A stretch of DNA of 64,000 nucleotides from positions 436,459 to 500,458 of the forward strand of contig NZ_CM001437.1 of NCBI RefSeq assembly GCF_000243275.1, given 5' to 3'. Below are positions 1-64,000 of the stretch, in pieces. A program made the translations under genes and the position numbers. The notes below the pieces were generated by a model, which searched no databases, was not told the DNA's origin, and saw only the letters and a list, made by a program, of their open reading frames with translations. The stretch comes from Myroides odoratus DSM 2801. GTDB taxonomy: Bacteria > Bacteroidota > Bacteroidia > Flavobacteriales > Flavobacteriaceae. How positions within the stretch are numbered: position 1 is the first letter of the stretch; every line of letters starts with the position of its first letter.

Positions 1-613
1 GATCTTGATTATTGGTTACGTTTACTTCTAAATCGGTCACATAGCCCGAATTTAGTCCGTAAACCCATCCGTGAATGCTCAAGTCTTGGTTTCTTGCCCA
101 AGCCCCTTGTACGATTGATGTTTTTGCTAAATCGTACACTTGTTCTTGCACGTTTAATTCTACAAATCGGTTGAATCGCTCCGTGGTATCTTCAATACCA
201 TCTAATTCCACATTGTGCAAGCGGTAAACAGTTTTGATGTGTCTGATCCAGTTGTCAATCAATCCGTAAGATTCATTTTTCATTGCAGCTTCTACTCCAC
301 CACATCCATAATGTCCACATACAATGATGTTGGTTACTTTTAGGATATTCACCGCGTAATCTAGCACGCTCAACATATTCATGTCCGAGTGGATAACCAT
401 ATTAGCGATATTACGGTGTACAAATACATCCCCCGGTTCCGCCCCAATAATTTCGTTTGCTGGTACCCGGCTATCCGAACAACCAATCCATAACACGGGT
501 GGTGTTTGTCTATGGCAAAGGCGCTTAAAATATTCTGGATTTATGGCTAGTTTTTCTTCTACCCAAGCTTTGTTATTCTCTAATATTTTTTTGTAAAATT
601 CGTTGTGTTTCAA
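1..613 (-). CDS. Beta-class carbonic anhydrase, 3' end cut by the window
   Basis: Zinc enzyme interconverting CO2 and bicarbonate in the cytoplasm. The minus-strand translation shows the metal-site motifs GCSDSRVPA and CGHYGCGG of beta-carbonic anhydrases. The C-terminal part lies beyond position 1. I place the start at a TTG codon (613-611): the frame is closed by a TGA just upstream, AGAGGAAG lies a few bases before the TTG, and the protein then begins MKHNEFYKKI, as family members do. The start is 11 bases after the stop of a second carbonic anhydrase, so the two are probably co-transcribed. The TTG start is inference. Confidence 0.9.
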   Translation of the reverse strand, partial: MKHNEFYKKILENNKAWVEEKLAINPEYFKRLCHRQTPPVLWIGCSDSRVPANEIIGAEPGDVFVHRNIANMVIHSDMNMLSVLDYAVNILKVTNIIVCGHYGCGGVEAAMKNESYGLIDNWIRHIKTVYRLHNVELDGIEDTTERFNRFVELNVQEQVYDLAKTSIVQGAWARNQDLSIHGWVYGLNSGYVTDLEVNVTNNQD

Positions 614-624
614 AACTTCCTCTT

Positions 625-1263
625 TTATTCAACAAACATTTCTTTGACGAAATCTACTTCTCCCGTTTCCACTTTGTAAAAAGCACCTACAATACCGATT
701 TCTCCTTTTTCATACATTTCACAAAGTACCGTACTTTTAGTCAAAATATGATTAATGGTGTATTCCACATTGTAAAACGCAACCATATCAACCCCTTCTT
801 TCGACTTAATATCCAAATCAGGGTAGTATTTTTTTACGTGTTCAACGGCAGGATCTACTTTAGCTAATAAGTTGCTTAAATGGCCTAATTTTACGTCTTT
901 ACACGCTCCTGTGATTGCACCACAGTGTGAATGTCCCAAAACCATAATCAATTTAGAACCTGCTAATTTACAAGCGAATTCCATCGAACCGATAATATCT
1001 TCATTCAATACATTTCCAGCGATACGCGTACTAAATACATCGCCCAATCCTTGGTCGAAAATAAGTTCAGCAGAAGTACGGCTATCGATACAGCTTAGGA
1101 TAATAGCGAAAGGAAATTGGCTCTCTTTAGTTTCATTTACTTGCTCCAGTAAATTAGCATGTGCTTTTAAATTTTCAACAAAGCGTTTGTTTCCTTCTTT
1201 TAAAAAAGACAGCGCCATTTGCGGAGTCATTGACTTTTGATCGTCTATATTATGTAGTCTCAT
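625..1263 (-). CDS. Beta-class carbonic anhydrase
   Basis: Cytoplasmic zinc enzyme for reversible CO2 hydration. The key motifs are SCIDSR, giving the Cys zinc ligand and the Asp-Arg dyad, and GHSHCGA, giving His and Cys ligands. The length of 212 residues is normal. I chose the ATG at 1263 (MRLHNIDDQ). The frame extends 15 residues further upstream (to 1308), but that extension is basic and not family-like. It is the upstream partner of the second carbonic anhydrase at 1-613. The two paralogues differ clearly, with CIDSR against CSDSR and SHCGA against YGCGG, so they are not a recent duplication. Confidence 0.93.
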   Translation of the reverse strand: MRLHNIDDQKSMTPQMALSFLKEGNKRFVENLKAHANLLEQVNETKESQFPFAIILSCIDSRTSAELIFDQGLGDVFSTRIAGNVLNEDIIGSMEFACKLAGSKLIMVLGHSHCGAITGACKDVKLGHLSNLLAKVDPAVEHVKKYYPDLDIKSKEGVDMVAFYNVEYTINHILTKSTVLCEMYEKGEIGIVGAFYKVETGEVDFVKEMFVE

Positions 1264-1491
1264 TTTTACGCGATTTGTACGATAATAATTCGAAACAAAT
1301 GTAACCAAAAATGACTTTTAAAATATAAATAAAGCAATAAACCTCTATATTTTTATCAATTTAAAAAAAACATAACAGTTTTTAAGGATTTTATGGCTCT
1401 ATATGTTTCAGTTCCAATTCATATAAAGGTGTATTTGCTCGGGATTACTAAAAATCACATAATCGTTAAGGGAAATATAAAAAAGAGAAAA

Positions 1492-1524
1492 TTTGTATAG
1501 ATTCAAAAATAGTTAATACATTTG
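1492..1524 (+). promoter_or_regulatory. metK promoter (Bacteroidota type)
   Basis: TACATTTG at 1517-1524 matches the -7 box TAnnTTTG used by the primary sigma factor of flavobacteria. TTTG at 1492-1495 lies 21 bases upstream, in the place of the -33 element. Transcription would start around 1530, at the first base of the riboswitch candidate. Confidence 0.65.
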
Positions 1525-1532
1525 CAAAGAAT

Positions 1533-1627
1533 TTCACGGGAGGAAAAATTTGTACTGATTGCAACCTCGGTAAAAAATGCTAAAGCAGAATATATTGTAT
1601 CTTCACTTTAGCCATTTCCTCTTTTTT
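1533..1627 (+). promoter_or_regulatory. Probable SAM-II riboswitch in the metK leader
   Basis: The aptamer spans roughly 1535-1588. It shows the order of conserved elements expected of SAM-II: P1 strand GGAGG (1539-1543), an ATTTG segment (1548-1552), TTGCAA (1559-1564), the P1 return strand CCTC, an A-rich linker, and GCTAAA (1579-1584). The last strand can instead pair with CTTTAGC (1606-1612) as a perfect 7-bp stem, followed by a T-run at 1620-1627. This gives two mutually exclusive folds. Its position before SAM synthetase fits feedback by SAM. The elements are seen directly; the class name is a match by eye. Confidence 0.7.
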
Positions 1628-1652
1628 TAAAACATTAAAAAAAACAAATCAT

Positions 1653-2945
1653 ATGGCTTATTACTTCACATCGGAATCTGTAAGTGAAGGACATCCTGAT
1701 AAAATTGCAGATCAAATTTCAGATGCTTTAATCGACAATTTCTTGGCTTTTGATTTAGAATCAAAAGTAGCATGTGAGACTTTAGTTACTACTGGGCAGG
1801 TCATTCTTGCTGGGGAAGTAAAATCAAAAACCTATTTAGATGTACAACAAATTGCTCGCGATGTAATCAACAAGATTGGTTATACGAAGAGTGAGTATAT
1901 GTTTGATGGCAATTCATGTGGTATTTTATCGGCGATTCACGAACAATCGGCAGAGATTAGCCAAGGTGTTGAGCGTACAAACAAAGAAGATCAAGGAGCA
2001 GGAGACCAAGGAATGATGTTTGGTTATGCATCTACGGAGACTGAAGACTATATGCCTTTAGCTTTGGATTTATCACATAAATTATTGCAAGAACTTGCTG
2101 TAATCCGCAGAGAGAATAAAGAAGTGACTTACCTTCGTCCAGATGCAAAAAGTCAGGTTACTTTAGAGTACAATGACGACAACAAACCAGTTCGCATTGT
2201 AACGATTGTACTGTCTACGCAACACGATGACTTTATTCAGGCGGAAAATGCAACTCCTGAGGCAAAAGCGAAAGCTGAAACAGCGATGCAAGCTCAAATT
2301 AAGAAAGACATCATTGCGGTATTAATTCCACGTGTATTAGCTAAATATCCACAGTACCAATACTTGTTTGAATCAAAAGAAGAAATTGAGTTCTTGATCA
2401 ACCCTACAGGTGTTTTCATTATTGGAGGACCTCATGGAGATACTGGATTAACAGGTAGAAAAATTATCGTTGATACGTATGGAGGAAAAGGAGCACACGG
2501 TGGAGGCGCTTTCTCAGGAAAAGACCCGAGTAAAGTAGACCGCAGTGCAGCTTATGCTACGCGTCACATCGCGAAAAACCTTGTTGCAGCTGGTGTTGCA
2601 GAAGAAGTTTTAGTACAAGTTTCTTATGCTATTGGTATTGCAAAACCAACAGGGATTTACGTAAATACGTATGGTACATCTAAAGTAAATCTAACAGATG
2701 GTGAGATTGCGAAAAAAGTAAGTGAGCTATTTGATTTACGTCCTTACTTTATTGAAACAACGTTAAAGTTGCGTAATCCTATCTACAGTGAAACAGCGGC
2801 TTATGGACATATGGGACGCAAACCACAGATAGTAACTAAAACATTTACTAGACCTGGTGGCGAAACCAAACAAGTAGAAGTTGAATTGTTTACTTGGGAG
2901 AAATTAGACCGAGTAGAAGATATCAAACAAGCTTTTCAATTGTAA
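1653..2945 (+). CDS. metK: S-adenosylmethionine synthetase
   Basis: Makes S-adenosylmethionine from methionine and ATP in the cytoplasm. Hallmarks are all present: [13 protein letters not shown] near residue 14, the ATP loop [13 protein letters not shown] near residue 261, and [19 protein letters not shown] near residue 283. At 430 residues it is slightly longer than the E. coli enzyme, as usual in Bacteroidota. The start ATG is fixed by the standard N-terminus [17 protein letters not shown]. It is a single-gene unit with its own promoter, a riboswitch candidate upstream and a strong terminator downstream. Confidence 0.98.
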
Positions 2946-2964
2946 AAAGCTATTCTTATCCTAT

Positions 2965-3001
2965 AAAAAACGCTTAACCTTAAAAGGCTAAGCGTTTTTC
3001 T
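2965..3001 (+). terminator. Rho-independent terminator after metK
   Basis: Stem CGCTTAACC / GGCTAAGCG (one mismatch) with a TTAAAA loop, A-run on the left and T-run on the right. It can serve metK on the plus strand and the lectin-like operon on the minus strand. Confidence 0.85.
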
Positions 3002-3043
3002 TTTGAATCAAATTAACCAACTTACTATTATATTTTACTTTTT

Positions 3044-4555
3044 TTATTTTACTTTTTTCACCCCTTTATTGACCAACAAAGGCGGATTGCGGTAAAGCGG
3101 AATTTCATCCGTAAAATTTAACGTAACCGAAGCGGTTGGTGATCGATATTCTTCTGTACTAATATCTACTCCATTTGCTGGCTTTTTATTCTTTATATCA
3201 TAGTGAAATGTATGATTATCCCCTTGAAAATTTGGCACTGGACTAAAGGTTACTTCACCATTATTTATATTGTAGCTATATTCTCCAATATTTGGCACAA
3301 CTAATCGATGAGGATCGCTATTTACCACGTACGTTTTAGTTGCTTCATCAAGAATTTTAAAACGAAAAGAAGCAAAATCTAAAAATACCGTTGACGGACT
3401 TGGTGGATCAAAAATTTTAAATACATTGGTATCATATCCAAAGGCACTATACAATGGTTCACAAACAAAAGGTCTCGTTCGAATAACATTGGGAATACTA
3501 ATGTCTTGTACCACGGGTGAAAACGGCAGGGCGAGTGCTATGTTTCGAATATGCGCCCGAATAGATGCGTCTCCAGTTCCACCTGTAAACCCTATTTTCA
3601 TTGATGCAGGCATAGTCATACTCAACCTTCTATCTGGAATTGTCTCATTTGCTAATTGCTCAACATATCTAATTATTCCTGTTTTAGGTACAAAAAAATT
3701 TCTTACAACAGAAGAATCATAACTTCCATTCACAATATTTACAGAAATAAAGAAGCCTTGTTTTCTACTAGAATCATCTATTCCGGGAATAAAAGCGATT
3801 CTAATTTTTCGATACCCATCCTCTCCTGGAATTGCTACATCCTTACCGCTTCGAATTGCAAAACGCTTTCCAACAAGTCCACTTTGAGTACTTATAAATT
3901 TTCCATTATCAATATTCAGATAATAATTTAAATTTCGTACTGTATTTACAGCAAATAGAACAGGATAACCTTCATATAAATTATTAGGATTATGAGGTCC
4001 TCTCAACACGACAAAATTCCCATCATTATCCCCAGCGGTTCTTACTCCATTTCTGACTTCATTAGGATAGTTCATTGTTCTCTTATAACTACCATAAAGG
4101 TCTAAACCTAGACCAAACATACCTTTGGAAAAACCAGCAATATGACTACCATTTTTTTTTTGTGTATGCGCATATCCTAATGCTCCCCCTTTATCTCCAG
4201 TTTTAGGTTGAGTCTCATTAGCATCAAACAACACCATAGTGATACCATCCCCATATTTATCTCCTTCTTGTCTTCCTTGATCCAATCCAAATTCAAATTC
4301 TAAGATAAACCCCTTTTCTGTAGTAAAACTCAATTGATCTAAATAAATACCTACAAATTGATGTTGTCCATCTAATAGTTTTATTCCCTTTGAGGTATAG
4401 GTAACTAACCCAGGAGTACTCTCCCCTATCAACTTAAAACCATCTCTTTTCTGTCCTGAATTAAAGTAAGGATACTGAGCATAAAACAAGGTACTGTTCA
4501 ACCCCAATACCAACCATAGTAAAAAAAATATTTTGTTTCTTCGTTTTCTATTCAT
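3044..4555 (-). CDS. Secreted L-type-lectin-like protein
   Basis: An exported protein of about 503 residues starting MNRKRRNKIFF, with a basic N-region, a hydrophobic core and a cleavage-like site at FYAQ. The first half resembles a concanavalin-A-like (L-type lectin) sandwich: GFILEFEFGLDQ, a GDGITMVLFDA strand, GGALGYA, then FGLGLDLYG. The C-terminal third is a separate beta-rich part with paired Cys missing. The frame extends 15 residues upstream into the preceding gene, but the ATG at 4555 gives a proper signal peptide. It is the last gene of a four-gene operon and a clear paralogue of its upstream neighbour. Carbohydrate binding is inferred from the fold-like motifs only. Confidence 0.75.
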   Translation of the reverse strand: MNRKRRNKIFFLLWLVLGLNSTLFYAQYPYFNSGQKRDGFKLIGESTPGLVTYTSKGIKLLDGQHQFVGIYLDQLSFTTEKGFILEFEFGLDQGRQEGDKYGDGITMVLFDANETQPKTGDKGGALGYAHTQKKNGSHIAGFSKGMFGLGLDLYGSYKRTMNYPNEVRNGVRTAGDNDGNFVVLRGPHNPNNLYEGYPVLFAVNTVRNLNYYLNIDNGKFISTQSGLVGKRFAIRSGKDVAIPGEDGYRKIRIAFIPGIDDSSRKQGFFISVNIVNGSYDSSVVRNFFVPKTGIIRYVEQLANETIPDRRLSMTMPASMKIGFTGGTGDASIRAHIRNIALALPFSPVVQDISIPNVIRTRPFVCEPLYSAFGYDTNVFKIFDPPSPSTVFLDFASFRFKILDEATKTYVVNSDPHRLVVPNIGEYSYNINNGEVTFSPVPNFQGDNHTFHYDIKNKKPANGVDISTEEYRSPTASVTLNFTDEIPLYRNPPLLVNKGVKKVK

Positions 4556-4565
4556 TTTCTTCTTT

Positions 4566-6062
4566 TTAAAGGGGGCCCCCATTGACCATAAGTACATCAT
4601 TGCAATTCACCGTAAAATCTAAGCTAATCTCTGCAATTTCAGAGCGATATTGTTCTCCTCCCAAATTGGTGGTACCTACTAATTTTTTTTTGTTTTTTAT
4701 ACTGAAGTACACCTTATCACTGCTAACACTCATTCCTTTTGCAGGAGTAAAAACAACTTCCCTTGTTTTGGGATTATACTCATAGCGCCCGGCAGAAGTG
4801 GTCGCAATATAAGGTTCTAACGTACTTATCTGTTTATTATCTATCAATGTTAGAAATTGAAAGCTATAAGGATCTAAATGCTCTTTGCTTCCCAAGGACT
4901 CCATACTCTGTCCGCTCACATACTTATTCGTAGCAAACCCTACACTATTGATTAAAGCATCAAAAGTCGTTGTGTGATCTTTACAAGCATCAGATACCCG
5001 TACATCTTTTACCAAAGGAGCAAAAGGGAGACTTATATCTATATTTCTAACAATATTTTTTTGATATATTGTTCCTGTAGTAGCTGTAAAACCAATCTTA
5101 AATTGCTCAGGAGCATTTATTCTATATGATTTTGTTACATCTTTATGCTTTGCCTCTGTATCTACTTCTTTATATGTAATATTCCCTCCAGCAGGAATAA
5201 AAAGCGAATTAACCACTCGACTCATTTCACTGCCATGAATAATATCTACATTTAAATAAAACCCATTTTCTCGCAGTTTACTGCTGGGTAACAAACTCAC
5301 AATAACTCTTCGATACGAAGGATGCCCAAAACTCGCGTTACTATCGGCTTCATTATTTGCATTATTTTCTCTTAATTTAAAGGAAAACGCCTTAGAATCT
5401 GGAGCTTCAAAAGCAGTTATATATTCTCCTGTTTCAGTATCGAGTTTATACCGTTCATTCATATTAGTTACGCTTTGTGACAGATAGACTGGATACCCAG
5501 CTAATTGACTTCCTTGTCCTCGAATAGTAACGTGATTTTGTTTTCTGCCTTGAGTGTAAATTCCATTTCTATACTCATGACTAATTGCTGAACGTTCTTT
5601 TGAATCTCCATATAAATCGAATCCAATACTCAAAAAACCTTTGCTCAACCCTTGTACAGAAAAAGCTGTACTATACGATTGACTATAACTATAGCCAAGA
5701 CCTGATGTTTTAGATCCTAAATTTGGAGCAATTACTGTCGCGTCAAAGAGCACCAATGCTAGGCCATTAGCACCTTTATCTATGCTATTTCCCCCTGCTC
5801 CAGTCATTAAATAATCAAACCCAAGAATAAAACCTCGCTCTGAAATCAATAATAAATCGCTGAGAAATATACCATTGGTTTCATTTGCCTTCGTTGTTAA
5901 TTCAGCTCCTTTTCCTTGAAATTTAACTTCTCCAGACGATGAAAATAGACTAAATTCATCGCCAGAAAAAGCAGTGTTATTATAAGGTAATTGTGCATAT
6001 ATTAAGGCGAATTCAGAAAAAAAAGCCAGGTAACACACCAAAAAACAGAGTTTCTTTTTCAT
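4566..6062 (-). CDS. Secreted L-type-lectin-like protein
   Basis: A 498-residue exported protein with a signal peptide ending near IYAQ. Like its downstream paralogue it has GFILGFDYLM, a KGANGLALVLFDA strand, SGLGYSYSQ and LSIGFDLYG, the succession seen in L-type lectin domains. The C-terminal part has KDVRVSDACKDHTTTFDA followed by repeated beta strands. Its start codon overlaps the stop of the preceding gene by one base (TAATG), which implies translational coupling. Two similar lectin-like proteins in tandem suggest a duplicated surface-binding component; the ligand is unknown. Confidence 0.75.
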   Translation of the reverse strand: MKKKLCFLVCYLAFFSEFALIYAQLPYNNTAFSGDEFSLFSSSGEVKFQGKGAELTTKANETNGIFLSDLLLISERGFILGFDYLMTGAGGNSIDKGANGLALVLFDATVIAPNLGSKTSGLGYSYSQSYSTAFSVQGLSKGFLSIGFDLYGDSKERSAISHEYRNGIYTQGRKQNHVTIRGQGSQLAGYPVYLSQSVTNMNERYKLDTETGEYITAFEAPDSKAFSFKLRENNANNEADSNASFGHPSYRRVIVSLLPSSKLRENGFYLNVDIIHGSEMSRVVNSLFIPAGGNITYKEVDTEAKHKDVTKSYRINAPEQFKIGFTATTGTIYQKNIVRNIDISLPFAPLVKDVRVSDACKDHTTTFDALINSVGFATNKYVSGQSMESLGSKEHLDPYSFQFLTLIDNKQISTLEPYIATTSAGRYEYNPKTREVVFTPAKGMSVSSDKVYFSIKNKKKLVGTTNLGGEQYRSEIAEISLDFTVNCNDVLMVNGGPL

Positions 6063-6694
6063 TAGATCTTCACTATGATTATATTTAAATAACTCGATGC
6101 TGTCAGTTTATTTGGAATTGCTTTATAGACCAAATACTGTTTTCCATTTTCCGTTTTTACAGTAGGAGCTGTACTAAAAACCGTGGTATCATATGCTGTC
6201 ACTACAAACTTCACTTCATTCTCCTCCCAAATCACCCTAGCTCCAACCGTTCCTAACTGCTTCTTATATTCCTCATAGAGATCGATTTTCTGTTCTGTTG
6301 TTTTATACATTTGAATGGGAAATGCAGGCATATAAATCCAAGGATCTTGTTCAGCACTTCCTCCTCCTGTCCATATCGAACCATTCCATGTTTTTACTCC
6401 TTCCAGAATTTCATCATCTCCAATGTGATAAACTTGTAAACCAATGTGTTCTTTTTTATTTGCCTCAGTTTCAATTTGTACCATTGGCTTTAAACTAGAT
6501 AAATCACTCAATTTCACACGCGGTAATAAGAGTCCTTTCGTTGCTGTTGTATTCTCTGCATCTGCCTGATACTCTTTGATATCCAACAAGGCTCCTTCAA
6601 CAGGATAAGTTGCCCCTCCTAGTACCACTTGTCCATAAAACGAATGTCCATATCCCCATACCAGCAATAAGGTAATTAGTATTTTACTTTTCAT
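6062..6694 (-). CDS. Secreted protein of unknown function in lectin-like operon
   Basis: A 210-residue exported protein with signal peptide MKSKILITLLLVWGYGHSFYGQ. The mature N-terminus contains the pattern ALLDIKEY...TTATKGLLLPRVKLSDL, common at the start of flavobacterial surface and fibre-like proteins, then a WNGSIWTGGG stretch. Function unknown. It overlaps the next gene by one base and shares its layout with the first operon gene, so the two are probably distant relatives that build or decorate an extracellular structure. Confidence 0.7.
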   Translation of the reverse strand: MKSKILITLLLVWGYGHSFYGQVVLGGATYPVEGALLDIKEYQADAENTTATKGLLLPRVKLSDLSSLKPMVQIETEANKKEHIGLQVYHIGDDEILEGVKTWNGSIWTGGGSAEQDPWIYMPAFPIQMYKTTEQKIDLYEEYKKQLGTVGARVIWEENEVKFVVTAYDTTVFSTAPTVKTENGKQYLVYKAIPNKLTASSYLNIIIVKI

Positions 6695-6732
6695 TTTTTT
6701 TTTACTTTATAATTATATATGCGATTTCGTTT

Positions 6733-7425
6733 CTAACTGGCTGGTAAAGTAGATTTGTATTTCAAAACCAGTGTATAGCTTCCTATAGGTAGGGTCGTAT
6801 ACATATTTTTTGTTCCAAAATAGAAGGACAAACCACCATTCGTAGTGATGTCAGCAATTTGCTGCAAAACCAAGGTTCCTGTGCTATCGTATATTTTTGC
6901 ATCAATTACTTGATCAAAATTAGTTACCGCCAGCGGTTGTTTGATGGTAGTATTATAAGTCAAAGTTGTTGCATTGGGTCTACTTACTTCTATTTCAAAT
7001 TTTCCAATATAGACTTGTCTATTATCAAGGACTTCATTGGCAAAAACAGGAGTATTTCCAATAATAAGAACTGGAGGTTTAATCTGTTCTATTTTTTGAT
7101 AGATGTTATCTATTTCAATCGTTACATCGGAGTCCAAGGCTAATAATTCCCAATTATTCCCATTCCAGAAATAGACCCCCTTCTTAGAAACTTCACCTGC
7201 ACCATTATTAAATACAACCACACCAATAGGATTTACTCCACCAGCTAAAATCGTTTGTTTATTTAAAGCTATTCTAGGAAATAATACGCCTTTATCTGTT
7301 GCGTTTATATCTAAAATTGCTGATTGATGGGGCGCTACCGTTCCAATACCAATATTATCTTGTGCATGAATTACTGTAGTAGTTAAAGCAATTAGCCCAA
7401 TAACTAACTTTTTTTTCTTCCTCAT
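6733..7425 (-). CDS. Secreted surface or fibre-like protein
   Basis: A 230-residue exported protein with signal peptide MRKKKKLVIGLIALTTTVIHAQ. The mature start DNIGIGTVAPHQSAILDINA...KGVLFPRIAL is a widespread motif of Bacteroidota surface proteins, often followed by a beta-rich body. It is first in the operon; the others follow closely with gaps of 38, -1 and 10 bases. Likely extracellular or cell-surface; no enzymatic motif is seen. Confidence 0.72.
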   Translation of the reverse strand: MRKKKKLVIGLIALTTTVIHAQDNIGIGTVAPHQSAILDINATDKGVLFPRIALNKQTILAGGVNPIGVVVFNNGAGEVSKKGVYFWNGNNWELLALDSDVTIEIDNIYQKIEQIKPPVLIIGNTPVFANEVLDNRQVYIGKFEIEVSRPNATTLTYNTTIKQPLAVTNFDQVIDAKIYDSTGTLVLQQIADITTNGGLSFYFGTKNMYTTLPIGSYTLVLKYKSTLPAS

Positions 7426-7960
7426 TTTTTTACATATTTAATGGTACAAAACAACTAAAGATGTAAAAAACAGCAGAGGTAAACTGTAAAAAAGGTTGAT
7501 GTAAATTTGTATTTATCCTTTTCCTTGATGATAAAAGTGTTTTTATATCAAAAAACAACTTTTCGACACTAGCCTAAAAAAAAATACACCTGTAGAAATT
7601 ACAAGTGTACAGCACTACATGACGTTGCATTTTTATAAAAAAGTTCAATTCTATAAAATTTCAACGCCTTATTTGTTTGTGTTTTTTATTTGATTTTACT
7701 CGCCATTTTTTACATCTTCAAATTAGCTGTAGAACGGAAGAATCGGGTACATACTAGCTTTTCATCTTATTTTTAGTCGTTGTTCTTTACTTCTCATGGC
7801 TAAGAATAAAAACCAAGTAACCTAACTTCTTCTCGCCATAGCTCTCTTTCCTTTAATCTTATCCTATACTTCTATTTCTTTACACAAGTAGATAAAAACA
7901 AAAAAAGGAATGATTTTTCAATCATTCCTTTTTTATCTATACTTAAAAACTTGTGTCTAA
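7426..7960. other. Intergenic region before the lectin-like operon
   Basis: About 535 AT-rich bases hold the promoter region of the lectin-like operon (right of 7425) and the terminator of the phosphate transporter (near 7901-7935). No credible gene is present on either strand. Confidence 0.6.
7901..7935 (-). terminator. Terminator of the phosphate transporter operon
   Basis: Perfect stem AAAAAAGGAATGAT / ATCATTCCTTTTTT with a short TTTCA loop; on the minus strand it ends in a T-run. It lies 26 bases after the pit stop codon. Confidence 0.85.
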
Positions 7961-9058
7961 TTAAATCACCGCTGATACGATATAGTATACAATCATAGCG
8001 ATAATAGCCGATACTGGTATGGTCAACACCCAAGCCCATAATAAGTTAATTGTAACGCCCCAACGTACCGCTGATACGCGTTTTGTTACACCAACCCCAA
8101 TAATAGAACCTGTAATCGTATGCGTTGTTGAAACTGGGATACCTAAGTGCTCTGTTACGTATAACGCTACAGCTCCAGCTGTTTCAGCAGCTACCCCTTC
8201 TAATGGCGTTACTTTGGTAATCTTACTTCCCATTGTTTTAACAATCTTCCATCCTCCAGATAACGTTCCTAAACCAATGAATAAGAAAGAAGCAAGCGGA
8301 ACCCACCACCAGTGCTCTACGAACACTTTGAATGTATCTACTCCTTCTACTAAGTAATCTGGATCCATATCTACATTCACGTGGTAGAAAATAACTGCAG
8401 CTCCAATAATACCCATTACTTTCTGAGCATCATTTCCTCCATGTCCTAAAGAGAACAACGCAGAAGAAACTAATTGTAAGCGTTTAAACCATTTTTCGCA
8501 TTTGTAGTGGTTTTGATTTCTACAAATCCACATAATAGCGATGGTAATAAAATAAGCGAGTATTAAACCTAATAAAGGAGCTCCAAAAATGAATAAGAAA
8601 ATTGGAATTACTTTGGAGTACACCACTACATCAACTCCTTCAATGGAGAAACCACCTGCGTGAGCAACAGCAGCTCCAATAAAACCACCAATTAAGGTAT
8701 GAGAAGAAGAAGAAGGAATACCTAACTTCCATGTGGCTAAATTCCAAATAATCGCAGCAATTAAACCTGCAAAAATAACTTCTAAGCTAATAAAATTCTC
8801 ATTTACGGATTTGGCGATGGTATTACCAATCTTAAATTCACCAATAATGTATAAGGAGATAAAATAGGCTGCGAAGTTAAAAGCCGCTGCCCAAAGCACT
8901 GCTTGGAAAGGCGTCAAAACTCGTGTTGTTACAATAGTAGCAATTGAGTTTGCGGCATCATGAAAACCATTGATATAATCAAATCCTAGGGCTAAAATGA
9001 TAATAACAATCAGCATTATCCCACTTTGATTACTCAATATTTCTGTAAAAAATTCCAT
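7961..9058 (-). CDS. pit: Inorganic phosphate transporter, Pit family
   Basis: A low-affinity phosphate symporter of the inner membrane, 365 residues with about ten hydrophobic segments. Family signatures are the repeated GFHDAANSIATIV near residue 31 and GIPVSTTHTITGSIIGVG near residue 307, plus GIPSSSSHTLIGGFIG in the first half. The gene follows a DUF47 protein by 17 bases, the classic Pit accessory pair. It is probably the main constitutive phosphate importer here; other divalent-metal-phosphate complexes are possible substrates. Confidence 0.95.
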   Translation of the reverse strand: MEFFTEILSNQSGIMLIVIIILALGFDYINGFHDAANSIATIVTTRVLTPFQAVLWAAAFNFAAYFISLYIIGEFKIGNTIAKSVNENFISLEVIFAGLIAAIIWNLATWKLGIPSSSSHTLIGGFIGAAVAHAGGFSIEGVDVVVYSKVIPIFLFIFGAPLLGLILAYFITIAIMWICRNQNHYKCEKWFKRLQLVSSALFSLGHGGNDAQKVMGIIGAAVIFYHVNVDMDPDYLVEGVDTFKVFVEHWWWVPLASFLFIGLGTLSGGWKIVKTMGSKITKVTPLEGVAAETAGAVALYVTEHLGIPVSTTHTITGSIIGVGVTKRVSAVRWGVTINLLWAWVLTIPVSAIIAMIVYYIVSAVI

Positions 9059-9075
9059 ATACTTGCGCTAGATCA

Positions 9076-9720
9076 TTAAGAGTATTTAACGATAACAGTT
9101 TCTAAAACGTTAGCCACGTCTCTACAACTATCTGTAGCCGTTTCTAAAGCCACCATTACCTCTTTGTATTTTATAATTTCGATCGCGTTATTTTCATTTT
9201 CAAAAATATCGGCCACGGCCTTATCAAAAACTTTATCCGCTTTTCTTTCTAAGCGCGAAATGTTTTTACATACAGTAGCTAACTCTTCTAGCTTTTTTAA
9301 ATCTTTCAAGTGTAATAGTCCTTTGTAAACCTCACTACAAGCTTCTAAATTCGCTTCTGTTAATTTACGCAAAGGCTTAGTAACTTTATCAATTTGATAC
9401 AATCTCATACGAGAAGCAGCATCAGATAAGTGATCCGCTACATCATCAACCGCAGTAATTAAACTGTGGATATCTTCTCTATCAAAAGGTGTGATAAAGT
9501 TTTTTCCCAATTCAATTCTTGTTTTCTGTGCGATCGCTTCGATTTCCACCTTAATTACTTCAACATCTTTAAGTAATTTCTCTCTCTCCTTAGCTGGTGT
9601 ATTCACCGCTTCATTCAGCGTTTCTGATAATTTTTTAAGCTTTACAGCTGCTTGTTCAAATAAAGGATAAAACGTTTTGTCCTTTGGAACTAAAAATTGA
9701 AAAATGTTATTCAATGACAT
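9076..9720 (-). CDS. DUF47 family PhoU-like Pit accessory protein
   Basis: A cytoplasmic all-helical protein of about 214 residues related to PhoU (DUF47), normally encoded with Pit transporters and thought to regulate them. Seen: MSLNNIFQFLVPKDKTFYPLFEQAA, long amphipathic helices, and the acidic DDVADHLSDAA segment. I chose the ATG at 9720 because residues upstream of it do not look like the family. It is the first gene of the operon with pit. Confidence 0.9.
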   Translation of the reverse strand: MSLNNIFQFLVPKDKTFYPLFEQAAVKLKKLSETLNEAVNTPAKEREKLLKDVEVIKVEIEAIAQKTRIELGKNFITPFDREDIHSLITAVDDVADHLSDAASRMRLYQIDKVTKPLRKLTEANLEACSEVYKGLLHLKDLKKLEELATVCKNISRLERKADKVFDKAVADIFENENNAIEIIKYKEVMVALETATDSCRDVANVLETVIVKYS

Positions 9721-10001
9721 TATATAATAATATATGTTATAAACAGAGGCAAAATTACGCAATAAAATCAACCTAATGTTTCCTTAACGTTAATTTTTAC
9801 ATCAAAACACGGTTTCCCTTTATTTTATTGATACAATTTACGACTATTTATTGATTTTTAACCACTTACAGAATTAACATGAGCATTAAAATTCAATAAT
9901 CACTTAACATTAAGGTAACATTGGAGTAATATAGCATGGTATATTATTAGCACCTCATTTATTCAACCCACTGAAATTCAATATTTTCACTTTTCCGCAC
10001 C

Positions 10002-10508
10002 CTATTCTTGATTCTTGAGCATCCAACGCGCAATACGATGTGCATTAAACACCAAAAGACACCCCAAAACTAAATTGAATACACTAATGAACCAATAATT
10101 GCCAGTTTGTACATATTCATACGGATTTTCTGTTGCTGTTGCTTTGAACCAAAACCACGTATTACTCAAAAAAGAAGGGAGATGGTGAATAAATAAACTT
10201 AATCCTACAAAAAAGATACCCAACTGTGCAAGCATAGACAACGTGATATGCTGTAAAGGAAGAATCGGATTCGAAAAGCTTTGTTCAATTTTTAGCCAGT
10301 CAACCAATTTTCCAGCATACCAAAAGAGTAAAATTAATAGTACAAGAGAAATCAACAAGGTTACTGCATTAGTTTTATTTGTTTCTAAAATACTATGAGT
10401 TGTAGCAATTTCTATGGCTACAAAAGGAATGGTAGAAAAAACTATATCGATTAGCAAGACTAATACGACAAGTTTAATCACCAAAATAAATAAATCTCGC
10501 ACCTGCAT
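10002..10508 (-). CDS. Predicted inner-membrane protein, function unknown
   Basis: A 168-residue protein with four predicted membrane segments (about residues 8-30, 47-66, 88-107 and 138-158). A positively charged C-terminus (AHRIARWMLKNQE) points to the cytoplasm. I recognise no family or catalytic motif. It stands alone between the phosphate operon and the divergent acyl-CoA carboxylase gene. Length, hydrophobicity pattern and a clean ATG support a real gene. Confidence 0.65.
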   Translation of the reverse strand: MQVRDLFILVIKLVVLVLLIDIVFSTIPFVAIEIATTHSILETNKTNAVTLLISLVLLILLFWYAGKLVDWLKIEQSFSNPILPLQHITLSMLAQLGIFFVGLSLFIHHLPSFLSNTWFWFKATATENPYEYVQTGNYWFISVFNLVLGCLLVFNAHRIARWMLKNQE

Positions 10509-10708
10509 AGGTTATTTTTTAGTTGACCCTATAAATTTAACAAAAATACAGCTATTTATTTGATGCTCTCTTTGTGGATGAATTACTTTCTTTTGTATTG
10601 CCTTTTATATTTAAGCATTCTTGAATATTCACGCTATTGCTATTCCTATAAATTTTTATTTTGTACTTTAGCGAAAACTAATAACATTATACAACAACCT
10701 AGATAACT

Positions 10709-12337
10709 ATGGATATTAACTTCAATAAAAACGAAGATCACAACAAGTTATTGCTTTCAGATTTAAAACGAAAACTAGCAAAAGTTAAACTTGGTGGAGG
10801 TGAAAAACGAATTGAAAAATTACACCAACAAGGAAAAATGACAGCCAGAGAGCGCATTGATTACCTATTAGATCCTAAAACTAATAGTATCGAAATTGGT
10901 GCTTTTGCAGGAGATGAGATGTATGAAGAACACGGAGGATGTCCTTCTGCTGGTGTTGTAGTCAAAATAGGTTATATCAAAGGAAAACAATGTATCGTTG
11001 TAGCAAATGATGCTACAGTAAAAGCGGGTGCTTGGTTTCCGATTACAGGAAAGAAAAATTTACGTGCACAAGAAATCGCGATTGAGAATAAACTTCCAAT
11101 TATTTACTTGGTAGATAGTGCTGGAGTATATTTACCTCTTCAAGATGAGATTTTCCCTGACAAAGAGCACTTCGGAAGAATTTTCAGAAACAACGCAATC
11201 ATGAGTAGCATGGGCATCACGCAAATTGCTGCTGTAATGGGAAGTTGTGTTGCAGGTGGTGCTTACTTGCCAATCATGAGTGATGAAGCGCTAATCGTAG
11301 ATAAAACGGGGAGTATTTTCTTAGCTGGAAGCTACTTAGTAAAAGCGGCTATTGGCGAGAGTATTGACAACGAAACTCTTGGTGGTGCAACGACGCACTG
11401 TGAGATTTCAGGTGTTACAGATTACAAAGCAAAAGACGATAAAGATGCTTTAGATACCATCAAAAATATTGTAGATAAGATTGGTGATTTTGACAAAGCA
11501 GGTTATAATCGAATTGCAGCTAAAAAACCAGCTGCAGATCCAAATGAAATTTACGGTATTCTACCTAAATCTCGCGCAGAGCAATACGATATGATGGAAA
11601 TCATCAAACGCTTAGTTGATGAGTCTGAATTTGAAGAATACAAAGCGGGATATGGTCAATCCTTGATTACGGGGTATGCTCGTATTGATGGATGGGCTGT
11701 GGGAATTGTTGCTAATCAACGTAAAGTAGTAAAAACGAAAAAGGGTGAAATGCAGTTTGGAGGAGTAATCTATTCTGATTCTGCAGATAAAGCGACTCGT
11801 TTTATTGCAAACTGTAACCAAAAGAAAATTCCATTGGTATTCTTACAAGACGTAACAGGATTCATGGTAGGTTCTAAATCAGAGCACGGAGGAATTATCA
11901 AGGATGGAGCAAAGATGGTGAATGCGGTATCTAACTCTGTTGTTCCTAAATTTACGGTAGTTGTAGGAAACTCATACGGAGCAGGTAATTATGCAATGTG
12001 TGGAAAAGCTTATGACCCACGTTTAATCTTTGCCTGGCCAAGTGCTGAACTTGCTGTAATGGGAGGAGCACAAGCGGCAAAAGTATTGTTGCAAATTGAA
12101 GCTTCTTCTTTAAAAGCAAAAGGACAAGAATTATCAGCTGAAGAAGAACAAAAATTATTCGATAAGATTAAAGCGAAATACGACAAACAAGTTTCTCCTT
12201 ATTACGCTGCTGCTCGCATTTGGACTGATGCTATCATCGATCCATTAGATACGAGAAAGTGGATTTCTATGGGAATTGAAGCGGCGAACCACGCTCCTAT
12301 CGAAAAACCGTTTAACTTAGGTGTGATCCAAGTATAA
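10709..12337 (+). CDS. Acyl-CoA carboxylase beta (carboxyltransferase) subunit
   Basis: Carboxyltransferase part of a biotin-dependent acyl-CoA carboxylase, 542 residues, in the propionyl-/methylcrotonyl-CoA carboxylase family. Seen: KMTARERIDYLLD near residue 44, the oxyanion segment GSCVAGGAYLPIM near residue 179, FLQDVTGFMVG near residue 379, and GNSYGAGNYAMCG near residue 423. SAGVYLPLQDEIFPDKEHFGR resembles the methylcrotonyl-CoA branch, but the substrate cannot be fixed from sequence alone. No biotin carrier or carboxylase subunit is nearby. It is a single-gene unit ending at a strong terminator. Confidence 0.93.
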   Translation: MDINFNKNEDHNKLLLSDLKRKLAKVKLGGGEKRIEKLHQQGKMTARERIDYLLDPKTNSIEIGAFAGDEMYEEHGGCPSAGVVVKIGYIKGKQCIVVANDATVKAGAWFPITGKKNLRAQEIAIENKLPIIYLVDSAGVYLPLQDEIFPDKEHFGRIFRNNAIMSSMGITQIAAVMGSCVAGGAYLPIMSDEALIVDKTGSIFLAGSYLVKAAIGESIDNETLGGATTHCEISGVTDYKAKDDKDALDTIKNIVDKIGDFDKAGYNRIAAKKPAADPNEIYGILPKSRAEQYDMMEIIKRLVDESEFEEYKAGYGQSLITGYARIDGWAVGIVANQRKVVKTKKGEMQFGGVIYSDSADKATRFIANCNQKKIPLVFLQDVTGFMVGSKSEHGGIIKDGAKMVNAVSNSVVPKFTVVVGNSYGAGNYAMCGKAYDPRLIFAWPSAELAVMGGAQAAKVLLQIEASSLKAKGQELSAEEEQKLFDKIKAKYDKQVSPYYAAARIWTDAIIDPLDTRKWISMGIEAANHAPIEKPFNLGVIQV

Positions 12338-12341
12338 GTAT

Positions 12342-12379
12342 AAAAAAATCGGCAATTTTAAATTGCCGATTTTTTTTTA
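12342..12379 (+). terminator. Terminator after the acyl-CoA carboxylase gene
   Basis: Perfect stem AATCGGCAATTT / AAATTGCCGATT followed by a run of T. Confidence 0.9.
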
Positions 12380-12412
12380 TTGCTTCGCAAAAGCAAACCT
12401 CACAAAGAATAA

Positions 12413-12557
12413 TCTTTTCTTTTTTAAAGGGTAAAAAAGAAACAAAAAACCCTTCAACTAACTCAAATAAAGGTCAAATTAGTTTTTGTAAAAAGTGTGT
12501 TTTGCTTTTTCGCTTCTTTGCCTTTTTGAAGGAATGTCACAAAGCACAAACCTCACA
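12413..12557. repeat. Dispersed repeat, copy A
   Basis: About 140 bases, from TTTAAAGGGTAAAAAAG through TCAAATTAGTTTTTGTAAAA to CACAAAGCACAAACCTCACA. They recur almost unchanged at 13839-13973 in the same direction. The copies flank a duplicated gene start and the intact lipoprotein gene. Confidence 0.85.
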
Positions 12558-12807
12558 AAGTACAAACACCTTTTATTTTTACAGCCTTTTCAAACATTTG
12601 ACGCTCTTTATTTGACTTACGTTGAGATTAAATTGTCTTTTATAAAGATATTTTTTGCTTTTAAATATATTGATTTTCTATTATCTGCTAGGTCGTTGTT
12701 TTGTTTTTTGTGAAGTTGTAGGTTTATCGATTAAAGGTAATTTACAACAAATCAATTGGAGAGAGGAAATGAGAAAAGGGAGAGAAGTAAATTTTCGATT
12801 AAAATAC

Positions 12808-12907
12808 GCTTCCTCTGAAAATTTTTGATCTTGGTCAGGTCTCCCCTGTTCTTCGTCTGTACTACAGCCAACCATAAAAAGAAGGACAATACAAAACAAA
12901 ATACTGT
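12808..12907 (-). pseudogene. Duplicated 5' fragment of the neighbouring lipoprotein gene
   Basis: About 100 bases repeat, with few changes, the signal-peptide and lipobox coding part of the lipoprotein gene at 12938-13639 (its bases 13530-13629). They encode FCIVLLFMVGCSTDEEQG. The copy has lost the proper start codon and runs into unrelated sequence after about 30 residues. It is a remnant of a partial duplication, not a working gene. The region from 12558 to 12807 otherwise holds only short repeat scraps. Confidence 0.75.
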
Positions 12908-12937
12908 GCTTCCACTACTGCTTCATTCTTTTGAAAA

Positions 12938-13639
12938 CTAAATTCTAAAACTTTCTACACTTCCTTCTCCCCTACGATTAAATCTAGCATACATTGTAGC
13001 AGTTACAGCTTGTCCAAATGCTCTTACCTTACAATCGACATTGATACCACCTTTATGGTCATAATAATCTTGGCTTGCATTGGGAGTAAAAGGGATAATA
13101 TGATGTCCATTAACCTGTTCAAACTCCACACTATTATTACTATAAGTTGCATTAGCACTCGTAAAAGTTATTCTTTCATTATCTCTAATTTTAAAATTAA
13201 CCAATGACTTAGAAGAACCTATGATAGCACTACTATGACTCCCTGTAACAGAATAACTACTTTCTGCCCTAGTGGTATACTCCAACATGCTTTGAGGATT
13301 ATGCTCCCTAGCGTATTGCTTGGACTTTTCTATACTCAACTCTTCGTCTAAATTTTTTAAACCTTCTTCTGAGCTAAACTCCTGAAGAAATTGCTCTAAT
13401 TCTTTTAAATTGAGCTCTTCAATTGCCTTTCGATTACTAGGATCATTATAATCGTAAACATTTTCATCATCTTTACTCCACCCAGCATTTGAAAACATAA
13501 TTTCCATGTCACTAACTTTTTTTCGATAGGCTTCCTCTGAAAGTTTTCGATCTTGGTCAGGTCTCCCCTGTTCTTCGTCTGTACTACAGCCAACCATAAA
13601 AAGAAGGACGATACAAAACAAAATACTGTTCTTTTTCAT
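12938..13639 (-). CDS. Lipoprotein of unknown function
   Basis: A 233-residue lipoprotein with lipobox FMVGC (Cys18), anchored in a membrane by its N-terminal Cys. An acidic helical stretch follows (residues 32-115, rich in Glu and Lys), then a beta-rich C-terminal half. I recognise no family. The gene lies alone between two copies of a 140-base repeat, and a damaged copy of its own 5' end sits just downstream. The locus is thus prone to recombination. Confidence 0.7.
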   Translation of the reverse strand: MKKNSILFCIVLLFMVGCSTDEEQGRPDQDRKLSEEAYRKKVSDMEIMFSNAGWSKDDENVYDYNDPSNRKAIEELNLKELEQFLQEFSSEEGLKNLDEELSIEKSKQYAREHNPQSMLEYTTRAESSYSVTGSHSSAIIGSSKSLVNFKIRDNERITFTSANATYSNNSVEFEQVNGHHIIPFTPNASQDYYDHKGGINVDCKVRAFGQAVTATMYARFNRRGEGSVESFRI

Positions 13640-14165
13640 GTTATAAAAAATTTTAAATTATTATACCCATGCTATCTTCAAAAAACAGTCCACTTTTTTA
13701 AGTTTATTTCATAAGTATTCGCATTTATACAAATAATATGAAATTTATATATAAAAACACCTCTCTCCTTCTTTTAATTGGGGCATCGTTGAATAAAACT
13801 TGTACTTACCATCCATAATTTTAGTATATGGTATACGGTCTTTCTTTTTAAAGGGTAAAAAAGCCCCCCTTCAACTAACCCAAATAAAGGTCAAATTAGT
13901 TTTTGTAAAAAGTGTGTTTTGCTTTTTCACTTCTTTGCCTTTTTGAAGGATTGTCACAAAGCACAAACCTCACAGCCTAGCGTGAGCACGGGATGCGACC
14001 CTTCCTTCGTCAGGGATACAGAGCGGAGCAACTGATTAAAGTATTGCTTTTTCGCTTTTTTGTCAGAGGCTTTTTTAATGATTTCTTCGGTTAAAGAAGA
14101 ATGTGTCTCATCTTCTCAACATCTCACCCCCTCATCATCTCACCCCCTCATCGCCTCACAAAAAA
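13640..14165. other. Repeat-rich intergenic region
   Basis: Holds the lipoprotein promoter (near 13640-13750), repeat copy A' (13839-13973) and low-complexity CTCATC/CTCACCCCC runs (14110-14160) like those near 19670-19710 and 36725-36760. No gene is supported. Confidence 0.6.
13839..13973. repeat. Dispersed repeat, copy A'
   Basis: Direct repeat of 12413-12557 with a few substitutions and a short length difference near the start. Its CACAAAGCACAAACCTCACA end occurs in inverted form near 19389-19409 and 19637-19665. Confidence 0.85.
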
Positions 14166-15107
14166 CTACACATACAAAATATACGCTAATGAGCTTACCG
14201 AAATAAAGATCCACAACAAGACCCCTTCAATAAAAGGTTTGGCACCCACATTTTTCACTGTTCTAAACGACAGTGATGTACCAATTAAAAATAAAGTAAG
14301 TGTCAAAGCAGCTTTTGAAATTTCAACGATATAAGGTCCTAAAGGTTGAATAAAGGGAATATAGGAATTGGCTAACATTGCTAAAACAAACAACCCAATA
14401 AAATACGGTATTTTCACTTTAGATCCTTTATTTTTGAAGAGCATTGTAGATAAAAATGCAACTGGAATCACCCATAAGGCACGGGCTAATTTAACCGTTG
14501 TAGCCACTTCTAACGCTTCATCCCCATATTTAGCAGCTGCACCAACTACAGAACTCGTATCGTGAATAGCAATCGCAGACCAAAGTCCGAAATCTACTTG
14601 GCTCAACCCTAACGCATGTCCTATAGGAGGAAATATGATTAAAGCAACTGAATTCAAGATAAATACAATCCCCAAAGCAACTGAGATTTGTTTTTCGTCT
14701 GCATCAATAACAGGCGATACAGCAGCAATTGCACTACCTCCACAGATAGCTGTTCCAGAAGAAATTAAGTAGGATATTTTCTTGTCAATTTTCAATAGTT
14801 TCCCTATTCCGAATCCCAAGGTTAAGGTTAAGAAGATGGAGAAAATCGTCAAAACGAAACCATCCTTTCCCGCAGCTAAAGCGCTGTAAACGTTCATTCC
14901 AAATCCCAATCCGACTACAGCCACCTTCAAGAGAAGTCCTGTGGCTTTTTTCGTTTGCTTCGCATAGGGATTTTCAAAAATTTGAGCGTAAATGATTCCC
15001 AACACCAAAGCTGTTGCAGAAGAAATAAAGGGAAATAAGCTTAGAATCGCTAAGCCCATGAATATTATTTTACTACCGAGTGCAGTATTGCTATTTTGTA
15101 CTGTCAT
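14166..15107 (-). CDS. YeiH family membrane protein, putative sulfate exporter
   Basis: A 313-residue inner-membrane protein of the YeiH/YadS family (UPF0324) with about nine hydrophobic segments. Family-typical stretches are LLKVAVVGLGFGMN, SSGTAICGGSAIAAV, the conserved IHDTSSVVGAA, and LFLIGTSLSF near the end. Family members have been proposed to export sulfate; the substrate here is not shown. Start at ATG 15107 (MTVQNSNTALG). It lies 71 bases behind a LysR regulator on the same strand, the arrangement seen with YeiE-YeiH. Confidence 0.88.
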   Translation of the reverse strand: MTVQNSNTALGSKIIFMGLAILSLFPFISSATALVLGIIYAQIFENPYAKQTKKATGLLLKVAVVGLGFGMNVYSALAAGKDGFVLTIFSIFLTLTLGFGIGKLLKIDKKISYLISSGTAICGGSAIAAVSPVIDADEKQISVALGIVFILNSVALIIFPPIGHALGLSQVDFGLWSAIAIHDTSSVVGAAAKYGDEALEVATTVKLARALWVIPVAFLSTMLFKNKGSKVKIPYFIGLFVLAMLANSYIPFIQPLGPYIVEISKAALTLTLFLIGTSLSFRTVKNVGAKPFIEGVLLWIFISVSSLAYILYV

Positions 15108-15178
15108 AACGTATCTATTTTCAACCCTACAAAGGTCAATCATCTATACTAGCGGAAAAAATACATAATAGTTATCGG

Positions 15179-16075
15179 TTATAACTTTAGGTTATATGAT
15201 TTAATGAATCGAATAAATAATTCTACTAAGGCACTTTCTTGCCCTTGACGTTGTACAATACTGAATTTTCGTCTGATATCTAAGCCATTAATATCCACGA
15301 CAACCAATTCGTTGTATTTTAATTCTTTGAGAATAGCATGAATCGATAGAAATGCAAAACTATCAGAATGCTTTAGATACATCTTGATACTTTCAGTACT
15401 CGAGAAATTCATTTCATTTCGCAACTGATTCAGTGACATTCCCACCTGATTTAAGTTGCTTTCAATCACATCTAACGTCCCAGATCCTGCTTCCCTTAAT
15501 AGGAAGGAATACTCTTTTAATTCCTCTGGTTCAATAATTCCCGTTTTGAATTTCGGGTTATCCGCTCGACAAACCAATACAATTTCATCATCAATAAAGT
15601 CGATATACTTGATTTGAGGGTTTTTAGAACACCCTTCAACTACTCCGACATCGATATTTTTACTCAAGAGTAGTTGCTCTATTACGGCTGAATTCTCAGA
15701 CAGAATATCGAGGTGTATATCGTGAACTTTAGCTCTAAATTCAGCTAAAAGTGGGGGTAAAACATATTGAGAAACGGTCGTACTTGCGCCGATACGCAAA
15801 TTACCATCCATTTTTGCATTGAGTGCATGCATGTCAAACTCTAAATTGCGATAGGTAGAGAAAATATCTTCTGCATAGGTATAGAGTAATTGTCCAGATT
15901 CAGTTAAACGAATATTGATTCCGTCCCGTACAAAGAGTTTCGTTTGATAATGCCCCTCTATTTCGCGAATATGTTTCGATACAGCGGGTTGAGAAATCAG
16001 TAGTTCTTTGGCTGCTTTTGTAAAGCTTTCTCTCTTTGCCACGGTATAAAAAACTTTTAACCGAAAATCAAACAT
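15179..16075 (-). CDS. LysR family transcriptional regulator
   Basis: A 298-residue DNA-binding regulator. The N-terminal winged helix is clear: FYTVAKRESFTKAAKELLISQPAVSKHIREIE (residues 9-40), followed by the LysR substrate-binding fold with GNLRIGASTTVSQYVLPPLL near residue 90. Upstream of and co-directional with the YeiH-type exporter gene, it probably controls that gene, and its inducer may be a sulfur or small anionic compound (inference). No frameshift or unusual feature. Confidence 0.93.
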   Translation of the reverse strand: MFDFRLKVFYTVAKRESFTKAAKELLISQPAVSKHIREIEGHYQTKLFVRDGINIRLTESGQLLYTYAEDIFSTYRNLEFDMHALNAKMDGNLRIGASTTVSQYVLPPLLAEFRAKVHDIHLDILSENSAVIEQLLLSKNIDVGVVEGCSKNPQIKYIDFIDDEIVLVCRADNPKFKTGIIEPEELKEYSFLLREAGSGTLDVIESNLNQVGMSLNQLRNEMNFSSTESIKMYLKHSDSFAFLSIHAILKELKYNELVVVDINGLDIRRKFSIVQRQGQESALVELFIRFIKSYNLKL

Positions 16076-16318
16076 AGTTTTCTCTATTAAATGATACTTC
16101 TATTCGGAAGCAATATCTGTTGTGTTAACAAAAATACTGAAAATAATGGATGCTTCGTGTTTTTTTGTTTTGATAGCGGAAGTATATTGATTCATAGCAT
16201 CACACTAATTACACTAGTGAACAAGTCTTTTTAATCCTATTGAACACCCATTGTATTTATTCTAATTTATTCATACGCTTCTAACATGTATAAATCCACA
16301 CAAGAACTAATAATAAAA

Positions 16319-16345
16319 AAAGAGTTAGGTATTCCTAACTCTCTT
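16319..16345 (-). terminator. Terminator after the dioxygenase gene
   Basis: Stem GAGTTAGG / CCTAACTC with a short loop; on the minus strand it runs into Ts. It overlaps the end of the dioxygenase gene. Confidence 0.8.
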
Positions 16346-16970
16346 ATCTTGTTTTCAACCATCCCGTAATACTATAGCGGGGTTTGTTTACTGTTCGAAC
16401 TTCGTGTTCGATGGATTTACTATCAAAAATCACTAATCGACCTGGTAAAGCATACACGATTTCCTCTCGTTCATTTCCTTCTTCATCTGGTAAGAATAGG
16501 ACTAATTCACCTCCATTGGCTGGGGTCCAATCTTTTTCATTTAAGTACAACACAACAGATAAAGTACGACGTGTATCTTTGTGAAACACATCCAAGTGAC
16601 GTTGATATCCTGTACCAACTGGATAACTTGCATAGTGAAATTCTCCTTCTTTGATTCCCAAGAAACACGTACGGTTTACATAAGCAATAAATTCATTCAT
16701 CTTTTGGAAGTACATCGCCTCTACCTCATCGGGGGTTTGTTCATTCAACCATAAAATAAAATCCCCTCTTACCTCTTCCACTATTTGCTCTTCACTTGCT
16801 TGTCCAATCGCTGCTTTTTTAAACACTTGTAAATCTTGTTTCATAAAAAAGTTAGCGCGCAACAGGTCAATTTCCCTTTCAGTGAAAAAACAATCTACCA
16901 CGGAGTAACCACGATTCACTAAATCGTGTATTATTAACTCATAAAATGAATTTACTTCAAAGTCACTCAT
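16344..16970 (-). CDS. 2OG-Fe(II) dioxygenase, prolyl-hydroxylase-like
   Basis: A 208-residue 2-oxoglutarate- and iron-dependent oxygenase. The facial triad is visible as HLD (His125, Asp127) and His189, with Arg198 (KPRYS) for 2-oxoglutarate. The distal half is typical: TLSVVLYLN, NGGELVLF and PGRLVIFDS. This matches the prolyl-4-hydroxylase/SM-20-like branch, whose bacterial members hydroxylate proteins such as EF-Tu, but the substrate here is unknown. Single gene with its own terminator. Confidence 0.88.
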   Translation of the reverse strand: MSDFEVNSFYELIIHDLVNRGYSVVDCFFTEREIDLLRANFFMKQDLQVFKKAAIGQASEEQIVEEVRGDFILWLNEQTPDEVEAMYFQKMNEFIAYVNRTCFLGIKEGEFHYASYPVGTGYQRHLDVFHKDTRRTLSVVLYLNEKDWTPANGGELVLFLPDEEGNEREEIVYALPGRLVIFDSKSIEHEVRTVNKPRYSITGWLKTR

Positions 16971-17101
16971 ATATCATTAGATAAAAACTAAGCAAAAATA
17001 ATTTACAAGACAAAAAAAATAATGCGCATAGGGCATTTTTTTTTGGTATTGATTGCGTTAATTTTTTCTTAATAAAAAGAAGACTCCATGTCATTAGGAA
17101 C

Positions 17102-17137
17102 AAAAAAAAACACGCGAATTAGGCGTGTTTTTATTTT
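17102..17137 (-). terminator. Terminator after the bestrophin gene
   Basis: Stem ACACGC / GCGTGT with loop GAATTAG and A/T runs on both flanks, 21 bases after the bestrophin stop. Confidence 0.8.
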
Positions 17138-17157
17138 ATCGTATAGGGCTTGTTCCC

Positions 17158-18084
17158 TTATTTTACAATGTAATTTTCGTCTGGTAGTACCAAAGCAGGA
17201 AGCTCTAGTCCTGAAATTTCCGATAACGAATAGGCGATATTGCCACACATTTGATCCAAAGCCAAATCATTTTCTTCTTCTCCAAAAGGTTCAGCAATTT
17301 CCGCTACTACAGCATCTAAAGCAATGAACGTATAAGCGACAAAGGTCACAAAGAAAGGCATCGTCCATACAATCAAATCAATCAACCCAAAAGGAAGAAG
17401 GAAGCTATAAACGTAAACAGTACGATGCAAGATAATAAAGTAAACAAAAGGAATCTTAGTATGTACAATGCGCTCACAAGCAGCAAGTACAATCGACAAT
17501 TGTTCAATATTTTAATCTATTCTCGCCTGTGTAATTGAATCTATACGCCCTGCTCTATACTGTTCGTTCACCCACTTTGTTAATTCACTCAACAAAAAAG
17601 CAGGTTTAAAACGCTTGGTCAGCATCTCTTGATACATTTCTTCCGTTAGATAAGAACGAACAATCGTCCAGTCCGTTTTATTTCTCAATTGCTTATTTAA
17701 CGCATAACAAAATGCAATAATCAATTGAATGCCCTTTTGCTTCTCTTTCAAAGTAAAATGGTCATCTTCTTTGATGAAATGCAACAGCTGAAAAGCCAAT
17801 GAGCGACTGTAGATCACTAAACTTCCCCATTGCTTTCGTCCCTCCCAATACCGATCATAGGCTGCACTATTGCAAAACCCTAAGAAAATGGCAAGGGAAA
17901 TCCCCACTAAGGTAAATGCTCCAACATTTAAGGGTATAATGATGTCTGGAAAAAAGTAATGACTCCAATAGACTAACCAAGAAAAAATAAAGATGGCTAA
18001 TAAAGTAGGCGCAATCTTCTTCAACACAGATCCTTTCCAAATAAAAAGCATTTGAATAATATGCTTTTTGTCTCTAACTATCAT
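17158..18084 (-). pseudogene. Bestrophin-family channel gene with an in-frame stop
   Basis: An inner-membrane anion-channel-like protein of the bestrophin/YneE family. Residues 1-190 (starting MIVRDKKHIIQML, with FLGFCNSAAYDRYWEGRKQWG) and the remaining 117 codons (NIEQLSIVLAACERIVHTKIPF onward) are in the same frame. They are separated only by one TAA codon at 17514-17512. Together they make about 307 residues, the normal family length. The stop lies in the cytoplasmic helix just before the conserved CERI segment. No frameshift is needed. A nonsense mutation or a sequencing error of one base (for example from CAA, AAA or GAA) would explain it. Confidence 0.85.
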
Positions 18085-18258
18085 ATGCTATAGAATTTAT
18101 ATTCTACAAAATTAACCCATACTGAGGGAAAAATAGCTCCTAAAACACCAAAATAAACACAAAATAAAAAACGCGGTGTAGAAACCCGACAATCGATTAA
18201 ACCTAAATATAATTTTAGTGTACTCTAAAATAATATTTACACAATACTAAATAAATAT

Positions 18259-18266
18259 TATATTTG
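18259..18266 (+). promoter_or_regulatory. -7 promoter box for superoxide dismutase
   Basis: TATATTTG fits the flavobacterial -7 consensus TAnnTTTG, 80 bases before the start codon of the dismutase gene. No clear -33 element could be read by eye. Confidence 0.5.
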
Positions 18267-18345
18267 TACAGGTATACTTCACTTCATTTAGTGCAAATAC
18301 CGCTTACCCTTGGACATAAGTCCCCTAATTATAAAATGAACAAAA

Positions 18346-18942
18346 ATGGAAATCGACTTACAATTACCTGCATTACCCTATGAAAAAAATGCACTTACCC
18401 CTTTAATTACAGAAGAAACCTTCGACTATCATTATGGTAAACATCATGCTGCTTATGTCAATAACCTCAATGATTTGATTCAAAATACGCCTTTACTTGA
18501 GAAATCTGTACCTGAAATTATTCTACACAGCTATCAAACAGGAGATATGGCGCTCTTTAACAATGCTGCTCAACACTGGAATCACACCTTTTTTTGGCAT
18601 AGTCTATCCCCTTTTGGAGGAAAGACTCCCACGGGAAAAATCAACGACTTAATCATTCGTGATTTTGGAAGTTTTGATCATTTCAAAACACTTTTTTCTA
18701 CAACAGCAGCTAAACTTTTTGGTTGTGGCTGGACTTGGCTAGCTCAAAATGAGGAAGGTAAGTTGGAAATTATCCCCTTAAAAGAGGCACATACTCCTTT
18801 GACGCTTAACAAAACGCCTATTCTAACCTTAGATGTTTGGGAACATGCGTATTATATTGACTATAGAAATGCAAGACCTCAATTTATTGCCAATTTTTGG
18901 GAGATGGTCAACTGGGAATTTGCGAATCAAAATTTAAAATAA
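18346..18942 (+). CDS. sodB: Superoxide dismutase, iron type
   Basis: Converts superoxide to oxygen and peroxide in the cytoplasm. 198 residues. Metal ligands are visible: His29 (FDYHYGKHH), His80 (NHTFFW), Asp163 and His167 (DVWEHAYYID). Gln76 in AAQHWNHT is at the place that favours iron, as in E. coli SodB; manganese or cambialistic use cannot be excluded. The next gene starts two bases after the stop, so both are probably one transcript. Confidence 0.95.
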   Translation: MEIDLQLPALPYEKNALTPLITEETFDYHYGKHHAAYVNNLNDLIQNTPLLEKSVPEIILHSYQTGDMALFNNAAQHWNHTFFWHSLSPFGGKTPTGKINDLIIRDFGSFDHFKTLFSTTAAKLFGCGWTWLAQNEEGKLEIIPLKEAHTPLTLNKTPILTLDVWEHAYYIDYRNARPQFIANFWEMVNWEFANQNLK

Positions 18943-18944
18943 TT

Positions 18945-19385
18945 ATGAGTGACACTTGTATAAATCACCTAGAACGCTATTGGAAGACCTTAACGGTATC
19001 CAGCAATGAAAAATTCAATCAGGAAAACTACCTAGAAGCCTTAGAGGGCTACAAAGAGGCGCTATATAGAGCTGAAGTACTAAACAACCATTGGGAATTG
19101 TGCATGCGATTAAAAATCCCTGTTATCCAAGTTTATATCATTTCGTGTAATAACTTAGCACATACCCACGAAGAACTTCAGGAACTCCATCAAGCACATG
19201 CCTACCTAAAACGCGTTATTTACTTTTTGATTCACCTTGTGGAACATATTGCAATTACAACGGAATCAATTCAGGGAGATCTCAAACAAGCCTTGCTTGC
19301 TTATGCGGATTTTAAACAGCGTACTCAATTTTATCCTGCTGAAGATACTACGCTAGATCGGTTGATACAAACGTTACCTCGATAG
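18945..19385 (+). CDS. Small helical (TPR-like) protein downstream of sod
   Basis: A 146-residue cytoplasmic protein, start MSDTCINHLERYW at ATG 18945. It shows the TPR-like pattern FNQENYLEALEGYKEALYRAEVL near residue 24, then SCNNLAHTHEELQELHQAHAYLKRVI. No signal peptide or membrane segment. The frame extends backward into sod, but the ATG after the sod stop is the natural start. Function unknown; co-transcription suggests a role linked to oxidative stress or to dismutase itself. Confidence 0.75.
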   Translation: MSDTCINHLERYWKTLTVSSNEKFNQENYLEALEGYKEALYRAEVLNNHWELCMRLKIPVIQVYIISCNNLAHTHEELQELHQAHAYLKRVIYFLIHLVEHIAITTESIQGDLKQALLAYADFKQRTQFYPAEDTTLDRLIQTLPR

Positions 19386-19822
19386 GGGGAGGTTTGTGCT
19401 TTGTGAGATTCGTGAAGTCGTAGGTTGCTTTTTTGCTTTTTTGTTTTTTCGTGAAGTCGTAAGATTTATCGATTAAAGAACAGTTCACATTATTTAGAAA
19501 ATTTGCTTCTCTCCCTTTTCCACTTTCTCCTCTCCAATCGTTTTGTGAGGTCGTGAAGTCGTAAGATTTATCGATTAAAGAAGATGAGAGGGTGAAATTG
19601 GTGAGTTTTTTACTTGGGACTATCTCTTAAAGTGATTTGTGAGGTTTGTGCTTTGTGAGGTTTGCTTACCTTCTCACCACCTGACCTCTCACCCCCTCAT
19701 CACCTTCAAAAAAACCTTTCCCTCCCTTTTTTGGTATAGTTTATGAGGGGTATTATTTACGATTCGATCAAAATTAAGTACTTTTACTTTTTAAACAATT
19801 ACTACTTTAAACAAAACTTGAA
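19386..19822. repeat. Repeat-rich intergenic region before nhaC
   Basis: Contains two direct copies of GTGAAGTCGTAAGATTTATC followed by GATTAAAGAA (19451-19480 and 19551-19580), two copies of a GAGGTTTGTGCTTTGTGAG motif (19389-19408 and 19642-19660), and TCTCACCCCCTCATCACC (19691-19708). The same motifs occur near 12540-12800 and 13950-14160. They look like dispersed intergenic repeats; no gene is supported. Confidence 0.75.
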
Positions 19823-21271
19823 ATGCAAGAAAAACAAGAAAAGCCTATTTCGCTCGCACAATCATTAATTCCTGTCGTATTACTCGTTGTATTACTGGCT
19901 ATTAATGTTTATGTATTCCGGGATGATGCTTTATCGGGAACCAATCAATTCATTTTATTATTGGGTGGTGCTATTGCAATTCTTGTAGGGATGTACAATC
20001 GCGTTTCTTACGATAAGATTCTACAGCAAATTGTCAATAATGTCCGTGATACGTCGAATGCCATTTTTATTTTGCTGCTAGTAGGTGCTTTATCGGGTAC
20101 TTGGTTATTGAGTGGTATTATTCCCAGTATGATTTACTACGGTTTAGAGATTCTACATCCATCCATTTATCTACCAGCATGTGTTATTATCACGTCTATT
20201 ATTTCTATTGCAACGGGTAGTTCTTGGACCACCTCTGCGACTGTCGGAATAGCGCTTGTAGGGATTGGAAATGCCTTAGGGATGCCTTTAGGGGTAATTG
20301 GTGGAGCCGTTGTTTCTGGTGCGTATTTTGGAGATAAATTATCTCCACTGTCGGATACTACCAATTTAGCTCCTATAATGGCAGGTACAGATTTGTTTAC
20401 TCATATTCGCTATATGCTGTATACTACAGTTCCTACCTATGTAGTAACCCTCATCTTATTTATCATTTTAGGGTTTGTTTATGGTGCAGAAGGCCAAGTA
20501 AATACTGCAGAAACACTAGAAGCTATTAGTGCCACCTTTCATATTACCCCCCTTTTATTTATTGTTCCGGTATTAGTTATTGTTCTTATTGTAAAGAAAG
20601 TACAACCTATTGCAGCCTTGTTAATTGGTACCTTATTAGGTGCTGTATTTGCTTTAATTTTCCAACCCAACATTGTTGTTGCAGTAGCAGGTGGAGAAGA
20701 ATTTAATTTCTACAATGCCTATAAGGGAGTAATGTTAGCTTTAACCACTGATATCCGCATTTTATCGCCTTTAGAAAGCCTCAATGGGCTATTTGAAGCT
20801 GGTGGAATGGCCAGTATGCTTAATACCGTTTGGTTGATTCTATGCGCCATGTTTTTTGGTGGAACAATGGAGGCTATTGGTGCATTACAGAAAATATCTA
20901 CTGCTTTATTGTCTATTGCTAGTAGTTTATTTGGTTTATTTGCTAGTACAGTTGCTAGTTGTTTAGCGGTTAATATCACAACTTCAGATCAGTATTTATC
21001 CATCGTAGTACCTGGAAAAATGTTTGCAGATGCTTATAAACAAAAAGGACTCGCACCCGAAAACTTAAGTAGAACACTTGAAGACTCTGGAACGGTAACC
21101 TCTGTATTAATTCCATGGAATACCTGTGGTGCTTATCATGCAGGAGTATTGGGAATTCCAACACTCACCTATTTACCCTATGCCTTTTTTAATTACTTAA
21201 GTCCGTTTGTTACTTTGTTGTACGCTGCTTTTGATATTAAGATAAGACGAATTGTGAATAGTAAACAGTAG
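19823..21271 (+). CDS. nhaC: Na+/H+ antiporter NhaC family
   Basis: An inner-membrane sodium/proton antiporter, 482 residues with about eleven hydrophobic segments. Family features seen: SGTWLLSGIIPSMIYYG near residue 90, the conserved TGSSWTTSATVGIALVGIG near residue 131, GGAVVSGAYFGDKLSPLSDTTNLAP near residue 159, and a late TSDQYLSIVVPGKMF. It has its own start behind a repeat-rich region and no obvious partner. Confidence 0.92.
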   Translation: MQEKQEKPISLAQSLIPVVLLVVLLAINVYVFRDDALSGTNQFILLLGGAIAILVGMYNRVSYDKILQQIVNNVRDTSNAIFILLLVGALSGTWLLSGIIPSMIYYGLEILHPSIYLPACVIITSIISIATGSSWTTSATVGIALVGIGNALGMPLGVIGGAVVSGAYFGDKLSPLSDTTNLAPIMAGTDLFTHIRYMLYTTVPTYVVTLILFIILGFVYGAEGQVNTAETLEAISATFHITPLLFIVPVLVIVLIVKKVQPIAALLIGTLLGAVFALIFQPNIVVAVAGGEEFNFYNAYKGVMLALTTDIRILSPLESLNGLFEAGGMASMLNTVWLILCAMFFGGTMEAIGALQKISTALLSIASSLFGLFASTVASCLAVNITTSDQYLSIVVPGKMFADAYKQKGLAPENLSRTLEDSGTVTSVLIPWNTCGAYHAGVLGIPTLTYLPYAFFNYLSPFVTLLYAAFDIKIRRIVNSKQ

Positions 21272-21394
21272 ACAGTAAACAGTAGACAGTAGACGGTTAA
21301 TAGTGAAAGGTGAGATGTTACCCATAACTCTCAACAGATAACTCATAACCCATAACTCTCAACACATAACCCATAACCCATAACTCTCAACCCC
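21257..21394. repeat. Short tandem repeats after nhaC
   Basis: Direct repeats of AGTAAACAGTAGAC-like units (21257-21303), followed by iterations of CCCATAACTCTCAACACATAA-like units (21321-21394). The first motif recurs as GTTTACTGT elements at 49870-49940 and 62350-62440. The rest of 21272-21631 holds the peroxiredoxin promoter. Confidence 0.8.
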
Positions 21395-21548
21395 TATTTA
21401 TAACAAATCCTTCACACTAAAACTCGTTTATTCTCCGTATATTTAGTCTCGTCGAAATTTGATATACAGTTGAGCGTAAATCAATCGGACAGGCCTCACT
21501 ACTATAAATAAATCTTATAGTAAAATAAAAAACAATAATCAGAAATAA

Positions 21549-21584
21549 TAGTACAAACCACTTTTGTGGGCTACTTTTGTACTA
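21549..21584 (+). promoter_or_regulatory. Peroxiredoxin promoter with inverted-repeat operator
   Basis: TACTTTTG (21572-21579) fits the -7 box TAnnTTTG. It is overlapped by the inverted repeat TAGTACAAA (21549-21557) and TTTGTACTA (21576-21584). Between the arms lies a second small palindrome, CCACTTTTGTGG. A repressor or a peroxide-sensing regulator could bind here; which one is not shown. Confidence 0.5.
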
Positions 21585-21631
21585 GAAATAAGAAAGAAAA
21601 AAACAAATATTAACTTTTAAAAATAAACATT

Positions 21632-22270
21632 ATGTCTTTAGTAGGTAAAAAGTTTCCAAACATTACAGTAGATGCAATTTCAGAAATGGGTGATAATTTA
21701 AGAATCAACATTTTCGAAGAAGCTACAAAAAATAACAAAAAAGTATTATTATTCTGGTATCCAAAAGACTTTACTTTCGTATGTCCAACAGAATTACATG
21801 CTTTCCAAGAGGCTCTTCCTGAATTTGAAAAAAGAAATACAATGGTAATTGGAGCATCTTGCGATACAAACGAAGTTCACTTTGCTTGGTTAAACACAGC
21901 AAAAGACAACGGAGGTATTGAAGGAGTTACTTACCCTATCATTGCTGATACACAAAGAAACTTATCTTCTGTATTAGGAATTTTAGACGTAGAGAGTGAA
22001 GTATACAACGAAGAGTTAGATTCAGTTCAAATCGAAGGATCAAACGTTACATACAGAGCTACTTATTTAATTGACGAGACAGGAAAAATTTTCCATGAGT
22101 CAGTAAACGATATGCCATTAGGAAGAAACGTAAATGAGTACGTGCGTTTAATCGACGCTTACACACACGTTCAAACACATGGTGAAGTATGTCCAGCAAA
22201 CTGGGAAGAAGGAAAAGATGCAATGAATGCTGACAGAAAAGGTGTTGCTGATTACTTAAGCAAACACTAA
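21632..22270 (+). CDS. Typical 2-Cys peroxiredoxin (AhpC/TSA family)
   Basis: Reduces peroxides in the cytoplasm. 212 residues. The peroxidatic Cys51 is in FYPKD-like DFTFVCPTE and the resolving Cys187 is in GEVCPANW near the C-terminus, the mark of typical 2-Cys enzymes. It heads a three-gene operon with a thioredoxin-like protein 30 bases downstream, a plausible electron donor. The promoter carries a strong inverted repeat. Confidence 0.95.
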   Translation: MSLVGKKFPNITVDAISEMGDNLRINIFEEATKNNKKVLLFWYPKDFTFVCPTELHAFQEALPEFEKRNTMVIGASCDTNEVHFAWLNTAKDNGGIEGVTYPIIADTQRNLSSVLGILDVESEVYNEELDSVQIEGSNVTYRATYLIDETGKIFHESVNDMPLGRNVNEYVRLIDAYTHVQTHGEVCPANWEEGKDAMNADRKGVADYLSKH

Positions 22271-22299
22271 TTAGATACTAACGTAAAAAAACTTAAAAA

Positions 22300-22608
22300 A
22301 TGCTTTTAGAATTAGATCAAGATAACTTACAAGAAATTGTAAGTCAAAATGAAAAAGTAGTTGTTCAATTTTCAGCTACATGGTGTGGTAATTGTAGAAT
22401 TATGAAACCGAAGTTTAAAAAGCTTTCAACAGAAAAAGAGAATATCACATTTGTGGTTGCAGATGCTGAGAAATTCCCTGAATCTAGAAAACTAGCTGAC
22501 GTGAGTAATCTACCTACATTCGCTACTTTCGTAAATGGAAAATTAGTGAACCAAACGCAAACAAATAAAACGGAAGTTTTACACGAGTTAGTTGGTGAAA
22601 TCGCTTAA
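22300..22608 (+). CDS. Thioredoxin-family protein with CGNC active site
   Basis: A 102-residue cytoplasmic thiol-disulfide protein. The active site is WCGNC (near residue 28) in place of the usual WCGPC, within VVQFSATWCGNCRIMKPKF; a cis-Pro loop follows at NLPTFATF. Second gene of the peroxiredoxin operon, so probably a dedicated reductant. Replacing the usual Pro by Asn should change the redox potential (inference). Confidence 0.92.
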   Translation: MLLELDQDNLQEIVSQNEKVVVQFSATWCGNCRIMKPKFKKLSTEKENITFVVADAEKFPESRKLADVSNLPTFATFVNGKLVNQTQTNKTEVLHELVGEIA

Positions 22609-22625
22609 TTCTAAATACAACGAGT

Positions 22626-22883
22626 ATGAAATTACCTGTAATTAAACATTTAACTCAATTTATTGAGCAAAATGACCAAGACTATATCATTGAAACCCTT
22701 GAAGTATTGGAAAACCTTACGGAAGTTCCTTCGTTAAAAGACGAAGAATTAGATGTAATTGGCGAATTAATTTCCAATATGTATGGCGCACTAGAAGTTC
22801 AGAAATTAATGAAAGAAGGTGCAACGCAAAAAGAAGCTTTAAATAGCTTTATGCAACGCGTTTTAGGGTCAATCGACAAATAA
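22626..22883 (+). CDS. Small conserved protein of the peroxiredoxin operon
   Basis: An 85-residue acidic helical protein with no signal peptide, membrane segment or Cys. It follows the thioredoxin gene by 17 bases and ends at the operon terminator. I recall small proteins of this kind behind peroxiredoxin-thioredoxin pairs in other flavobacteria, but no function is known to me. A role with the two redox proteins is inferred from position only. Confidence 0.75.
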   Translation: MKLPVIKHLTQFIEQNDQDYIIETLEVLENLTEVPSLKDEELDVIGELISNMYGALEVQKLMKEGATQKEALNSFMQRVLGSIDK

Positions 22884-22902
22884 TCTTTATATTTTACATA
22901 CA

Positions 22903-22939
22903 AAAAGCTGCAAAATTTATTTTTTGCAGCTTTTTTTTA
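22903..22939 (+). terminator. Terminator of the peroxiredoxin operon
   Basis: Stem AAAAAGCTGCAAAA / TTTTGCAGCTTTTT with a run of T. Confidence 0.9.
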
Positions 22940-23100
22940 TTTCCATGTTTAAGAGTGACTTTTATTTACTTCTATGAATCTTTCCTTTTTAAGTTAAAAG
23001 TCAAATCACCATTTGCTCTTATTTTTTTTCTTATTCTAGATTAAGAAACGGTTGAGTCTTCTGCTTGTATCTTTGTAGTGTAATAAAAAACAATTCAACC

Positions 23101-23634
23101 ATGAAAATTACAGCCTTTGCAGCTACAAATAGTACGCAATCTATCAACCTTGAGTTAGTAAAGAGCGCTTTAGATACTTTACAAGAATACGAAATACAAA
23201 TTTTAGACCTCAACGATTACGAGATGCCTATTTATTCGCCAGAGCGAAACCAAGCCGGTATTCCTGAAAAAGCACTCGCTTTCAATCAAATCTTAAAAGA
23301 AAGTGATGCCTTAGTTATTGGTCTCGCTGAACACAACGGAACATTCAGTACCGCTTTCAAAAACATCTTTGACTGGGGATCACGTGCGGATAAAGCTTTG
23401 TTTCAACAAAAACCAATGCTATTATTATCAACATCACCTGGACCTAGAGGAGGGCAGTTTGTTATGGAATCAGCCAAAACAATCTTTCCTTTCTTTGGCG
23501 GAAATATTAAATCTCATTTCTCCTTGCCAAGTTTCCAGGATAATTTTAAAGAAGGAACGATTGTCAATGACAACTTACAACAAGAATTTGAAGCGCGATT
23601 AAACGATTTTAAATCAACGCTTCACCAAAACTAA
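23101..23634 (+). CDS. NADPH-dependent FMN reductase family protein
   Basis: A flavodoxin-like oxidoreductase, 177 residues, start MKITAFAATNS at ATG 23101. Seen: the phosphate-binding start AATNSTQSIN, the GLAEHNGTFSTAFKNIFDW segment around the flavin, and STSPGPRGG near residue 118. It reduces quinones, azo compounds or free FMN using NAD(P)H; the substrate is not determined. A -7 box (TATCTTTG, 23068-23075) lies 25 bases upstream of the start, and a terminator follows. Confidence 0.88.
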   Translation: MKITAFAATNSTQSINLELVKSALDTLQEYEIQILDLNDYEMPIYSPERNQAGIPEKALAFNQILKESDALVIGLAEHNGTFSTAFKNIFDWGSRADKALFQQKPMLLLSTSPGPRGGQFVMESAKTIFPFFGGNIKSHFSLPSFQDNFKEGTIVNDNLQQEFEARLNDFKSTLHQN

Positions 23635-23655
23635 CAACTACTTTTCAACAAAAGA

Positions 23656-23687
23656 GGTTATCCTTGCGAGGATAGCCTTTTTTTATT
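23656..23687 (+). terminator. Terminator after the FMN reductase gene
   Basis: Stem GGTTATCCT / AGGATAGCC with loop TGCG and a run of T. Confidence 0.9.
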
Positions 23688-23759
23688 GAATTGTTTCATC
23701 TCCTTCTTTTGTCCTCTATTTTACTTGTTTCTTCTATTTTTAAACTGCAAATTGATTCG

Positions 23760-23828
23760 TACCTTTGCCCTACCTTACAAGTTGATTATTAAGGCCTTTA
23801 CCTCTTATGTAAGACACGATTAATCAAC
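23760..23828 (+). promoter_or_regulatory. Promoter and structured leader of the FUSC gene
   Basis: TACCTTTG (23760-23767) fits the -7 consensus. The transcript would begin with a leader of about 100 bases. There GTTGATTA (23781-23788) pairs perfectly with TAATCAAC (23821-23828), enclosing a small CTTA-TG-TAAG hairpin. I do not recognise a known riboswitch class. Confidence 0.4.
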
Positions 23829-23872
23829 GCAGTACAGTTTACTCATCGTAAGCTAAAAAATCAATTTTAACC

Positions 23873-24982
23873 ATGAGAAGTAACTTCTTCGTTCAATTAC
23901 TCAAACAAGAAAGTAAAAATTTATTCCAACTCAAACACAGTGATCGCTTATGGCACATTCCTTTTATGGCTATGTTTGCCATTGGAGTTCCCTTGTTAGT
24001 TGGTTGGTATTTCGATAACTTACAAGCAGGTCTATTAGCTTGTTTAGCGGGTTTAGTTATTTTATACCTTCCTTCCAATTTACCTACTCCTCAACGCATG
24101 TTTATCATGTTGGTGTGTTCTTTTGGCTTTATGTTTTCCTACGTAGTAGGGGTTATTTTTAGTTTTAATTTTATTGTCTCTGCCCTTGTATTTGGATTAT
24201 TTGCGACAGCTGTACACTGGATATCCCTGTATTTTTCGATGCCTCCTCCTGGAAGTTTTTTCTTTATCATGATTGCCTCAATGGCTAGTAATACTCCATT
24301 TGACTTTGATACCATTGCCACGCGAATTGGCTATTTTGTTTTGGGAACTATTTTCGCTTGTACCTTAGCTTTGATTTACAGCTTTATTGTCGGACGCAAA
24401 TACACCTCTAAAACGCCTGTTCGCATTATTATACCTGTTCCTATAAAAACACAAGTCGATTACTTTATTCGAGCCCTTATTGTAGGGGCTTTTATGTCCT
24501 TATCGCTATTGATTGGTAATTTACTGAATTTCAACAATCCCTATTGGATTCCCATTTCTTGCTTGGCAATTATGCAAGGGATTTCCCTTTATCACGTCTG
24601 GCAAAGAGCCTTGCATCGTATTGCGGGAACTTTCATTGGCATTGGACTTTGTTGGGTTCTTATTTCTATCTCACAAGATCCGCTATACTTGTGTATTTGC
24701 ATCATGCTTTTACAATTTATCATTGAAATTTTCATTTCGAGAAACTATGCTCTTGCTGTGATATTCATTACCGCTTTAACGGTTTTATTAGCGGAAGCAG
24801 GAAGTTCATTGATTCACTCTCCTAACGAACTTATACAAGCGCGATTAACGGATATTGTTATAGGCAGTTTATTGGGAGGTATTGGCGGTTGGCTGCTACA
24901 CCACGAATACTTACGACACCATACAGTCGATCAAATTAGAAGCACGCGTATTAGCCTAAAAAGAAGACGAAAAAAAGCGTAA
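23873..24982 (+). CDS. FUSC family membrane protein
   Basis: A 369-residue inner-membrane protein of the fusaric-acid-resistance-like group. Two bundles of hydrophobic segments (about residues 28-170 and 205-340) repeat the FUSC topology, with NPYWIPISCLAIMQG and RIAGTFIGIGLCW matching the conserved second half. Possible role in aromatic-acid or toxic-compound efflux; the partner proteins usual in proteobacteria are absent. It follows a leader with a perfect 8-bp stem. Confidence 0.8.
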   Translation: MRSNFFVQLLKQESKNLFQLKHSDRLWHIPFMAMFAIGVPLLVGWYFDNLQAGLLACLAGLVILYLPSNLPTPQRMFIMLVCSFGFMFSYVVGVIFSFNFIVSALVFGLFATAVHWISLYFSMPPPGSFFFIMIASMASNTPFDFDTIATRIGYFVLGTIFACTLALIYSFIVGRKYTSKTPVRIIIPVPIKTQVDYFIRALIVGAFMSLSLLIGNLLNFNNPYWIPISCLAIMQGISLYHVWQRALHRIAGTFIGIGLCWVLISISQDPLYLCICIMLLQFIIEIFISRNYALAVIFITALTVLLAEAGSSLIHSPNELIQARLTDIVIGSLLGGIGGWLLHHEYLRHHTVDQIRSTRISLKRRRKKA

Positions 24983-25016
24983 TTTGCTTCATATTTCTTA
25001 TTAACCTTTGCAAGGT

Positions 25017-25367
25017 ATGAAGCAAAAGCAATCTGTTATCGTTTGTAAACAACTGCCTAAACATATAGCAGCCCTCACCTTATACCCCTTTATTATCTAC
25101 AAAGATGCCTCTTTTGCTGAAGATGCTATCCTAGTCAATCACGAACGCATTCACCTAAAACAACAACTCGAACTTCTTATTCTTCCTTTTTATCTTTGGT
25201 ATGGAATTGAGTTTCTCATTCGATTACTATATTTGAGAAATAGAAAAAAAGCATATCGCGCCATTTCATTTGAACAAGAAGCCTATAAACATGAAGCTAA
25301 TCTTGCGTATTTAAAGCAACGCAAAGCCTATGCTTTTTTCCAATACATGCGTAATCAAAAACTGTAA
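25017..25367 (+). CDS. Small membrane protein with HExxH motif
   Basis: A 116-residue protein, start MKQKQSVIVCKQL at ATG 25017; a TTG at 25008 is less likely. NHERIHLKQQLEL (about residue 44) contains HExxH, the zinc site of many metallopeptidases. A hydrophobic segment follows (LLILPFYLWYGIEFLIRLLYL), then FEQEAYKHEAN with acidic residues that could give a third ligand. It is 34 bases behind the FUSC gene. A tiny zincin-like membrane peptidase is possible; the motif may also be coincidental in a conserved unknown. Confidence 0.7.
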   Translation: MKQKQSVIVCKQLPKHIAALTLYPFIIYKDASFAEDAILVNHERIHLKQQLELLILPFYLWYGIEFLIRLLYLRNRKKAYRAISFEQEAYKHEANLAYLKQRKAYAFFQYMRNQKL

Positions 25368-25402
25368 TTTGGTTCTTGTGTCAGTTCCATTAAACTTGTA
25401 AA

Positions 25403-25434
25403 TAAAAAAACCGATAGTCAAACTACCGGTTTTC
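25403..25434 (-). terminator. Terminator of the copper operon
   Basis: Stem AACCGATAGT / ACTACCGGTT with a CAA loop and one mismatch; on the minus strand it ends in a T-run after the copper ATPase gene. Confidence 0.8.
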
Positions 25435-25474
25435 AAAGCATTTCACTTTATGACTTCCACTGTCATAAAGTAAG

Positions 25475-27574
25475 TTATTTTATTGTATTCATTTTTAATA
25501 AGCTTGCATTTAATGCTACGACAATTGTACTTGCACTCATTAATACCGCACCTAAAGCGGGACTAAGCATAAAATGGGGATACAAGATTCCAGCAGCTAA
25601 AGGTATTGCGATCACGTTATATCCTACGGCCCACAAGAGGTTTTGAATCATCTTACGGTATGTTTTCTTACCAAATCCAATTAATTTTACCACATCTCTT
25701 GGGTCGCTATTCACCAAAATAATATCTGCTGTTTCTGCCGCTACATCCGTTCCTGATCCAATGGCGATCCCTACATTCGCTTGCGCTAAAGCAGGTGCAT
25801 CATTCACTCCATCCCCAGTCATCGCTACTATTTCTCCCTTAGCTTGGTACTCTTTCACAATTTCTTGTTTATTATGGGGAAGTACATTCGCCAAATAACC
25901 ATCCATGCCCAATTTAGCTGCTACCGAAGCCGCTATTTTCTCATTATCACCTGTAAGCAGAAAGGACTTAATTCCCATTGCTTTTAATTCTGCAATAGCC
26001 TCTGCAGATCCTGTTCTAATTCTATCCGCTAAACTTAAAATACCAACAACTTGATTGTCTATTAATACAAAGTTGACAGTGGCTGTATCTTGATCTATTT
26101 CTTTTGGAATTGGTGGGACAGCGAGGTTATTTGTTGTAAAATAGTTTGGTCCAGCAGCAATTACTTCTTTTCCATTTACCTTCCCCTTTACACCTATTCC
26201 TTGCATATACAGAAAATCTTCTGATTTCCACAAAGGATAAGCATTTGCTTGGAGTACGCGCATAATTCCCTTAGCGATATGATGTTCTGAGTTTTGTTGA
26301 ACTGCAGCTGCGTATTGAATAATTTCTTGGGAAGAATAATCCCCTAAAGGAATAATATCCTGTACTTCATGGGAACCTTCAGTTAACGTACCGGTTTTAT
26401 CAAAAATAATAGTCGTTAAGTTTCTGGTAATTTCAAAAGCTGTTCGGTTTCTGATTAATAGCCCATTGGTAGCTGAGAGTGTCGTCGAAATAGCCACAAC
26501 CAATGGAATTGCAACACCTAAAGCATGCGGACATGCCGTTACCATAACCGTCACCATACGCTCCAAAGCAAAACTCAAGTTTCCTTCTACACTATACCAA
26601 TATGCAAAGGTTGCAACCCCGGCAAATAGGGCGATAAAAGTTAGCCATTTCGCTACTTTATCCGCTAGATTTTGGGTATTCGATTTGGCTGTTTGTGCAT
26701 CTTGAACCAGGGTAATAACTTTGTTTAAGTAACTGTCTTTTCCAACACCGGTTACCCATACTTTTAATGCGCCATCGCCATTGATAGAGCCCGCGATTAC
26801 TTTTGCTTTTACTTCCTTTTTCACCGGAACACTTTCACCCGTCAGCATACTCTCATTAACATAAGACATCCCTTCTATTACCTCTCCATCTGCGGGAATT
26901 TTTTCACCAGGTTTGATAATAACTGTTTCTTTATCCGTTAGTTCGCTTAACTTGATTTTTACGGCCTCCCCTTCACGCTCTACTGTTACTTCATTGGGCA
27001 ATAAAGCAACTAAAGATTGTAATGCCTTAGAAGCCGCCATTTGGGAACGCATTTCTAACCAATGTCCAAGGAGCATTATGACAATAAGGGTAGCCAATTC
27101 CCAGAAGAAATCCATTCCTTCTAAGCCAAATACAACTGCCGTTGAATACGTATAGGCGACCGTAATTGCAATTGCGACTAATGTCATCATTCCAATATTC
27201 TTTGCTTTTACTTCTCCTATCATTCCCTTTAAGAAAGGCATTCCTCCATAGCAATAAATAAATGTTCCCAAAGCAAGTAACACATATTTATCACCTGTAA
27301 AACGCAAAGTAAAACCCAGCCATTGCTGTATCATGGGAGATAAGATGAGAATGGGAATCGTCACTGCTAAGCTCACCCAAAATTTACTTAAAAAAGCATT
27401 GGTACTATGCCCTTTATGTTTATCATGGGTATGTTCCATATGATGATGGTGATGTTCATCATCGGCATGTCCTCCAGTGGCTCCGAATGGAACTAAATCC
27501 ATTCCGCAAATGGGGCATTTTCCAGGTTGATCTTCTAAAATTTGAAGATGCATGGGACAAGTATATTTTTTCAT
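25475..27574 (-). CDS. copB: Copper-translocating P-type ATPase, CopB type
   Basis: A 699-residue P1B-type ATPase that exports copper or silver across the inner membrane. The N-terminus is a heavy-metal-binding domain (YTCPMHLQI...CPICGMDL, residues 4-27), followed by a His-rich tract (residues 36-56). The membrane metal motif is CPH (348-350) rather than CPC, the mark of CopB (P1B-3). TGES (245-248), DKTGT (from 392) and GDGVNDAP complete the catalytic set. Last gene of a copper operon. Confidence 0.95.
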   Translation of the reverse strand: MKKYTCPMHLQILEDQPGKCPICGMDLVPFGATGGHADDEHHHHHMEHTHDKHKGHSTNAFLSKFWVSLAVTIPILILSPMIQQWLGFTLRFTGDKYVLLALGTFIYCYGGMPFLKGMIGEVKAKNIGMMTLVAIAITVAYTYSTAVVFGLEGMDFFWELATLIVIMLLGHWLEMRSQMAASKALQSLVALLPNEVTVEREGEAVKIKLSELTDKETVIIKPGEKIPADGEVIEGMSYVNESMLTGESVPVKKEVKAKVIAGSINGDGALKVWVTGVGKDSYLNKVITLVQDAQTAKSNTQNLADKVAKWLTFIALFAGVATFAYWYSVEGNLSFALERMVTVMVTACPHALGVAIPLVVAISTTLSATNGLLIRNRTAFEITRNLTTIIFDKTGTLTEGSHEVQDIIPLGDYSSQEIIQYAAAVQQNSEHHIAKGIMRVLQANAYPLWKSEDFLYMQGIGVKGKVNGKEVIAAGPNYFTTNNLAVPPIPKEIDQDTATVNFVLIDNQVVGILSLADRIRTGSAEAIAELKAMGIKSFLLTGDNEKIAASVAAKLGMDGYLANVLPHNKQEIVKEYQAKGEIVAMTGDGVNDAPALAQANVGIAIGSGTDVAAETADIILVNSDPRDVVKLIGFGKKTYRKMIQNLLWAVGYNVIAIPLAAGILYPHFMLSPALGAVLMSASTIVVALNASLLKMNTIK

Positions 27575-27578
27575 TGTT

Positions 27579-28034
27579 TTATGGTTTTACTAATGAATTA
27601 AAATAACGAATTAAAATCTCTTCTTCCTCTTTCGTCAAAGCTGTCCCTTGGTGCATTAGGGTATAGGACGTCAAAGGCATTTTTCCTTGCTGAATCTGAT
27701 TGATGATTTGCTTGAACTTCGACCTTCTTTTTCGCGTTCCATAGGTAGCTACCTCATCAAAGTTCAGTTTTTCTTTTCCTTCTACAATGTGCTGTTCCAT
27801 CAACCAGGCCATCGGTTGAATTTTGCTGTACCAAGGGTACGTCGTTTCATTACTATGGCAGTCATAACAGGAGGTTTTCAAGATCGATTGCACTTCTGAA
27901 GGAACTTGAAATACCACATTGAAACTTTCTTCCGCAGGTACCGTATAGGCCTTGATTTCGGGTCTTTTCAATTGAATTAAAGCAAAACAGACCAGTAAGA
28001 AGAAGAAGATATAGGTACTACTTTTACTAAACAT
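27579..28034 (-). CDS. Haem-binding domain protein
   Basis: A 151-residue protein with an N-terminal membrane anchor (residues 8-22) and a periplasmic domain with one CYDCH haem site (residues 56-60), followed by NETTYPWYSKIQPMAWLMEQHI. The pattern matches small Bacteroidota haem-binding proteins (Haem_bd). It lies four bases before copB and is probably co-transcribed. A c-type haem near copper export may act in electron transfer or copper reduction (inference). Confidence 0.85.
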   Translation of the reverse strand: MFSKSSTYIFFFLLVCFALIQLKRPEIKAYTVPAEESFNVVFQVPSEVQSILKTSCYDCHSNETTYPWYSKIQPMAWLMEQHIVEGKEKLNFDEVATYGTRKRRSKFKQIINQIQQGKMPLTSYTLMHQGTALTKEEEEILIRYFNSLVKP

Positions 28035-28105
28035 AGCCTTAAGATTACAAAGTATTTTACCCCCTTATATGCTTATATCAAAGGGGGTAAAATAAAGAGG
28101 TACAA

Positions 28106-28669
28106 TTAATTTAATTCTTCTTGGATTGATCCACAAGACAACATTTTTTCTCCCATATAAGGGTTTCTAAAATCTTTCGTTGTACTCAACCAAAAAGCAC
28201 CTTCTCCTCCCTTAACCATAGGGCAGAAAACTTTGTAATATGGTTTTGAAATACCAAATAGTTGTACTAAATCATAGATATCTGTACTAATTTCTACTAA
28301 ATGTTCTCTTTGGTGTGCAATATCCCCAACATTATCTTCAATATGTTCTGCGTTTTCTTTAATATTAGCAGCAATATCTTGGTAAGTATCTTTTTGTTCT
28401 GCATCAAAATGAGCGCCCTCTATCTTTTGTAAAGCCACTAACATCCCCGTCGCTGCCTTAGCCGTTTCTTCAGCATTATCAGAGGACAAAGCAAAAGTCA
28501 TATGATCATAATGCCCTAACAATTCTGTAAAATCTACTGCTTCTGCTGGCTTTTCCGGTATCGTTTCCGTTGGTGTATCCGCTACTGTTGGTGCAGCTTC
28601 TTTTTTATCGTTACACGCTGTTAAAGTAACCAATGAAGTGGCGATTAACCCTAAAACTAAGTATTTCAT
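28106..28669 (-). CDS. DUF3347 lipoprotein of the copper operon
   Basis: A 187-residue lipoprotein with lipobox TLTAC (Cys19) and an acidic Pro/Glu linker. The C-terminal motif CPMV...GAFWLSTTKDFRNPYMGEKMLSCG is the signature of DUF3347, often found with copper resistance and CusB-like proteins. The Cys-Pro-Met and MLSCG residues are likely copper ligands. Placed at the membrane surface, it could pass copper to exporters. It is 72 bases upstream of the haem-protein gene. Confidence 0.87.
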   Translation of the reverse strand: MKYLVLGLIATSLVTLTACNDKKEAAPTVADTPTETIPEKPAEAVDFTELLGHYDHMTFALSSDNAEETAKAATGMLVALQKIEGAHFDAEQKDTYQDIAANIKENAEHIEDNVGDIAHQREHLVEISTDIYDLVQLFGISKPYYKVFCPMVKGGEGAFWLSTTKDFRNPYMGEKMLSCGSIQEELN

Positions 28670-28867
28670 CTTTTGTGAATTTTTAAATTAGATTATATAT
28701 TATGTATTTATAAAAACATTTATTTCCAATACGCTATCCTATTTTCAATCTTGTAAATGGAACAACAGCTAGCGCAGTCCTTGTCAAAGAAGGACGGCGA
28801 AAATAAAGGATTCGAAAACTACTTTTCGTTTTCGACAAGACACATCTTAGGCTATACAGCCTAGTAT

Positions 28868-29260
28868 TTAACCTATTTTAGGAGGTAACCAAATTGAAAA
28901 TTCCCCCGAAGGATATTGGGGTTGACGATAAACGGGATAACTGTGTTTATCTTTAAATATAAGCACAGCATAAGACTGCTTTTCCAATGGAGCAAGTAGC
29001 AAAATATGGCACGGACCTTGGCAAAAAAATTGACAACAATCGCCATGGGAACGAGAACCTTCTCCTGCATCTGCACAACAAGCATTTCCGCAAAAACTAC
29101 CTTCATGATGAGTGAGTGAAGAAGACAGAGTAGTCCCTACCACTGTTTCATGAGATACCCTAGTATCATCAGTATGGACAGCACAAGCCAATAGCTCACT
29201 TGGAAGGAAAAAAATTCCAAGTAGAACTAATTTTATTACTATATTCCATACTTTATGCAT
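28868..29260 (-). CDS. Secreted Cys/His-rich protein, likely copper binding
   Basis: A 130-residue exported protein with signal peptide ending at LLACA. The middle (residues 52-88) is dense in possible metal ligands: HHEGSFCGNACCADAG, HGDCC and FCQGPCHILLL. The C-terminal part is beta-rich. First gene on the minus strand before DUF3347, haem-binding and CopB genes, so a periplasmic metal-buffering role is inferred. The gap to the next gene (198 bases) allows a second promoter. Confidence 0.75.
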   Translation of the reverse strand: MHKVWNIVIKLVLLGIFFLPSELLACAVHTDDTRVSHETVVGTTLSSSLTHHEGSFCGNACCADAGEGSRSHGDCCQFFCQGPCHILLLAPLEKQSYAVLIFKDKHSYPVYRQPQYPSGEFSIWLPPKIG

Positions 29261-29425
29261 ACAAAGTCTTCTATTTCTGACGGTAACACCAAAGATAGGT
29301 TTTATTTTTCGGAATACAAGAAAGAGAACCTACTATTAAAGCTTTACAATTCGAAGTGAGAATCTTCCTTTTTTTCCAATTCACTCTTTTTTTTACTTCT
29401 TCCTTTTTTTTATCAAAATTATTTA

Positions 29426-29444
29426 TAACTTTGTTTTTCAAAGT
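29426..29444 (+). promoter_or_regulatory. Operator 1 with overlapping -7 box
   Basis: ACTTTG-TTTTT-CAAAGT (29428-29444) is a perfect inverted repeat that overlaps TAACTTTG (29426-29433), a -7 promoter box, and ends 9 bases before the ATG. The same palindrome (spacer AAAAA) stands before creD. It is the probable binding site of the winged-helix regulator two genes downstream. Confidence 0.7.
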
Positions 29445-29453
29445 ACTTTTCAA

Positions 29454-30059
29454 ATGAACACAAAAGCAATCGAAGATTTACAGCAAATCAAGTCCATCAT
29501 GGAACGTTCTACTAAGTTTTTAAGCTTAAGTGGTTGGAGTGGTATCTGGGTTGGTATTTGTGGCTTAGCTGCAAGTGCTATTTTATATACGTGGCAATCC
29601 AATACAAGCGCAGCACAAGTTTTATCTTATAATGCTGTAAACTTACTCTTATTAGCATTAATTACGCTTGGCATTGCTTTAGGTGGTGGACTTTACTTTA
29701 CGATCCAAAAGACAAAAAAACAAGGTATTCCTTTTCTAACTAACGTGACGAAACGCTTACTCCTTCGCTTTTTATTTCCTCTAATACTAGGCGGAATCCT
29801 GTGTATTGTCTTTTATTCTAAATCTCTCCTCGAACTTACGTTACCTACTACCCTTTTATTTTATGGGTTGGCTTTGTATAGTATTCAAGAAGATACCGTC
29901 AAAGAAATTAAAGCTATTGCCTTTATCGAAATTGTATTGGGTTTATTGGCTTTTTATTTTTCCGCACATTCACTTGTGTTTTGGGCTTTAGGATTTGGGT
30001 TAACTCATCTCCTTTATGGTTTAATTTTATGGAATAAGTACGACAAAAGAGCAAATTAG
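29454..30059 (+). CDS. Membrane protein of the creD regulon
   Basis: A 201-residue inner-membrane protein with about six hydrophobic segments after an amphipathic start (AIEDLQQIKSIMERSTKFLSLSGWSGIW). The type is common in Bacteroidota next to a small wHTH regulator. It precedes the regulator gene by six bases, and an operator palindrome covers its promoter. Function unknown; probably a membrane sensor or part of an envelope response. Confidence 0.82.
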   Translation: MNTKAIEDLQQIKSIMERSTKFLSLSGWSGIWVGICGLAASAILYTWQSNTSAAQVLSYNAVNLLLLALITLGIALGGGLYFTIQKTKKQGIPFLTNVTKRLLLRFLFPLILGGILCIVFYSKSLLELTLPTTLLFYGLALYSIQEDTVKEIKAIAFIEIVLGLLAFYFSAHSLVFWALGFGLTHLLYGLILWNKYDKRAN

Positions 30060-30065
30060 AAAGAC

Positions 30066-30365
30066 ATGAAATTTGATATTGAACAATTAAATAAAGTATT
30101 TGACAATCGTATTCGCGTTGGAATTATGAGCGGATTGATGGTTAATGAAACCTTGTCTTTCAAAGATTTAAAAGAATATCTCGCACTGACCGATGGCAAC
30201 CTTGCTTCTCATTTAAAAAATTTAGAGGACAGTCAATATATTACCGTACACAAAGGTTTTATTGGTCGTAAAACCAATACTGTTTACAGCGCTACAGCAG
30301 AAGGCAAATTGGCCTTCAAACAACACTTGGCTTATTTAGAAAATTTAATACAGAAACTAAAATAA
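30066..30365 (+). CDS. Winged-helix transcriptional regulator (HTH_34 type)
   Basis: A 99-residue DNA-binding protein with a compact winged helix: LNKVFDNRIRVGIMSGLMVNETLSFKDLKEYLALTDGNLASHLKNLE, then the wing YITVHKGFIGRKTNTVYSAT and a helix AYLENLIQKL. It resembles the small ArsR/MarR-like regulators of Bacteroidota. Two identical palindromes, ACTTTG-N5-CAAAGT, flank the gene cluster, which suggests it represses the membrane-protein gene, itself and creD. Confidence 0.9.
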   Translation: MKFDIEQLNKVFDNRIRVGIMSGLMVNETLSFKDLKEYLALTDGNLASHLKNLEDSQYITVHKGFIGRKTNTVYSATAEGKLAFKQHLAYLENLIQKLK

Positions 30366-30380
30366 TTTTTTTTACTCATT

Positions 30381-30398
30381 TACTTTGAAAAACAAAGT
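30381..30398 (+). promoter_or_regulatory. Operator 2 before creD
   Basis: ACTTTG-AAAAA-CAAAGT (30382-30398) repeats the palindrome of operator 1, followed by the same GTACTTTT. It lies 19 bases before the creD start and overlaps a likely -7 region (TTACTTTG). Confidence 0.7.
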
Positions 30399-30417
30399 AC
30401 TTTTAAAATTAAAAAAC

Positions 30418-31704
30418 ATGGAAAAAGAAACAAAAAAACACTTATTTAAAGGGTTAGCCATCGCAGCCTTAACCTTGGGCTTACTAATTTTCATCCCGAT
30501 CATCGGAAGTATTATTTCCGAACGTTCAGCTTTTCAAACCGAAGTTGTACAAGAAGTATCTGAAAAATGGGGAGATCAACAAACCTTATATGGTCCATTT
30601 ATCTTATTAGAATACAGAGTTGCTACTATCAATGAAAAAAATGAAGTCTTGTATCAACGAGAAAGAGCATTATTCTCCCCTACAACACAGACAATAACGG
30701 GTTCCATTTCAACAACAACCAAAAAACGAAGCTTGTACCAAGTTACGTTATACAATACAGATCTTCTCATCGAGGCTCAATTTGAAGCACAAGAAAAGCT
30801 CCTTGCCTCTCTTGGAACTCAAGGGAATCCTGAAATTACAAGTAAGAAAATTCTCTACGGCATTTCGGATACCAAAGGGCTTTCCGAAGCTCTAGCCTTA
30901 TTGAATACTCCTGGCAAAGTATTTACGTTGAACGATAATCCCATTATAGAGCAAATTCCCTTTTTAAGCTTAGACTATACTGCGGAAGAATCAACACCTA
31001 CTGCAATCAAACTCCCTCTCAAACTAAAAGGCTCTTCAAATTTGCAGTTTCTCGCTCACGCAACAACAACAAAAGTCAATATAAAAAGTGATTACCACGA
31101 TGTAAAATACATCGGAAATTACCTGCCTGAGGAGTCTGAAAAAGGGAAAGAACAAGCGAGTAGCACTTGGAATATTTATCAGCCTTTACCTCTAAATACA
31201 ACATCTATACGCAACCTAACGTTTGATAAATACACCTTTGGGATTGAATTTTTAGAACTCAATAATTTTTATTCTAAAATTGATCGCTCTATTAAGTATG
31301 CCTTACTCTTTGTAGGACTTACCTTTATTGTTTTTTACTTTTTAGAAAATATTAAAAACCTAAAAATCAATTTAATTCAATACGCTTTGATCGGGTTTGC
31401 TATTTTCTTAAACTACATTTTACTGCTTTCTTTTTCAGAATACCTAGGTTTTAGCATTTCCTATGTTCTTTCCTCTTTATCTACGATAATACTCATCACC
31501 ATTTTTACCTGGAAAATTTCCAAAAACAAGAGCAGTACGGGTACTATATTTGGTTTACTTCTACTACTATATGGTTTACTCTACTTTTTAATTGAACTAA
31601 AAGAAACGGCCTTACTTGTAGGAAGTATTAGCATCTTTATTATCCTTGCTGTCTTAATGCAATTTTCAATCAAAATGACAGCATCTAAAAAAGAGGAAGA
31701 ATAA
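30418..31704 (+). CDS. creD: CreD family inner-membrane protein
   Basis: A 428-residue inner-membrane protein of the CreD (cell envelope integrity, colicin-tolerance) family. Seen: one N-terminal membrane segment, a periplasmic domain with LYGPFILLEYR near residue 55, then a C-terminal bundle of about six hydrophobic segments (residues 289-420). Start at ATG 30418 (MEKETKKHLF), 19 bases after operator 2. It ends in a strong terminator. Envelope-stress role is from family knowledge. Confidence 0.92.
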   Translation: MEKETKKHLFKGLAIAALTLGLLIFIPIIGSIISERSAFQTEVVQEVSEKWGDQQTLYGPFILLEYRVATINEKNEVLYQRERALFSPTTQTITGSISTTTKKRSLYQVTLYNTDLLIEAQFEAQEKLLASLGTQGNPEITSKKILYGISDTKGLSEALALLNTPGKVFTLNDNPIIEQIPFLSLDYTAEESTPTAIKLPLKLKGSSNLQFLAHATTTKVNIKSDYHDVKYIGNYLPEESEKGKEQASSTWNIYQPLPLNTTSIRNLTFDKYTFGIEFLELNNFYSKIDRSIKYALLFVGLTFIVFYFLENIKNLKINLIQYALIGFAIFLNYILLLSFSEYLGFSISYVLSSLSTIILITIFTWKISKNKSSTGTIFGLLLLLYGLLYFLIELKETALLVGSISIFIILAVLMQFSIKMTASKKEEE

Positions 31705-31746
31705 ACAAGACTGAAGAACATTTCTATTTTAGAATATGAACATAAA

Positions 31747-31785
31747 AAACACGGCATGCAAAATTAATTGCATGCCGTGTTTTTC
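31747..31785 (+). terminator. Terminator after creD
   Basis: Perfect stem ACACGGCATGCAA / TTGCATGCCGTGT followed by T-run. Confidence 0.9.
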
Positions 31786-31867
31786 TATTTTATGCTAAGT
31801 TCTATTGACCTTACTCCGTTATTCTTTCTTGATTATTTCATTTTACAAAAAACGAAGATAACAAGTA

Positions 31868-33256
31868 TTACCCCATTTTATAGGCTTCAATTTCTTCCAC
31901 TGTACGGATTAATTCAGGTCCTAATTGGCGATATCCCTTTTCTTGAATGAGAAAGTTATCTTCAATTCGAATTCCACCAAACCCTTGGTATTGCTTTAGC
32001 TTTTCATAATTGATGAAATCGAGGTATTTCTTTTCAGCCTCCCAACGTTGAATCAGTTCTGGAATAAAGTAAATTCCAGGTTCAACAGTCACTACATGAC
32101 CTACTTTTAGCGCTTTACCTAAACGAAGTGATTTAAGTCCAAATTGCTGTTTTTCTTTAGGTTCACTTGGGGTATATCCCACATATTGTTCTCCTAAATC
32201 TTCCATATCATGCACATCTAATCCCATCATGTGTCCTAAACCACATTGAAAAAACATAGTATGTGCGTGTGCTTCCACAGCATCTGCAGCATTCCCTTTC
32301 ATCAATCCAAAATCTATTAATCCTTGCGTAAGAATTAAGGCAGCATGCAAGTGTACGTCTTTAAACTTTACGCCTGCTTTCAATTGATTTTTCGCCTCTT
32401 CAAAAGCAGTGAGTACAACTTGATATAGATCGCGTTGTTCCGCTGTAAAACGCTGATCAACCGGAAAAGTTCGCGTTAAATCAGAAGCATAGCCCATGGG
32501 TACTTCACAGCCCGAATCATTCAGTAGTAATTGTCCTGATTGCAATGTATTCCCCTGATAGTGATTGTGTAAAATTCCTCCTTGAACCGTTACAATTGAC
32601 GGATATGCTAAGGCACAATCTTCTTGCGCTGCAATTTGTTGAATAGCTGCTGCAATTTCGTATTCTTTCACCCCTGGTTTTGCTAGACGCATTGCTGCTA
32701 AATGCATACGTGTAGAAATAGTCAAGGCTTTTTCAATTTCGCTAATTTCCTGTTCTTCTTTAATTTCTCTTTGTGCCACTATGGCTTGAATCAACACTGT
32801 TGAAGGATGAAAATCAGCGATTGCCACGTGAAGTAATGCACTGAGTGCAATCTTGTTTGCGGGTTGATAAGGCGGCAGATAATGGATTTTTCGCTTTGCT
32901 TTTTGAGCATCAGCAATATACGTTGCTAATTCGCCATACGGACGCGTTTCTGTCACCCCTGTTTTCTCGCATTTCGCTTTTAGCGTTTCTTGTCTTCCCA
33001 TCCAAACTAAAGCATCCATCGACAATTCATCACCAAAAATCAACGTTTTATTTGCATCCAAATCAACAACTGCTGCGATATGCGCCTGTTGAATACCGAA
33101 ATAGTACAAAAACGTACTATCTTGTCTAAAACGATAGGTATTATCTTCAAAATTAATGGGATTTTCTCCATTACTTAAGAACAATAAAAGTCCGGTGTCT
33201 TCTACTCGCTGTATTAATTTTTCTCTTCGTTTGAGATAGGTTTGTGTACTAAACAT
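31868..33256 (-). CDS. Aminopeptidase P family (Xaa-Pro) metallopeptidase
   Basis: A cytoplasmic M24-family enzyme that removes residues before proline, 462 residues. Metal ligands seen: Asp247 (LLNDSG), Asp259 (YASDLTRTFP), His342 (GLGHMMGLDVHD), Glu392 (VEPGIY) and Glu432 (IRIEDNF). The N-terminal domain (residues 1-170) has the creatinase-like fold. It stands alone, 53 bases from an SDR gene on the same strand. Confidence 0.93.
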   Translation of the reverse strand: MFSTQTYLKRREKLIQRVEDTGLLLFLSNGENPINFEDNTYRFRQDSTFLYYFGIQQAHIAAVVDLDANKTLIFGDELSMDALVWMGRQETLKAKCEKTGVTETRPYGELATYIADAQKAKRKIHYLPPYQPANKIALSALLHVAIADFHPSTVLIQAIVAQREIKEEQEISEIEKALTISTRMHLAAMRLAKPGVKEYEIAAAIQQIAAQEDCALAYPSIVTVQGGILHNHYQGNTLQSGQLLLNDSGCEVPMGYASDLTRTFPVDQRFTAEQRDLYQVVLTAFEEAKNQLKAGVKFKDVHLHAALILTQGLIDFGLMKGNAADAVEAHAHTMFFQCGLGHMMGLDVHDMEDLGEQYVGYTPSEPKEKQQFGLKSLRLGKALKVGHVVTVEPGIYFIPELIQRWEAEKKYLDFINYEKLKQYQGFGGIRIEDNFLIQEKGYRQLGPELIRTVEEIEAYKMG

Positions 33257-33309
33257 GGTGTTTGATTTAAAAAAGTAAGGTACAATTTATTTGGAGCATG
33301 ATAATCAAC

Positions 33310-34026
33310 TTATACGTTAAAATCTTGCATGGCAGGCATGTCAATTTCCTTCACACAAGTAGCTTTACTTGTACTTAAGATAAAGCGAATAGCAGCCAAT
33401 ACATCCGTTAAAGGAATTAATGCCCCTGCTGTTTCTTCGATTACTTGCTCTGGTGATACAGTATAATCACATTCCGTAGCTAAGTATCCCAAATTGAGGA
33501 TACTAATGCCAATAGCGTGCTCGCGCAACGTTTCGCGCAAGGCATGAACCATGCCCCTCAAGGCAAATTTAGAAGTTGAAAAAGCCACCTCTTTTCCCTT
33601 GTGGTTTTCTAGCCCCCAAGTTGATCCAATAAGGATAATTTTCGCGTTTTCACTGCCTTTTAGATTCTTAAGAAAAGCGTGTAAGGATAAAATACAAGCC
33701 GTAATATTCGTTTGTATAATTTGTACAATTTCAGCAGTAGAAGATTGTTCAAAATCATAAGCATCCGAAAATGCTTCTTGTTCCCAAATACCAACATTGT
33801 AAATCAGATAATCGAGAGGCGTATCACCTACGATCGCTTCAACCGCACTTACCGCTTCTGTTGGTTGAGACAAATCAGCCTGAATCCACACCAAATTATC
33901 TTTTGCATCAGTTGGTTTTGATCGAGAAACGCCAAATACCACATCTTGTTCCTGAGGAATTGCTTGTGCAAGGGCTCTTCCCAAACCTTTGCTGATTCCG
34001 TATATTAAATATTTTTTAGCCATCAT
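33310..34026 (-). CDS. SDR-family protein lacking the catalytic Tyr
   Basis: A 238-residue Rossmann-fold oxidoreductase of the short-chain dehydrogenase family. The cofactor loop GISKGLG (residues 10-16) and YNVG (76-79) are present, and Ser135 stands at IGST. The usual active-site YxxxK reads FSTSK, with Phe149 in place of Tyr and Lys153 kept. It may have lost the classical activity or act as a binding protein. An in-frame ATG at 34023 is an equally good start. It shares a strand with the aminopeptidase gene. Confidence 0.85.
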   Translation of the reverse strand: MMAKKYLIYGISKGLGRALAQAIPQEQDVVFGVSRSKPTDAKDNLVWIQADLSQPTEAVSAVEAIVGDTPLDYLIYNVGIWEQEAFSDAYDFEQSSTAEIVQIIQTNITACILSLHAFLKNLKGSENAKIILIGSTWGLENHKGKEVAFSTSKFALRGMVHALRETLREHAIGISILNLGYLATECDYTVSPEQVIEETAGALIPLTDVLAAIRFILSTSKATCVKEIDMPAMQDFNV

Positions 34027-34184
34027 TACTTATTTACACACAAAGCTAGCTGAGTTTCTACGACATTCCCTATTTTTAAGAAAAAATTAAATTATTCTCA
34101 ATATATACAGACAAAATAACTTTTTTAATTGAAAATAAGCCAAAATAAAATTTAATAAGTGTATATTTACCCTAAAAATTTAAG

Positions 34185-35519
34185 ATGATACATAATTTTT
34201 TAAAAGTTAGTTTACTTTTCGGTGCACTTTGTTTGGCTACTGCAGGTTTTGCACAAAACAAACTTGTTCTTCAAAACGTAGAGATTTTTAATGGAAAAGA
34301 CAACAAGACGAAAGTCGGGTCTATTGTTGTAGAGAAGAATAAAATTGTAAAAATTATTTCTGGAACACTTACCGCAACTGATCTTGAGGGAGCTCAAGTG
34401 ATTGATGGAAAAGGAAAATTTGCCATGCCAGGGATGATTGATGCCCACTGGCATTCTTTTTTAGCAGCCAACTCTAACCAAGCGATTATGTTGGGCGATG
34501 AGAGTTTTCTGTTTATCAATGCGGCAAAAGAATCGGAGAACACCTTACAACGTGGTTTTACAACAGTTCGAGATTTAGGTGGTCATGTTATGGGAATTAA
34601 ACAAGCGAATGATTATGGCATCAATAAAGGTCCTCGTATTTACCCTAGTGAAGCAATGATATCACAAACAGGAGGGCATGGAGACGCTAGTTTCCCTTGG
34701 TCAGAGCCTCGCATGGTTGATCATACTCCCCCTCGATTTCAAGTCTTAGGAGGTAGTATCATTGCAGATGGCGAACAAGAAGTTACGGTTGCGGCAAGAG
34801 AGCAATTAAGAAAAGGAGCTTCTCAACTAAAAGTGATGGCTGGCGGCGGTGTGGCGACCATCTATGATCCTTTAGATGCCACACAATACACCACGAAGGA
34901 AATCAAAGCAGCAGTAGAAGCAGCTGAAAATTGGGGTACCTATGTAACAGTACATGCTTATACCCCTAAAGCAGTAAGACAAGCCGTTGAAGCTGGTGTT
35001 AGATGTATTGATCACGGTCACTTATTAGATGAGGCAACGGTAAAACTTTTAGGAGAGAAAAATATTTGGTTGAGCATGCAACCTTTTGACTTAGACGCAA
35101 GTGCTTATACCAACCCTGAACAAGCTTCAAATAAAAGAGCGGTAGGGATGGGAACAGAAAACGTATATACTTGGGCTAAAAAACACAATGTCAAAATAGC
35201 TTTTGGAACAGACTTAGTTGCTCCACCTAAAAATCCATTGAGACAAAATGAATTAGTGGTGAATTTGCAACAATGGTTTAGCAATTTTGAAATCTTAAAG
35301 ATGATTACGTATGACAATGCACAATTGCTAAAGATGAGCGGTCCAAGAAATCCATATCCAAGTGATTTAGGAACCCTAGCAGAAGGAGCTTATGCTGATA
35401 TTTTACTATTTGACAAAAGTCCACTAGAAGATATTGCCGTGATTGGAGACCCTAAAAACAATTTGCTTTTGATTGTCAAGGATGGTAAAGTATTCAAGGA
35501 TCAATTGACAACAAAATAA
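34185..35519 (+). CDS. Secreted amidohydrolase family protein
   Basis: A 444-residue metal-dependent hydrolase with signal peptide ending at AGFAQ, so exported. Amidohydrolase hallmarks: GKFAMPGMIDAHWHSF (about residue 80), GGHVMG, the metal-site GGHGD region, HAYTPKAVRQAVEAGVRCIDHGHL (about residue 257) and FGTDLVAPP. Close relatives are imidazolonepropionase-like enzymes and secreted prolidases. The substrate is not determined. Strong terminator follows. Confidence 0.9.
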   Translation: MIHNFLKVSLLFGALCLATAGFAQNKLVLQNVEIFNGKDNKTKVGSIVVEKNKIVKIISGTLTATDLEGAQVIDGKGKFAMPGMIDAHWHSFLAANSNQAIMLGDESFLFINAAKESENTLQRGFTTVRDLGGHVMGIKQANDYGINKGPRIYPSEAMISQTGGHGDASFPWSEPRMVDHTPPRFQVLGGSIIADGEQEVTVAAREQLRKGASQLKVMAGGGVATIYDPLDATQYTTKEIKAAVEAAENWGTYVTVHAYTPKAVRQAVEAGVRCIDHGHLLDEATVKLLGEKNIWLSMQPFDLDASAYTNPEQASNKRAVGMGTENVYTWAKKHNVKIAFGTDLVAPPKNPLRQNELVVNLQQWFSNFEILKMITYDNAQLLKMSGPRNPYPSDLGTLAEGAYADILLFDKSPLEDIAVIGDPKNNLLLIVKDGKVFKDQLTTK

Positions 35520-35551
35520 TAGTGCGTTAGCCATAGAAAAAACAAGAAACT

Positions 35552-35586
35552 AAAAAGGTTCGATTGGATGCAATCGAACCTTTTTA
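35552..35586 (+). terminator. Terminator after the amidohydrolase gene
   Basis: Perfect stem AAAAAGGTTCGATTG / CAATCGAACCTTTTT with loop GATG; can serve both flanking genes, which converge here. Confidence 0.92.
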
Positions 35587-35611
35587 GTTTATTATTATTT
35601 ATTACTTCATC

Positions 35612-36646
35612 CTATTCAGTCGTTTTCCATCGATCTAATCGGTTAAAGTTTAACGTATAAACATCCATTTCTTTTAACACTTGCATCACCTCTTCAGGAG
35701 TATATAAATCTACTGCATGATCTTTAGCTTCCCATGCTTTTTCGTCCGTTAATTCTTCTATTTCCTTCTTATCGGATTTGCTCAAACCTCTGAAAAACAA
35801 AATTTTCCCCATGCCAGCTTCAGAAGCCCCTTTATACATGCTATATTCATTTTCATTTTCCTTATTTTCGGTATACTTTACTCCTTCTAACCAAGGTTCT
35901 TTATATTCCGCTAAGACGCGATCATTGAGCAATAAATCCCATTGTTTACTCACGTAATTAGCTGGAAAAATTGCACGTCCTATTCCACTCACCACAAATT
36001 GGCTGTACCATTGACTGAAAAAGAATCGCTTGGTAAGAGTTGCATCCACCATCAAAAATTTATCTGAAGACAAATAAGCGGAATACGCAGCACCTAACCC
36101 CATAGCTGCTGTAGGTCCACCTAAGATAAAACGCCCTTCGTCAAGGTGTTTTCCTTCGTTGTCTACAATCCGATCTAGCATCGAAATAGTAGCATAAACC
36201 GCATTTTCTTCAAAAGCTTTTTTTGAATCATAGTATCCATAAGGTTCCCCTTGCACATTCTTCCCTACCTTACTTCCACCAAATCCAATGCGATCGATGG
36301 CGATAAGATGAAAATTATTGGTTAATTCCTCATCTAGAAAATAAGGCAATAGGCTGGTAATATTATCTCCATTCCGAGGCACCAAAACTAAGTAAGGATT
36401 TCGCACACCCCCTAAATAATCGTATCCGTCTACATAGGCATATCGCTTATTACTCAAGTACCCAATCTTAAAGTTATTCACTCTCAAGGTATCGTAAACT
36501 GGAGTTCTTATTTTTTTGGACGCAAAAAGTTCTTCTGCTTTTTGAGGATCATATTCCTCATACATCCAATCATATTTACTCCAAATAAATACATACCCCA
36601 GCAATAGTAAAGCTGCTACTCCAAAGCCTATTCTTTTTATTTGCAT
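35612..36646 (-). CDS. Alpha/beta-hydrolase-like exported protein, altered nucleophile
   Basis: A 344-residue protein with an N-terminal hydrophobic segment (residues 5-21), so anchored to or exported through the inner membrane. The body follows the alpha/beta-hydrolase fold: a strand ending in DRIGFGGS (residues 118-125). Where GxSxG is expected I read GPTAA (177-181). Thr in place of Ser at the nucleophile elbow means it may not be a normal hydrolase. No close partner gene. Confidence 0.65.
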   Translation of the reverse strand: MQIKRIGFGVAALLLLGYVFIWSKYDWMYEEYDPQKAEELFASKKIRTPVYDTLRVNNFKIGYLSNKRYAYVDGYDYLGGVRNPYLVLVPRNGDNITSLLPYFLDEELTNNFHLIAIDRIGFGGSKVGKNVQGEPYGYYDSKKAFEENAVYATISMLDRIVDNEGKHLDEGRFILGGPTAAMGLGAAYSAYLSSDKFLMVDATLTKRFFFSQWYSQFVVSGIGRAIFPANYVSKQWDLLLNDRVLAEYKEPWLEGVKYTENKENENEYSMYKGASEAGMGKILFFRGLSKSDKKEIEELTDEKAWEAKDHAVDLYTPEEVMQVLKEMDVYTLNFNRLDRWKTTE

Positions 36647-37159
36647 ACCCAGTTTTTTCTTTCTTTAACATTTTTTTGTAAAAGTAAAGGTAAAATATAA
36701 ATCCGCCAATTTTTTACTCTCAAACACCTAAATCTCATCGCCTCACCCGCTCATCATCTATCTCATGGAATTATATTTGTTTTCGTATTCGATGAATATA
36801 TCTCACCTACTTAATATTGATTTTGGTGTTCGATGAATCTACACTGCGTTTCGATTTTCACTTCGTTCCGATTTTCACTGCGTTCCGATTTCACCATCTT
36901 CTCTCTCTTTCTTGTTCTATTTTCACCTTGATTTTTGCCTGATTTCCTTCATTTCCACTTAATTTTTCTAAACATTTATACTTATATTTGTAGCTGTTTT
37001 TTAGTAAAAAAAGCATTTTTTTATGCCTGCCAATATGATGCAGGTAATCTGATTTTTATTTTACTTCATCGAAAGAAGAATAAAACCTAAAGAACAAACG
37101 AGTACAAGGATTATCGCAAGACAGTTCGAAATTAATTTTAATCTCAAAACAATCGGATA
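36647..37159. other. Intergenic region with dispersed repeat and dapD promoter
   Basis: Contains CTCATCGCCTCACC-like low-complexity DNA (36730-36760), a 65-base dispersed repeat (36794-36858), and a TATATTTG -7 box (36983-36990). The dapD leader (about 36997-37159) includes a GCCTGC/GCAGGT hairpin (37026-37046). No gene is supported. Confidence 0.65.
36794..36858. repeat. Dispersed repeat shared with the Rhs spacer
   Basis: From GAATATATCTCACCTA through TGAATCTACACTGCGTTTCG this matches 61521-61585 at 62 of the first 64 positions. It therefore links a housekeeping intergenic region to the Rhs cassette region. CTGCGTTTCGATTT-like units are iterated just to its right. Confidence 0.85.
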
Positions 37160-37975
37160 ATGAATCAGCTACAACACATTATTGAAACGGCATGGAATGA
37201 TCGTTCCTTACTTCAACATCAAGATACACAAGACGCAATCCGCGAAGTAATCGATGCGGTTGATCAAGGTAAATTACGCGTTGCAGAACCTACGGCAGAA
37301 GGATGGCAAGTTAATGAATGGGTAAAAAAAGCAGTTGTTTTATACTTTCCGATTCAAAAAATGGAAACCTTTGAGGTGGGAATTTTCGAGTATCACGATA
37401 AAATGCCTTTAAAGCAGCATTATGCAGCAAAGGGAATTCGCGTTGTACCTAATGCGGTTGCTCGACATGGGGCTTATATTTCATCGGGTGTAATTTTAAT
37501 GCCTTCGTATGTTAATATTGGTGCTTATGTAGATGAAGGAACCATGGTAGATACATGGGCAACCGTAGGTTCTTGTGCTCAAATTGGCAAACACGTTCAC
37601 CTTTCTGGTGGTGTGGGTATTGGAGGCGTTTTAGAACCTTTACAAGCAGCCCCAGTTATTATTGAAGATCATGCCTTTATTGGCTCACGCTGTATTGTTG
37701 TTGAGGGCGTTCGCGTAGGAAAAGAAGCAGTTTTAGGCGCCAATGTAGTCTTAACTGCTTCAACGAAAATTATTGACGTGACAGGAGAAACTCCTGTAGA
37801 AATCAAAGGGTACGTTCCCGAACGTTCTGTTGTTATCCCAGGTTCTTATACCAAGCAATTTCCAGCAGGAGAATATCAAGTGCCTTGTGCCTTAATTATT
37901 GGAAAACGCAAACCTTCTACAGATTTAAAAACATCGTTAAACGATGCTCTAAGAGAATACAATGTTGCTGTTTAA
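37160..37975 (+). CDS. dapD: Tetrahydrodipicolinate N-succinyltransferase
   Basis: Fourth-stage enzyme of lysine and diaminopimelate synthesis, adding succinyl from succinyl-CoA. 271 residues. The N-terminal helical part (MNQLQHIIETAWNDRSLL) is followed by a left-handed beta-helix with hexapeptide repeats (residues 105-240; GVILMPSYVNIGAYVDEG, GGVGIGGVLEP, IGSRCIVVEGVRVG). The late KFP-like loop and TDLKTSLNDALREY fit DapD. It has its own promoter. Confidence 0.97.
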   Translation: MNQLQHIIETAWNDRSLLQHQDTQDAIREVIDAVDQGKLRVAEPTAEGWQVNEWVKKAVVLYFPIQKMETFEVGIFEYHDKMPLKQHYAAKGIRVVPNAVARHGAYISSGVILMPSYVNIGAYVDEGTMVDTWATVGSCAQIGKHVHLSGGVGIGGVLEPLQAAPVIIEDHAFIGSRCIVVEGVRVGKEAVLGANVVLTASTKIIDVTGETPVEIKGYVPERSVVIPGSYTKQFPAGEYQVPCALIIGKRKPSTDLKTSLNDALREYNVAV

Positions 37976-37997
37976 TACGGCACCGTACAACTAATAG

Positions 37998-38032
37998 ATT
38001 ACCACAGTCCATGCATTGGCTGTGGTAATTTC
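37998..38032 (+). terminator. Hairpin after dapD
   Basis: Stem ATTACCACAG / CTGTGGTAAT with a 12-base loop and only a weak T-run; a possible terminator or attenuator before the next gene. Confidence 0.5.
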
Positions 38033-38056
38033 GCTTTAAAATCACACGATTATTTT

Positions 38057-39928
38057 ATGACTAAAATATTTTCTAAAAACCTCAAGGTTTTCACGTTGCG
38101 TTTCTTGCTTATTTTTGCTTTCTATCAATTGTGTAGACTCGGTTTTTATTGGTATAACAACCACTTATTAGATCCTTTTGATGCTAAAGTCATTTGGGGC
38201 GGTATTCGATTCGACTTCGCCGCTTTGGGCTTTATTAACCTTGCTTTTGCTCTTTTGCATCTTTGGCCAGGTAAGTTCCAAACCAAAAAGGGGTATCAAA
38301 CGTTTTTATTTTATAGCTTTTACCTTGTCAATATTTTTATTCTATGCTTAAATTTCGTGGATTATGAATACTTCCGTTTTATTGGTAGACGCAGTTCGTA
38401 TGCCTTTATTACGGCTTCTGGGATGGAAAACGAATTGCCTGGTTTACTGAAAAACTTCATTGTAGATTATTGGTGGATTCCGCTTTTTATGCTGGGTTCT
38501 TTTGTATTCTTCTGGTTGATATACAGAAAAATAGACTACAAAATACACGATTCTCGTTTCAACTTTCCACAAGTCATTGTACTTGTTTTGGTCTTGGGTA
38601 TTTTACTTATTTTAGGACGCGGTGGACTCCAGCCCAAACCCATTCGCTTAGTTGATGCAGCGGGATATGGAGGAATGAAAAATACTGCCTTAGTGTTAAA
38701 CACCCCTTTCTCTGTCTTGAAAACGATGGGTAAAAAGGAAACTTTACCCGATTATAATTTTTATAGCGAAGAGGAATTACTCGATATTTTTAATCCTGTA
38801 CAAGTATTTCAGTATGACTCCATCAACAAAAAGAATGTTGTTTTATTAATTGTCGAAAGCTTTGGCCGCGAAAACATGAACATCGGCTTGACTCCTTTTA
38901 TGGATTCTTTGGCTCAGAATAGCTATTTCTTTGAAAATGGATTTGCTAATGGAAAGGTATCGATTGATGCTGTTCCTTCTTCAATTTCAAGTGTTCCTAG
39001 CTTAATGGATCGTACGTATATTACATCAAGTTATGCCTTAAACGACATTTATCCCCTACCGAAAATCCTCAATGATCAAGGGTATCATACCGCTTTTTTC
39101 CATGGGGCTTTTAATGGAAGTCAAAACTTTGATCAATACTCAACGGTAGCAGGCTTTAAGGAATATTACGGAAAAAATGAATACGAAGGTCCTGAAGCTT
39201 TTGATGGTGCTTGGGGGATTTTTGATGAAGAATTCTTGCAGTTTTTTGCTCAAAAACTAGATGATTTCCAGGCTCCATTCTTCACTACTCTATTTACGAT
39301 TTCCTCTCATAACCCCTATACAATTCCTGAACAATACAAAGGAAAATTCCCTAAAGGAACAGCTGCCATACATGAATCAATTGCCTATGCAGATTATGCG
39401 CTGCAACAATTTTTTAAAACAGCGAAAACCAAAGCTTGGTATAACAACACTATTTTTATTGTTGTAGCCGATCATACCTCTTCGGATGGACAGGAAGAAA
39501 AATGGAAAACCAATGTAGGTAAATTTAGAATTCCCATTTTATTCTATGCCCCTGGAGATGAACGTATACCGGTAGCAAAAATAGAACGCAACTTTCAGCA
39601 AATTGACATCCTTCCAAGTTTAATGGATTATTTGCAAATTAATACAGAAGTAGTTTCTTTTGGTAAATCTTATCAATCCGATCGTGACTTTGCCATCAGT
39701 TATTTAAACAATATTTACAACTATGAGGAAGGAGATTACTACCTTGCTTTCGATGGAACCAAAAGTTTAGGCCTTTACAATTGGAAAATTGATCCTGAAT
39801 TAAAAGACAATCTGCTTATCAAAAACCCTGAAAAAGTAAAAGAAATGGAACGTTTCTTAAAAGCATATATACAAACTTTTAATTCACGAGTAAAAAACAA
39901 TCAACTAATTGTTAAAAAAAAGCTATAA
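38057..39928 (+). CDS. LTA-synthase family sulfatase-fold enzyme
   Basis: A 623-residue inner-membrane phosphoglycerol-transferase-like enzyme. Five hydrophobic segments (residues 10-200) precede a periplasmic alkaline-phosphatase/sulfatase domain: LLIVESFGRENM near residue 271, ANGKVSIDAVPSSISSVPSL with the likely nucleophile region near residue 302, FHGAFNGSQNFD, and VADHTSSDGQ near residue 474. Probably decorates lipids or glycans of the envelope. It is followed 57 bases later by two glycosyltransferases, which suggests a shared job in surface glycan or lipid A modification. Confidence 0.9.
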   Translation: MTKIFSKNLKVFTLRFLLIFAFYQLCRLGFYWYNNHLLDPFDAKVIWGGIRFDFAALGFINLAFALLHLWPGKFQTKKGYQTFLFYSFYLVNIFILCLNFVDYEYFRFIGRRSSYAFITASGMENELPGLLKNFIVDYWWIPLFMLGSFVFFWLIYRKIDYKIHDSRFNFPQVIVLVLVLGILLILGRGGLQPKPIRLVDAAGYGGMKNTALVLNTPFSVLKTMGKKETLPDYNFYSEEELLDIFNPVQVFQYDSINKKNVVLLIVESFGRENMNIGLTPFMDSLAQNSYFFENGFANGKVSIDAVPSSISSVPSLMDRTYITSSYALNDIYPLPKILNDQGYHTAFFHGAFNGSQNFDQYSTVAGFKEYYGKNEYEGPEAFDGAWGIFDEEFLQFFAQKLDDFQAPFFTTLFTISSHNPYTIPEQYKGKFPKGTAAIHESIAYADYALQQFFKTAKTKAWYNNTIFIVVADHTSSDGQEEKWKTNVGKFRIPILFYAPGDERIPVAKIERNFQQIDILPSLMDYLQINTEVVSFGKSYQSDRDFAISYLNNIYNYEEGDYYLAFDGTKSLGLYNWKIDPELKDNLLIKNPEKVKEMERFLKAYIQTFNSRVKNNQLIVKKKL

Positions 39929-39985
39929 TTTTAGCATCTTTACAACGGTTATCAAACAATTTAAAGTTACAAAATACAGTATACC

Positions 39986-40735
39986 ATGGCTATCAGTGGA
40001 TTAGTAATTACATTTAATGAAGAAAAAAATATAGGCAAGTGTATTGATGCTTTATTTCAATACTGTGATGAAGTTATCATCATTGATTCTAATAGTACAG
40101 ACAATACAGTAGCAATTGCCGAAAGCAAAGGAGCACAAGTTCATCTTCAAGCCTTTTTAGGAGATGGGCCACAACGCACCCACGGTTTACAATTCTGTAA
40201 ACATGACTGGATTATGAATTTAGATGCAGATGAATTCCTAGACGTAGATGCACTGGCTTTTATTCAAAAGAAAGAATATGAACATAGTCCATATGATGGC
40301 TATAAATTCAGAGTTAAAAACTTTTTAGGAGATAAATTGATTAACTTCTCTGGATGGTATCCAGATTCAAAAGTTCGCTTTTTTAATAAAAAAACAGCTG
40401 GCCCTTCTGCTGATATTACGCATCAATATATTGTGACAACTCAGGAGAAAAGTGTGAATGTGCACATTCTTCATTATGGTTGGCAAAATTACAAACAAGT
40501 TATTGATAAAAAGAACCAATATTCCACCTGGGCTGCGCAACAATTATTTGAAAAAGGGAAAAAAGTTTCTTCGTTCAAACCCGTATTAAATGGTGCAGTA
40601 GCTTTTGTAAGATGTTATTTTTTCAAAAAAGGAGTCTTAAATGGTATAGATGGCTTGGCTTTTGCAATAATACAATCATTCTTTTCGTTTATGAAATATG
40701 TAAAACTCATTCGTTTGCATAAATCTAAAAGCTAA
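39986..40735 (+). CDS. Glycosyltransferase family 2 (WaaE-like)
   Basis: A 249-residue cytoplasmic glycosyltransferase of the GT-A fold. Seen: nucleotide-sugar site GLVITFNEEKNIGKCIDALFQ, IIIDSNSTDNTVAIAES, and the DxD motif in NLDADEF near residue 77. The family (KdtX/WaaE type) adds a sugar to lipopolysaccharide core. It lies 57 bases after the LTA-synthase-like gene and 45 bases before a paralogue; donor and acceptor are unknown. Confidence 0.9.
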   Translation: MAISGLVITFNEEKNIGKCIDALFQYCDEVIIIDSNSTDNTVAIAESKGAQVHLQAFLGDGPQRTHGLQFCKHDWIMNLDADEFLDVDALAFIQKKEYEHSPYDGYKFRVKNFLGDKLINFSGWYPDSKVRFFNKKTAGPSADITHQYIVTTQEKSVNVHILHYGWQNYKQVIDKKNQYSTWAAQQLFEKGKKVSSFKPVLNGAVAFVRCYFFKKGVLNGIDGLAFAIIQSFFSFMKYVKLIRLHKSKS

Positions 40736-40780
40736 AAGTATATTTTTTCAGAAAACAAACTAAATTGTGTCACCGTATTT

Positions 40781-41545
40781 ATGAAAAAGAAGATAACTCT
40801 TTTAATTCCCACAAAGAATGAAGAGTCAAATATTAGAGCATGTATTTTATCTGCTAAAAATTTAGTGGACGATATTTATATTGTAGATTCTTTCAGTACA
40901 GACAAAACAGCAGAAATCGCACAAGAACTTGGAGCAAAAGTACTTGTACGAGAATTTGACAATTACTCCGATCAGAAGAATTGGGCGATTACACAAATGC
41001 CAAGTGACTGGATTCTCTTACTTGATGCAGATGAACAGTTGACTCCAGAGCTAAACCAAGAGATTGCAACCTTACAAGAACAGAATACATTAAATGCATA
41101 TGATGCGTATTGGGTGTATCGAAAAAACTTCTTTTTTAATCGAGAAATCAACTATTCGGGCTATCAAAATGACAAGGTTATCCGTTTGTTTAAAAAAGAG
41201 GTTTCTAGTTATACCAATCGCGTTCACGAGTGTTTACACGTCAACGGCACCCTTGGTTTCCTATCTGCTAAACTGTATCACAACACCTATAGAGGATTTG
41301 ATTTTCACATTGCCAAATTGAGTCGATATGCTAGTTTACAAGCCGAAGATTACGATAAGAAAACGGGTAAGTTAACAGGATATCATTTCATCTTTAAACC
41401 AGGCATGCGCTTTCTCAAGCATTATATTTTGAAACAAGGTTTCAGAGATGGTGTACCTGGATTAATTCTATCCTCGTTGAATGCTTATGCGACGTTTTTA
41501 CGTTACGTAAAACTCTGGATGTTACGCAACAACATTAACAATTAG
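40781..41545 (+). CDS. Glycosyltransferase family 2 (WaaE-like)
   Basis: A 254-residue paralogue of the preceding glycosyltransferase. Seen: LIPTKNEESNIRACILSA, IYIVDSFSTDKTAEIAQE and the DxD region LLLDADEQ near residue 84. Both proteins end in a similar basic segment (FLRYVKLWMLR). Two related enzymes in a row suggest successive transfer steps in building a surface glycan. Confidence 0.9.
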   Translation: MKKKITLLIPTKNEESNIRACILSAKNLVDDIYIVDSFSTDKTAEIAQELGAKVLVREFDNYSDQKNWAITQMPSDWILLLDADEQLTPELNQEIATLQEQNTLNAYDAYWVYRKNFFFNREINYSGYQNDKVIRLFKKEVSSYTNRVHECLHVNGTLGFLSAKLYHNTYRGFDFHIAKLSRYASLQAEDYDKKTGKLTGYHFIFKPGMRFLKHYILKQGFRDGVPGLILSSLNAYATFLRYVKLWMLRNNINN

Positions 41546-41595
41546 CCTGTTCATTGTCTCGTTATTTTCACTACATTTACTTTTAAACACCAGCT

Positions 41596-43080
41596 ATGAA
41601 TACACCTAGGTTTATTATGTTCTTTATCGTTTTGTTCAGCATCGTTAGTTGCCGAACAGACATGGATTTTGAACCCAATACCCAACCTTTGCTGTTTTCT
41701 GCTGATACCGTATTCTTAGATCCTGTTTTTACAGAAACACAGTCTAGCTCTTATTTGGTAAAAATCTACAATCCGAGTAATAAAAACATCAAAATTCCAC
41801 AATTAACTTTAGGTAAAGGAGCGCAATCCTATTTTAATTTGTTAATTGAGGGCGTGTCTGGAAAACAGTTTTCAAATGTTGAACTACTCCCGAAAGATAG
41901 CTTGTACGTTTTTGTTCATACCTTAGGTAAAGCAGATCCTCAAGCGAAAGATTTTATTTATACGGATCAAATTCGCTTACTTGGAGCTGCACAACCTCAA
42001 AGTATAGAACTTGTCACTCTAATCAAGGATGCTTATTTTTTACATCCTGGAAAAGTGAACAAACAAGTTTTACACTCCGTTCAGCTGGACAATCAAACCA
42101 CTGTTGAAGGGTTTTATTTGGGCGATTCCGATGTACATGTTCGAAATACATTAACCCTAGATAATACGAAACCTTATGTTATCTATGGCTATGCATTCAT
42201 TCCTGAGAATCAAACCTTAACCCTAAAACAAGGAACAGAGCTCTATTTTCATGAAAATTCTGGAATTATTGGTTTACCCGGTAGTGCTATACAAGCACAA
42301 GGAACTTTAGAGCAGCCTATTATTATGCGCAATGATCGTTTGGAACCTGCTTATGAGTATACAGCGGGTCAATGGTCGGGAATTCGTTTACAAAATCCAG
42401 GCAGCAGTGTTTTCAATCACGTGACAATCGCCCATGCCAAAATTGGTTTATATCTTGATCATGCAACGGATTTCACGCTGCGTAATACAAAATTATTCAA
42501 TCATTTATATTCCTCTTTAGTTGCGATAAACTCGCAAGTTCTAGGGCAAAATATCGTTGCTTCTAATACGCAAAACGCAACAGTTGTGTTGCGCAACGGT
42601 GGAAATTATGTATTCCAACATTGTACCTTTAGCAATACAGGACTCCGCCCCGATCAAACGGCCTTGCTTATTGCAAATAATACCGCAACTCCTTTTGAGC
42701 GTTTAACGATTCAAAACAGTATACTACATACATCCATTGCACAAAGTTTTATTCTTCAGCTCGAAGAAACAGCCAATATTCGCTTTGAATCAAGTGCTTT
42801 AAAAGACACAAGTAAACGAAACAACAACGCTTCTGTTTACAATTACGCCAATGAAATGATGTATTTCAATACTATTTTAATGGATACCCCTTCCTCGGCG
42901 ACCATTGATTTTTCTGACCCAAAAAAGAACCTCTTCTACTACTCTAGTCAGATGACACACTTAATTGGCAAGGGCGACAAAGAAATTGCGCGCAGTATTC
43001 CTCGAGATATCGATGGAAAAGACCGTCGTCAATCAGCCGATTTAGGTGCTTATCAACATATTGAAACTACAAAAGAATAA
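41596..43080 (+). CDS. Lipoprotein with a right-handed beta-helix domain
   Basis: A 494-residue lipoprotein with lipobox FSIVSC (Cys19). After a beta-sandwich-like N-terminal part (residues 35-150) comes a parallel beta-helix: repeated short strands such as GSAIQAQGTLEQPIIM, SVFNHVTIAHAKIGLYLDHATDF and LFNHLYSSLVAINSQ (about residues 225-430). Beta-helix lipoproteins of this kind occur on Bacteroidota cell surfaces; ligand unknown. It precedes purL by 67 bases, with no functional link evident. Confidence 0.82.
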   Translation: MNTPRFIMFFIVLFSIVSCRTDMDFEPNTQPLLFSADTVFLDPVFTETQSSSYLVKIYNPSNKNIKIPQLTLGKGAQSYFNLLIEGVSGKQFSNVELLPKDSLYVFVHTLGKADPQAKDFIYTDQIRLLGAAQPQSIELVTLIKDAYFLHPGKVNKQVLHSVQLDNQTTVEGFYLGDSDVHVRNTLTLDNTKPYVIYGYAFIPENQTLTLKQGTELYFHENSGIIGLPGSAIQAQGTLEQPIIMRNDRLEPAYEYTAGQWSGIRLQNPGSSVFNHVTIAHAKIGLYLDHATDFTLRNTKLFNHLYSSLVAINSQVLGQNIVASNTQNATVVLRNGGNYVFQHCTFSNTGLRPDQTALLIANNTATPFERLTIQNSILHTSIAQSFILQLEETANIRFESSALKDTSKRNNNASVYNYANEMMYFNTILMDTPSSATIDFSDPKKNLFYYSSQMTHLIGKGDKEIARSIPRDIDGKDRRQSADLGAYQHIETTKE

Positions 43081-43147
43081 TTTTTTAATTGTCTTTTTTT
43101 AGTATATTTTTGCATCTTACAACAACAACTAAAATAATCTTATCGCA

Positions 43148-46100
43148 ATGATTTATTTCTTCGAAAACCCTTCGAAAAAGTTCTACGCTGTACAGGTGGA
43201 GAACGCTTTATCTATTGAAGATATTCAAAAACTAAATTGGCTTTTTGGCAACGCTAAACACTTAGATCAAAAAGTAATTAACAGTCAATTTATTGGTCCA
43301 CGTGCTACCATGATTACACCTTGGAGTACCAATGCGGTTGAAATCACGCAAAACATGGGGATTAATGGAATTATTCGCATTGAGGAATTTTTTGAGGCTA
43401 ACCAAGAAGCATTTGATCCGATGTTATCGCAAGTGTTTGAATTGTTAGATCAAGATATTTTTGCGATTAACATTCAACCAGAGCCAATCATTTACATTGA
43501 AGATATTGCGAAATACAACCAAGAAGAAGGATTAGCACTAAACGAAGAAGAGATTACCTATTTAGAAGATTTAGCTCAAAAAATAGGCCGTAAACTAACG
43601 GATTCAGAGGTTTTCGGTTTCTCACAAGTAAACTCAGAGCACTGTCGTCATAAGATATTTAACGGAACATTTGTAATTGATGGAGAAGAAAAACCAACTT
43701 CTTTATTCAAATTAATTAAGAAGACTTCAGAGACTCATCCAAATGATATTGTTTCTGCTTATAAAGATAATGTGGCTTTTGTAAAAGGACCACGTGTTAC
43801 GCAGTTTGCTCCGTTATCCGCGGACAAACCGGATTTTTATGCAGAAAAAGAATTTGATTCTGTTATTTCATTAAAAGCGGAGACGCATAACTTCCCTACT
43901 ACGGTAGAGCCATTTAATGGGGCAGCTACAGGTTCTGGAGGGGAAATTCGCGACCGTTTAGCTGGAGGACAAGGATCATTGCCTTTAGCGGGTACTGCAA
44001 TCTACATGACTTCTTATTCTCGTTTAGAAGAGAATCGTCCTTGGGAAAAAGCCATGGATGAAAGAGCTTGGTTATACCAAACACCAATTGATATTTTAAT
44101 CAAAGCTTCTAATGGAGCTTCTGATTTTGGAAATAAATTCGGACAACCGTTAATTACGGGGTCTATTTTAACTTTCGAACACGAGGAAGACGCGCGCAAA
44201 CTTGGTTTTGACAAAGTGATTATGCAAGCTGGTGGTATCGGATACGGAAAGTTAGATCAAGCGAAAAAACACAAACCAGAACTCGGAGATCAAGTAGTCA
44301 TCTTAGGAGGTGAAAACTACCGTATTGGTATGGGAGGAGCAGCAGTTTCTTCTGCAAATACGGGAGCATTCGGATCTGGAATTGAGTTGAATGCTATTCA
44401 ACGTTCAAACCCTGAAATGCAAAAACGCGCAGCGAACGCGATTCGCGGTTTAGTTGAAGCAGACCACAACCCTATCGTGTCCATTCACGATCACGGTGCG
44501 GGTGGACACTTGAACTGTTTATCTGAATTAGTAGAAGAAACAGGAGGACATATCAATTTAGATCAGTTACCAATTGGAGATCCAACGCTTTCTGCTAAAG
44601 AAACAATCGGAAACGAATCTCAAGAAAGAATGGGATTGGTTATCGGTAAGAAAGATATGGATACGTTGGAGCGTATTGCGGAGAGAGAACGTGCACCTAT
44701 GTACACGGTTGGTGAAATCACTAACGATCATCGCTTTACGATTGAATCTGCAAAAACAGGAGCTAAACCAATGGATTTTGCCATTGAAGAGATGTTCGGT
44801 AGTTCTCCAAAAACAATTATGGCAGATCAAATCATCGAGCGCATCTACGCTGATTTAGATTATGCTGTTGAAAATGTGGATACTTATTTAACTCAATTAT
44901 TACAACTAGAAGCTGTTGCTTCTAAAGATTGGTTAACAAATAAAGTGGATCGTTGTGTGGGTGGTCGTGTGGCTAAACAACAATGTACAGGTCCATTACA
45001 ATTACCATTGAATAACTTAGGAGCTATGGCTCTTGATTATAAAGGAAAAGAAGGAATTGCTACAACAGTTGGACATGCGCCAGTTGTTGCTTTAGTTGAT
45101 CCTACTGCAGGAAGTAGAAATGCGATTGCAGAAGCGTTATCTAACATTGTTTGGGCTCCATTAAAAGACCAAATGAAAGGAATTTCTTTATCTGCAAACT
45201 GGATGTGGGCTTGTAATAACCCAGGGGAAGATGCTCGTTTATACGAAGCTGTACAAGCGTGTTCAGACTTCGCTATTGAATTAGGCATCAATATTCCAAC
45301 GGGAAAAGATTCCTTATCTATGAAGCAAAAATACCCAAATGACGAGGTAATTGCTCCAGGAACGGTTATTATTTCTGCTGCTGCAAACTGTACAGATATT
45401 ACGAAAATCGTAGAGCCAACATTAAAGAAAAATGCAGGTTCTATCTACTATATCCGTTTATCACAAGATGATTTCAAATTAGGAGGTTCATCATTTGCTC
45501 AGATTTTAAATAAAATCGGACACGAAGTACCAACAATTCAAGATGCAGCTTATTTCAAAAAAGCATTCAATGCCGTTCAGGACTTAGTGCAAGACAATCA
45601 AATTGCTGCTGGTCATGATATTGGAAGTGGTGGATTAATCACTACGCTTTTAGAAATGACATTTGCTGACATCAACTTGGGAGCTCGTTATGACTTAACT
45701 GCTTTAAATGAAAAAGATACAGTAAAAGTTCTTTTCAACGAAAATATCGGTTTAGTGATTCAAGCGAAAAACGACGAAACTTTCGAAAAAGCAATGAACG
45801 CTGCAGGTGTTGAAGCGACTAAAATCGGAACGGTTTTAGCTGAAGAAACGGTATCCTTCCAAAATGGAACTGACAGCTTTAGCTATAGTGTTCCAGCAAT
45901 CCGCGATACATGGTATAAAACATCGTATTTGTTGGATCAAAAACAAACAAAAAACAACAAAGCGACTGAGCGCTTTAACAACTATAAAAACCAACCTTTA
46001 CAGTTTGCTTTCCCCTCGCAATTTGACGGTAAGAAACCTGCAATTGATGCGTCTAAACCACGTCCAAAAGCAGCAATTATCCGCGAAAAAGGAAGTAACT

Positions 46101-46816
46101 CTGAAAGAGAAGTTGCCAACGCAATGTTCTTAGCAGGATTTGATGTGAAAGACGTTCATATGACGGATTTAATTTCAGGTCGAGAAACATTAGAAGATAT
46201 CCAATTCATTGGAGCTGTTGGAGGTTTCTCTAACTCGGACGTATTAGGATCGGCAAAAGGATGGGCTGGTGCCTTCATGTACAATGAAAAAGCAAATACA
46301 GCATTGAAAAACTTCTTTGCACGTCAAGATACTTTATCAGTAGGTATTTGTAATGGTTGTCAGTTGTTTATGGAGTTGGAGTTAATTAATCCTGAGCATG
46401 CAGTGCACGGAAAAATGCTACACAACGATTCTCAAAAACACGAAAGTAACTTTACTTCTGTTACTATTCAAGAGAATAACTCAATCATGTTATCTACTTT
46501 AGCAGGTAGTACCTTAGGTGTTTGGATTTCACATGGCGAAGGTAAATTCAACTTACCAGAAGCAGAAAGCAACTATAATATTGTAGCAAAATACGCTTAC
46601 GATAGCTATCCTGCGAATCCAAATGGTTCTGATTACAACACCGCTATGATGTGTGACAATACAGGACGTCACTTGGTTATGATGCCTCATATTGAGCGTT
46701 CATTGTTCCAATGGCATTGGGCGAATTACCCAGAAGGACGCAAAGACGAAGTTTCTCCTTGGATGGAAGCTTTTGTTAATGCACGTCAATGGATTGAAGC
46801 AAATCAAACAAAATAA
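43148..46816 (+). CDS. purL: Phosphoribosylformylglycinamidine synthase
   Basis: Large single-chain FGAM synthase of purine synthesis, 1222 residues, combining the ATP-dependent synthetase and a C-terminal glutaminase. Seen: the N-terminal substrate region SQVNSEHCRHKIFNG (about residue 157), SLKAETHNFPTTVEPFNGAATGSGGEIRD (about residue 239) and SIHDHGAGGH. The glutaminase has the Cys nucleophile in GICNGCQLF (about residue 1065) and the His-Glu pair near ISHGEGK (about residue 1120). Terminator follows. Confidence 0.98.
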   Translation: MIYFFENPSKKFYAVQVENALSIEDIQKLNWLFGNAKHLDQKVINSQFIGPRATMITPWSTNAVEITQNMGINGIIRIEEFFEANQEAFDPMLSQVFELLDQDIFAINIQPEPIIYIEDIAKYNQEEGLALNEEEITYLEDLAQKIGRKLTDSEVFGFSQVNSEHCRHKIFNGTFVIDGEEKPTSLFKLIKKTSETHPNDIVSAYKDNVAFVKGPRVTQFAPLSADKPDFYAEKEFDSVISLKAETHNFPTTVEPFNGAATGSGGEIRDRLAGGQGSLPLAGTAIYMTSYSRLEENRPWEKAMDERAWLYQTPIDILIKASNGASDFGNKFGQPLITGSILTFEHEEDARKLGFDKVIMQAGGIGYGKLDQAKKHKPELGDQVVILGGENYRIGMGGAAVSSANTGAFGSGIELNAIQRSNPEMQKRAANAIRGLVEADHNPIVSIHDHGAGGHLNCLSELVEETGGHINLDQLPIGDPTLSAKETIGNESQERMGLVIGKKDMDTLERIAERERAPMYTVGEITNDHRFTIESAKTGAKPMDFAIEEMFGSSPKTIMADQIIERIYADLDYAVENVDTYLTQLLQLEAVASKDWLTNKVDRCVGGRVAKQQCTGPLQLPLNNLGAMALDYKGKEGIATTVGHAPVVALVDPTAGSRNAIAEALSNIVWAPLKDQMKGISLSANWMWACNNPGEDARLYEAVQACSDFAIELGINIPTGKDSLSMKQKYPNDEVIAPGTVIISAAANCTDITKIVEPTLKKNAGSIYYIRLSQDDFKLGGSSFAQILNKIGHEVPTIQDAAYFKKAFNAVQDLVQDNQIAAGHDIGSGGLITTLLEMTFADINLGARYDLTALNEKDTVKVLFNENIGLVIQAKNDETFEKAMNAAGVEATKIGTVLAEETVSFQNGTDSFSYSVPAIRDTWYKTSYLLDQKQTKNNKATERFNNYKNQPLQFAFPSQFDGKKPAIDASKPRPKAAIIREKGSNSEREVANAMFLAGFDVKDVHMTDLISGRETLEDIQFIGAVGGFSNSDVLGSAKGWAGAFMYNEKANTALKNFFARQDTLSVGICNGCQLFMELELINPEHAVHGKMLHNDSQKHESNFTSVTIQENNSIMLSTLAGSTLGVWISHGEGKFNLPEAESNYNIVAKYAYDSYPANPNGSDYNTAMMCDNTGRHLVMMPHIERSLFQWHWANYPEGRKDEVSPWMEAFVNARQWIEANQTK

Positions 46817-46825
46817 TAGACAATG

Positions 46826-46853
46826 AAAGCCCTCGTACTAGAGGGCTTTTTTT
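46826..46853 (+). terminator. Terminator after purL
   Basis: Stem AAGCCCTC / GAGGGCTT with a GTACTA loop and a run of T. Confidence 0.92.
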
Positions 46854-46977
46854 ATGGCTCTTAACAGTAATTAGCAATCGATCAGGTGCTTTAATCAAAA
46901 AAAATGTGTAGTTTTATAGGAAAGGCTAGAAAATACGAGCCTTGATTCAACCAAAAAGTGCAATAAATTATAGTATT

Positions 46978-47202
46978 ATGAAATTAAGACCTATTCGTAC
47001 GGAAGAAGATTACCACATGGCTATGATCAAAGTACAACTATTAGAAAGTAGTCCACAAAATAAAGATACTGTAGATGAACTAGAGGTACTACAAATTCTA
47101 ATTGAGAAATACGAGCGCGACAATGCTCCCATGGGTATGCCTGACCCGATTGACAGTATCAAAATTTACAATCAATATTTCTCAGACGAGAAAGAAGAAT
47201 AA
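46978..47202 (+). CDS. HigA-like antitoxin N-domain, no HTH
   Basis: A 74-residue protein, start MKLRPIRTEEDYHMAM at ATG 46978. It resembles the N-terminal part of COG5499 HigA antitoxins (KPIRxEEDY, DELEVLQILIEKYERDN, PDPIDSIKIY). Full HigA has a C-terminal helix-turn-helix; here the protein stops right after that junction. No HigB toxin is next to it. It may be a fragment that has kept an unknown role, or a decaying antitoxin. Ends at a perfect terminator. Confidence 0.72.
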   Translation: MKLRPIRTEEDYHMAMIKVQLLESSPQNKDTVDELEVLQILIEKYERDNAPMGMPDPIDSIKIYNQYFSDEKEE

Positions 47203-47203
47203 T

Positions 47204-47238
47204 AAAAAAACCAACTGACATGTCAGTTGGTTTTTTTA
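47204..47238. terminator. Bidirectional terminator
   Basis: Perfect palindrome AAAAAAACCAACTGACATG and its complement; serves the HigA-like gene and the convergent rhodanese gene. Confidence 0.92.
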
Positions 47239-47559
47239 TTATTCTTCTAATTGATTCCTCACGGCGCGAACTCCTCCTCCATTGTATACGTTTTGGTATC
47301 CCAGCTGTTCTAATACTCTTTTTGCTTGCTGGCTACGCATACCGCTTCTACAAAAGACAATTAAAGGCGTTTCTTTGCTATATCTACCACTTTTAGCGAC
47401 CAATTGGTCTAAGGGGATATTAACTGCTTTATTTACACTCCCACTGAGGTATTCTCCTTGGGTGCGTACGTCAATCAATATAGCACCTTCTTGTACTCGT
47501 GTTGCTAGAGAAAGTTTTGTCTCAGATGAGCCGAATATATTTTTAAACCACTGTAACAT
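47239..47559 (-). CDS. Rhodanese-like domain protein
   Basis: A single-domain sulfurtransferase-like protein of 106 residues in the cytoplasm. The active-site loop is FCRSGMRS with Cys70; the CH2-like elements VRTQGEYLSGSVNKAVNIPL and YNGGGV are present. Role in sulfur transfer or redox, partner unknown. Single gene. Confidence 0.9.
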   Translation of the reverse strand: MLQWFKNIFGSSETKLSLATRVQEGAILIDVRTQGEYLSGSVNKAVNIPLDQLVAKSGRYSKETPLIVFCRSGMRSQQAKRVLEQLGYQNVYNGGGVRAVRNQLEE

Positions 47560-47634
47560 CTTGTTCTATTTAAAAAACGAAGGTATCCCTCTTTTTGGTC
47601 CCCTACAGTAACTTAAGTTACATTCTCAATTTTT

Positions 47635-48651
47635 TTAAGCTCTAATTTTAAAAAACAGGTGTAATTCATCAAAGAAATCATAGGTTAAAGCGACATCTCG
47701 GATAAAGCTAATGAAATCCACTTTGAAATCATATCGGGTATGCGTTGTTTTAAATACACTTGGGTATAAAGCTGCTGCAAAATCTTTCTGCTGCTTCGCA
47801 TCCGCATAATCATAAATGCCTTTTAACAACACACAATCAATTGTTTTCGTTGTGTTATTTTCCAAAAACACACGATCAATCACGTGTTGAACCTGCGTTT
47901 GCCAAGCAAGTTGATTTTGCATATTATTCAACGTCAGCGCAAACCAAGTGCTATAACTTTGGTAAAAATCGATGAATTTCTTACTGTGATGTGAAATACG
48001 CTTATCAAAGATTTGTATCTCCAACATGATTTTTGAAAAGAGTTCGTATGCGATGGGCTTATCCATATTCACGGTAATAAAATCATTGACTGGTTCAAAG
48101 GCAATTGCAAGGGTATCTAATATTTTTTTAATCTTTACTCCTTCTAGGGTTTTGCGTTTCCCCGCTACAGCCTTAAATGTTTGCTGCATGATTTCCTCCA
48201 CATATTCGACGGTATACTCTCTTTTTTCTTGCGAAAAAGTAACAATAAACTGCTGTTCTAAGGTTTTATTTTTCTTAAAAACATCGATCAACCATTGGGC
48301 TAATATTTCTTTGCTTTGCTTCTGTACCAAAGCTTCACTAACGGATTGTTTCGCCTTTGTTCTTCTTTTTTTGACCACTTGTGTTGGAGCTACCTTCAAT
48401 CCTTTTTCCGTGATTTGCAGCAATACAGCTCCTTGATGGATACAAATTTTTTGAGTCGTTCCACAATCACAAGTCATCTGTTGCACACTTTGTTCGTTTA
48501 ACTGAATATGTACATCATAGGTTTCTTCTGCTTCATCAACAAAAGCAACAAAATGTCCCGTATCTTCCTCATCTAACTCTCGCACTTCAACGGCTTTTAT
48601 TTGAGCTTTCTCCTTTGCTGTTAACTGCTTTAGTAGTTCTTGTATTTTCAT
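47635..48651 (-). CDS. SWIM zinc-finger protein
   Basis: A 338-residue protein with a SWIM zinc finger, CDCGTTQKICIH (about residues 60-71), in the N-terminal part and a helical C-terminal half. SWIM fingers bind DNA or protein; function here unknown. Its ATG overlaps the stop of the upstream gene by four bases (ATGA), so the two are translationally coupled and probably work together. Confidence 0.8.
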   Translation of the reverse strand: MKIQELLKQLTAKEKAQIKAVEVRELDEEDTGHFVAFVDEAEETYDVHIQLNEQSVQQMTCDCGTTQKICIHQGAVLLQITEKGLKVAPTQVVKKRRTKAKQSVSEALVQKQSKEILAQWLIDVFKKNKTLEQQFIVTFSQEKREYTVEYVEEIMQQTFKAVAGKRKTLEGVKIKKILDTLAIAFEPVNDFITVNMDKPIAYELFSKIMLEIQIFDKRISHHSKKFIDFYQSYSTWFALTLNNMQNQLAWQTQVQHVIDRVFLENNTTKTIDCVLLKGIYDYADAKQQKDFAAALYPSVFKTTHTRYDFKVDFISFIRDVALTYDFFDELHLFFKIRA

Positions 48652-49292
48652 TTGTTTTGCTGTTTATCTAACGCTTTTGCTACTATTTCAATAAGCTCGT
48701 CCCTCGTCATAAATTGATTGAAATACGCTTCTAGAGCACCTTCATTGGTGATTTCTCCAAAAAATACTTCATGATCCGTACCAAACACTGTTGGATTCTC
48801 TTTTTCAGGATCATCTAAACTAATATACAACTGATCTGGAAATCCATAGCTGTAAAACAACTGTAAGAAATCGCCCGTTTGAGTACCTGTTACTTTCTCC
48901 ACTTCACTTAAATCTACCAGCGTCTCATCATCAAAATACCCCTCATACCAATTGTCATAATCCGCAGTTCCTTCTTTAAAGGGCGTAAATAGTACAGGCT
49001 GCCAAAAAGTTTGCCCATACGCTTCTTCGGTATTTTGATAAAAATGAGTGATTATTTTTTGAAACAGCGCTTCTCGATTCGTTTCTACGAGTTCTTGATG
49101 TTCTTCAATGAATTCGCCTAATCCAAAAATAGGTTCTTCCTCCTCTGCTTTTGCCCAAGGTGTATCCACGGGTCTTTTATACAACACTGTATTGAAGGTA
49201 ATAGACAGCAAATCGTCAAGTATCGTTTGTCCTTTTACTTGGCTAATATCACCTCCTAATTGACTAATTCGATCTAAAATTTCTTTTTTCAT
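48648..49292 (-). CDS. SUKH/SMI1-like protein partnered with the SWIM protein
   Basis: A 214-residue acidic cytoplasmic protein. The C-terminal half contains FLQLFYSYGFPDQLYISLDD...VFGTDHEVFFGEITNEG, which resembles SMI1/KNR4 (SUKH) immunity-type folds; the match is by eye. No signal peptide. It is directly coupled to the SWIM-finger gene. SUKH proteins often serve as immunity proteins, but a link to the Rhs region further right is unproven. Confidence 0.6.
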   Translation of the reverse strand: MKKEILDRISQLGGDISQVKGQTILDDLLSITFNTVLYKRPVDTPWAKAEEEEPIFGLGEFIEEHQELVETNREALFQKIITHFYQNTEEAYGQTFWQPVLFTPFKEGTADYDNWYEGYFDDETLVDLSEVEKVTGTQTGDFLQLFYSYGFPDQLYISLDDPEKENPTVFGTDHEVFFGEITNEGALEAYFNQFMTRDELIEIVAKALDKQQNK

Positions 49293-49349
49293 ATTTTGAT
49301 GTGGATGTATTTTCGTTTTTTAAAGTAAAATCTCTTTTCAACTAAAATA

Positions 49350-49790
49350 TTATCCTTTCTTTTTCCTTAATGCCTTTATCACTTCCTCTAATTGGTTTGC
49401 TAAATCAGTGGTATCTTGATATATGATTTGATAATCACTTAATCCCGACAACGTCGTAGAATGTTCTGCCGTTTCTTTTCTCAAATATACAACTGGTTTC
49501 TTTAAGGCTTTTGCATATCCTGCCTCTATACCTATACCAATTCCTTTATCCGTAGTCTCTGCGAGTAAAAATGCGCTATTTTCAATATCCTGCATCGCCT
49601 GTTGCATCATTTCTTTTTCTTGTTGTGCCGTAAATGTATAGTGCTCTACAAATACCCAGGGTTGATATTGATGGCTCAACAACACCTCTTTCATCGTTTG
49701 CAATTCTGGTTCTAATGCCTTTCGTAAAGCAAAACTACATGAGATATAGACTTGGTTGTTCTTGGTTTGGTCCGATTTATTTTTGTCCAT
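49350..49790 (-). CDS. Nucleoside 2-deoxyribosyltransferase-like protein
   Basis: A 146-residue cytoplasmic protein with features of the deoxyribosyltransferase fold: YISCSFALRKALEPELQ at the N-terminus, and ETTDKGIGIGIEAGYAKALKKPVVYL (about residue 83) with the GxExGYA pattern of the nucleoside-binding site. Members act in nucleotide salvage or in effector signalling. Last ordinary gene before the accessory region that begins near 49.9 kb. Confidence 0.75.
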   Translation of the reverse strand: MDKNKSDQTKNNQVYISCSFALRKALEPELQTMKEVLLSHQYQPWVFVEHYTFTAQQEKEMMQQAMQDIENSAFLLAETTDKGIGIGIEAGYAKALKKPVVYLRKETAEHSTTLSGLSDYQIIYQDTTDLANQLEEVIKALRKKKG

Positions 49791-49940
49791 ATGCGATCCT
49801 TTTTACACGCAACAGAAACAAAGTTAATTCTTTTCGCGGGTTGTTGTCTTGTTGGGTGTTTTATTTGGTTTACGGTTTACTGTGTACTGTTTTGATTCTC
49901 TTTTATTGAGTAATTTTCTATAAACCATTAATGGTAAACT

Positions 49941-49980
49941 AAAAAAAACCAACGATCCGATTGGAAAGGTTAGGGTGGGT
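49941..49980 (-). terminator. Terminator-like repeat, degenerate copy
   Basis: AAAACCAACGATCCGATTGGAAAGGTTAGGGTGG is a diverged copy of the CCCCAAC/GTTGGGG terminator that follows immunity genes near 60.25 and 62.46 kb, here at the end of the next gene. Just left of it (49861-49940) is GTTTACGG/AACCATTAATGG repeat DNA also found near 62350-62440. Confidence 0.6.
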
Positions 49981-49983
49981 ATT

Positions 49984-50415
49984 TTATTTATTATAATAAA
50001 CAGAGCCATCTAAAATATAAACACTTAAATAGTTCAGATCTGATCTAAGTTTAAATCTTCCTCTATCATTCCATAAAAAAAGTGAATCGTTTTTTATTTT
50101 ATTATCATTATAATTTTCCAAATTACAATCTTTTTTATTGACTATCTTCGATTCAGTGTCAATATCAGCAATAAGTTTTCCTCGATACCATAATAATGTA
50201 AAACTTTCTGTATTACGAGTTTCTATATAACAATTTAACGGTTTACTAATTCCATAATATCTATATGGAATAACATAACATTTTCCTCCTATTCTCTTCC
50301 ATACCGTTATCTCTTTACCTTCTTCAAGTTTATAAAAACTTCTATTTTGATCAATGGTTAGATATGTTACTCCTAAAATAATTACAAGAAAACTCAATAA
50401 TTTAATAATCTTCAT
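49984..50415 (-). CDS. Candidate immunity protein, membrane anchored
   Basis: A 143-residue protein with one N-terminal hydrophobic segment (residues 4-20) and a Tyr/Lys-rich beta-type body; no lipobox Cys, so an uncleaved anchor or signal peptide. I recognise no family. It is placed like the immunity genes further right, with the same kind of terminator after its stop. Immunity role inferred from position only. Confidence 0.55.
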   Translation of the reverse strand: MKIIKLLSFLVIILGVTYLTIDQNRSFYKLEEGKEITVWKRIGGKCYVIPYRYYGISKPLNCYIETRNTESFTLLWYRGKLIADIDTESKIVNKKDCNLENYNDNKIKNDSLFLWNDRGRFKLRSDLNYLSVYILDGSVYYNK

Positions 50416-50603
50416 CCTATATTAATTTTAGTCATTTCAGACTCTATTATCCTACGATAAATGGTTTAGCGATTTACAATTCCTTTTAAATTAAACAATC
50501 GGCTATAACCGCTAGATAAACTGTTCAACAAATTCTCTTCTTTCATTCAATTTAGAAAATTTGAGCTAGTTATTAATTAAAATCACTATTTTTCAAATAT
50601 TAT

Positions 50604-51299
50604 CTATTTCAAAACCTTACTCCTTATTTCAGTTAAATCAAAGTATTCTTCTCTATAACTTTTTTCTGCCAATAAATTATTTAGAAAAACTAGATTCTCT
50701 TTATCATAATCAATTAATTCAGTTATAAAATCTAAGAATGACTGCTTACCTGTTATTCTATATAAAGAAATACTTGCTAAGATTTGTTCTGATTGAAAAT
50801 AATCCTTTGAATTCACAACGCTTTTAAAAGAACTAACGATTTCTTCTATATAATAATACTTAATATTATTAGCAATATAATGAATCGCAGCTAAAACAAT
50901 ATAGTTCTCATCTTTAGCATTCTTTTTTATTAAATTTAAAACCTTTAAATAATTAATATTCAAAGACAAATCTGTTGCAAAATATAATAGATCAGAAACA
51001 AACGCTGTATTTTTATGGTCTAAATTATCATTGATGAAGAGTTCTACATATGTTTTATCATTCTCATCAAATAAAATGTACTCCCTTAAAAATAAATCTA
51101 TTAAATCCTTATTTTTAAAACATAAGATTTGCTTTACTTCATTTAAATGCAGTTTAATATCTGAATAACAAAAGTCATGTATTATATCATAAGCCTCTTT
51201 CCAAGATAAATCATCTATTTTGTTTATTTTTTTTATGAAATCATCTTTTCTTATCTCCTTTACTATGTCTCGATCCTTTTTGTTGCGTTGATGTTTCAT
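50604..51299 (-). CDS. Candidate cytosolic immunity protein, helical repeat
   Basis: A 231-residue, Lys/Asp/Asn-rich, almost wholly helical protein with no signal peptide. The even spacing of helices (LSWKEAYDIIHDF, LFLREYILF, SDLLYFATDL, VLAAIHYIANN, ISLYRITGK) suggests a HEAT-like stack. Very AT-rich, unlike the chromosomal genes left of 49.8 kb. A cytoplasmic immunity protein for a nuclease-type toxin is plausible; no toxin is nearby. Confidence 0.55.
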   Translation of the reverse strand: MKHQRNKKDRDIVKEIRKDDFIKKINKIDDLSWKEAYDIIHDFCYSDIKLHLNEVKQILCFKNKDLIDLFLREYILFDENDKTYVELFINDNLDHKNTAFVSDLLYFATDLSLNINYLKVLNLIKKNAKDENYIVLAAIHYIANNIKYYYIEEIVSSFKSVVNSKDYFQSEQILASISLYRITGKQSFLDFITELIDYDKENLVFLNNLLAEKSYREEYFDLTEIRSKVLK

Positions 51300-51344
51300 G
51301 TCCTCTTCATTTTTATTTTTTCAGTTGATGTACATTTTCTAGGA

Positions 51345-51510
51345 GATCTTTCGTTCCAATTCTTCTGGCTCTAACCATTTATCACTATTACCCCATTCTA
51401 CATTTCACTCTCTCATCCCCAATATGTATTTGGCTGTATTTTACCTTTTGAAATACTTCCCCGTATCATTATTAAAATCACAACTATTTTTGTGTATCAC
51501 TATCTCAGTA
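51345..51510 (-). pseudogene. Decayed coding remnant
   Basis: Minus-strand translation gives readable stretches in different frames: NNDTGKYFKR, then GKIQPNTYWG, then NVEWGNSDKWLEPEELERKIS before a TAG at 51344-51346. Stops and frame changes between them show decay. The pieces look like the tail of a polymorphic-toxin or immunity gene. No intact frame remains. Confidence 0.5.
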
Positions 51511-51531
51511 TGTTGCTTTTTGATAAACTAT

Positions 51532-51927
51532 TTATTTTTCTAAAAGCCTTTGTTCTTCATTTTTTTTAGGCATTAAATCCGCATCCTCAAAATTCCAATA
51601 TTTTTTTACCAAATCTACTTTAGGATAAACTTTGGTAGTTCCTTCATCATAATAAACTCCGTCCGATTTAAAAATTATTTTTTTATTTTTATATTCTAAA
51701 ATAATATCAAAAAGATACGGAATAGGTATATTATCATTTAATTTCCTACTTTTATTTAAATCATTTATAATTTCCTTTACTTCATTTTTATCGGTTATTT
51801 CGTAATTATGATTATTAACACTTAAAACAACTACGTCTGGTATTTTATACTTCTCTTTATTAATAGTTCCACATGAAAAGAAAAGAATAAAAATTATAAA
51901 AAATAATAATTTACTATTTTGTGCCAT
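51532..51927 (-). CDS. Candidate immunity lipoprotein
   Basis: A 131-residue lipoprotein with lipobox LFFSC (Cys19). The body is Lys/Asp-rich with VVLSVNNHNYEITDKNEVKEIINDLNKS and FDIILEYKNKKIIFKSDGVYY, a small beta-alpha domain. No family recognised. Alone, with a decayed remnant upstream (51345-51510); probably an immunity gene that outlived its toxin. Confidence 0.6.
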   Translation of the reverse strand: MAQNSKLLFFIIFILFFSCGTINKEKYKIPDVVVLSVNNHNYEITDKNEVKEIINDLNKSRKLNDNIPIPYLFDIILEYKNKKIIFKSDGVYYDEGTTKVYPKVDLVKKYWNFEDADLMPKKNEEQRLLEK

Positions 51928-52087
51928 TGATTTTTAAAAATATTAATTAGTACTGATCTATTCCTCCAAAAATCATCCATCAATTTCAAGGTTAATTGCT
52001 GCAATATTTACAACATAAGTATAGGAGTTTATATTAGCCTCTTACTAAGACAATGGATTCACATTCAAAACACAAGCATTATCAACA

Positions 52088-52504
52088 TCATTTTCTATAT
52101 TTTATAAGCATGAATTTTCCATCAAAGCCATCTCCCTTCATAAATATTGTATCCTTATTATACTTTTCAATTATAAAAGAATCTACATCTACATTCATCT
52201 TCATTTTATCTGTATCTACATCCCATTCACCTTCAAAGGAACTCTCGATTAAATCGTCTTTTTTTTTATAATCTGTAGCTATTTGGTTCTTACTTTTTAA
52301 ATAAAATAATTGATATTTATTCTTTGAAACAAATAACATTTTATACCCTAAAAACTCATAAGTAACACTATCTTCTGAAGCATAATAATCCCAATATTCT
52401 GTTTTTCTTCCATTTTTATCTAATAAAATTTCCTCAATATCATTCTTTTTTTTACATGAAATAAACAAAAGAACATAAAATAAATAAACTATTATTCTTT
52501 TCAT
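52088..52504 (-). CDS. Candidate immunity lipoprotein
   Basis: A 138-residue lipoprotein with lipobox LFISC (Cys17 counted from the ATG at 52504; an ATG two codons upstream is also possible). The body has LLDKNGRKTEYWDYYASEDSVTYEFLGYK, an antiparallel beta-type domain. Its start overlaps the end of a decayed toxin tail (52508-52588), the usual order of toxin then immunity. No family recognised. Confidence 0.6.
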   Translation of the reverse strand: MKRIIVYLFYVLLFISCKKKNDIEEILLDKNGRKTEYWDYYASEDSVTYEFLGYKMLFVSKNKYQLFYLKSKNQIATDYKKKDDLIESSFEGEWDVDTDKMKMNVDVDSFIIEKYNKDTIFMKGDGFDGKFMLIKYRK

Positions 52505-52507
52505 AAG

Positions 52508-52588
52508 CATTTAAATTTTTCTACTTTTTTAAGAGCTCTAAGAGAATCTGCTTCATTATTTTTTCGCCTCCCATCTACAACCTAACTT
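52508..52588 (-). pseudogene. Decayed toxin C-terminal tail
   Basis: An open stretch of about 26 residues reads VVDGRRKNNEADSLRALKKVEKF before the stop TGA, which overlaps the start of the lipoprotein gene (TTATGA). Upstream of it the frame is closed by TAG. The basic, helical sequence looks like the last helix of a nuclease-type toxin domain (inference). A scrap of the Rhs spacer repeat (TTTGTGGATCTAAC) sits further upstream near 52650. Confidence 0.5.
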
Positions 52589-52783
52589 ATACAAGTTACC
52601 TCCTCTTGATTATTTAATGTAAATGCTTAGAGCATCTCTATTGCATTTCAATTTGTGGATCTAACACTACAATGCGGTTAGAATGAAAATTTAGCCCTTT
52701 GCCTTTATCAAATTAGTCAAAGACTTTTTCTAAATACGAGAAACAAATTAGATACTCATCCTCCTAGTTTGAAATTCCTTTTT

Positions 52784-53203
52784 TTAAAAATAGGAAGAAG
52801 CTATTATAGTTACGATATTTCCCTCTTTACCTTTTGTCCATACTTGTAATCCAATAGACTCAAACTCATAAACATACTGAGGTATATTATCATCTTCAAA
52901 ATCCAAACAATCTATTTTTCCAATAAATTTTTCTCCAGTATGTGAAATAAAATCTTCAATTTTCATTCCAATTAAATTTCTTCCTTTATACAACAACTCT
53001 TCATAGCAACCAATTTCCTCTATTAAACCATTTTCAACAAACAAAGTCATTCGAGGAAATTCAATTGAATAGTGAACAGTTGGTGCCGCTAAATCAGATG
53101 AATAATCACGAACTCCAAATGAATATTTCTTTAGGTAGTTATTTATCTTCAACTTAAACACAAAATCTCCTACTGACTGAAAAGGAATCAATATTACTCT
53201 CAT
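52784..53203 (-). CDS. Candidate cytosolic immunity protein
   Basis: A 139-residue cytoplasmic protein without signal peptide: MRVILIPFQSVGDFVFKLKINNYLKKYSFGV, then strands HYSIEFPRMTLFVENGLIEEIGCYEELLY and VYEFESIGLQVWTKGKEGNIVTII. Small alpha-beta immunity-like design. No family recognised and no toxin beside it. It is co-directional with and 26 bases from the next lipoprotein gene. Confidence 0.55.
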   Translation of the reverse strand: MRVILIPFQSVGDFVFKLKINNYLKKYSFGVRDYSSDLAAPTVHYSIEFPRMTLFVENGLIEEIGCYEELLYKGRNLIGMKIEDFISHTGEKFIGKIDCLDFEDDNIPQYVYEFESIGLQVWTKGKEGNIVTIIASSYF

Positions 53204-53229
53204 TATTATCTAGCTAAAAAATCATATTC

Positions 53230-53739
53230 TTATTTTGATGGCCAATTTGTAATAGTTGTATATTCCTTACAACTACAATCATTTTTTATCATTTCGTTCA
53301 ATACTAATTCTTGAAATCTTCTTTCAATCCTTTGTTGTTCTGATTTTTTTAAATCTTCAAACAGAAGCCATTGTCCAAATTTTGTTGTTTTCCTAAAAAC
53401 TGATCGTATCGAAACCCTTGCTACTTTTGTTTTTTCTTCACTAAATCTTAGTACTGTAACATAATACATCTCTTCTATCAAATCAGCATTGCCTTCAAAA
53501 TAAAAAATCTTCCCATTAAGAAAATGGTATCCTCGTTTTTCCCAATCATCAAATTCCTTCCATTTTTCAGGAATAGCTAGGTTTAAACGTCTTTCTTTAA
53601 AAGATTCTAAGCAATAATTTAATTCATTTTCACTACAATCAAATTCATAAACATACCCTCCTCCTAAAGTTCCTGCAATTTTATTATGGCAACTTATACA
53701 AAGGACCATTAAAAGTATAAACATCCAGCTTCTTCTCAT
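53230..53739 (-). CDS. Candidate immunity lipoprotein in dense cluster
   Basis: A 169-residue lipoprotein with lipobox LCISC (Cys17). The mature part reads YVYEFDCSENELNYCLESFKERRLNL and FLNGKIFYFEGNADLIEEMYY. No family recognised. Last member of a tight operon of seven genes (53.2-56.9 kb), five of them lipoproteins. Confidence 0.6.
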   Translation of the reverse strand: MRRSWMFILLMVLCISCHNKIAGTLGGGYVYEFDCSENELNYCLESFKERRLNLAIPEKWKEFDDWEKRGYHFLNGKIFYFEGNADLIEEMYYVTVLRFSEEKTKVARVSIRSVFRKTTKFGQWLLFEDLKKSEQQRIERRFQELVLNEMIKNDCSCKEYTTITNWPSK

Positions 53740-53753
53740 TTATCTTATCTAAT

Positions 53754-54260
53754 TTAAATACTACTCTCTATAGCGTATATTTTTTTTGTTCTTGTATCCA
53801 AAATAAACAGTTGAACTACTTCTGGGATTTCTAATGAAGGTTGATAATAAAAGGAATAATAAACCCAAGTATGTTCTACAAGTTGTCTTAATTCCTTTAA
53901 TTGTTGTGTTATTCTTTTATTTCCATCTTCATAGCTTAAACACAATAAAAACAGTTCTTCTAAGCCCTCCTCAGTAGGACCTTGTTTCCAATCTAACTTT
54001 TGCCATGAATCGGTTGTATTTCTACTTGGTAAAACTTTGTTTTTTAAATACAAAAAGTCCGCAACACTCCTTGGAGACAAACTATATTCTTCCAGTATAA
54101 ACCCCTCTCCAAATCCGCCAAACTGATGATAAGCATCCAAACATTTTATTTCTTTTGCCTTCATATTCAAAATGCAAAGTATATCAGATTGAAAAGCTTT
54201 TCTTTGACAGGACATACAAATCAGTATTCCTAAGCCATAGATCCAAATTTTATATCGCAT
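53754..54260 (-). CDS. Candidate immunity lipoprotein in dense cluster
   Basis: A 168-residue lipoprotein with lipobox ICMSC (Cys18). Mature part: ILCILNMKAKEIKCLDAYHQFGGFGEGF, followed by a helical LEELFLLCLSYEDGNKRITQQLKELRQLVEHT and a short beta end. No family recognised. It is 14 bases from the next gene, same operon. Confidence 0.6.
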   Translation of the reverse strand: MRYKIWIYGLGILICMSCQRKAFQSDILCILNMKAKEIKCLDAYHQFGGFGEGFILEEYSLSPRSVADFLYLKNKVLPSRNTTDSWQKLDWKQGPTEEGLEELFLLCLSYEDGNKRITQQLKELRQLVEHTWVYYSFYYQPSLEIPEVVQLFILDTRTKKIYAIESSI

Positions 54261-54270
54261 ACTGACTTAT

Positions 54271-54549
54271 TTATCCATCTATACTTAAAGCATAAAAAAT
54301 AGCTGCAATTCGCTTTAAATCATAAGCAACTGCATCATCCGTACGCAACAATCGCTTTACTTCCTCTTCATCAAAAGACAATTGCCCTAAAGACAATTGT
54401 TTAGGTTCCTCATATGGATTATAACGCGCTGCTCTCGGAATATCCCAATAGTAATCTTCAACTAACTCAATTTCATTTCCTCTACATGATTGAATTTCTG
54501 AAAGCACGCGTAGTGTTATTTGCTTTAATTCTTCTATATTAATTGCCAT
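54271..54549 (-). CDS. Small cytosolic protein in lipoprotein cluster
   Basis: A 92-residue acidic helical protein: MAINIEELKQITLRVLSEIQSCRG, ELVEDYYWDIP, then EEEVKRLLRTDDAVAYDLKRIAAIFYAL. No signal peptide, the only member of the cluster without one. It might be a cytoplasmic companion of the lipoproteins. No family recognised. Confidence 0.55.
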   Translation of the reverse strand: MAINIEELKQITLRVLSEIQSCRGNEIELVEDYYWDIPRAARYNPYEEPKQLSLGQLSFDEEEVKRLLRTDDAVAYDLKRIAAIFYALSIDG

Positions 54550-54591
54550 ATTTTATTTTGTATAAAAAGTAGTACAAATCACTAACTCCCC

Positions 54592-55323
54592 TTATTTTTC
54601 AAAACCATATCGATTTAAAATTCGATAATACTTTGGACCAAAATGGGCTTTTGACTGATAATCCCCTTGAGTAAGTAGTTCTATTTCATCCGGTTGAAGC
54701 AATCCTCCAAAATCACGAGCTTTATATAGTTCTAACAAATCAAATTCGTATACATTATTTACCTTTATTTCTCTAGTTCTTCTTTTCTTCTTTTCTCTAA
54801 CTAAAACGAAAAGACTTGGTGCTATTAAGTCCAATGTATCTTTTCCATTCACCCCTTTTAGATGATAATATCCTTTTTTGGAGGTAATTTCTGTTATACA
54901 TAAATCAATGATTACAAACTGGTATGCTTCAGAAAACAATTCTTTCTTATTTGTATAGGAACCGAATAAAGGTTCAACGGGAATTACATTTTCACTTGCC
55001 CCATTTTTAAGTTGTATTTCTTGCATTTCCTCATTCCAATACAACTGTTTTTTATTTAATTGATACCACTGTTTCCAATCTTTTAAATTGCGTTTAGTTA
55101 AGTAATAAATAATACCAATTGAAAAATCATGATCTACTTCAATCCCCGTTAATCGAATCATTTGAGTGATTTCATCCATTTGAAGCTCTCCTTTTCTTTG
55201 GTGAAAATCTTCAATCTTCTTATATCGTTCTTCAAAAACAAAACAGGCTTTGATATCAAAATCTTTGGCTGGTTTACAACTCATTAATAAACATAGGAGT
55301 ACAAGGGTATATAAAGATTTCAT
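54592..55323 (-). CDS. Candidate immunity lipoprotein in dense cluster
   Basis: A 243-residue lipoprotein with lipobox LLMSC (Cys16), the largest of the dense cluster. The body is rich in Tyr, Lys and Glu, with HDFSIGIIYYLTKRNLKDWKQWYQLNKKQ and NVYEFDLLELYKARDFGGLLQPDEI. No family recognised. Gap to the next gene is 42 bases. Confidence 0.58.
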   Translation of the reverse strand: MKSLYTLVLLCLLMSCKPAKDFDIKACFVFEERYKKIEDFHQRKGELQMDEITQMIRLTGIEVDHDFSIGIIYYLTKRNLKDWKQWYQLNKKQLYWNEEMQEIQLKNGASENVIPVEPLFGSYTNKKELFSEAYQFVIIDLCITEITSKKGYYHLKGVNGKDTLDLIAPSLFVLVREKKKRRTREIKVNNVYEFDLLELYKARDFGGLLQPDEIELLTQGDYQSKAHFGPKYYRILNRYGFEK

Positions 55324-55364
55324 CCGTACTATTTTAGCTGTTTGTTATACAAAAACATTGTTTC

Positions 55365-56039
55365 TCAAGGTTGTTCAAATCCAAATTTGATAGTTGTAAT
55401 CACATCATGAACTAAAGTGCAAATGAGAAAGTAACTAGGCATATTGTATTGTTTTAAAAAAGGATTATGCATCCCATCATTTATTCGATATATAATTTGT
55501 TTTCCTTCTTGCGTGTATTTTTCTCCTTTTATTTCAATTAATTCCTCTAATGAGAGTCCTAATTTTAAACCACTTTCTAGTCCAAAAAACGCCTGATCTA
55601 CTTTTAAAGCCTCCTTTTTGTACTCCAAGTCCTGTATATATCCAATTTCAAAACAATCAAAAGCATAGCGTGTTGAGCCTTCATATTGATAAGCAAATAA
55701 ATAACTTGTATCATCTTGATTAACAAAAATAAAAACGGGGCTTTCTCTTACATTTTTAACTAATTTTTCTCCCGTAAATTGAGGTGCAAATTGAAAAACA
55801 GCCTCGTGATTACGCAACGTAAGATAATTAAGCACCAGTGTATCAGGCACAAAAGATATTGTTTCCGAACCGATTTGTAAAAAAGTGGAATCTACCTGTC
55901 TATTAGTTGCTATTTCATTTTTTGTGTCTCCTTTATCCCGTGATTTTGTCCAACAAGATGCTACTAAAACACTACAACTAATCCAAAGAAGAAATTTTAC
56001 TCTTTGCTTTACAATACTCCTATTTATCATCCAATACAA
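55365..56039 (-). CDS. Candidate immunity lipoprotein in dense cluster
   Basis: A lipoprotein of up to 224 residues (lipobox LVASC, Cys29 from the first ATG; the ATG at 56030 also works). Its start overlaps the stop of the upstream gene. Mature part includes GSETISFVPDTLVLNYLTLRNHEAVFQF and ALKVDQAFFGLESGLKLGLSLEELIEIKGEKYTQEG. No family recognised. Confidence 0.58.
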   Translation of the reverse strand: MYWMINRSIVKQRVKFLLWISCSVLVASCWTKSRDKGDTKNEIATNRQVDSTFLQIGSETISFVPDTLVLNYLTLRNHEAVFQFAPQFTGEKLVKNVRESPVFIFVNQDDTSYLFAYQYEGSTRYAFDCFEIGYIQDLEYKKEALKVDQAFFGLESGLKLGLSLEELIEIKGEKYTQEGKQIIYRINDGMHNPFLKQYNMPSYFLICTLVHDVITTIKFGFEQP

Positions 56040-56391
56040 AATTAGAAGCTATCCATTGTTCACCCTTTTTGTAACTTAGTTGTACATGAACTAAACATCC
56101 TGCTTTTAGACTTACTTTATATAATTTTTGTTCATAATAATCCTCTGATTCTTCATAAGAACCTTTTTCGTAAATCATTAAAAAATCATTTTTAAAATAG
56201 TATTCACCGTAGTAAGTTTCTTCCCTTTCACAGCTATAAAATTCAAATGTATCTGCTGTCAAAAAAGAATATTGATTTACACAATCCTTACTTATGCTAC
56301 ATTGCCATACTGTTCCTTTTAAGTCAAATTTAGTCTCTTGTGCAAAAGTATGTAGTCCGCATAAAAACAAAAACAAGAGTCGTATTCTCAT
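56020..56391 (-). CDS. Small secreted protein in lipoprotein cluster
   Basis: A 123-residue exported protein with a cleavable signal peptide (ending at HTFAQ) and no lipobox. The mature part is beta-rich with four Cys: FDLKGTVWQCSISKDCVNQYSFL, FEFYSCEREETYYGEYYF, LKAGCLVHVQLSYKKGEQW. It overlaps its upstream neighbour by four bases. No family recognised. Confidence 0.58.
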   Translation of the reverse strand: MRIRLLFLFLCGLHTFAQETKFDLKGTVWQCSISKDCVNQYSFLTADTFEFYSCEREETYYGEYYFKNDFLMIYEKGSYEESEDYYEQKLYKVSLKAGCLVHVQLSYKKGEQWIASNFVLDDK

Positions 56392-56924
56392 CCTTCATTA
56401 TGTTTAAAAAAATCAACTAATTCTCCTTCTTTCACTGCATATTTCGATACATCAACGTGTTGATCATTTTTCAACCAATAGATCAACTTTTGTTCATGAT
56501 AATAGAAAGTTTGAACTACACTATCCTTAATTTCAACTGAATTAGCAACACCCAAAGGAGTTTCATACGTCATCTCTATTTCTTCAATTAGCAATGGCAT
56601 TCCCTTTTCCTGATATAACACAAAATGTTTTCTTCCTGTTTCTCCATAATAATCCAGCTCTTTTTTTACTGTATCTTCTTTGATGTAGAAGTATTTTATC
56701 CTACCTCCTTCCGCAGTTTCAAAGCTATCTCGTTGGCTAGTTTCCATCTTGTCTTTTAAAGATTCTACCTCTAATTTATAGACGTCTATTTGTTTCACCC
56801 TTTCCATTGTATCGATTGTCTGATATGCTATTAGTTGAGAAAAGGTTACTTGTTTTTTTACTTTGCCACATCCTATTCCGATAAAAAGGAATAGAAGTGT
56901 ACTTAATAGCCAATTGTATTTCAT
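56388..56924 (-). CDS. Candidate immunity lipoprotein, first of dense cluster
   Basis: A 178-residue lipoprotein, start ATG 56924 (MKYNWLLSTL), lipobox IGIGC (Cys19). It reads KVKKQVTFSQLIAYQTIDTMERVKQIDVYKLEVESLKDKMETSQRDSF, then beta strands, ending VKEGELVDFFKHNEG. First in the operon of seven closely spaced genes. No family recognised. Confidence 0.58.
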   Translation of the reverse strand: MKYNWLLSTLLFLFIGIGCGKVKKQVTFSQLIAYQTIDTMERVKQIDVYKLEVESLKDKMETSQRDSFETAEGGRIKYFYIKEDTVKKELDYYGETGRKHFVLYQEKGMPLLIEEIEMTYETPLGVANSVEIKDSVVQTFYYHEQKLIYWLKNDQHVDVSKYAVKEGELVDFFKHNEG

Positions 56925-56936
56925 ACGTATACCCAT

Positions 56937-57263
56937 TCAAACCCATTAAAAAAGAAAAAAACCACTTTATTCTTTGTGAAAAGGTAAGCATATTTTTTGA
57001 AAAAATTAACATTCACAATTCTATAAAAAAACCTTTCAAGAAATTGCAATAATCAAACAAGGCAATCTAGAAATAAAGATTGCCTTGTTTATATTTTATC
57101 TTTAAATAATTCAAAACGATTATTTTATCACCAAGTCTCCTACTGGGGGAAATAGGATTATTATTGCTATCATTATTAATTTTTGAATGTTCTTCTCCTT
57201 TTCTTATTCTTGGTGTTATTGTTAACTAAAAAAATGATCTAATTTGGAAGGTTGGGGTTGGTG
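56937..57263. other. Intergenic region with terminator palindrome
   Basis: Holds the promoter region of the lipoprotein cluster and a palindrome, CAAACAAGGCAATCT / AGATTGCCTTGTTT (57054-57091). A diverged terminator-like repeat (TTTGGAAGGTTGGGGT near 57244-57258) follows the next gene. No gene is supported. Confidence 0.6.
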
Positions 57264-57761
57264 CTAAAGAGGTCTTTGATAATCCCCTCCAACTTCGTTA
57301 AAAAAAACCATAGATTTTGATAAATCGATAGGATATTCTTTTTTTATTTTATTATCAACAATATAAAACTCAATTTTATTAAAAAACTCTTCTCTTCTTT
57401 CTCTATCATTTAAAACCTTATCATCTAAACTACAATTCAATTCATCAACATAAATACATATGCTTAATTTATTATCGTCAATTCTATAAAAATTATAGAA
57501 ATAGCATTGTAGATCTTCTGTTTTTAAATAAAAACCGATCTCCATTGATTTTACTAAATTTAAAATCTCATTATCAATGATAAGATCTAAACAAATATTG
57601 TTGGGAAGAGAGTTATAAATTCTAATTTCTTCTATTTTTCCATAATATCGTTGATTGGGCGCCTTTTTGGAAATAACAAAATAATCATTATGCTTACACC
57701 CTATAATAAGAAATAAGAAAACTATAACTATTCCTATTCTATAAAAACGTACATAATTCAT
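57264..57761 (-). CDS. Candidate immunity lipoprotein with truncated toxin upstream
   Basis: A 165-residue lipoprotein with lipobox LIIGC (Cys22). The body is beta-rich: YYGKIEEIRIYNSLPNNICLDLIIDNEIL, MEIGFYLKTEDLQCYFYNFYRI, SICIYVDELNCSLDD. A surviving tail of a toxin coding frame (57766-57886) ends four bases before this gene starts, the toxin-then-immunity order. No family recognised. Confidence 0.62.
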   Translation of the reverse strand: MNYVRFYRIGIVIVFLFLIIGCKHNDYFVISKKAPNQRYYGKIEEIRIYNSLPNNICLDLIIDNEILNLVKSMEIGFYLKTEDLQCYFYNFYRIDDNKLSICIYVDELNCSLDDKVLNDRERREEFFNKIEFYIVDNKIKKEYPIDLSKSMVFFNEVGGDYQRPL

Positions 57762-57765
57762 CAGT

Positions 57766-57886
57766 CTATTGTTTTTTAAACTTATTTAAATAATTATTAG
57801 TGTGTTGTTTATATACGTCAGTAGTATGTTCCCAACTTGGTAAAGACATTTGTTCATTTATTGCTCTGATTTCCAAATTACCACCC
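57766..57886 (-). pseudogene. Truncated toxin C-terminal tail
   Basis: An open stretch of about 39 residues on the minus strand, ending at TAG 57768-57766, reads NLEIRAINEQMSLPSWEHTTDV, then YKQHTNNYLNKFKKQ. It has no start and is closed upstream by TAG inside the hairpin repeat of the next cassette. It is thus the 3' remnant of a toxin domain cut off by the cassette boundary. Basic, helical, and directly upstream of a lipoprotein. Confidence 0.6.
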
Positions 57887-57890
57887 CCCT

Positions 57891-57943
57891 AAAATAACAC
57901 CACCCCTTTGATCCGTTTTGGAAGGTTGGGGTGGTGTTATTTT
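57891..57943 (-). terminator. Long terminator stem after the cassette 1 immunity gene
   Basis: Perfect 16-bp stem AAAATAACACCACCCC (57891-57906) / GGGGTGGTGTTATTTT (57928-57943). The loop holds the shared core GATCCGTTTTGGAAGGTT. Same family as those near 60.25 and 62.46 kb. The truncated toxin tail of the next unit abuts it. Confidence 0.85.
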
Positions 57944-57949
57944 ATATAT

Positions 57950-58675
57950 TTACTTCACATTTAAATCTAATTTAAAAAAAATAGGCTTCAAATCTATCAT
58001 ATCATTTGAATTAGATTGTTTATTAGGTAACAAAACAAAATATCCATTTATTGAATGTTTACCTTTATATTTTGGAATAATTTCAAAAGAATAGTAATCC
58101 TCCCCAAATGATGGCAAACTATCTTTCTTTAATTCTTTAAAATAACAATAATTAGCATTGCTTATTGATTCTCTAAAAAAATACAATGCTATATTTTTTT
58201 CATACAACGTCTTATCATAATTCACTTTTATATCTATATCTATAGGCATCTTTTCTCTTAAATTTATTGTATCATAACTAAATTCAAACCAATACCCTTT
58301 ATCATTCTGTGGTTCACCATCAACGAAATACTGTATTGTATTAATATGATGTACGCCTTCGCAATAATTAACATAATTATAAATACTATCAAGCTGTTTT
58401 TTACTCTCAAAAAACCAATCTCCTATTCGTACAAATTTATATGTCCATCCTCTACTTACTTCGTCTTTAGAATTTTTGATTATAGCATATACAGAGTCAG
58501 ATTTAGAATCCAAAAAATATCTTTTCAATAGTATATCTTCCTTAAATACAACTTCTGATTTTTTAAATATATAGTTATCATCTATCTCTCTATATCCTGT
58601 TTTTTTTTTATTATCACATGCATAGATTAATCCAATTAATCCAATTATCCAATATTTAATACTATTTTTTTCCAT
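57950..58675 (-). CDS. Candidate immunity lipoprotein of Rhs cassette 1
   Basis: A 241-residue lipoprotein with lipobox LIYAC (Cys20). Its start overlaps the end of the Rhs C-terminal toxin gene by 14 bases, so it is translated with it, as expected for an immunity protein. Body: WFESKKQLDSIYNYVNYCEGVHHINTIQYFVDG and ISNANYCYFKELKKDSLPSFGEDYYSFEI. The membrane location suggests that the toxin acts in the periplasm or at a membrane. No family recognised. Confidence 0.68.
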   Translation of the reverse strand: MEKNSIKYWIIGLIGLIYACDNKKKTGYREIDDNYIFKKSEVVFKEDILLKRYFLDSKSDSVYAIIKNSKDEVSRGWTYKFVRIGDWFFESKKQLDSIYNYVNYCEGVHHINTIQYFVDGEPQNDKGYWFEFSYDTINLREKMPIDIDIKVNYDKTLYEKNIALYFFRESISNANYCYFKELKKDSLPSFGEDYYSFEIIPKYKGKHSINGYFVLLPNKQSNSNDMIDLKPIFFKLDLNVK

Positions 58676-59384
58676 TACTTCTAATTATATAGCCATTAAA
58701 ATCTAAAACATTCTCTTTAATTGAATCTCTAAACTTACCATTATCCAAATTATTAAACTGTTGCCTGTCTAATGATAATGGAACTGAATCATTATATCCT
58801 CTAAAAAGCAATATATTATATTTATCTCTTACATCCTCTCCTAAAGAAACACCTCCACTAAACCCTCCTAACTCACTTTGCCCATAACTCAGTCCTTTAA
58901 AAAAACTATTAAATCCAGACAAACTCGCTCCACCTGCTCCTATAATAATTGGCATATCTAAAGCATTAATATGTTTATCCATCCCAATAATACTACCTTT
59001 TTTACGTCCATTATCTTCTGTTCCTCCACCCCATATCTTATAACCACCTAAAATACTGTTTTGCCAATACATTAAACCAACTCCGTTTTTAAAATGGTTA
59101 TACCCCGATTTCTCTTTATTCTTCTCCCAATCCGAAGCTAATTTATCGGCTCCTCGCTGTACATTAATTACAATATCATCTAATATAGTTCCCATTTCTG
59201 CCACTGCCTTATCTACAATATTTCCAAGTTTAACAGGTTGTTTTTGAGGATTTCCCTCTCCTGATTGTTCCGCACTCATCCCCGTTGGGTCAATCAAATT
59301 AATCGGATTGTTGTGTACATAATGATATGGTGTCCAACCTGGAAAATCTTCCGCCAACGGGTCCACACTCAAAAACACACTCAT
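58662..59384 (-). CDS. Rhs C-terminal toxin module, cassette 1
   Basis: A 240-residue protein. Residues 1-36 are the end of an Rhs core (SVFLSVDPLAEDFPGWTP, YHYVHNNPINLIDPTGM), after which toxin domains begin. The frame stays open upstream to 59426 (TGYYYYGARYYDPT) and is then closed by TAA, so no full Rhs is attached. The unique part contains HFKNGVGLMYWQNSILGGYKIWGGG and Gly-rich segments ending in FNGYIIRSNGKK; I do not recognise the activity. Probably silent until recombined with a complete rhs gene, or expressed from an internal start. Confidence 0.72.
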   Translation of the reverse strand: MSVFLSVDPLAEDFPGWTPYHYVHNNPINLIDPTGMSAEQSGEGNPQKQPVKLGNIVDKAVAEMGTILDDIVINVQRGADKLASDWEKNKEKSGYNHFKNGVGLMYWQNSILGGYKIWGGGTEDNGRKKGSIIGMDKHINALDMPIIIGAGGASLSGFNSFFKGLSYGQSELGGFSGGVSLGEDVRDKYNILLFRGYNDSVPLSLDRQQFNNLDNGKFRDSIKENVLDFNGYIIRSNGKK

Positions 59385-59426
59385 CGTCGGATCGTAATAA
59401 CGCGCACCATAGTAATAGTAACCTGT

Positions 59427-60180
59427 TTACCTCCTCGTTATTATTTTTTTAAGACTCGGTGAATCTCCTTCGTCGATTTGTGGATCTAACTCTGCACTTC
59501 GTGCGGTTCGTTCAACTAAAGCTACTCGCTTTAGTCTCCGAAATCATTAAACTTATACACATTATCATAATTACTGTTGTTGTGTTCCACCATCAGCTCT
59601 CCTCACGAAGTGCACCGAATACCAAAACAAATAAAATCATTAATGAGGTAAATAGTAGGTAACCATAGTAATGCGTTGGTATTCCATTGATGTCTGTAAG
59701 GTAAGAAGAATTCTCTCTCATGAAGCCAAAATAAATACATACAATCTTTTGATTTTCATTTTACTGTTTTTGTACTTTTCAATTGTAGTATTTGCCTTCA
59801 ATGTAAAAAATAGTCTTTGTAGAAACACATTGTTTATCGGCACTGTCGTAGCCTTCGACTCACTGCGTTCCTCTTTACTGCTCCACCGACGATAAAATAC
59901 TACCGTTTATGTCATTCTGTTTGAAGTGAAGAATCGCATCGGTCACTCAACTTTAGCTTTACATATTGTAGATTTATAGGATGCGACTCTTCGTTCCTCA
60001 GAGTGATACTTTGTGGTGAGAGCAAATTCATCTCTTTTATAGTAAACCACTGCCCAAAACCCAACTACTACTTTTACTACTCCACTGTTGCTTTTTTGTA
60101 GGCTATGGCTGTACTTTATGTTTTGAAACACTTCTACCATTGTCGTTGATTAAAGTCGAAGCCTTTTTTAATAGTGTAAC
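59427..60180 (-). repeat. Inter-cassette spacer 1 with broken Rhs core
   Basis: Nearly the same DNA as 61483-62330 and 63753-64000. On the minus strand it holds disrupted pieces of an Rhs core: SSYLTDINGIPTHYYGYL (ending near 59712-59660), then ELMVEHNNSNYDNVYKFN, with short extra sequences between and after them that bring stops. It also has CTAAAGC/GCTTTAG and GCACTTCGTGC hairpins. No complete gene is present; the rest up to 60280 is simple repeat DNA and the terminator. Confidence 0.8.
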
Positions 60181-60227
60181 AGTGGTAGGGTGTTTCTTTT
60201 CCCACTAAACAATACCCCCACTAAATA

Positions 60228-60270
60228 ACAAAACCCCAACGATCCGTTTTGGAAGGTTGGGGTGGTTGTT
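60228..60270 (-). terminator. Conserved terminator after cassette 2 immunity
   Basis: Stem CCCCAAC (60234-60240) / GTTGGGG (60256-60262) with core GATCCGTTTTGGAAG. Near-identical copy 62441-62480. Confidence 0.85.
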
Positions 60271-60280
60271 TACTAAGATA

Positions 60281-60694
60281 TTAATTGCAAAAATACAAAC
60301 CTTTAACATTTTGTGCTGTAAATAGCTCCCATATTCCATTTTCAGGTTCTAAGCAAATAAGAGTATTATCGGAATAGTAATAACATCCATTAAAATTAGT
60401 AGGATTGATTTTTATTCCATCAATTGTTGGTGTAAAATCTTTTTCTGACTTTAATTGAAATTTATATTTATTTCCCTTTTTTATTTTTTCACAATCATTC
60501 ACTCTATTTTTAATTTCCTTACTAATAATTTTATATAATGTATCCTCCTTAGAAGCATAAATCATATACCAATTTCCTTTTTTCTTTATTTTCTCTATCA
60601 AATACCCTTCTACATTAGTTTCTGTTACAGTAATTTTTTTCCCTACACATGAACTAAATAAAACTATAAAAATTATAAAAATATATTTTTTCAT
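60281..60694 (-). CDS. Candidate immunity lipoprotein of Rhs cassette 2
   Basis: A 137-residue lipoprotein with lipobox LFSSC (Cys16). Its first base is the last base of the upstream Rhs toxin gene, so translation is coupled. Body: TVTETNVEGYLIEKIKKKGNWYMIYASKEDTLYKIISKEIKN and NFNGCYYYSDNTLICLEPENGIW. It probably neutralises the neighbouring metallopeptidase-like toxin at the membrane or in the periplasm (inference). Confidence 0.68.
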   Translation of the reverse strand: MKKYIFIIFIVLFSSCVGKKITVTETNVEGYLIEKIKKKGNWYMIYASKEDTLYKIISKEIKNRVNDCEKIKKGNKYKFQLKSEKDFTPTIDGIKINPTNFNGCYYYSDNTLICLEPENGIWELFTAQNVKGLYFCN

Positions 60695-61440
60695 TATCTA
60701 TTTATTGATTGAAGATTAACTTTTCCTTTTCTTCCATTAACAAACCATTCTACACTTTTTATATTAGTAGGTATTGCTCCTCCGTTATAAGGTATTCTTT
60801 TCCCTTTATCATCATAATATGCTTCATGAATTTTTCCACTTTCTTTTGTTGCTCTATTATGCGCTATTGAATAAGTACTTCCCGCAACACCTGATTTAGG
60901 TGATGATACTCCATTTTTCTTTGCTATTAAACCTCCTTGATAACCTTCTGTCACTTCATGTAACACATCTTTACCATTATTGTTGAATGCATCACTTATT
61001 TTTCCTAAAACAATAGGATTGATTTCCTGAGTTGCTACAACAGTGTTTCCATTATCACTTTTAGTTACAGTATTTCCTGAATACGATCCACCAACATACA
61101 AATCACCATCCTGTGTAAACATAGTGTTTTCTGCATATACATTTAAAGTTACAGAAGTATCGTCTAAAGCATTTATAAGGGCTTGAGAATCACTTGATAC
61201 TTTTTTATTATGGTTTAAAGTATAACCAACTTTTCCACTGTCATCCATCGATAAAGTCAAATCGTTTTTAACAGATTTTTGTAATTCATCAAAAGCTTCT
61301 TGCTTCTTTTCACCTTTTATAATTACTTCTTCCCCTATCATTCCTGTTGGGTCTGTAAACATAATCGGGTTATTTCCAACATACGAATACGGTTCCATAG
61401 TTTGTTCCGCCAACGGGTCCACACTCAAAAATACACTCAT
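60694..61440 (-). CDS. Rhs C-terminal toxin module, cassette 2, metallopeptidase-like
   Basis: A 248-residue protein. The Rhs-core end here reads MEPYSYVGNNPIMFTDPTGM, different from that of cassettes 1 and 3. The unique part contains LHEVTEGYQGG (His161, Glu162, Glu165) and AHNRA (His194), an arrangement like zincin-type metallopeptidase sites, though not a perfect HExxH. Upstream the frame is open to 61482 (TGYYYYGARYYDPT). The activity is inferred from this motif alone. It is followed by a coupled lipoprotein gene. Confidence 0.72.
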   Translation of the reverse strand: MSVFLSVDPLAEQTMEPYSYVGNNPIMFTDPTGMIGEEVIIKGEKKQEAFDELQKSVKNDLTLSMDDSGKVGYTLNHNKKVSSDSQALINALDDTSVTLNVYAENTMFTQDGDLYVGGSYSGNTVTKSDNGNTVVATQEINPIVLGKISDAFNNNGKDVLHEVTEGYQGGLIAKKNGVSSPKSGVAGSTYSIAHNRATKESGKIHEAYYDDKGKRIPYNGGAIPTNIKSVEWFVNGRKGKVNLQSINR

Positions 61441-61482
61441 CGTCGGATCGTAATAACGCGCACCATAGTAATAGTAACCTGT

Positions 61483-62330
61483 TTACCTCCTCTTTATTAT
61501 TTTATGTGTAAGGACTCGGTGAATATATCTCACCTATTTAATATTGGTTTTGGTGTTCGATGAATCTACACTGCGTTTCGATTTCCACTGCGTTTCGATT
61601 TGTGGGTCTAATTCTGCACTTCGTGCGGTTCGTTCAACTAAAGCTACTCGCTTTAGTCTCCGAAATCATTAAACTTATACACATTATCATAGTTACTATT
61701 GTTGTGTTCTACCATCAACTCTCCTCACGCAGTGCACCGAATACCAAAACAAATAAAATCATTAATGAGGTAAATGGTAGGTAACCATAGTAATGCGTCG
61801 GCACTCCATTGATGTCTGTAAGGTAAGAAGAATTCTCTCTCATGAAGCCAAAATAAACGCATACAATCTTTTTATTTTCGTTTAGCTGTTTTTGTACTTT
61901 GCAATTGTAGTCTTTAGTTTAATGTAAAAAGTAGTATTTCAAACTACAATTATTTATCGACACTGTCGCAGCCTTCGACTCACTTCGTTCCTCTTTACTA
62001 CTCCATAGACGATAAACTACTTTTAAAACTATAATATAAATACATTGCTACAACCATTTGTTTTTATTGCAATAGATTACGTACTGCAAAACACTTTTTA
62101 AATCAATTGTACGCCTTTAAATTGTAGTCTACGTTGTAATTGTTTGCTATTATAGCGCTAAAAAAGCATTTCCCCTTTTGTCATACTGAACGTAGTGAAG
62201 TAATTGCCCAAAACCCAACTACTCTTTTTACTACTCCATTGTTGCTTTTTTGTAGTCTTCGGCTGTACTTTATGTTTTGAAACACTTTACCATTGTCGTT
62301 GAATAGTCGAAGCCTTTTTTAATGGTGTAA
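61483..62330 (-). repeat. Inter-cassette spacer 2 with broken Rhs core
   Basis: Copy of spacer 1 with the same disrupted Rhs-core pieces, plus an extra insert near 61510-61600. That insert includes the 65-base repeat also seen at 36794-36858. Stretches around 62140-62330 match 60030-60180. No complete gene. Confidence 0.8.
61521..61585. repeat. Dispersed repeat shared with dapD upstream region
   Basis: GAATATATCTCACCTATTTA through CTACACTGCGTTTCG. It differs from 36794-36858 at only two of the first 64 positions. Confidence 0.85.
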
Positions 62331-62420
62331 CGGTGGTGGGGTGTTTTATTTGGTTTACGGTGGACGGTTTACTGTGTACAGTTTTGATTCTCCTTACATT
62401 GAATAATACCTCTGTAAACC

Positions 62421-62480
62421 GTTAACAGTAAACTGTTAACTAAAAACCCCAACGATCCGTTTTGGAAGGTTGGGGTGGTG
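62421..62480 (-). terminator. Conserved terminator after cassette 3 immunity
   Basis: CCCCAAC (62447-62453) / GTTGGGG (62469-62475), preceded by the perfect palindrome GTTAACAGT-AA-ACTGTTAAC (62421-62440). The stretch before it (62340-62440) shares GTTTACGG repeat DNA with 49861-49940. Confidence 0.85.
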
Positions 62481-62482
62481 TT

Positions 62483-63001
62483 TTATTCTTTGTCAATGAC
62501 GACTACCTTTTTTGTTACCCTTACTTCATCTTCTATCCATCTAATTAAATTTTCTCCATTTTCATCTTTTCTATTTAAATCAATAAAAACAGCGTCATTA
62601 ATAATACCATCTATATAATAGTCACCTTTAGTAGGGAATGAAATGTCATAAATTGGTATTAATCTATTATCAATTGCTCCAAATGTATCAGTAACAACTT
62701 TTTTTAAATGAACGATATTTTCTTTTAATTGATTAGTGACTACTAAAGTTACAAAAACATATCTGTTTTTTTGCTTATCTCCAAATTTCTCTATTATAGA
62801 ATCAAAATTACTAACATAATTAATTTTACCATCATAGGAGCTATTTGCATAAACTGTATCAGGAAATTCTATATTATAATCTATAAAATTATCAATTTTA
62901 GATGTCTTAGATTTTTCATTTACCTTATTATGTTCTATTTTTTTACAACCAAAAAATAATAAAAAAATAATACTATATAAAGTTATTTTAAATGTTTTCA
63001 T
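62483..63001 (-). CDS. Candidate immunity lipoprotein of Rhs cassette 3
   Basis: A 172-residue lipoprotein with lipobox LFFGC (Cys19), starting one base after the toxin gene stop. Lys/Glu-rich linker, then FIDYNIEFPDTVYANSSYDGKINYVSNFDSII and a beta-type core ending VRVTKKVVVIDKE. Pattern of a periplasmic or outer-membrane beta-domain (IgG-like). No family recognised. Confidence 0.66.
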   Translation of the reverse strand: MKTFKITLYSIIFLLFFGCKKIEHNKVNEKSKTSKIDNFIDYNIEFPDTVYANSSYDGKINYVSNFDSIIEKFGDKQKNRYVFVTLVVTNQLKENIVHLKKVVTDTFGAIDNRLIPIYDISFPTKGDYYIDGIINDAVFIDLNRKDENGENLIRWIEDEVRVTKKVVVIDKE

Positions 63002-63002
63002 T

Positions 63003-63710
63003 TTATCTTATTTTACTATTAACACGTATTGAATCTCTTTTATCTAATTGTTTAACAAAATCCTCATTTCCTTCATTAATTACTGTATCCTTTACTGCTT
63101 TGTGTACCCTATTTTTATTATAAGCATCCCCTTTAACTACTGAATAAACCGATCTACTCACAGTGGTACTTTTTGATTTGGTGGACATTGGTAAAATATT
63201 TACAGATTCTTCGGATGTATTTCTTTTAATACCTTCATCTTTAAAATAACTCAATACTTTATTCATTAAAGCATAAAAAGCATTTACATCACTATCTCCT
63301 ACTTCAATAGATCCTTGCCCCCTATCTCTTCCTATAGCACTATCCATAGGGTCTGCTCCCATTCCCCAAACCATTACACCATCTTGTTTATTACTTCCTC
63401 TCTTATTAAAATCAGCAATAACATTCCCATTTACTGTAATTTGTCGAGTTGAGCCATCCATTACCAAATGGTCAGTTTTATTCTCCCCATAACTTTGATC
63501 ACTATAACTGTATCCTAAATTAGTATGTCCTTTAACATTTTTACTTCCATCAATCCAAGTAACCTTTTTGGTTTCATTATTCATATACCAATCTTCTCCT
63601 TTCATCCCCGTTGGGTCAATCAAATTAATCGGATTGTTGTGTACATAATGGTATGGTGTCCAACCTGGAAAATCTTCCGCCAACGGGTCCACACTCAAAA
63701 ACACACTCAT
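63003..63710 (-). CDS. Rhs C-terminal toxin module, cassette 3
   Basis: A 235-residue protein with the same Rhs-core end as cassette 1 (DFPGWTPYHYVHNNPINL, then IDPTGM), followed by a linker typical of Bacteroidota Rhs proteins (EDWYMNNETKKVTWIDG, NLGYSYSDQSYGENKTDH). A unique end follows (MGADPMDSAIGRDRGQGSIEVGD, VKGDAYNKNRVHKAVKDTVIN). I do not recognise the catalytic domain. The frame is open upstream to 63752, then closed by TAA. It is coupled to a lipoprotein gene. Confidence 0.72.
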   Translation of the reverse strand: MSVFLSVDPLAEDFPGWTPYHYVHNNPINLIDPTGMKGEDWYMNNETKKVTWIDGSKNVKGHTNLGYSYSDQSYGENKTDHLVMDGSTRQITVNGNVIADFNKRGSNKQDGVMVWGMGADPMDSAIGRDRGQGSIEVGDSDVNAFYALMNKVLSYFKDEGIKRNTSEESVNILPMSTKSKSTTVSRSVYSVVKGDAYNKNRVHKAVKDTVINEGNEDFVKQLDKRDSIRVNSKIR

Positions 63711-63752
63711 CGTCGGATCGTAATAACGCGCACCATAGTAATAGTAACCTGT

Positions 63753-64000
63753 TTACCTCCTCGTTATTATTTTTTTAAGACTCGGTGAATCTCCTTCGTC
63801 GATTTGTGGATCTAACTCTGCACTTCGTGCGGTTCGTTCAACTAAAGCTACTCGCTTTAGTCTCCGAAATCATTAAACTTATACACATTATCATAGTTAC
63901 TGTTGTTGTGTTCTACCATCAACTCTCCTCACGCAGTGCACCGAATACCAAAACAAATAAAATCATTAATGAGGTAAATGGTAGGTAACCATAGTAATGC
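63753..64000 (-). repeat. Inter-cassette spacer 3, cut by the window
   Basis: Third copy of the spacer block with the same broken Rhs-core pieces as 59427-60180 and 61483-62330. It runs off the window at 64000, where either another cassette or the full rhs gene is expected. Confidence 0.8.

Follow-up and report, generated by a model that had tools for sequence, protein, structure and literature searches.

What is a row of short Rhs core ends, each carrying its own C-terminal tip and followed by a lipoprotein-like gene, doing in a genome where none of them is attached to a full-length Rhs protein? The question arises from 64,000 nucleotides of the Myroides odoratus DSM 2801 chromosome (NZ_CM001437.1, positions 436,459 to 500,458), a stretch that we refer to in its entirety as the window. 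A first-pass annotation had described three minus-strand modules of fixed architecture (M1 to M3; Table 1), and rechecking the open reading frames (ORFs) and their junctions bore this out: a short Rhs core end joined to a unique tip, then a lipoprotein-like gene, then a hairpin. The couplings between tip and partner gene were likewise as given, with a gap of 1 base in M1 and overlaps of 1 base in M2 and 14 bases in M3. Approximately the first 36 residues of each tip ORF match the last part of the Rhs core model TIGR03696, at 33.5 bits for M2, above the cut-off of 32.5 bits, and at 29.5 and 29.3 bits, below it, for M1 and M3.

Table 1 Features of the array and its 3′ neighbors within the window
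Module	Feature	Position	Strand	Description
M1	Insert I1	63929..63975	-	47 bases, in core end
M1	Insert I2	63824..63870	-	47 bases, in core end
M1	Insert I3 region	63753..63809	-	in core end; in-frame stop at its end
M1	Core end + tip	63003..63710	-	235 aa; core end (to DPTGM), unique tip
M1	Partner	62483..63001	-	172 aa; likely immunity lipoprotein
M1	Hairpin	62447..62475	-	U run present
M2	Insert I1	61725..61771	-	in core end
M2	Insert I2	61620..61666	-	in core end
M2	Insert I3, long form	61483..61603	-	holds part of a genome-wide dispersed repeat
M2	Core end + tip	60694..61440	-	248 aa
M2	Partner	60281..60694	-	137 aa; likely immunity lipoprotein
M2	Hairpin	60234..60262	-	
M3	Insert I1	59603..59649	-	in core end
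M3	Insert I2	59498..59544	-	in core end
M3	Insert I3 region	59427..59483	-	in core end
M3	Core end + linker + tip	58662..59384	-	240 aa
M3	Partner	57950..58675	-	241 aa; likely immunity lipoprotein
M3	Hairpin	57903..57931	-	altered right arm, without U run
	Ten small genes 3′ of M3	52088..57761	-	several lipoprotein-like; likely tipless immunity genes

The array runs on past position 64000 with at least three further modules (M5, M6, and M7; L009), after which comes a flanking tamB-like gene. Two runs of 100 N that resemble scaffold gaps interrupt it, so the number and order of modules are uncertain. All six tip ORFs match TIGR03696 (M2, M5, and M7 above the cut-off, the other three below), and at 235 to 314 residues they fall far short of a full rhs gene and lack its export part. 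A partner gene lies directly downstream of the tip in every module, with a gap or overlap of at most 14 bases. Read by eye, an export or membrane segment stands at the start of every partner. The annotation had taken the three immunity candidates in the window for lipoproteins; by eye this is right for M1 to M3, and the partner of M7 fits as well, but that of M5 shows a signal-like start lacking the lipobox cysteine, and that of M6 is a short membrane protein.

Among the ten small genes 3′ of M3, two (54271-54549 and 52784-53203) have no export segment visible by eye. Relatives of four of the ten occur in Myroides sp. 1354, and the gene at 52088-52510 has a 36% identical relative in genome G058 that is paired there with a tip. 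The M1 cassette has a 71% identical counterpart in a second array of the same genome.

The first-pass annotation placed the main rhs gene just past 64000, where this genome has the three additional modules and tamB instead. We found no full-length rhs gene of matching kind in this assembly, and a 500-residue SpvB segment representing the full-length type, matched in 42 of 299 genus genomes, had no match in this one. At the same locus of Myroides odoratus XSfan, an approximately 3,597-residue Rhs frame with this core type lies between tamB and the cassettes, and synteny with XSfan scaffold 3 extends through both flanks (92.8% identity over 9.8 kb on the tamB side, 88.9% over 8.4 kb on the other). 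The guess was thus correct for the sister strain. Orphan Rhs-CT/RhsI modules usually follow, on their 5′ side, a main rhs gene that shares their core, a position that we treat as usual rather than defining; the syntenic XSfan locus shows it and ours does not. Because the two N runs leave the array incomplete, they could still conceal a full gene. Full-length rhs genes of other kinds that this genome does contain make poor candidates for recombination partners, since their core ends share no more than 33 to 38% identity with that of the cassettes.

Orphan Rhs arrays are already known, and the usual view of orphan toxin arrays is that they supply spare tips to a main gene in the same genome. The present array differs from known orphan Rhs arrays in that it has outlived its main gene. 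Given that a relative has a full-length gene here and this assembly has none, the likely reading is that spare tips and antidotes have been left behind as a store. The account that we favor, and hold with good confidence, is that at least six Rhs C-terminal tips, each with a likely immunity gene behind it, persist without a full-length protein at a locus where XSfan retains one, the tips probably silent and the partners likely expressed and protective.

The "spacer" that the first reading saw upstream of the tips is in part Rhs core broken by short inserts, which that reading missed. Two of these, I1 and I2, have a length of 47 bases each and interrupt the core at fixed codon boundaries. Inserts with stops cut the core ends of four of the six modules; those of M5 and M7 are unbroken, within ORFs of 295 and 314 residues. 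In M1 to M3 an in-frame stop precedes the internal ATG by 14 codons. We detected inserts solely in the cassettes of this clade; seven full-length genes were free of them, a result that is partly circular because those seven were chosen as long open frames; a 9-base I3 probe gave a chance match in one of the seven, about 5 kb ahead of its core (L064:7418). The inserts do not behave like a repeat spread over the whole genome. Five copies of I1 occur here (four exact and one with a single mismatch), and a looser pattern matched at 14 sites distributed over 4 of the 299 genus genomes, six of the sites lying here and all 14 in what we read as Rhs core ends. All five copies of a 28-base I2 core, which a search of a collection that may omit the window's own genome placed in three named Myroides genomes only, likewise fall in Rhs core ends. 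Only the long form of I3 belongs to a dispersed repeat (59 pieces). Mobilization by a resident REP-type transposase was considered and set aside, a single broken remnant having been found.

Silence of the tips is suggested by three circumstances together: the interrupted core ends, the missing export and delivery part in all six modules, and the loss of any such full-length gene with which to recombine. Since M5 and M7 are uninterrupted, the inserts are not the sole cause, and direct translation is possible, a start codon being present on every tip ORF. Reactivation would come only if a full-length gene were acquired from a relative and recombined with a cassette through their common core, and the partner genes, likely still expressed, would guard the cell from related strains that deploy these tips. 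We regard as doubtful a stronger proposal, in which site-specific short inserts, mostly of 47 bases, mark and lock displaced cassettes of this clade at up to four fixed codon boundaries while full-length genes stay free of them; the tips would thereby be silenced, the uninterrupted core beside each tip left for recombination, and the array would go on serving as a library of immunity genes once the main gene was gone.

The view of the locus as a store of orphan tip-immunity cassettes in a flavobacterium-type genome, open to exchange through the shared core, gained support from three comparisons. Between M6 and its XSfan counterpart, tip and partner differ at 15 of 963 bases (98% identity; partner protein 98.8%) and the core end at 18 of 147 (88%; Fisher p 1e-8), which argues that tip and partner move as a unit; dS between the same two genomes is 0.063 for the M6 tip versus 0.345 for tamB, and M6 occurs behind two kinds of core. 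For this one module of six, comparison supports tip exchange through the shared core, and it resolves the unit exchanged between strains, from the core end to the end of the partner gene. Second, the tip and lipoprotein of a full-length gene in genome G072 recur in G058 as an orphan cassette (76% identity over 238 residues and 70% over 172). Third, the M2 tip is carried in other genera by full-length Rhs frames of 1,568, 1,547, and 1,789 residues, and genome G616 has, some 6 kb from its copy, an additional 303-residue frame with this tip. The gene that follows this tip elsewhere is a clear relative of the M2 partner in two of five cases tested (E 3e-30 and 2e-11; two other genera) and a weak match in three (E 0.004 to 0.04). 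No full-length gene with an M1 or M3 tip was found. The M3 tip is present in 3 of 398 genus genomes, always in frames of 226 to 299 residues, and for the M1 tip a database search restricted by length gave seven relatives, of which one belongs to this genome; XSfan holds an M1 tip homolog, and the partner of this tip type occurs in XSfan (L086:12497-12979) and in G058 (L066).

A housekeeping identity for the M1 to M3 tips was discarded, nothing besides the Rhs core model exceeding a Pfam or NCBIfam cut-off, and against PHROG these tips had no match better than E 0.07. The M7 tip scores 19.9 bits against PF14891 (Peptidase M91), below the membership cut-off of 25. Four residues of the M2 tip (H161, E162, E165, and H194) are invariant across 27 aligned sequences. 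This tip is at most a tentative candidate for the fold of YbeY-type or zincin metalloenzymes. The structure model of M3 (pLDDT 41) was too poor for use.

Selection bears on whether the array does anything at all. It might be a decaying graveyard, presently functionless, whose genes persist only through slow loss. The missing main gene fits this, as do a tip in the second array (L055:7038-7580) that diverges from M3 near its end and the M5 tip match in Myroides sp. 1354, which has shrunk to its last 57 residues. Yet the same 1354 locus keeps the M5 partner intact, at 95% identity and a dN/dS of 0.14; the ratio is 0.25 to 0.36 for four of the lone partners (0.20 to 0.36 when the M7 partner is included), with the proviso that some partner-gene dS values exceed 0.9 and make dN/dS rough there; and the transfer of M6 is more recent than the strain split. 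We therefore consider a functionless array unlikely. Constraint is weak on the M1 tip, the M1 partner, and the M3 partner (0.40 to 0.53).

A second alternative is that the modules are small stand-alone toxins, each translated from a start codon of its own and employed inside or outside the cell independently of any full Rhs protein. A start codon on every tip ORF, the longer uninterrupted core ends in M5 and M7, and tip dN/dS values below 1 would all suit such toxins; however, no export signal was seen on the tips, the 25 bases ahead of the ATG are core coding sequence, identical across M1, M2, and M3, rather than an evolved start region, and full-length proteins elsewhere carry related tips, and so we judge this quite improbable. 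The idea that the ribosome skips the inserts, or that they are cut out of the transcript, with the interrupted cassettes being expressed as a result, has a very slim chance of being correct: the uniform length and fixed codon boundaries of I1 and I2 and the 57-base piece between them, with 8 synonymous and 0 non-synonymous changes among seven interrupted copies (P ~3e-6 at a ts/tv weight of 2), speak for it, but an eighth copy left out of that count (L092:502) has two replaced residues in the piece, adjoining pieces carry replacements, in this genome no full export part precedes the cassettes, the synonymous changes may be older than the inserts, and I1 folds no better than shuffles.

A leftover store of probably silent tips with protective partners has partial precedents. 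Orphan rhs-CT/rhsI modules in Salmonella LT2 and other enterobacteria are described as a short core fragment, a DPxG motif, a variable tip, and an adjoining partner gene (PMC3967940, PMC3150448). The Myroides modules share with them the core fragment with a tip after DPxG, the partner directly downstream, the occurrence of at least one module in a row, and the presence of the same tips on full-length Rhs proteins of other strains. They differ in the absent main gene, in having full-length relatives that are ~3,500-residue SpvB/TcdB/Rhs proteins, in the export or membrane start seen by eye on six of six partners, and in the fixed short inserts of four of six core ends. In contact-dependent inhibition (CDI), E. 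coli EC869 has an orphan cdiA-CT/cdiI array of eleven pairs, and in the EC93 array an orphan immunity protein is made and the orphan toxin apparently is not (PMC3150448). Such arrays are alike in their length, in exchange-unit homology that begins at a motif ahead of the tip, and in immunity made without toxin; their carrier protein is another one, and they lie downstream of cdiBAI, whereas the Myroides array has no main gene. Silent mafB-CT cassettes of Neisseria store alternative C-termini near immunity genes (PMC4287609), and there too one C-terminus can be a cassette in one strain and part of a full gene in another, although the carrier is unrelated and silence is inferred from a missing start codon, in Myroides also from inserted stops. 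Among the listed titles and opening lines of abstracts on Rhs and on orphan or silent cassettes, including those on Bacteroidetes and Flavobacterium, none dealt with such a Myroides array, although a published account may exist. Sister strains with and without the main gene, together with several partner genes that look well kept, make the question of offense or protection directly testable.

Of the hairpins behind the partners, all three copies in the window fold more stably than shuffles (z -4.6, -4.9, and -5.9 for M1 to M3), and the 29 bases searched are the same in M1 and M2. Scanning the genome for this motif with up to three mismatches returned eight sites (reversed control, 0), every one of them directly 3′ of a partner-type gene and none elsewhere in the genome.

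Re-examination of the three minus-strand cassettes (M1, M2, and M3) in the window, which spans bases 436459-500458 of the 4.30 Mb genome, upheld the layout described in a first-pass annotation: a short Rhs core end joined to a unique tip, the predicted toxin C-terminal domain, followed directly by a partner gene, the likely immunity gene, at the reported spacing (table). The hairpin assigned to the end of each cassette also held up. A whole-genome scan allowing up to 3 mismatches recovered 8 copies, all 8 directly after a partner-type gene, and the hairpin folds far more strongly than shuffled sequences.

Coordinates of tip and partner genes of the cassettes within the window
Cassette	Tip	Partner	Strand	Spacing between ORFs
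M1	63003-63710	62483-63001	minus	gap of 1
M2	60694-61440	60281-60694	minus	overlap of 1
M3	58662-59384	57950-58675	minus	overlap of 14

The array extends beyond the window: three further cassettes, M5, M6, and M7, each with a partner, lie past base 64000, followed by an isolated lipoprotein-like gene, two genes encoding 205 and 121 residues, and a tamB-like gene. Two runs of exactly 100 Ns flank M5 (locus L009:460-559 and 2989-3088); these are probably scaffold gaps at repeats, and because of them the number M4 was skipped. Ten small genes downstream of M3 (52088-57761) resemble partner genes that have no accompanying tip; relatives of four are present in Myroides sp. 1354 (57 to 77% identity), and the gene at 52088-52510 has a 36% relative in genome G058, where it is paired with a tip. 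Related genes lie near either end of the array (50604-51299 and L009:8434-9051, both minus; 33.5% over 179 residues, E 2e-26). Elsewhere, a second array lies at ~144-150 kb (within L055, genome 140000-156000), and L060:3164-4894 (genome 3642663-3644393) holds a further remnant in which a core end with tip is accompanied by small genes, a partner of M1 type, and another copy of the hairpin.

The main rhs gene, expected just past 64000, was not found there: M5-M7 and then the tamB-like gene occupy this region. A 500-residue segment of the giant full-length Rhs type, matched in 42 of 299 genus genomes, had no match in this genome, and the core ends of its other full-length Rhs frames share only 33 to 38% identity with the core of the cassettes. 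An rhs gene with a matching core was found in a related genome, at the syntenic locus of the sister strain M. odoratus XSfan (flanks 92.8% identical across 9.8 kb on one side and 88.9% across 8.4 kb on the other). The stretch between these flanks contains a 617-residue frame, a ~3,597-residue full-length Rhs frame with its partner, an M6 cassette with intact core, and an interrupted cassette; the core end of the full-length frame is of the type found in this array (76% identical to M7 across 117 residues that include the start of the tip). The giant proteins examined in genome G072 and XSfan (scaffold 4) contain SpvB, TcdB-middle, and RHS repeat domains. The 617-residue frame (L099:16233-18083, plus), immediately preceding the XSfan full-length gene, is possibly a secretion partner; it matches a 595-residue protein preceding the G072 full-length gene (26% over 486 residues, E 2e-27).

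Comparison with XSfan, suggested earlier as a check for tip exchange, showed the M6 tip and partner (97.8% and 98.8% protein identity) to be far closer than the adjoining core piece. Over the last core piece, up to the core end, 18 of 147 bases are mismatched, versus 15 of the 963 that extend from the core end through the partner gene (Fisher p 1e-8); beyond the partner gene, similarity drops. The tip dS of 0.063, versus 0.345 for tamB, indicates that the M6 pair was transferred more recently than the strains diverged. A tip-lipoprotein pair that belongs to the full-length gene in G072 is an orphan cassette in G058. Seven of 397 family genomes, counting this one, contain the M2 tip, with 3 of 8 matches within frames of 1,547 to 1,789 residues; five different genes following M2-type tips comprised two clear and three weak M2-partner relatives. 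M3-like tips occur, in short frames only, in 3 of 398 genus genomes, again including this one. A tyrosine-recombinase-like gene (by eye) adjoins the M6 cassette in XSfan (scaffold 3, L094:5844-7103). Immediately after the G072 full-length gene and partner lies L063:14945-15418 (plus), whose product we take, by eye, to resemble REP-associated transposases; Pfam Y1_Tnp is represented in this genome by a single broken remnant.

Aligning core ends to the intact ones of M5 and M7, which lack inserts, revealed short inserts at fixed codon boundaries in M1, M2, M3, M6, and one second-array cassette: I1 and I2, of 47 bases each, and a third, I3, of ~51 bases or longer. The second array carries M1-like and M3-like tips, with an insert pattern unlike the first. 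WP-1, XSfan, 1354, and G058 have related inserts in this core as well, either at the same boundary or at a different one. The cores of seven full-length genes read contained none, a result that is partly circular because these genes had been picked as open frames. In M1, M2, M3, and M6, all reading frames are closed by stops within the 300 bases preceding the tip; M1 to M3 each have an in-frame stop 14 codons upstream of the tip ATG. In the piece that separates I1 from I2, the differences among seven copies comprise 8 synonymous and 0 other changes. We do not take this as proof of translation, because an eighth copy, outside that count, has two replacements and the neighboring core pieces vary in residues. 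A dispersed repeat of ~80 bases (e.g., 36789-36870, minus; 59 pieces genome-wide) is also present in the long form of I3. The window additionally contains a SAM-II riboswitch at 1534-1593 (plus; 57.8 bits, gathering 44).
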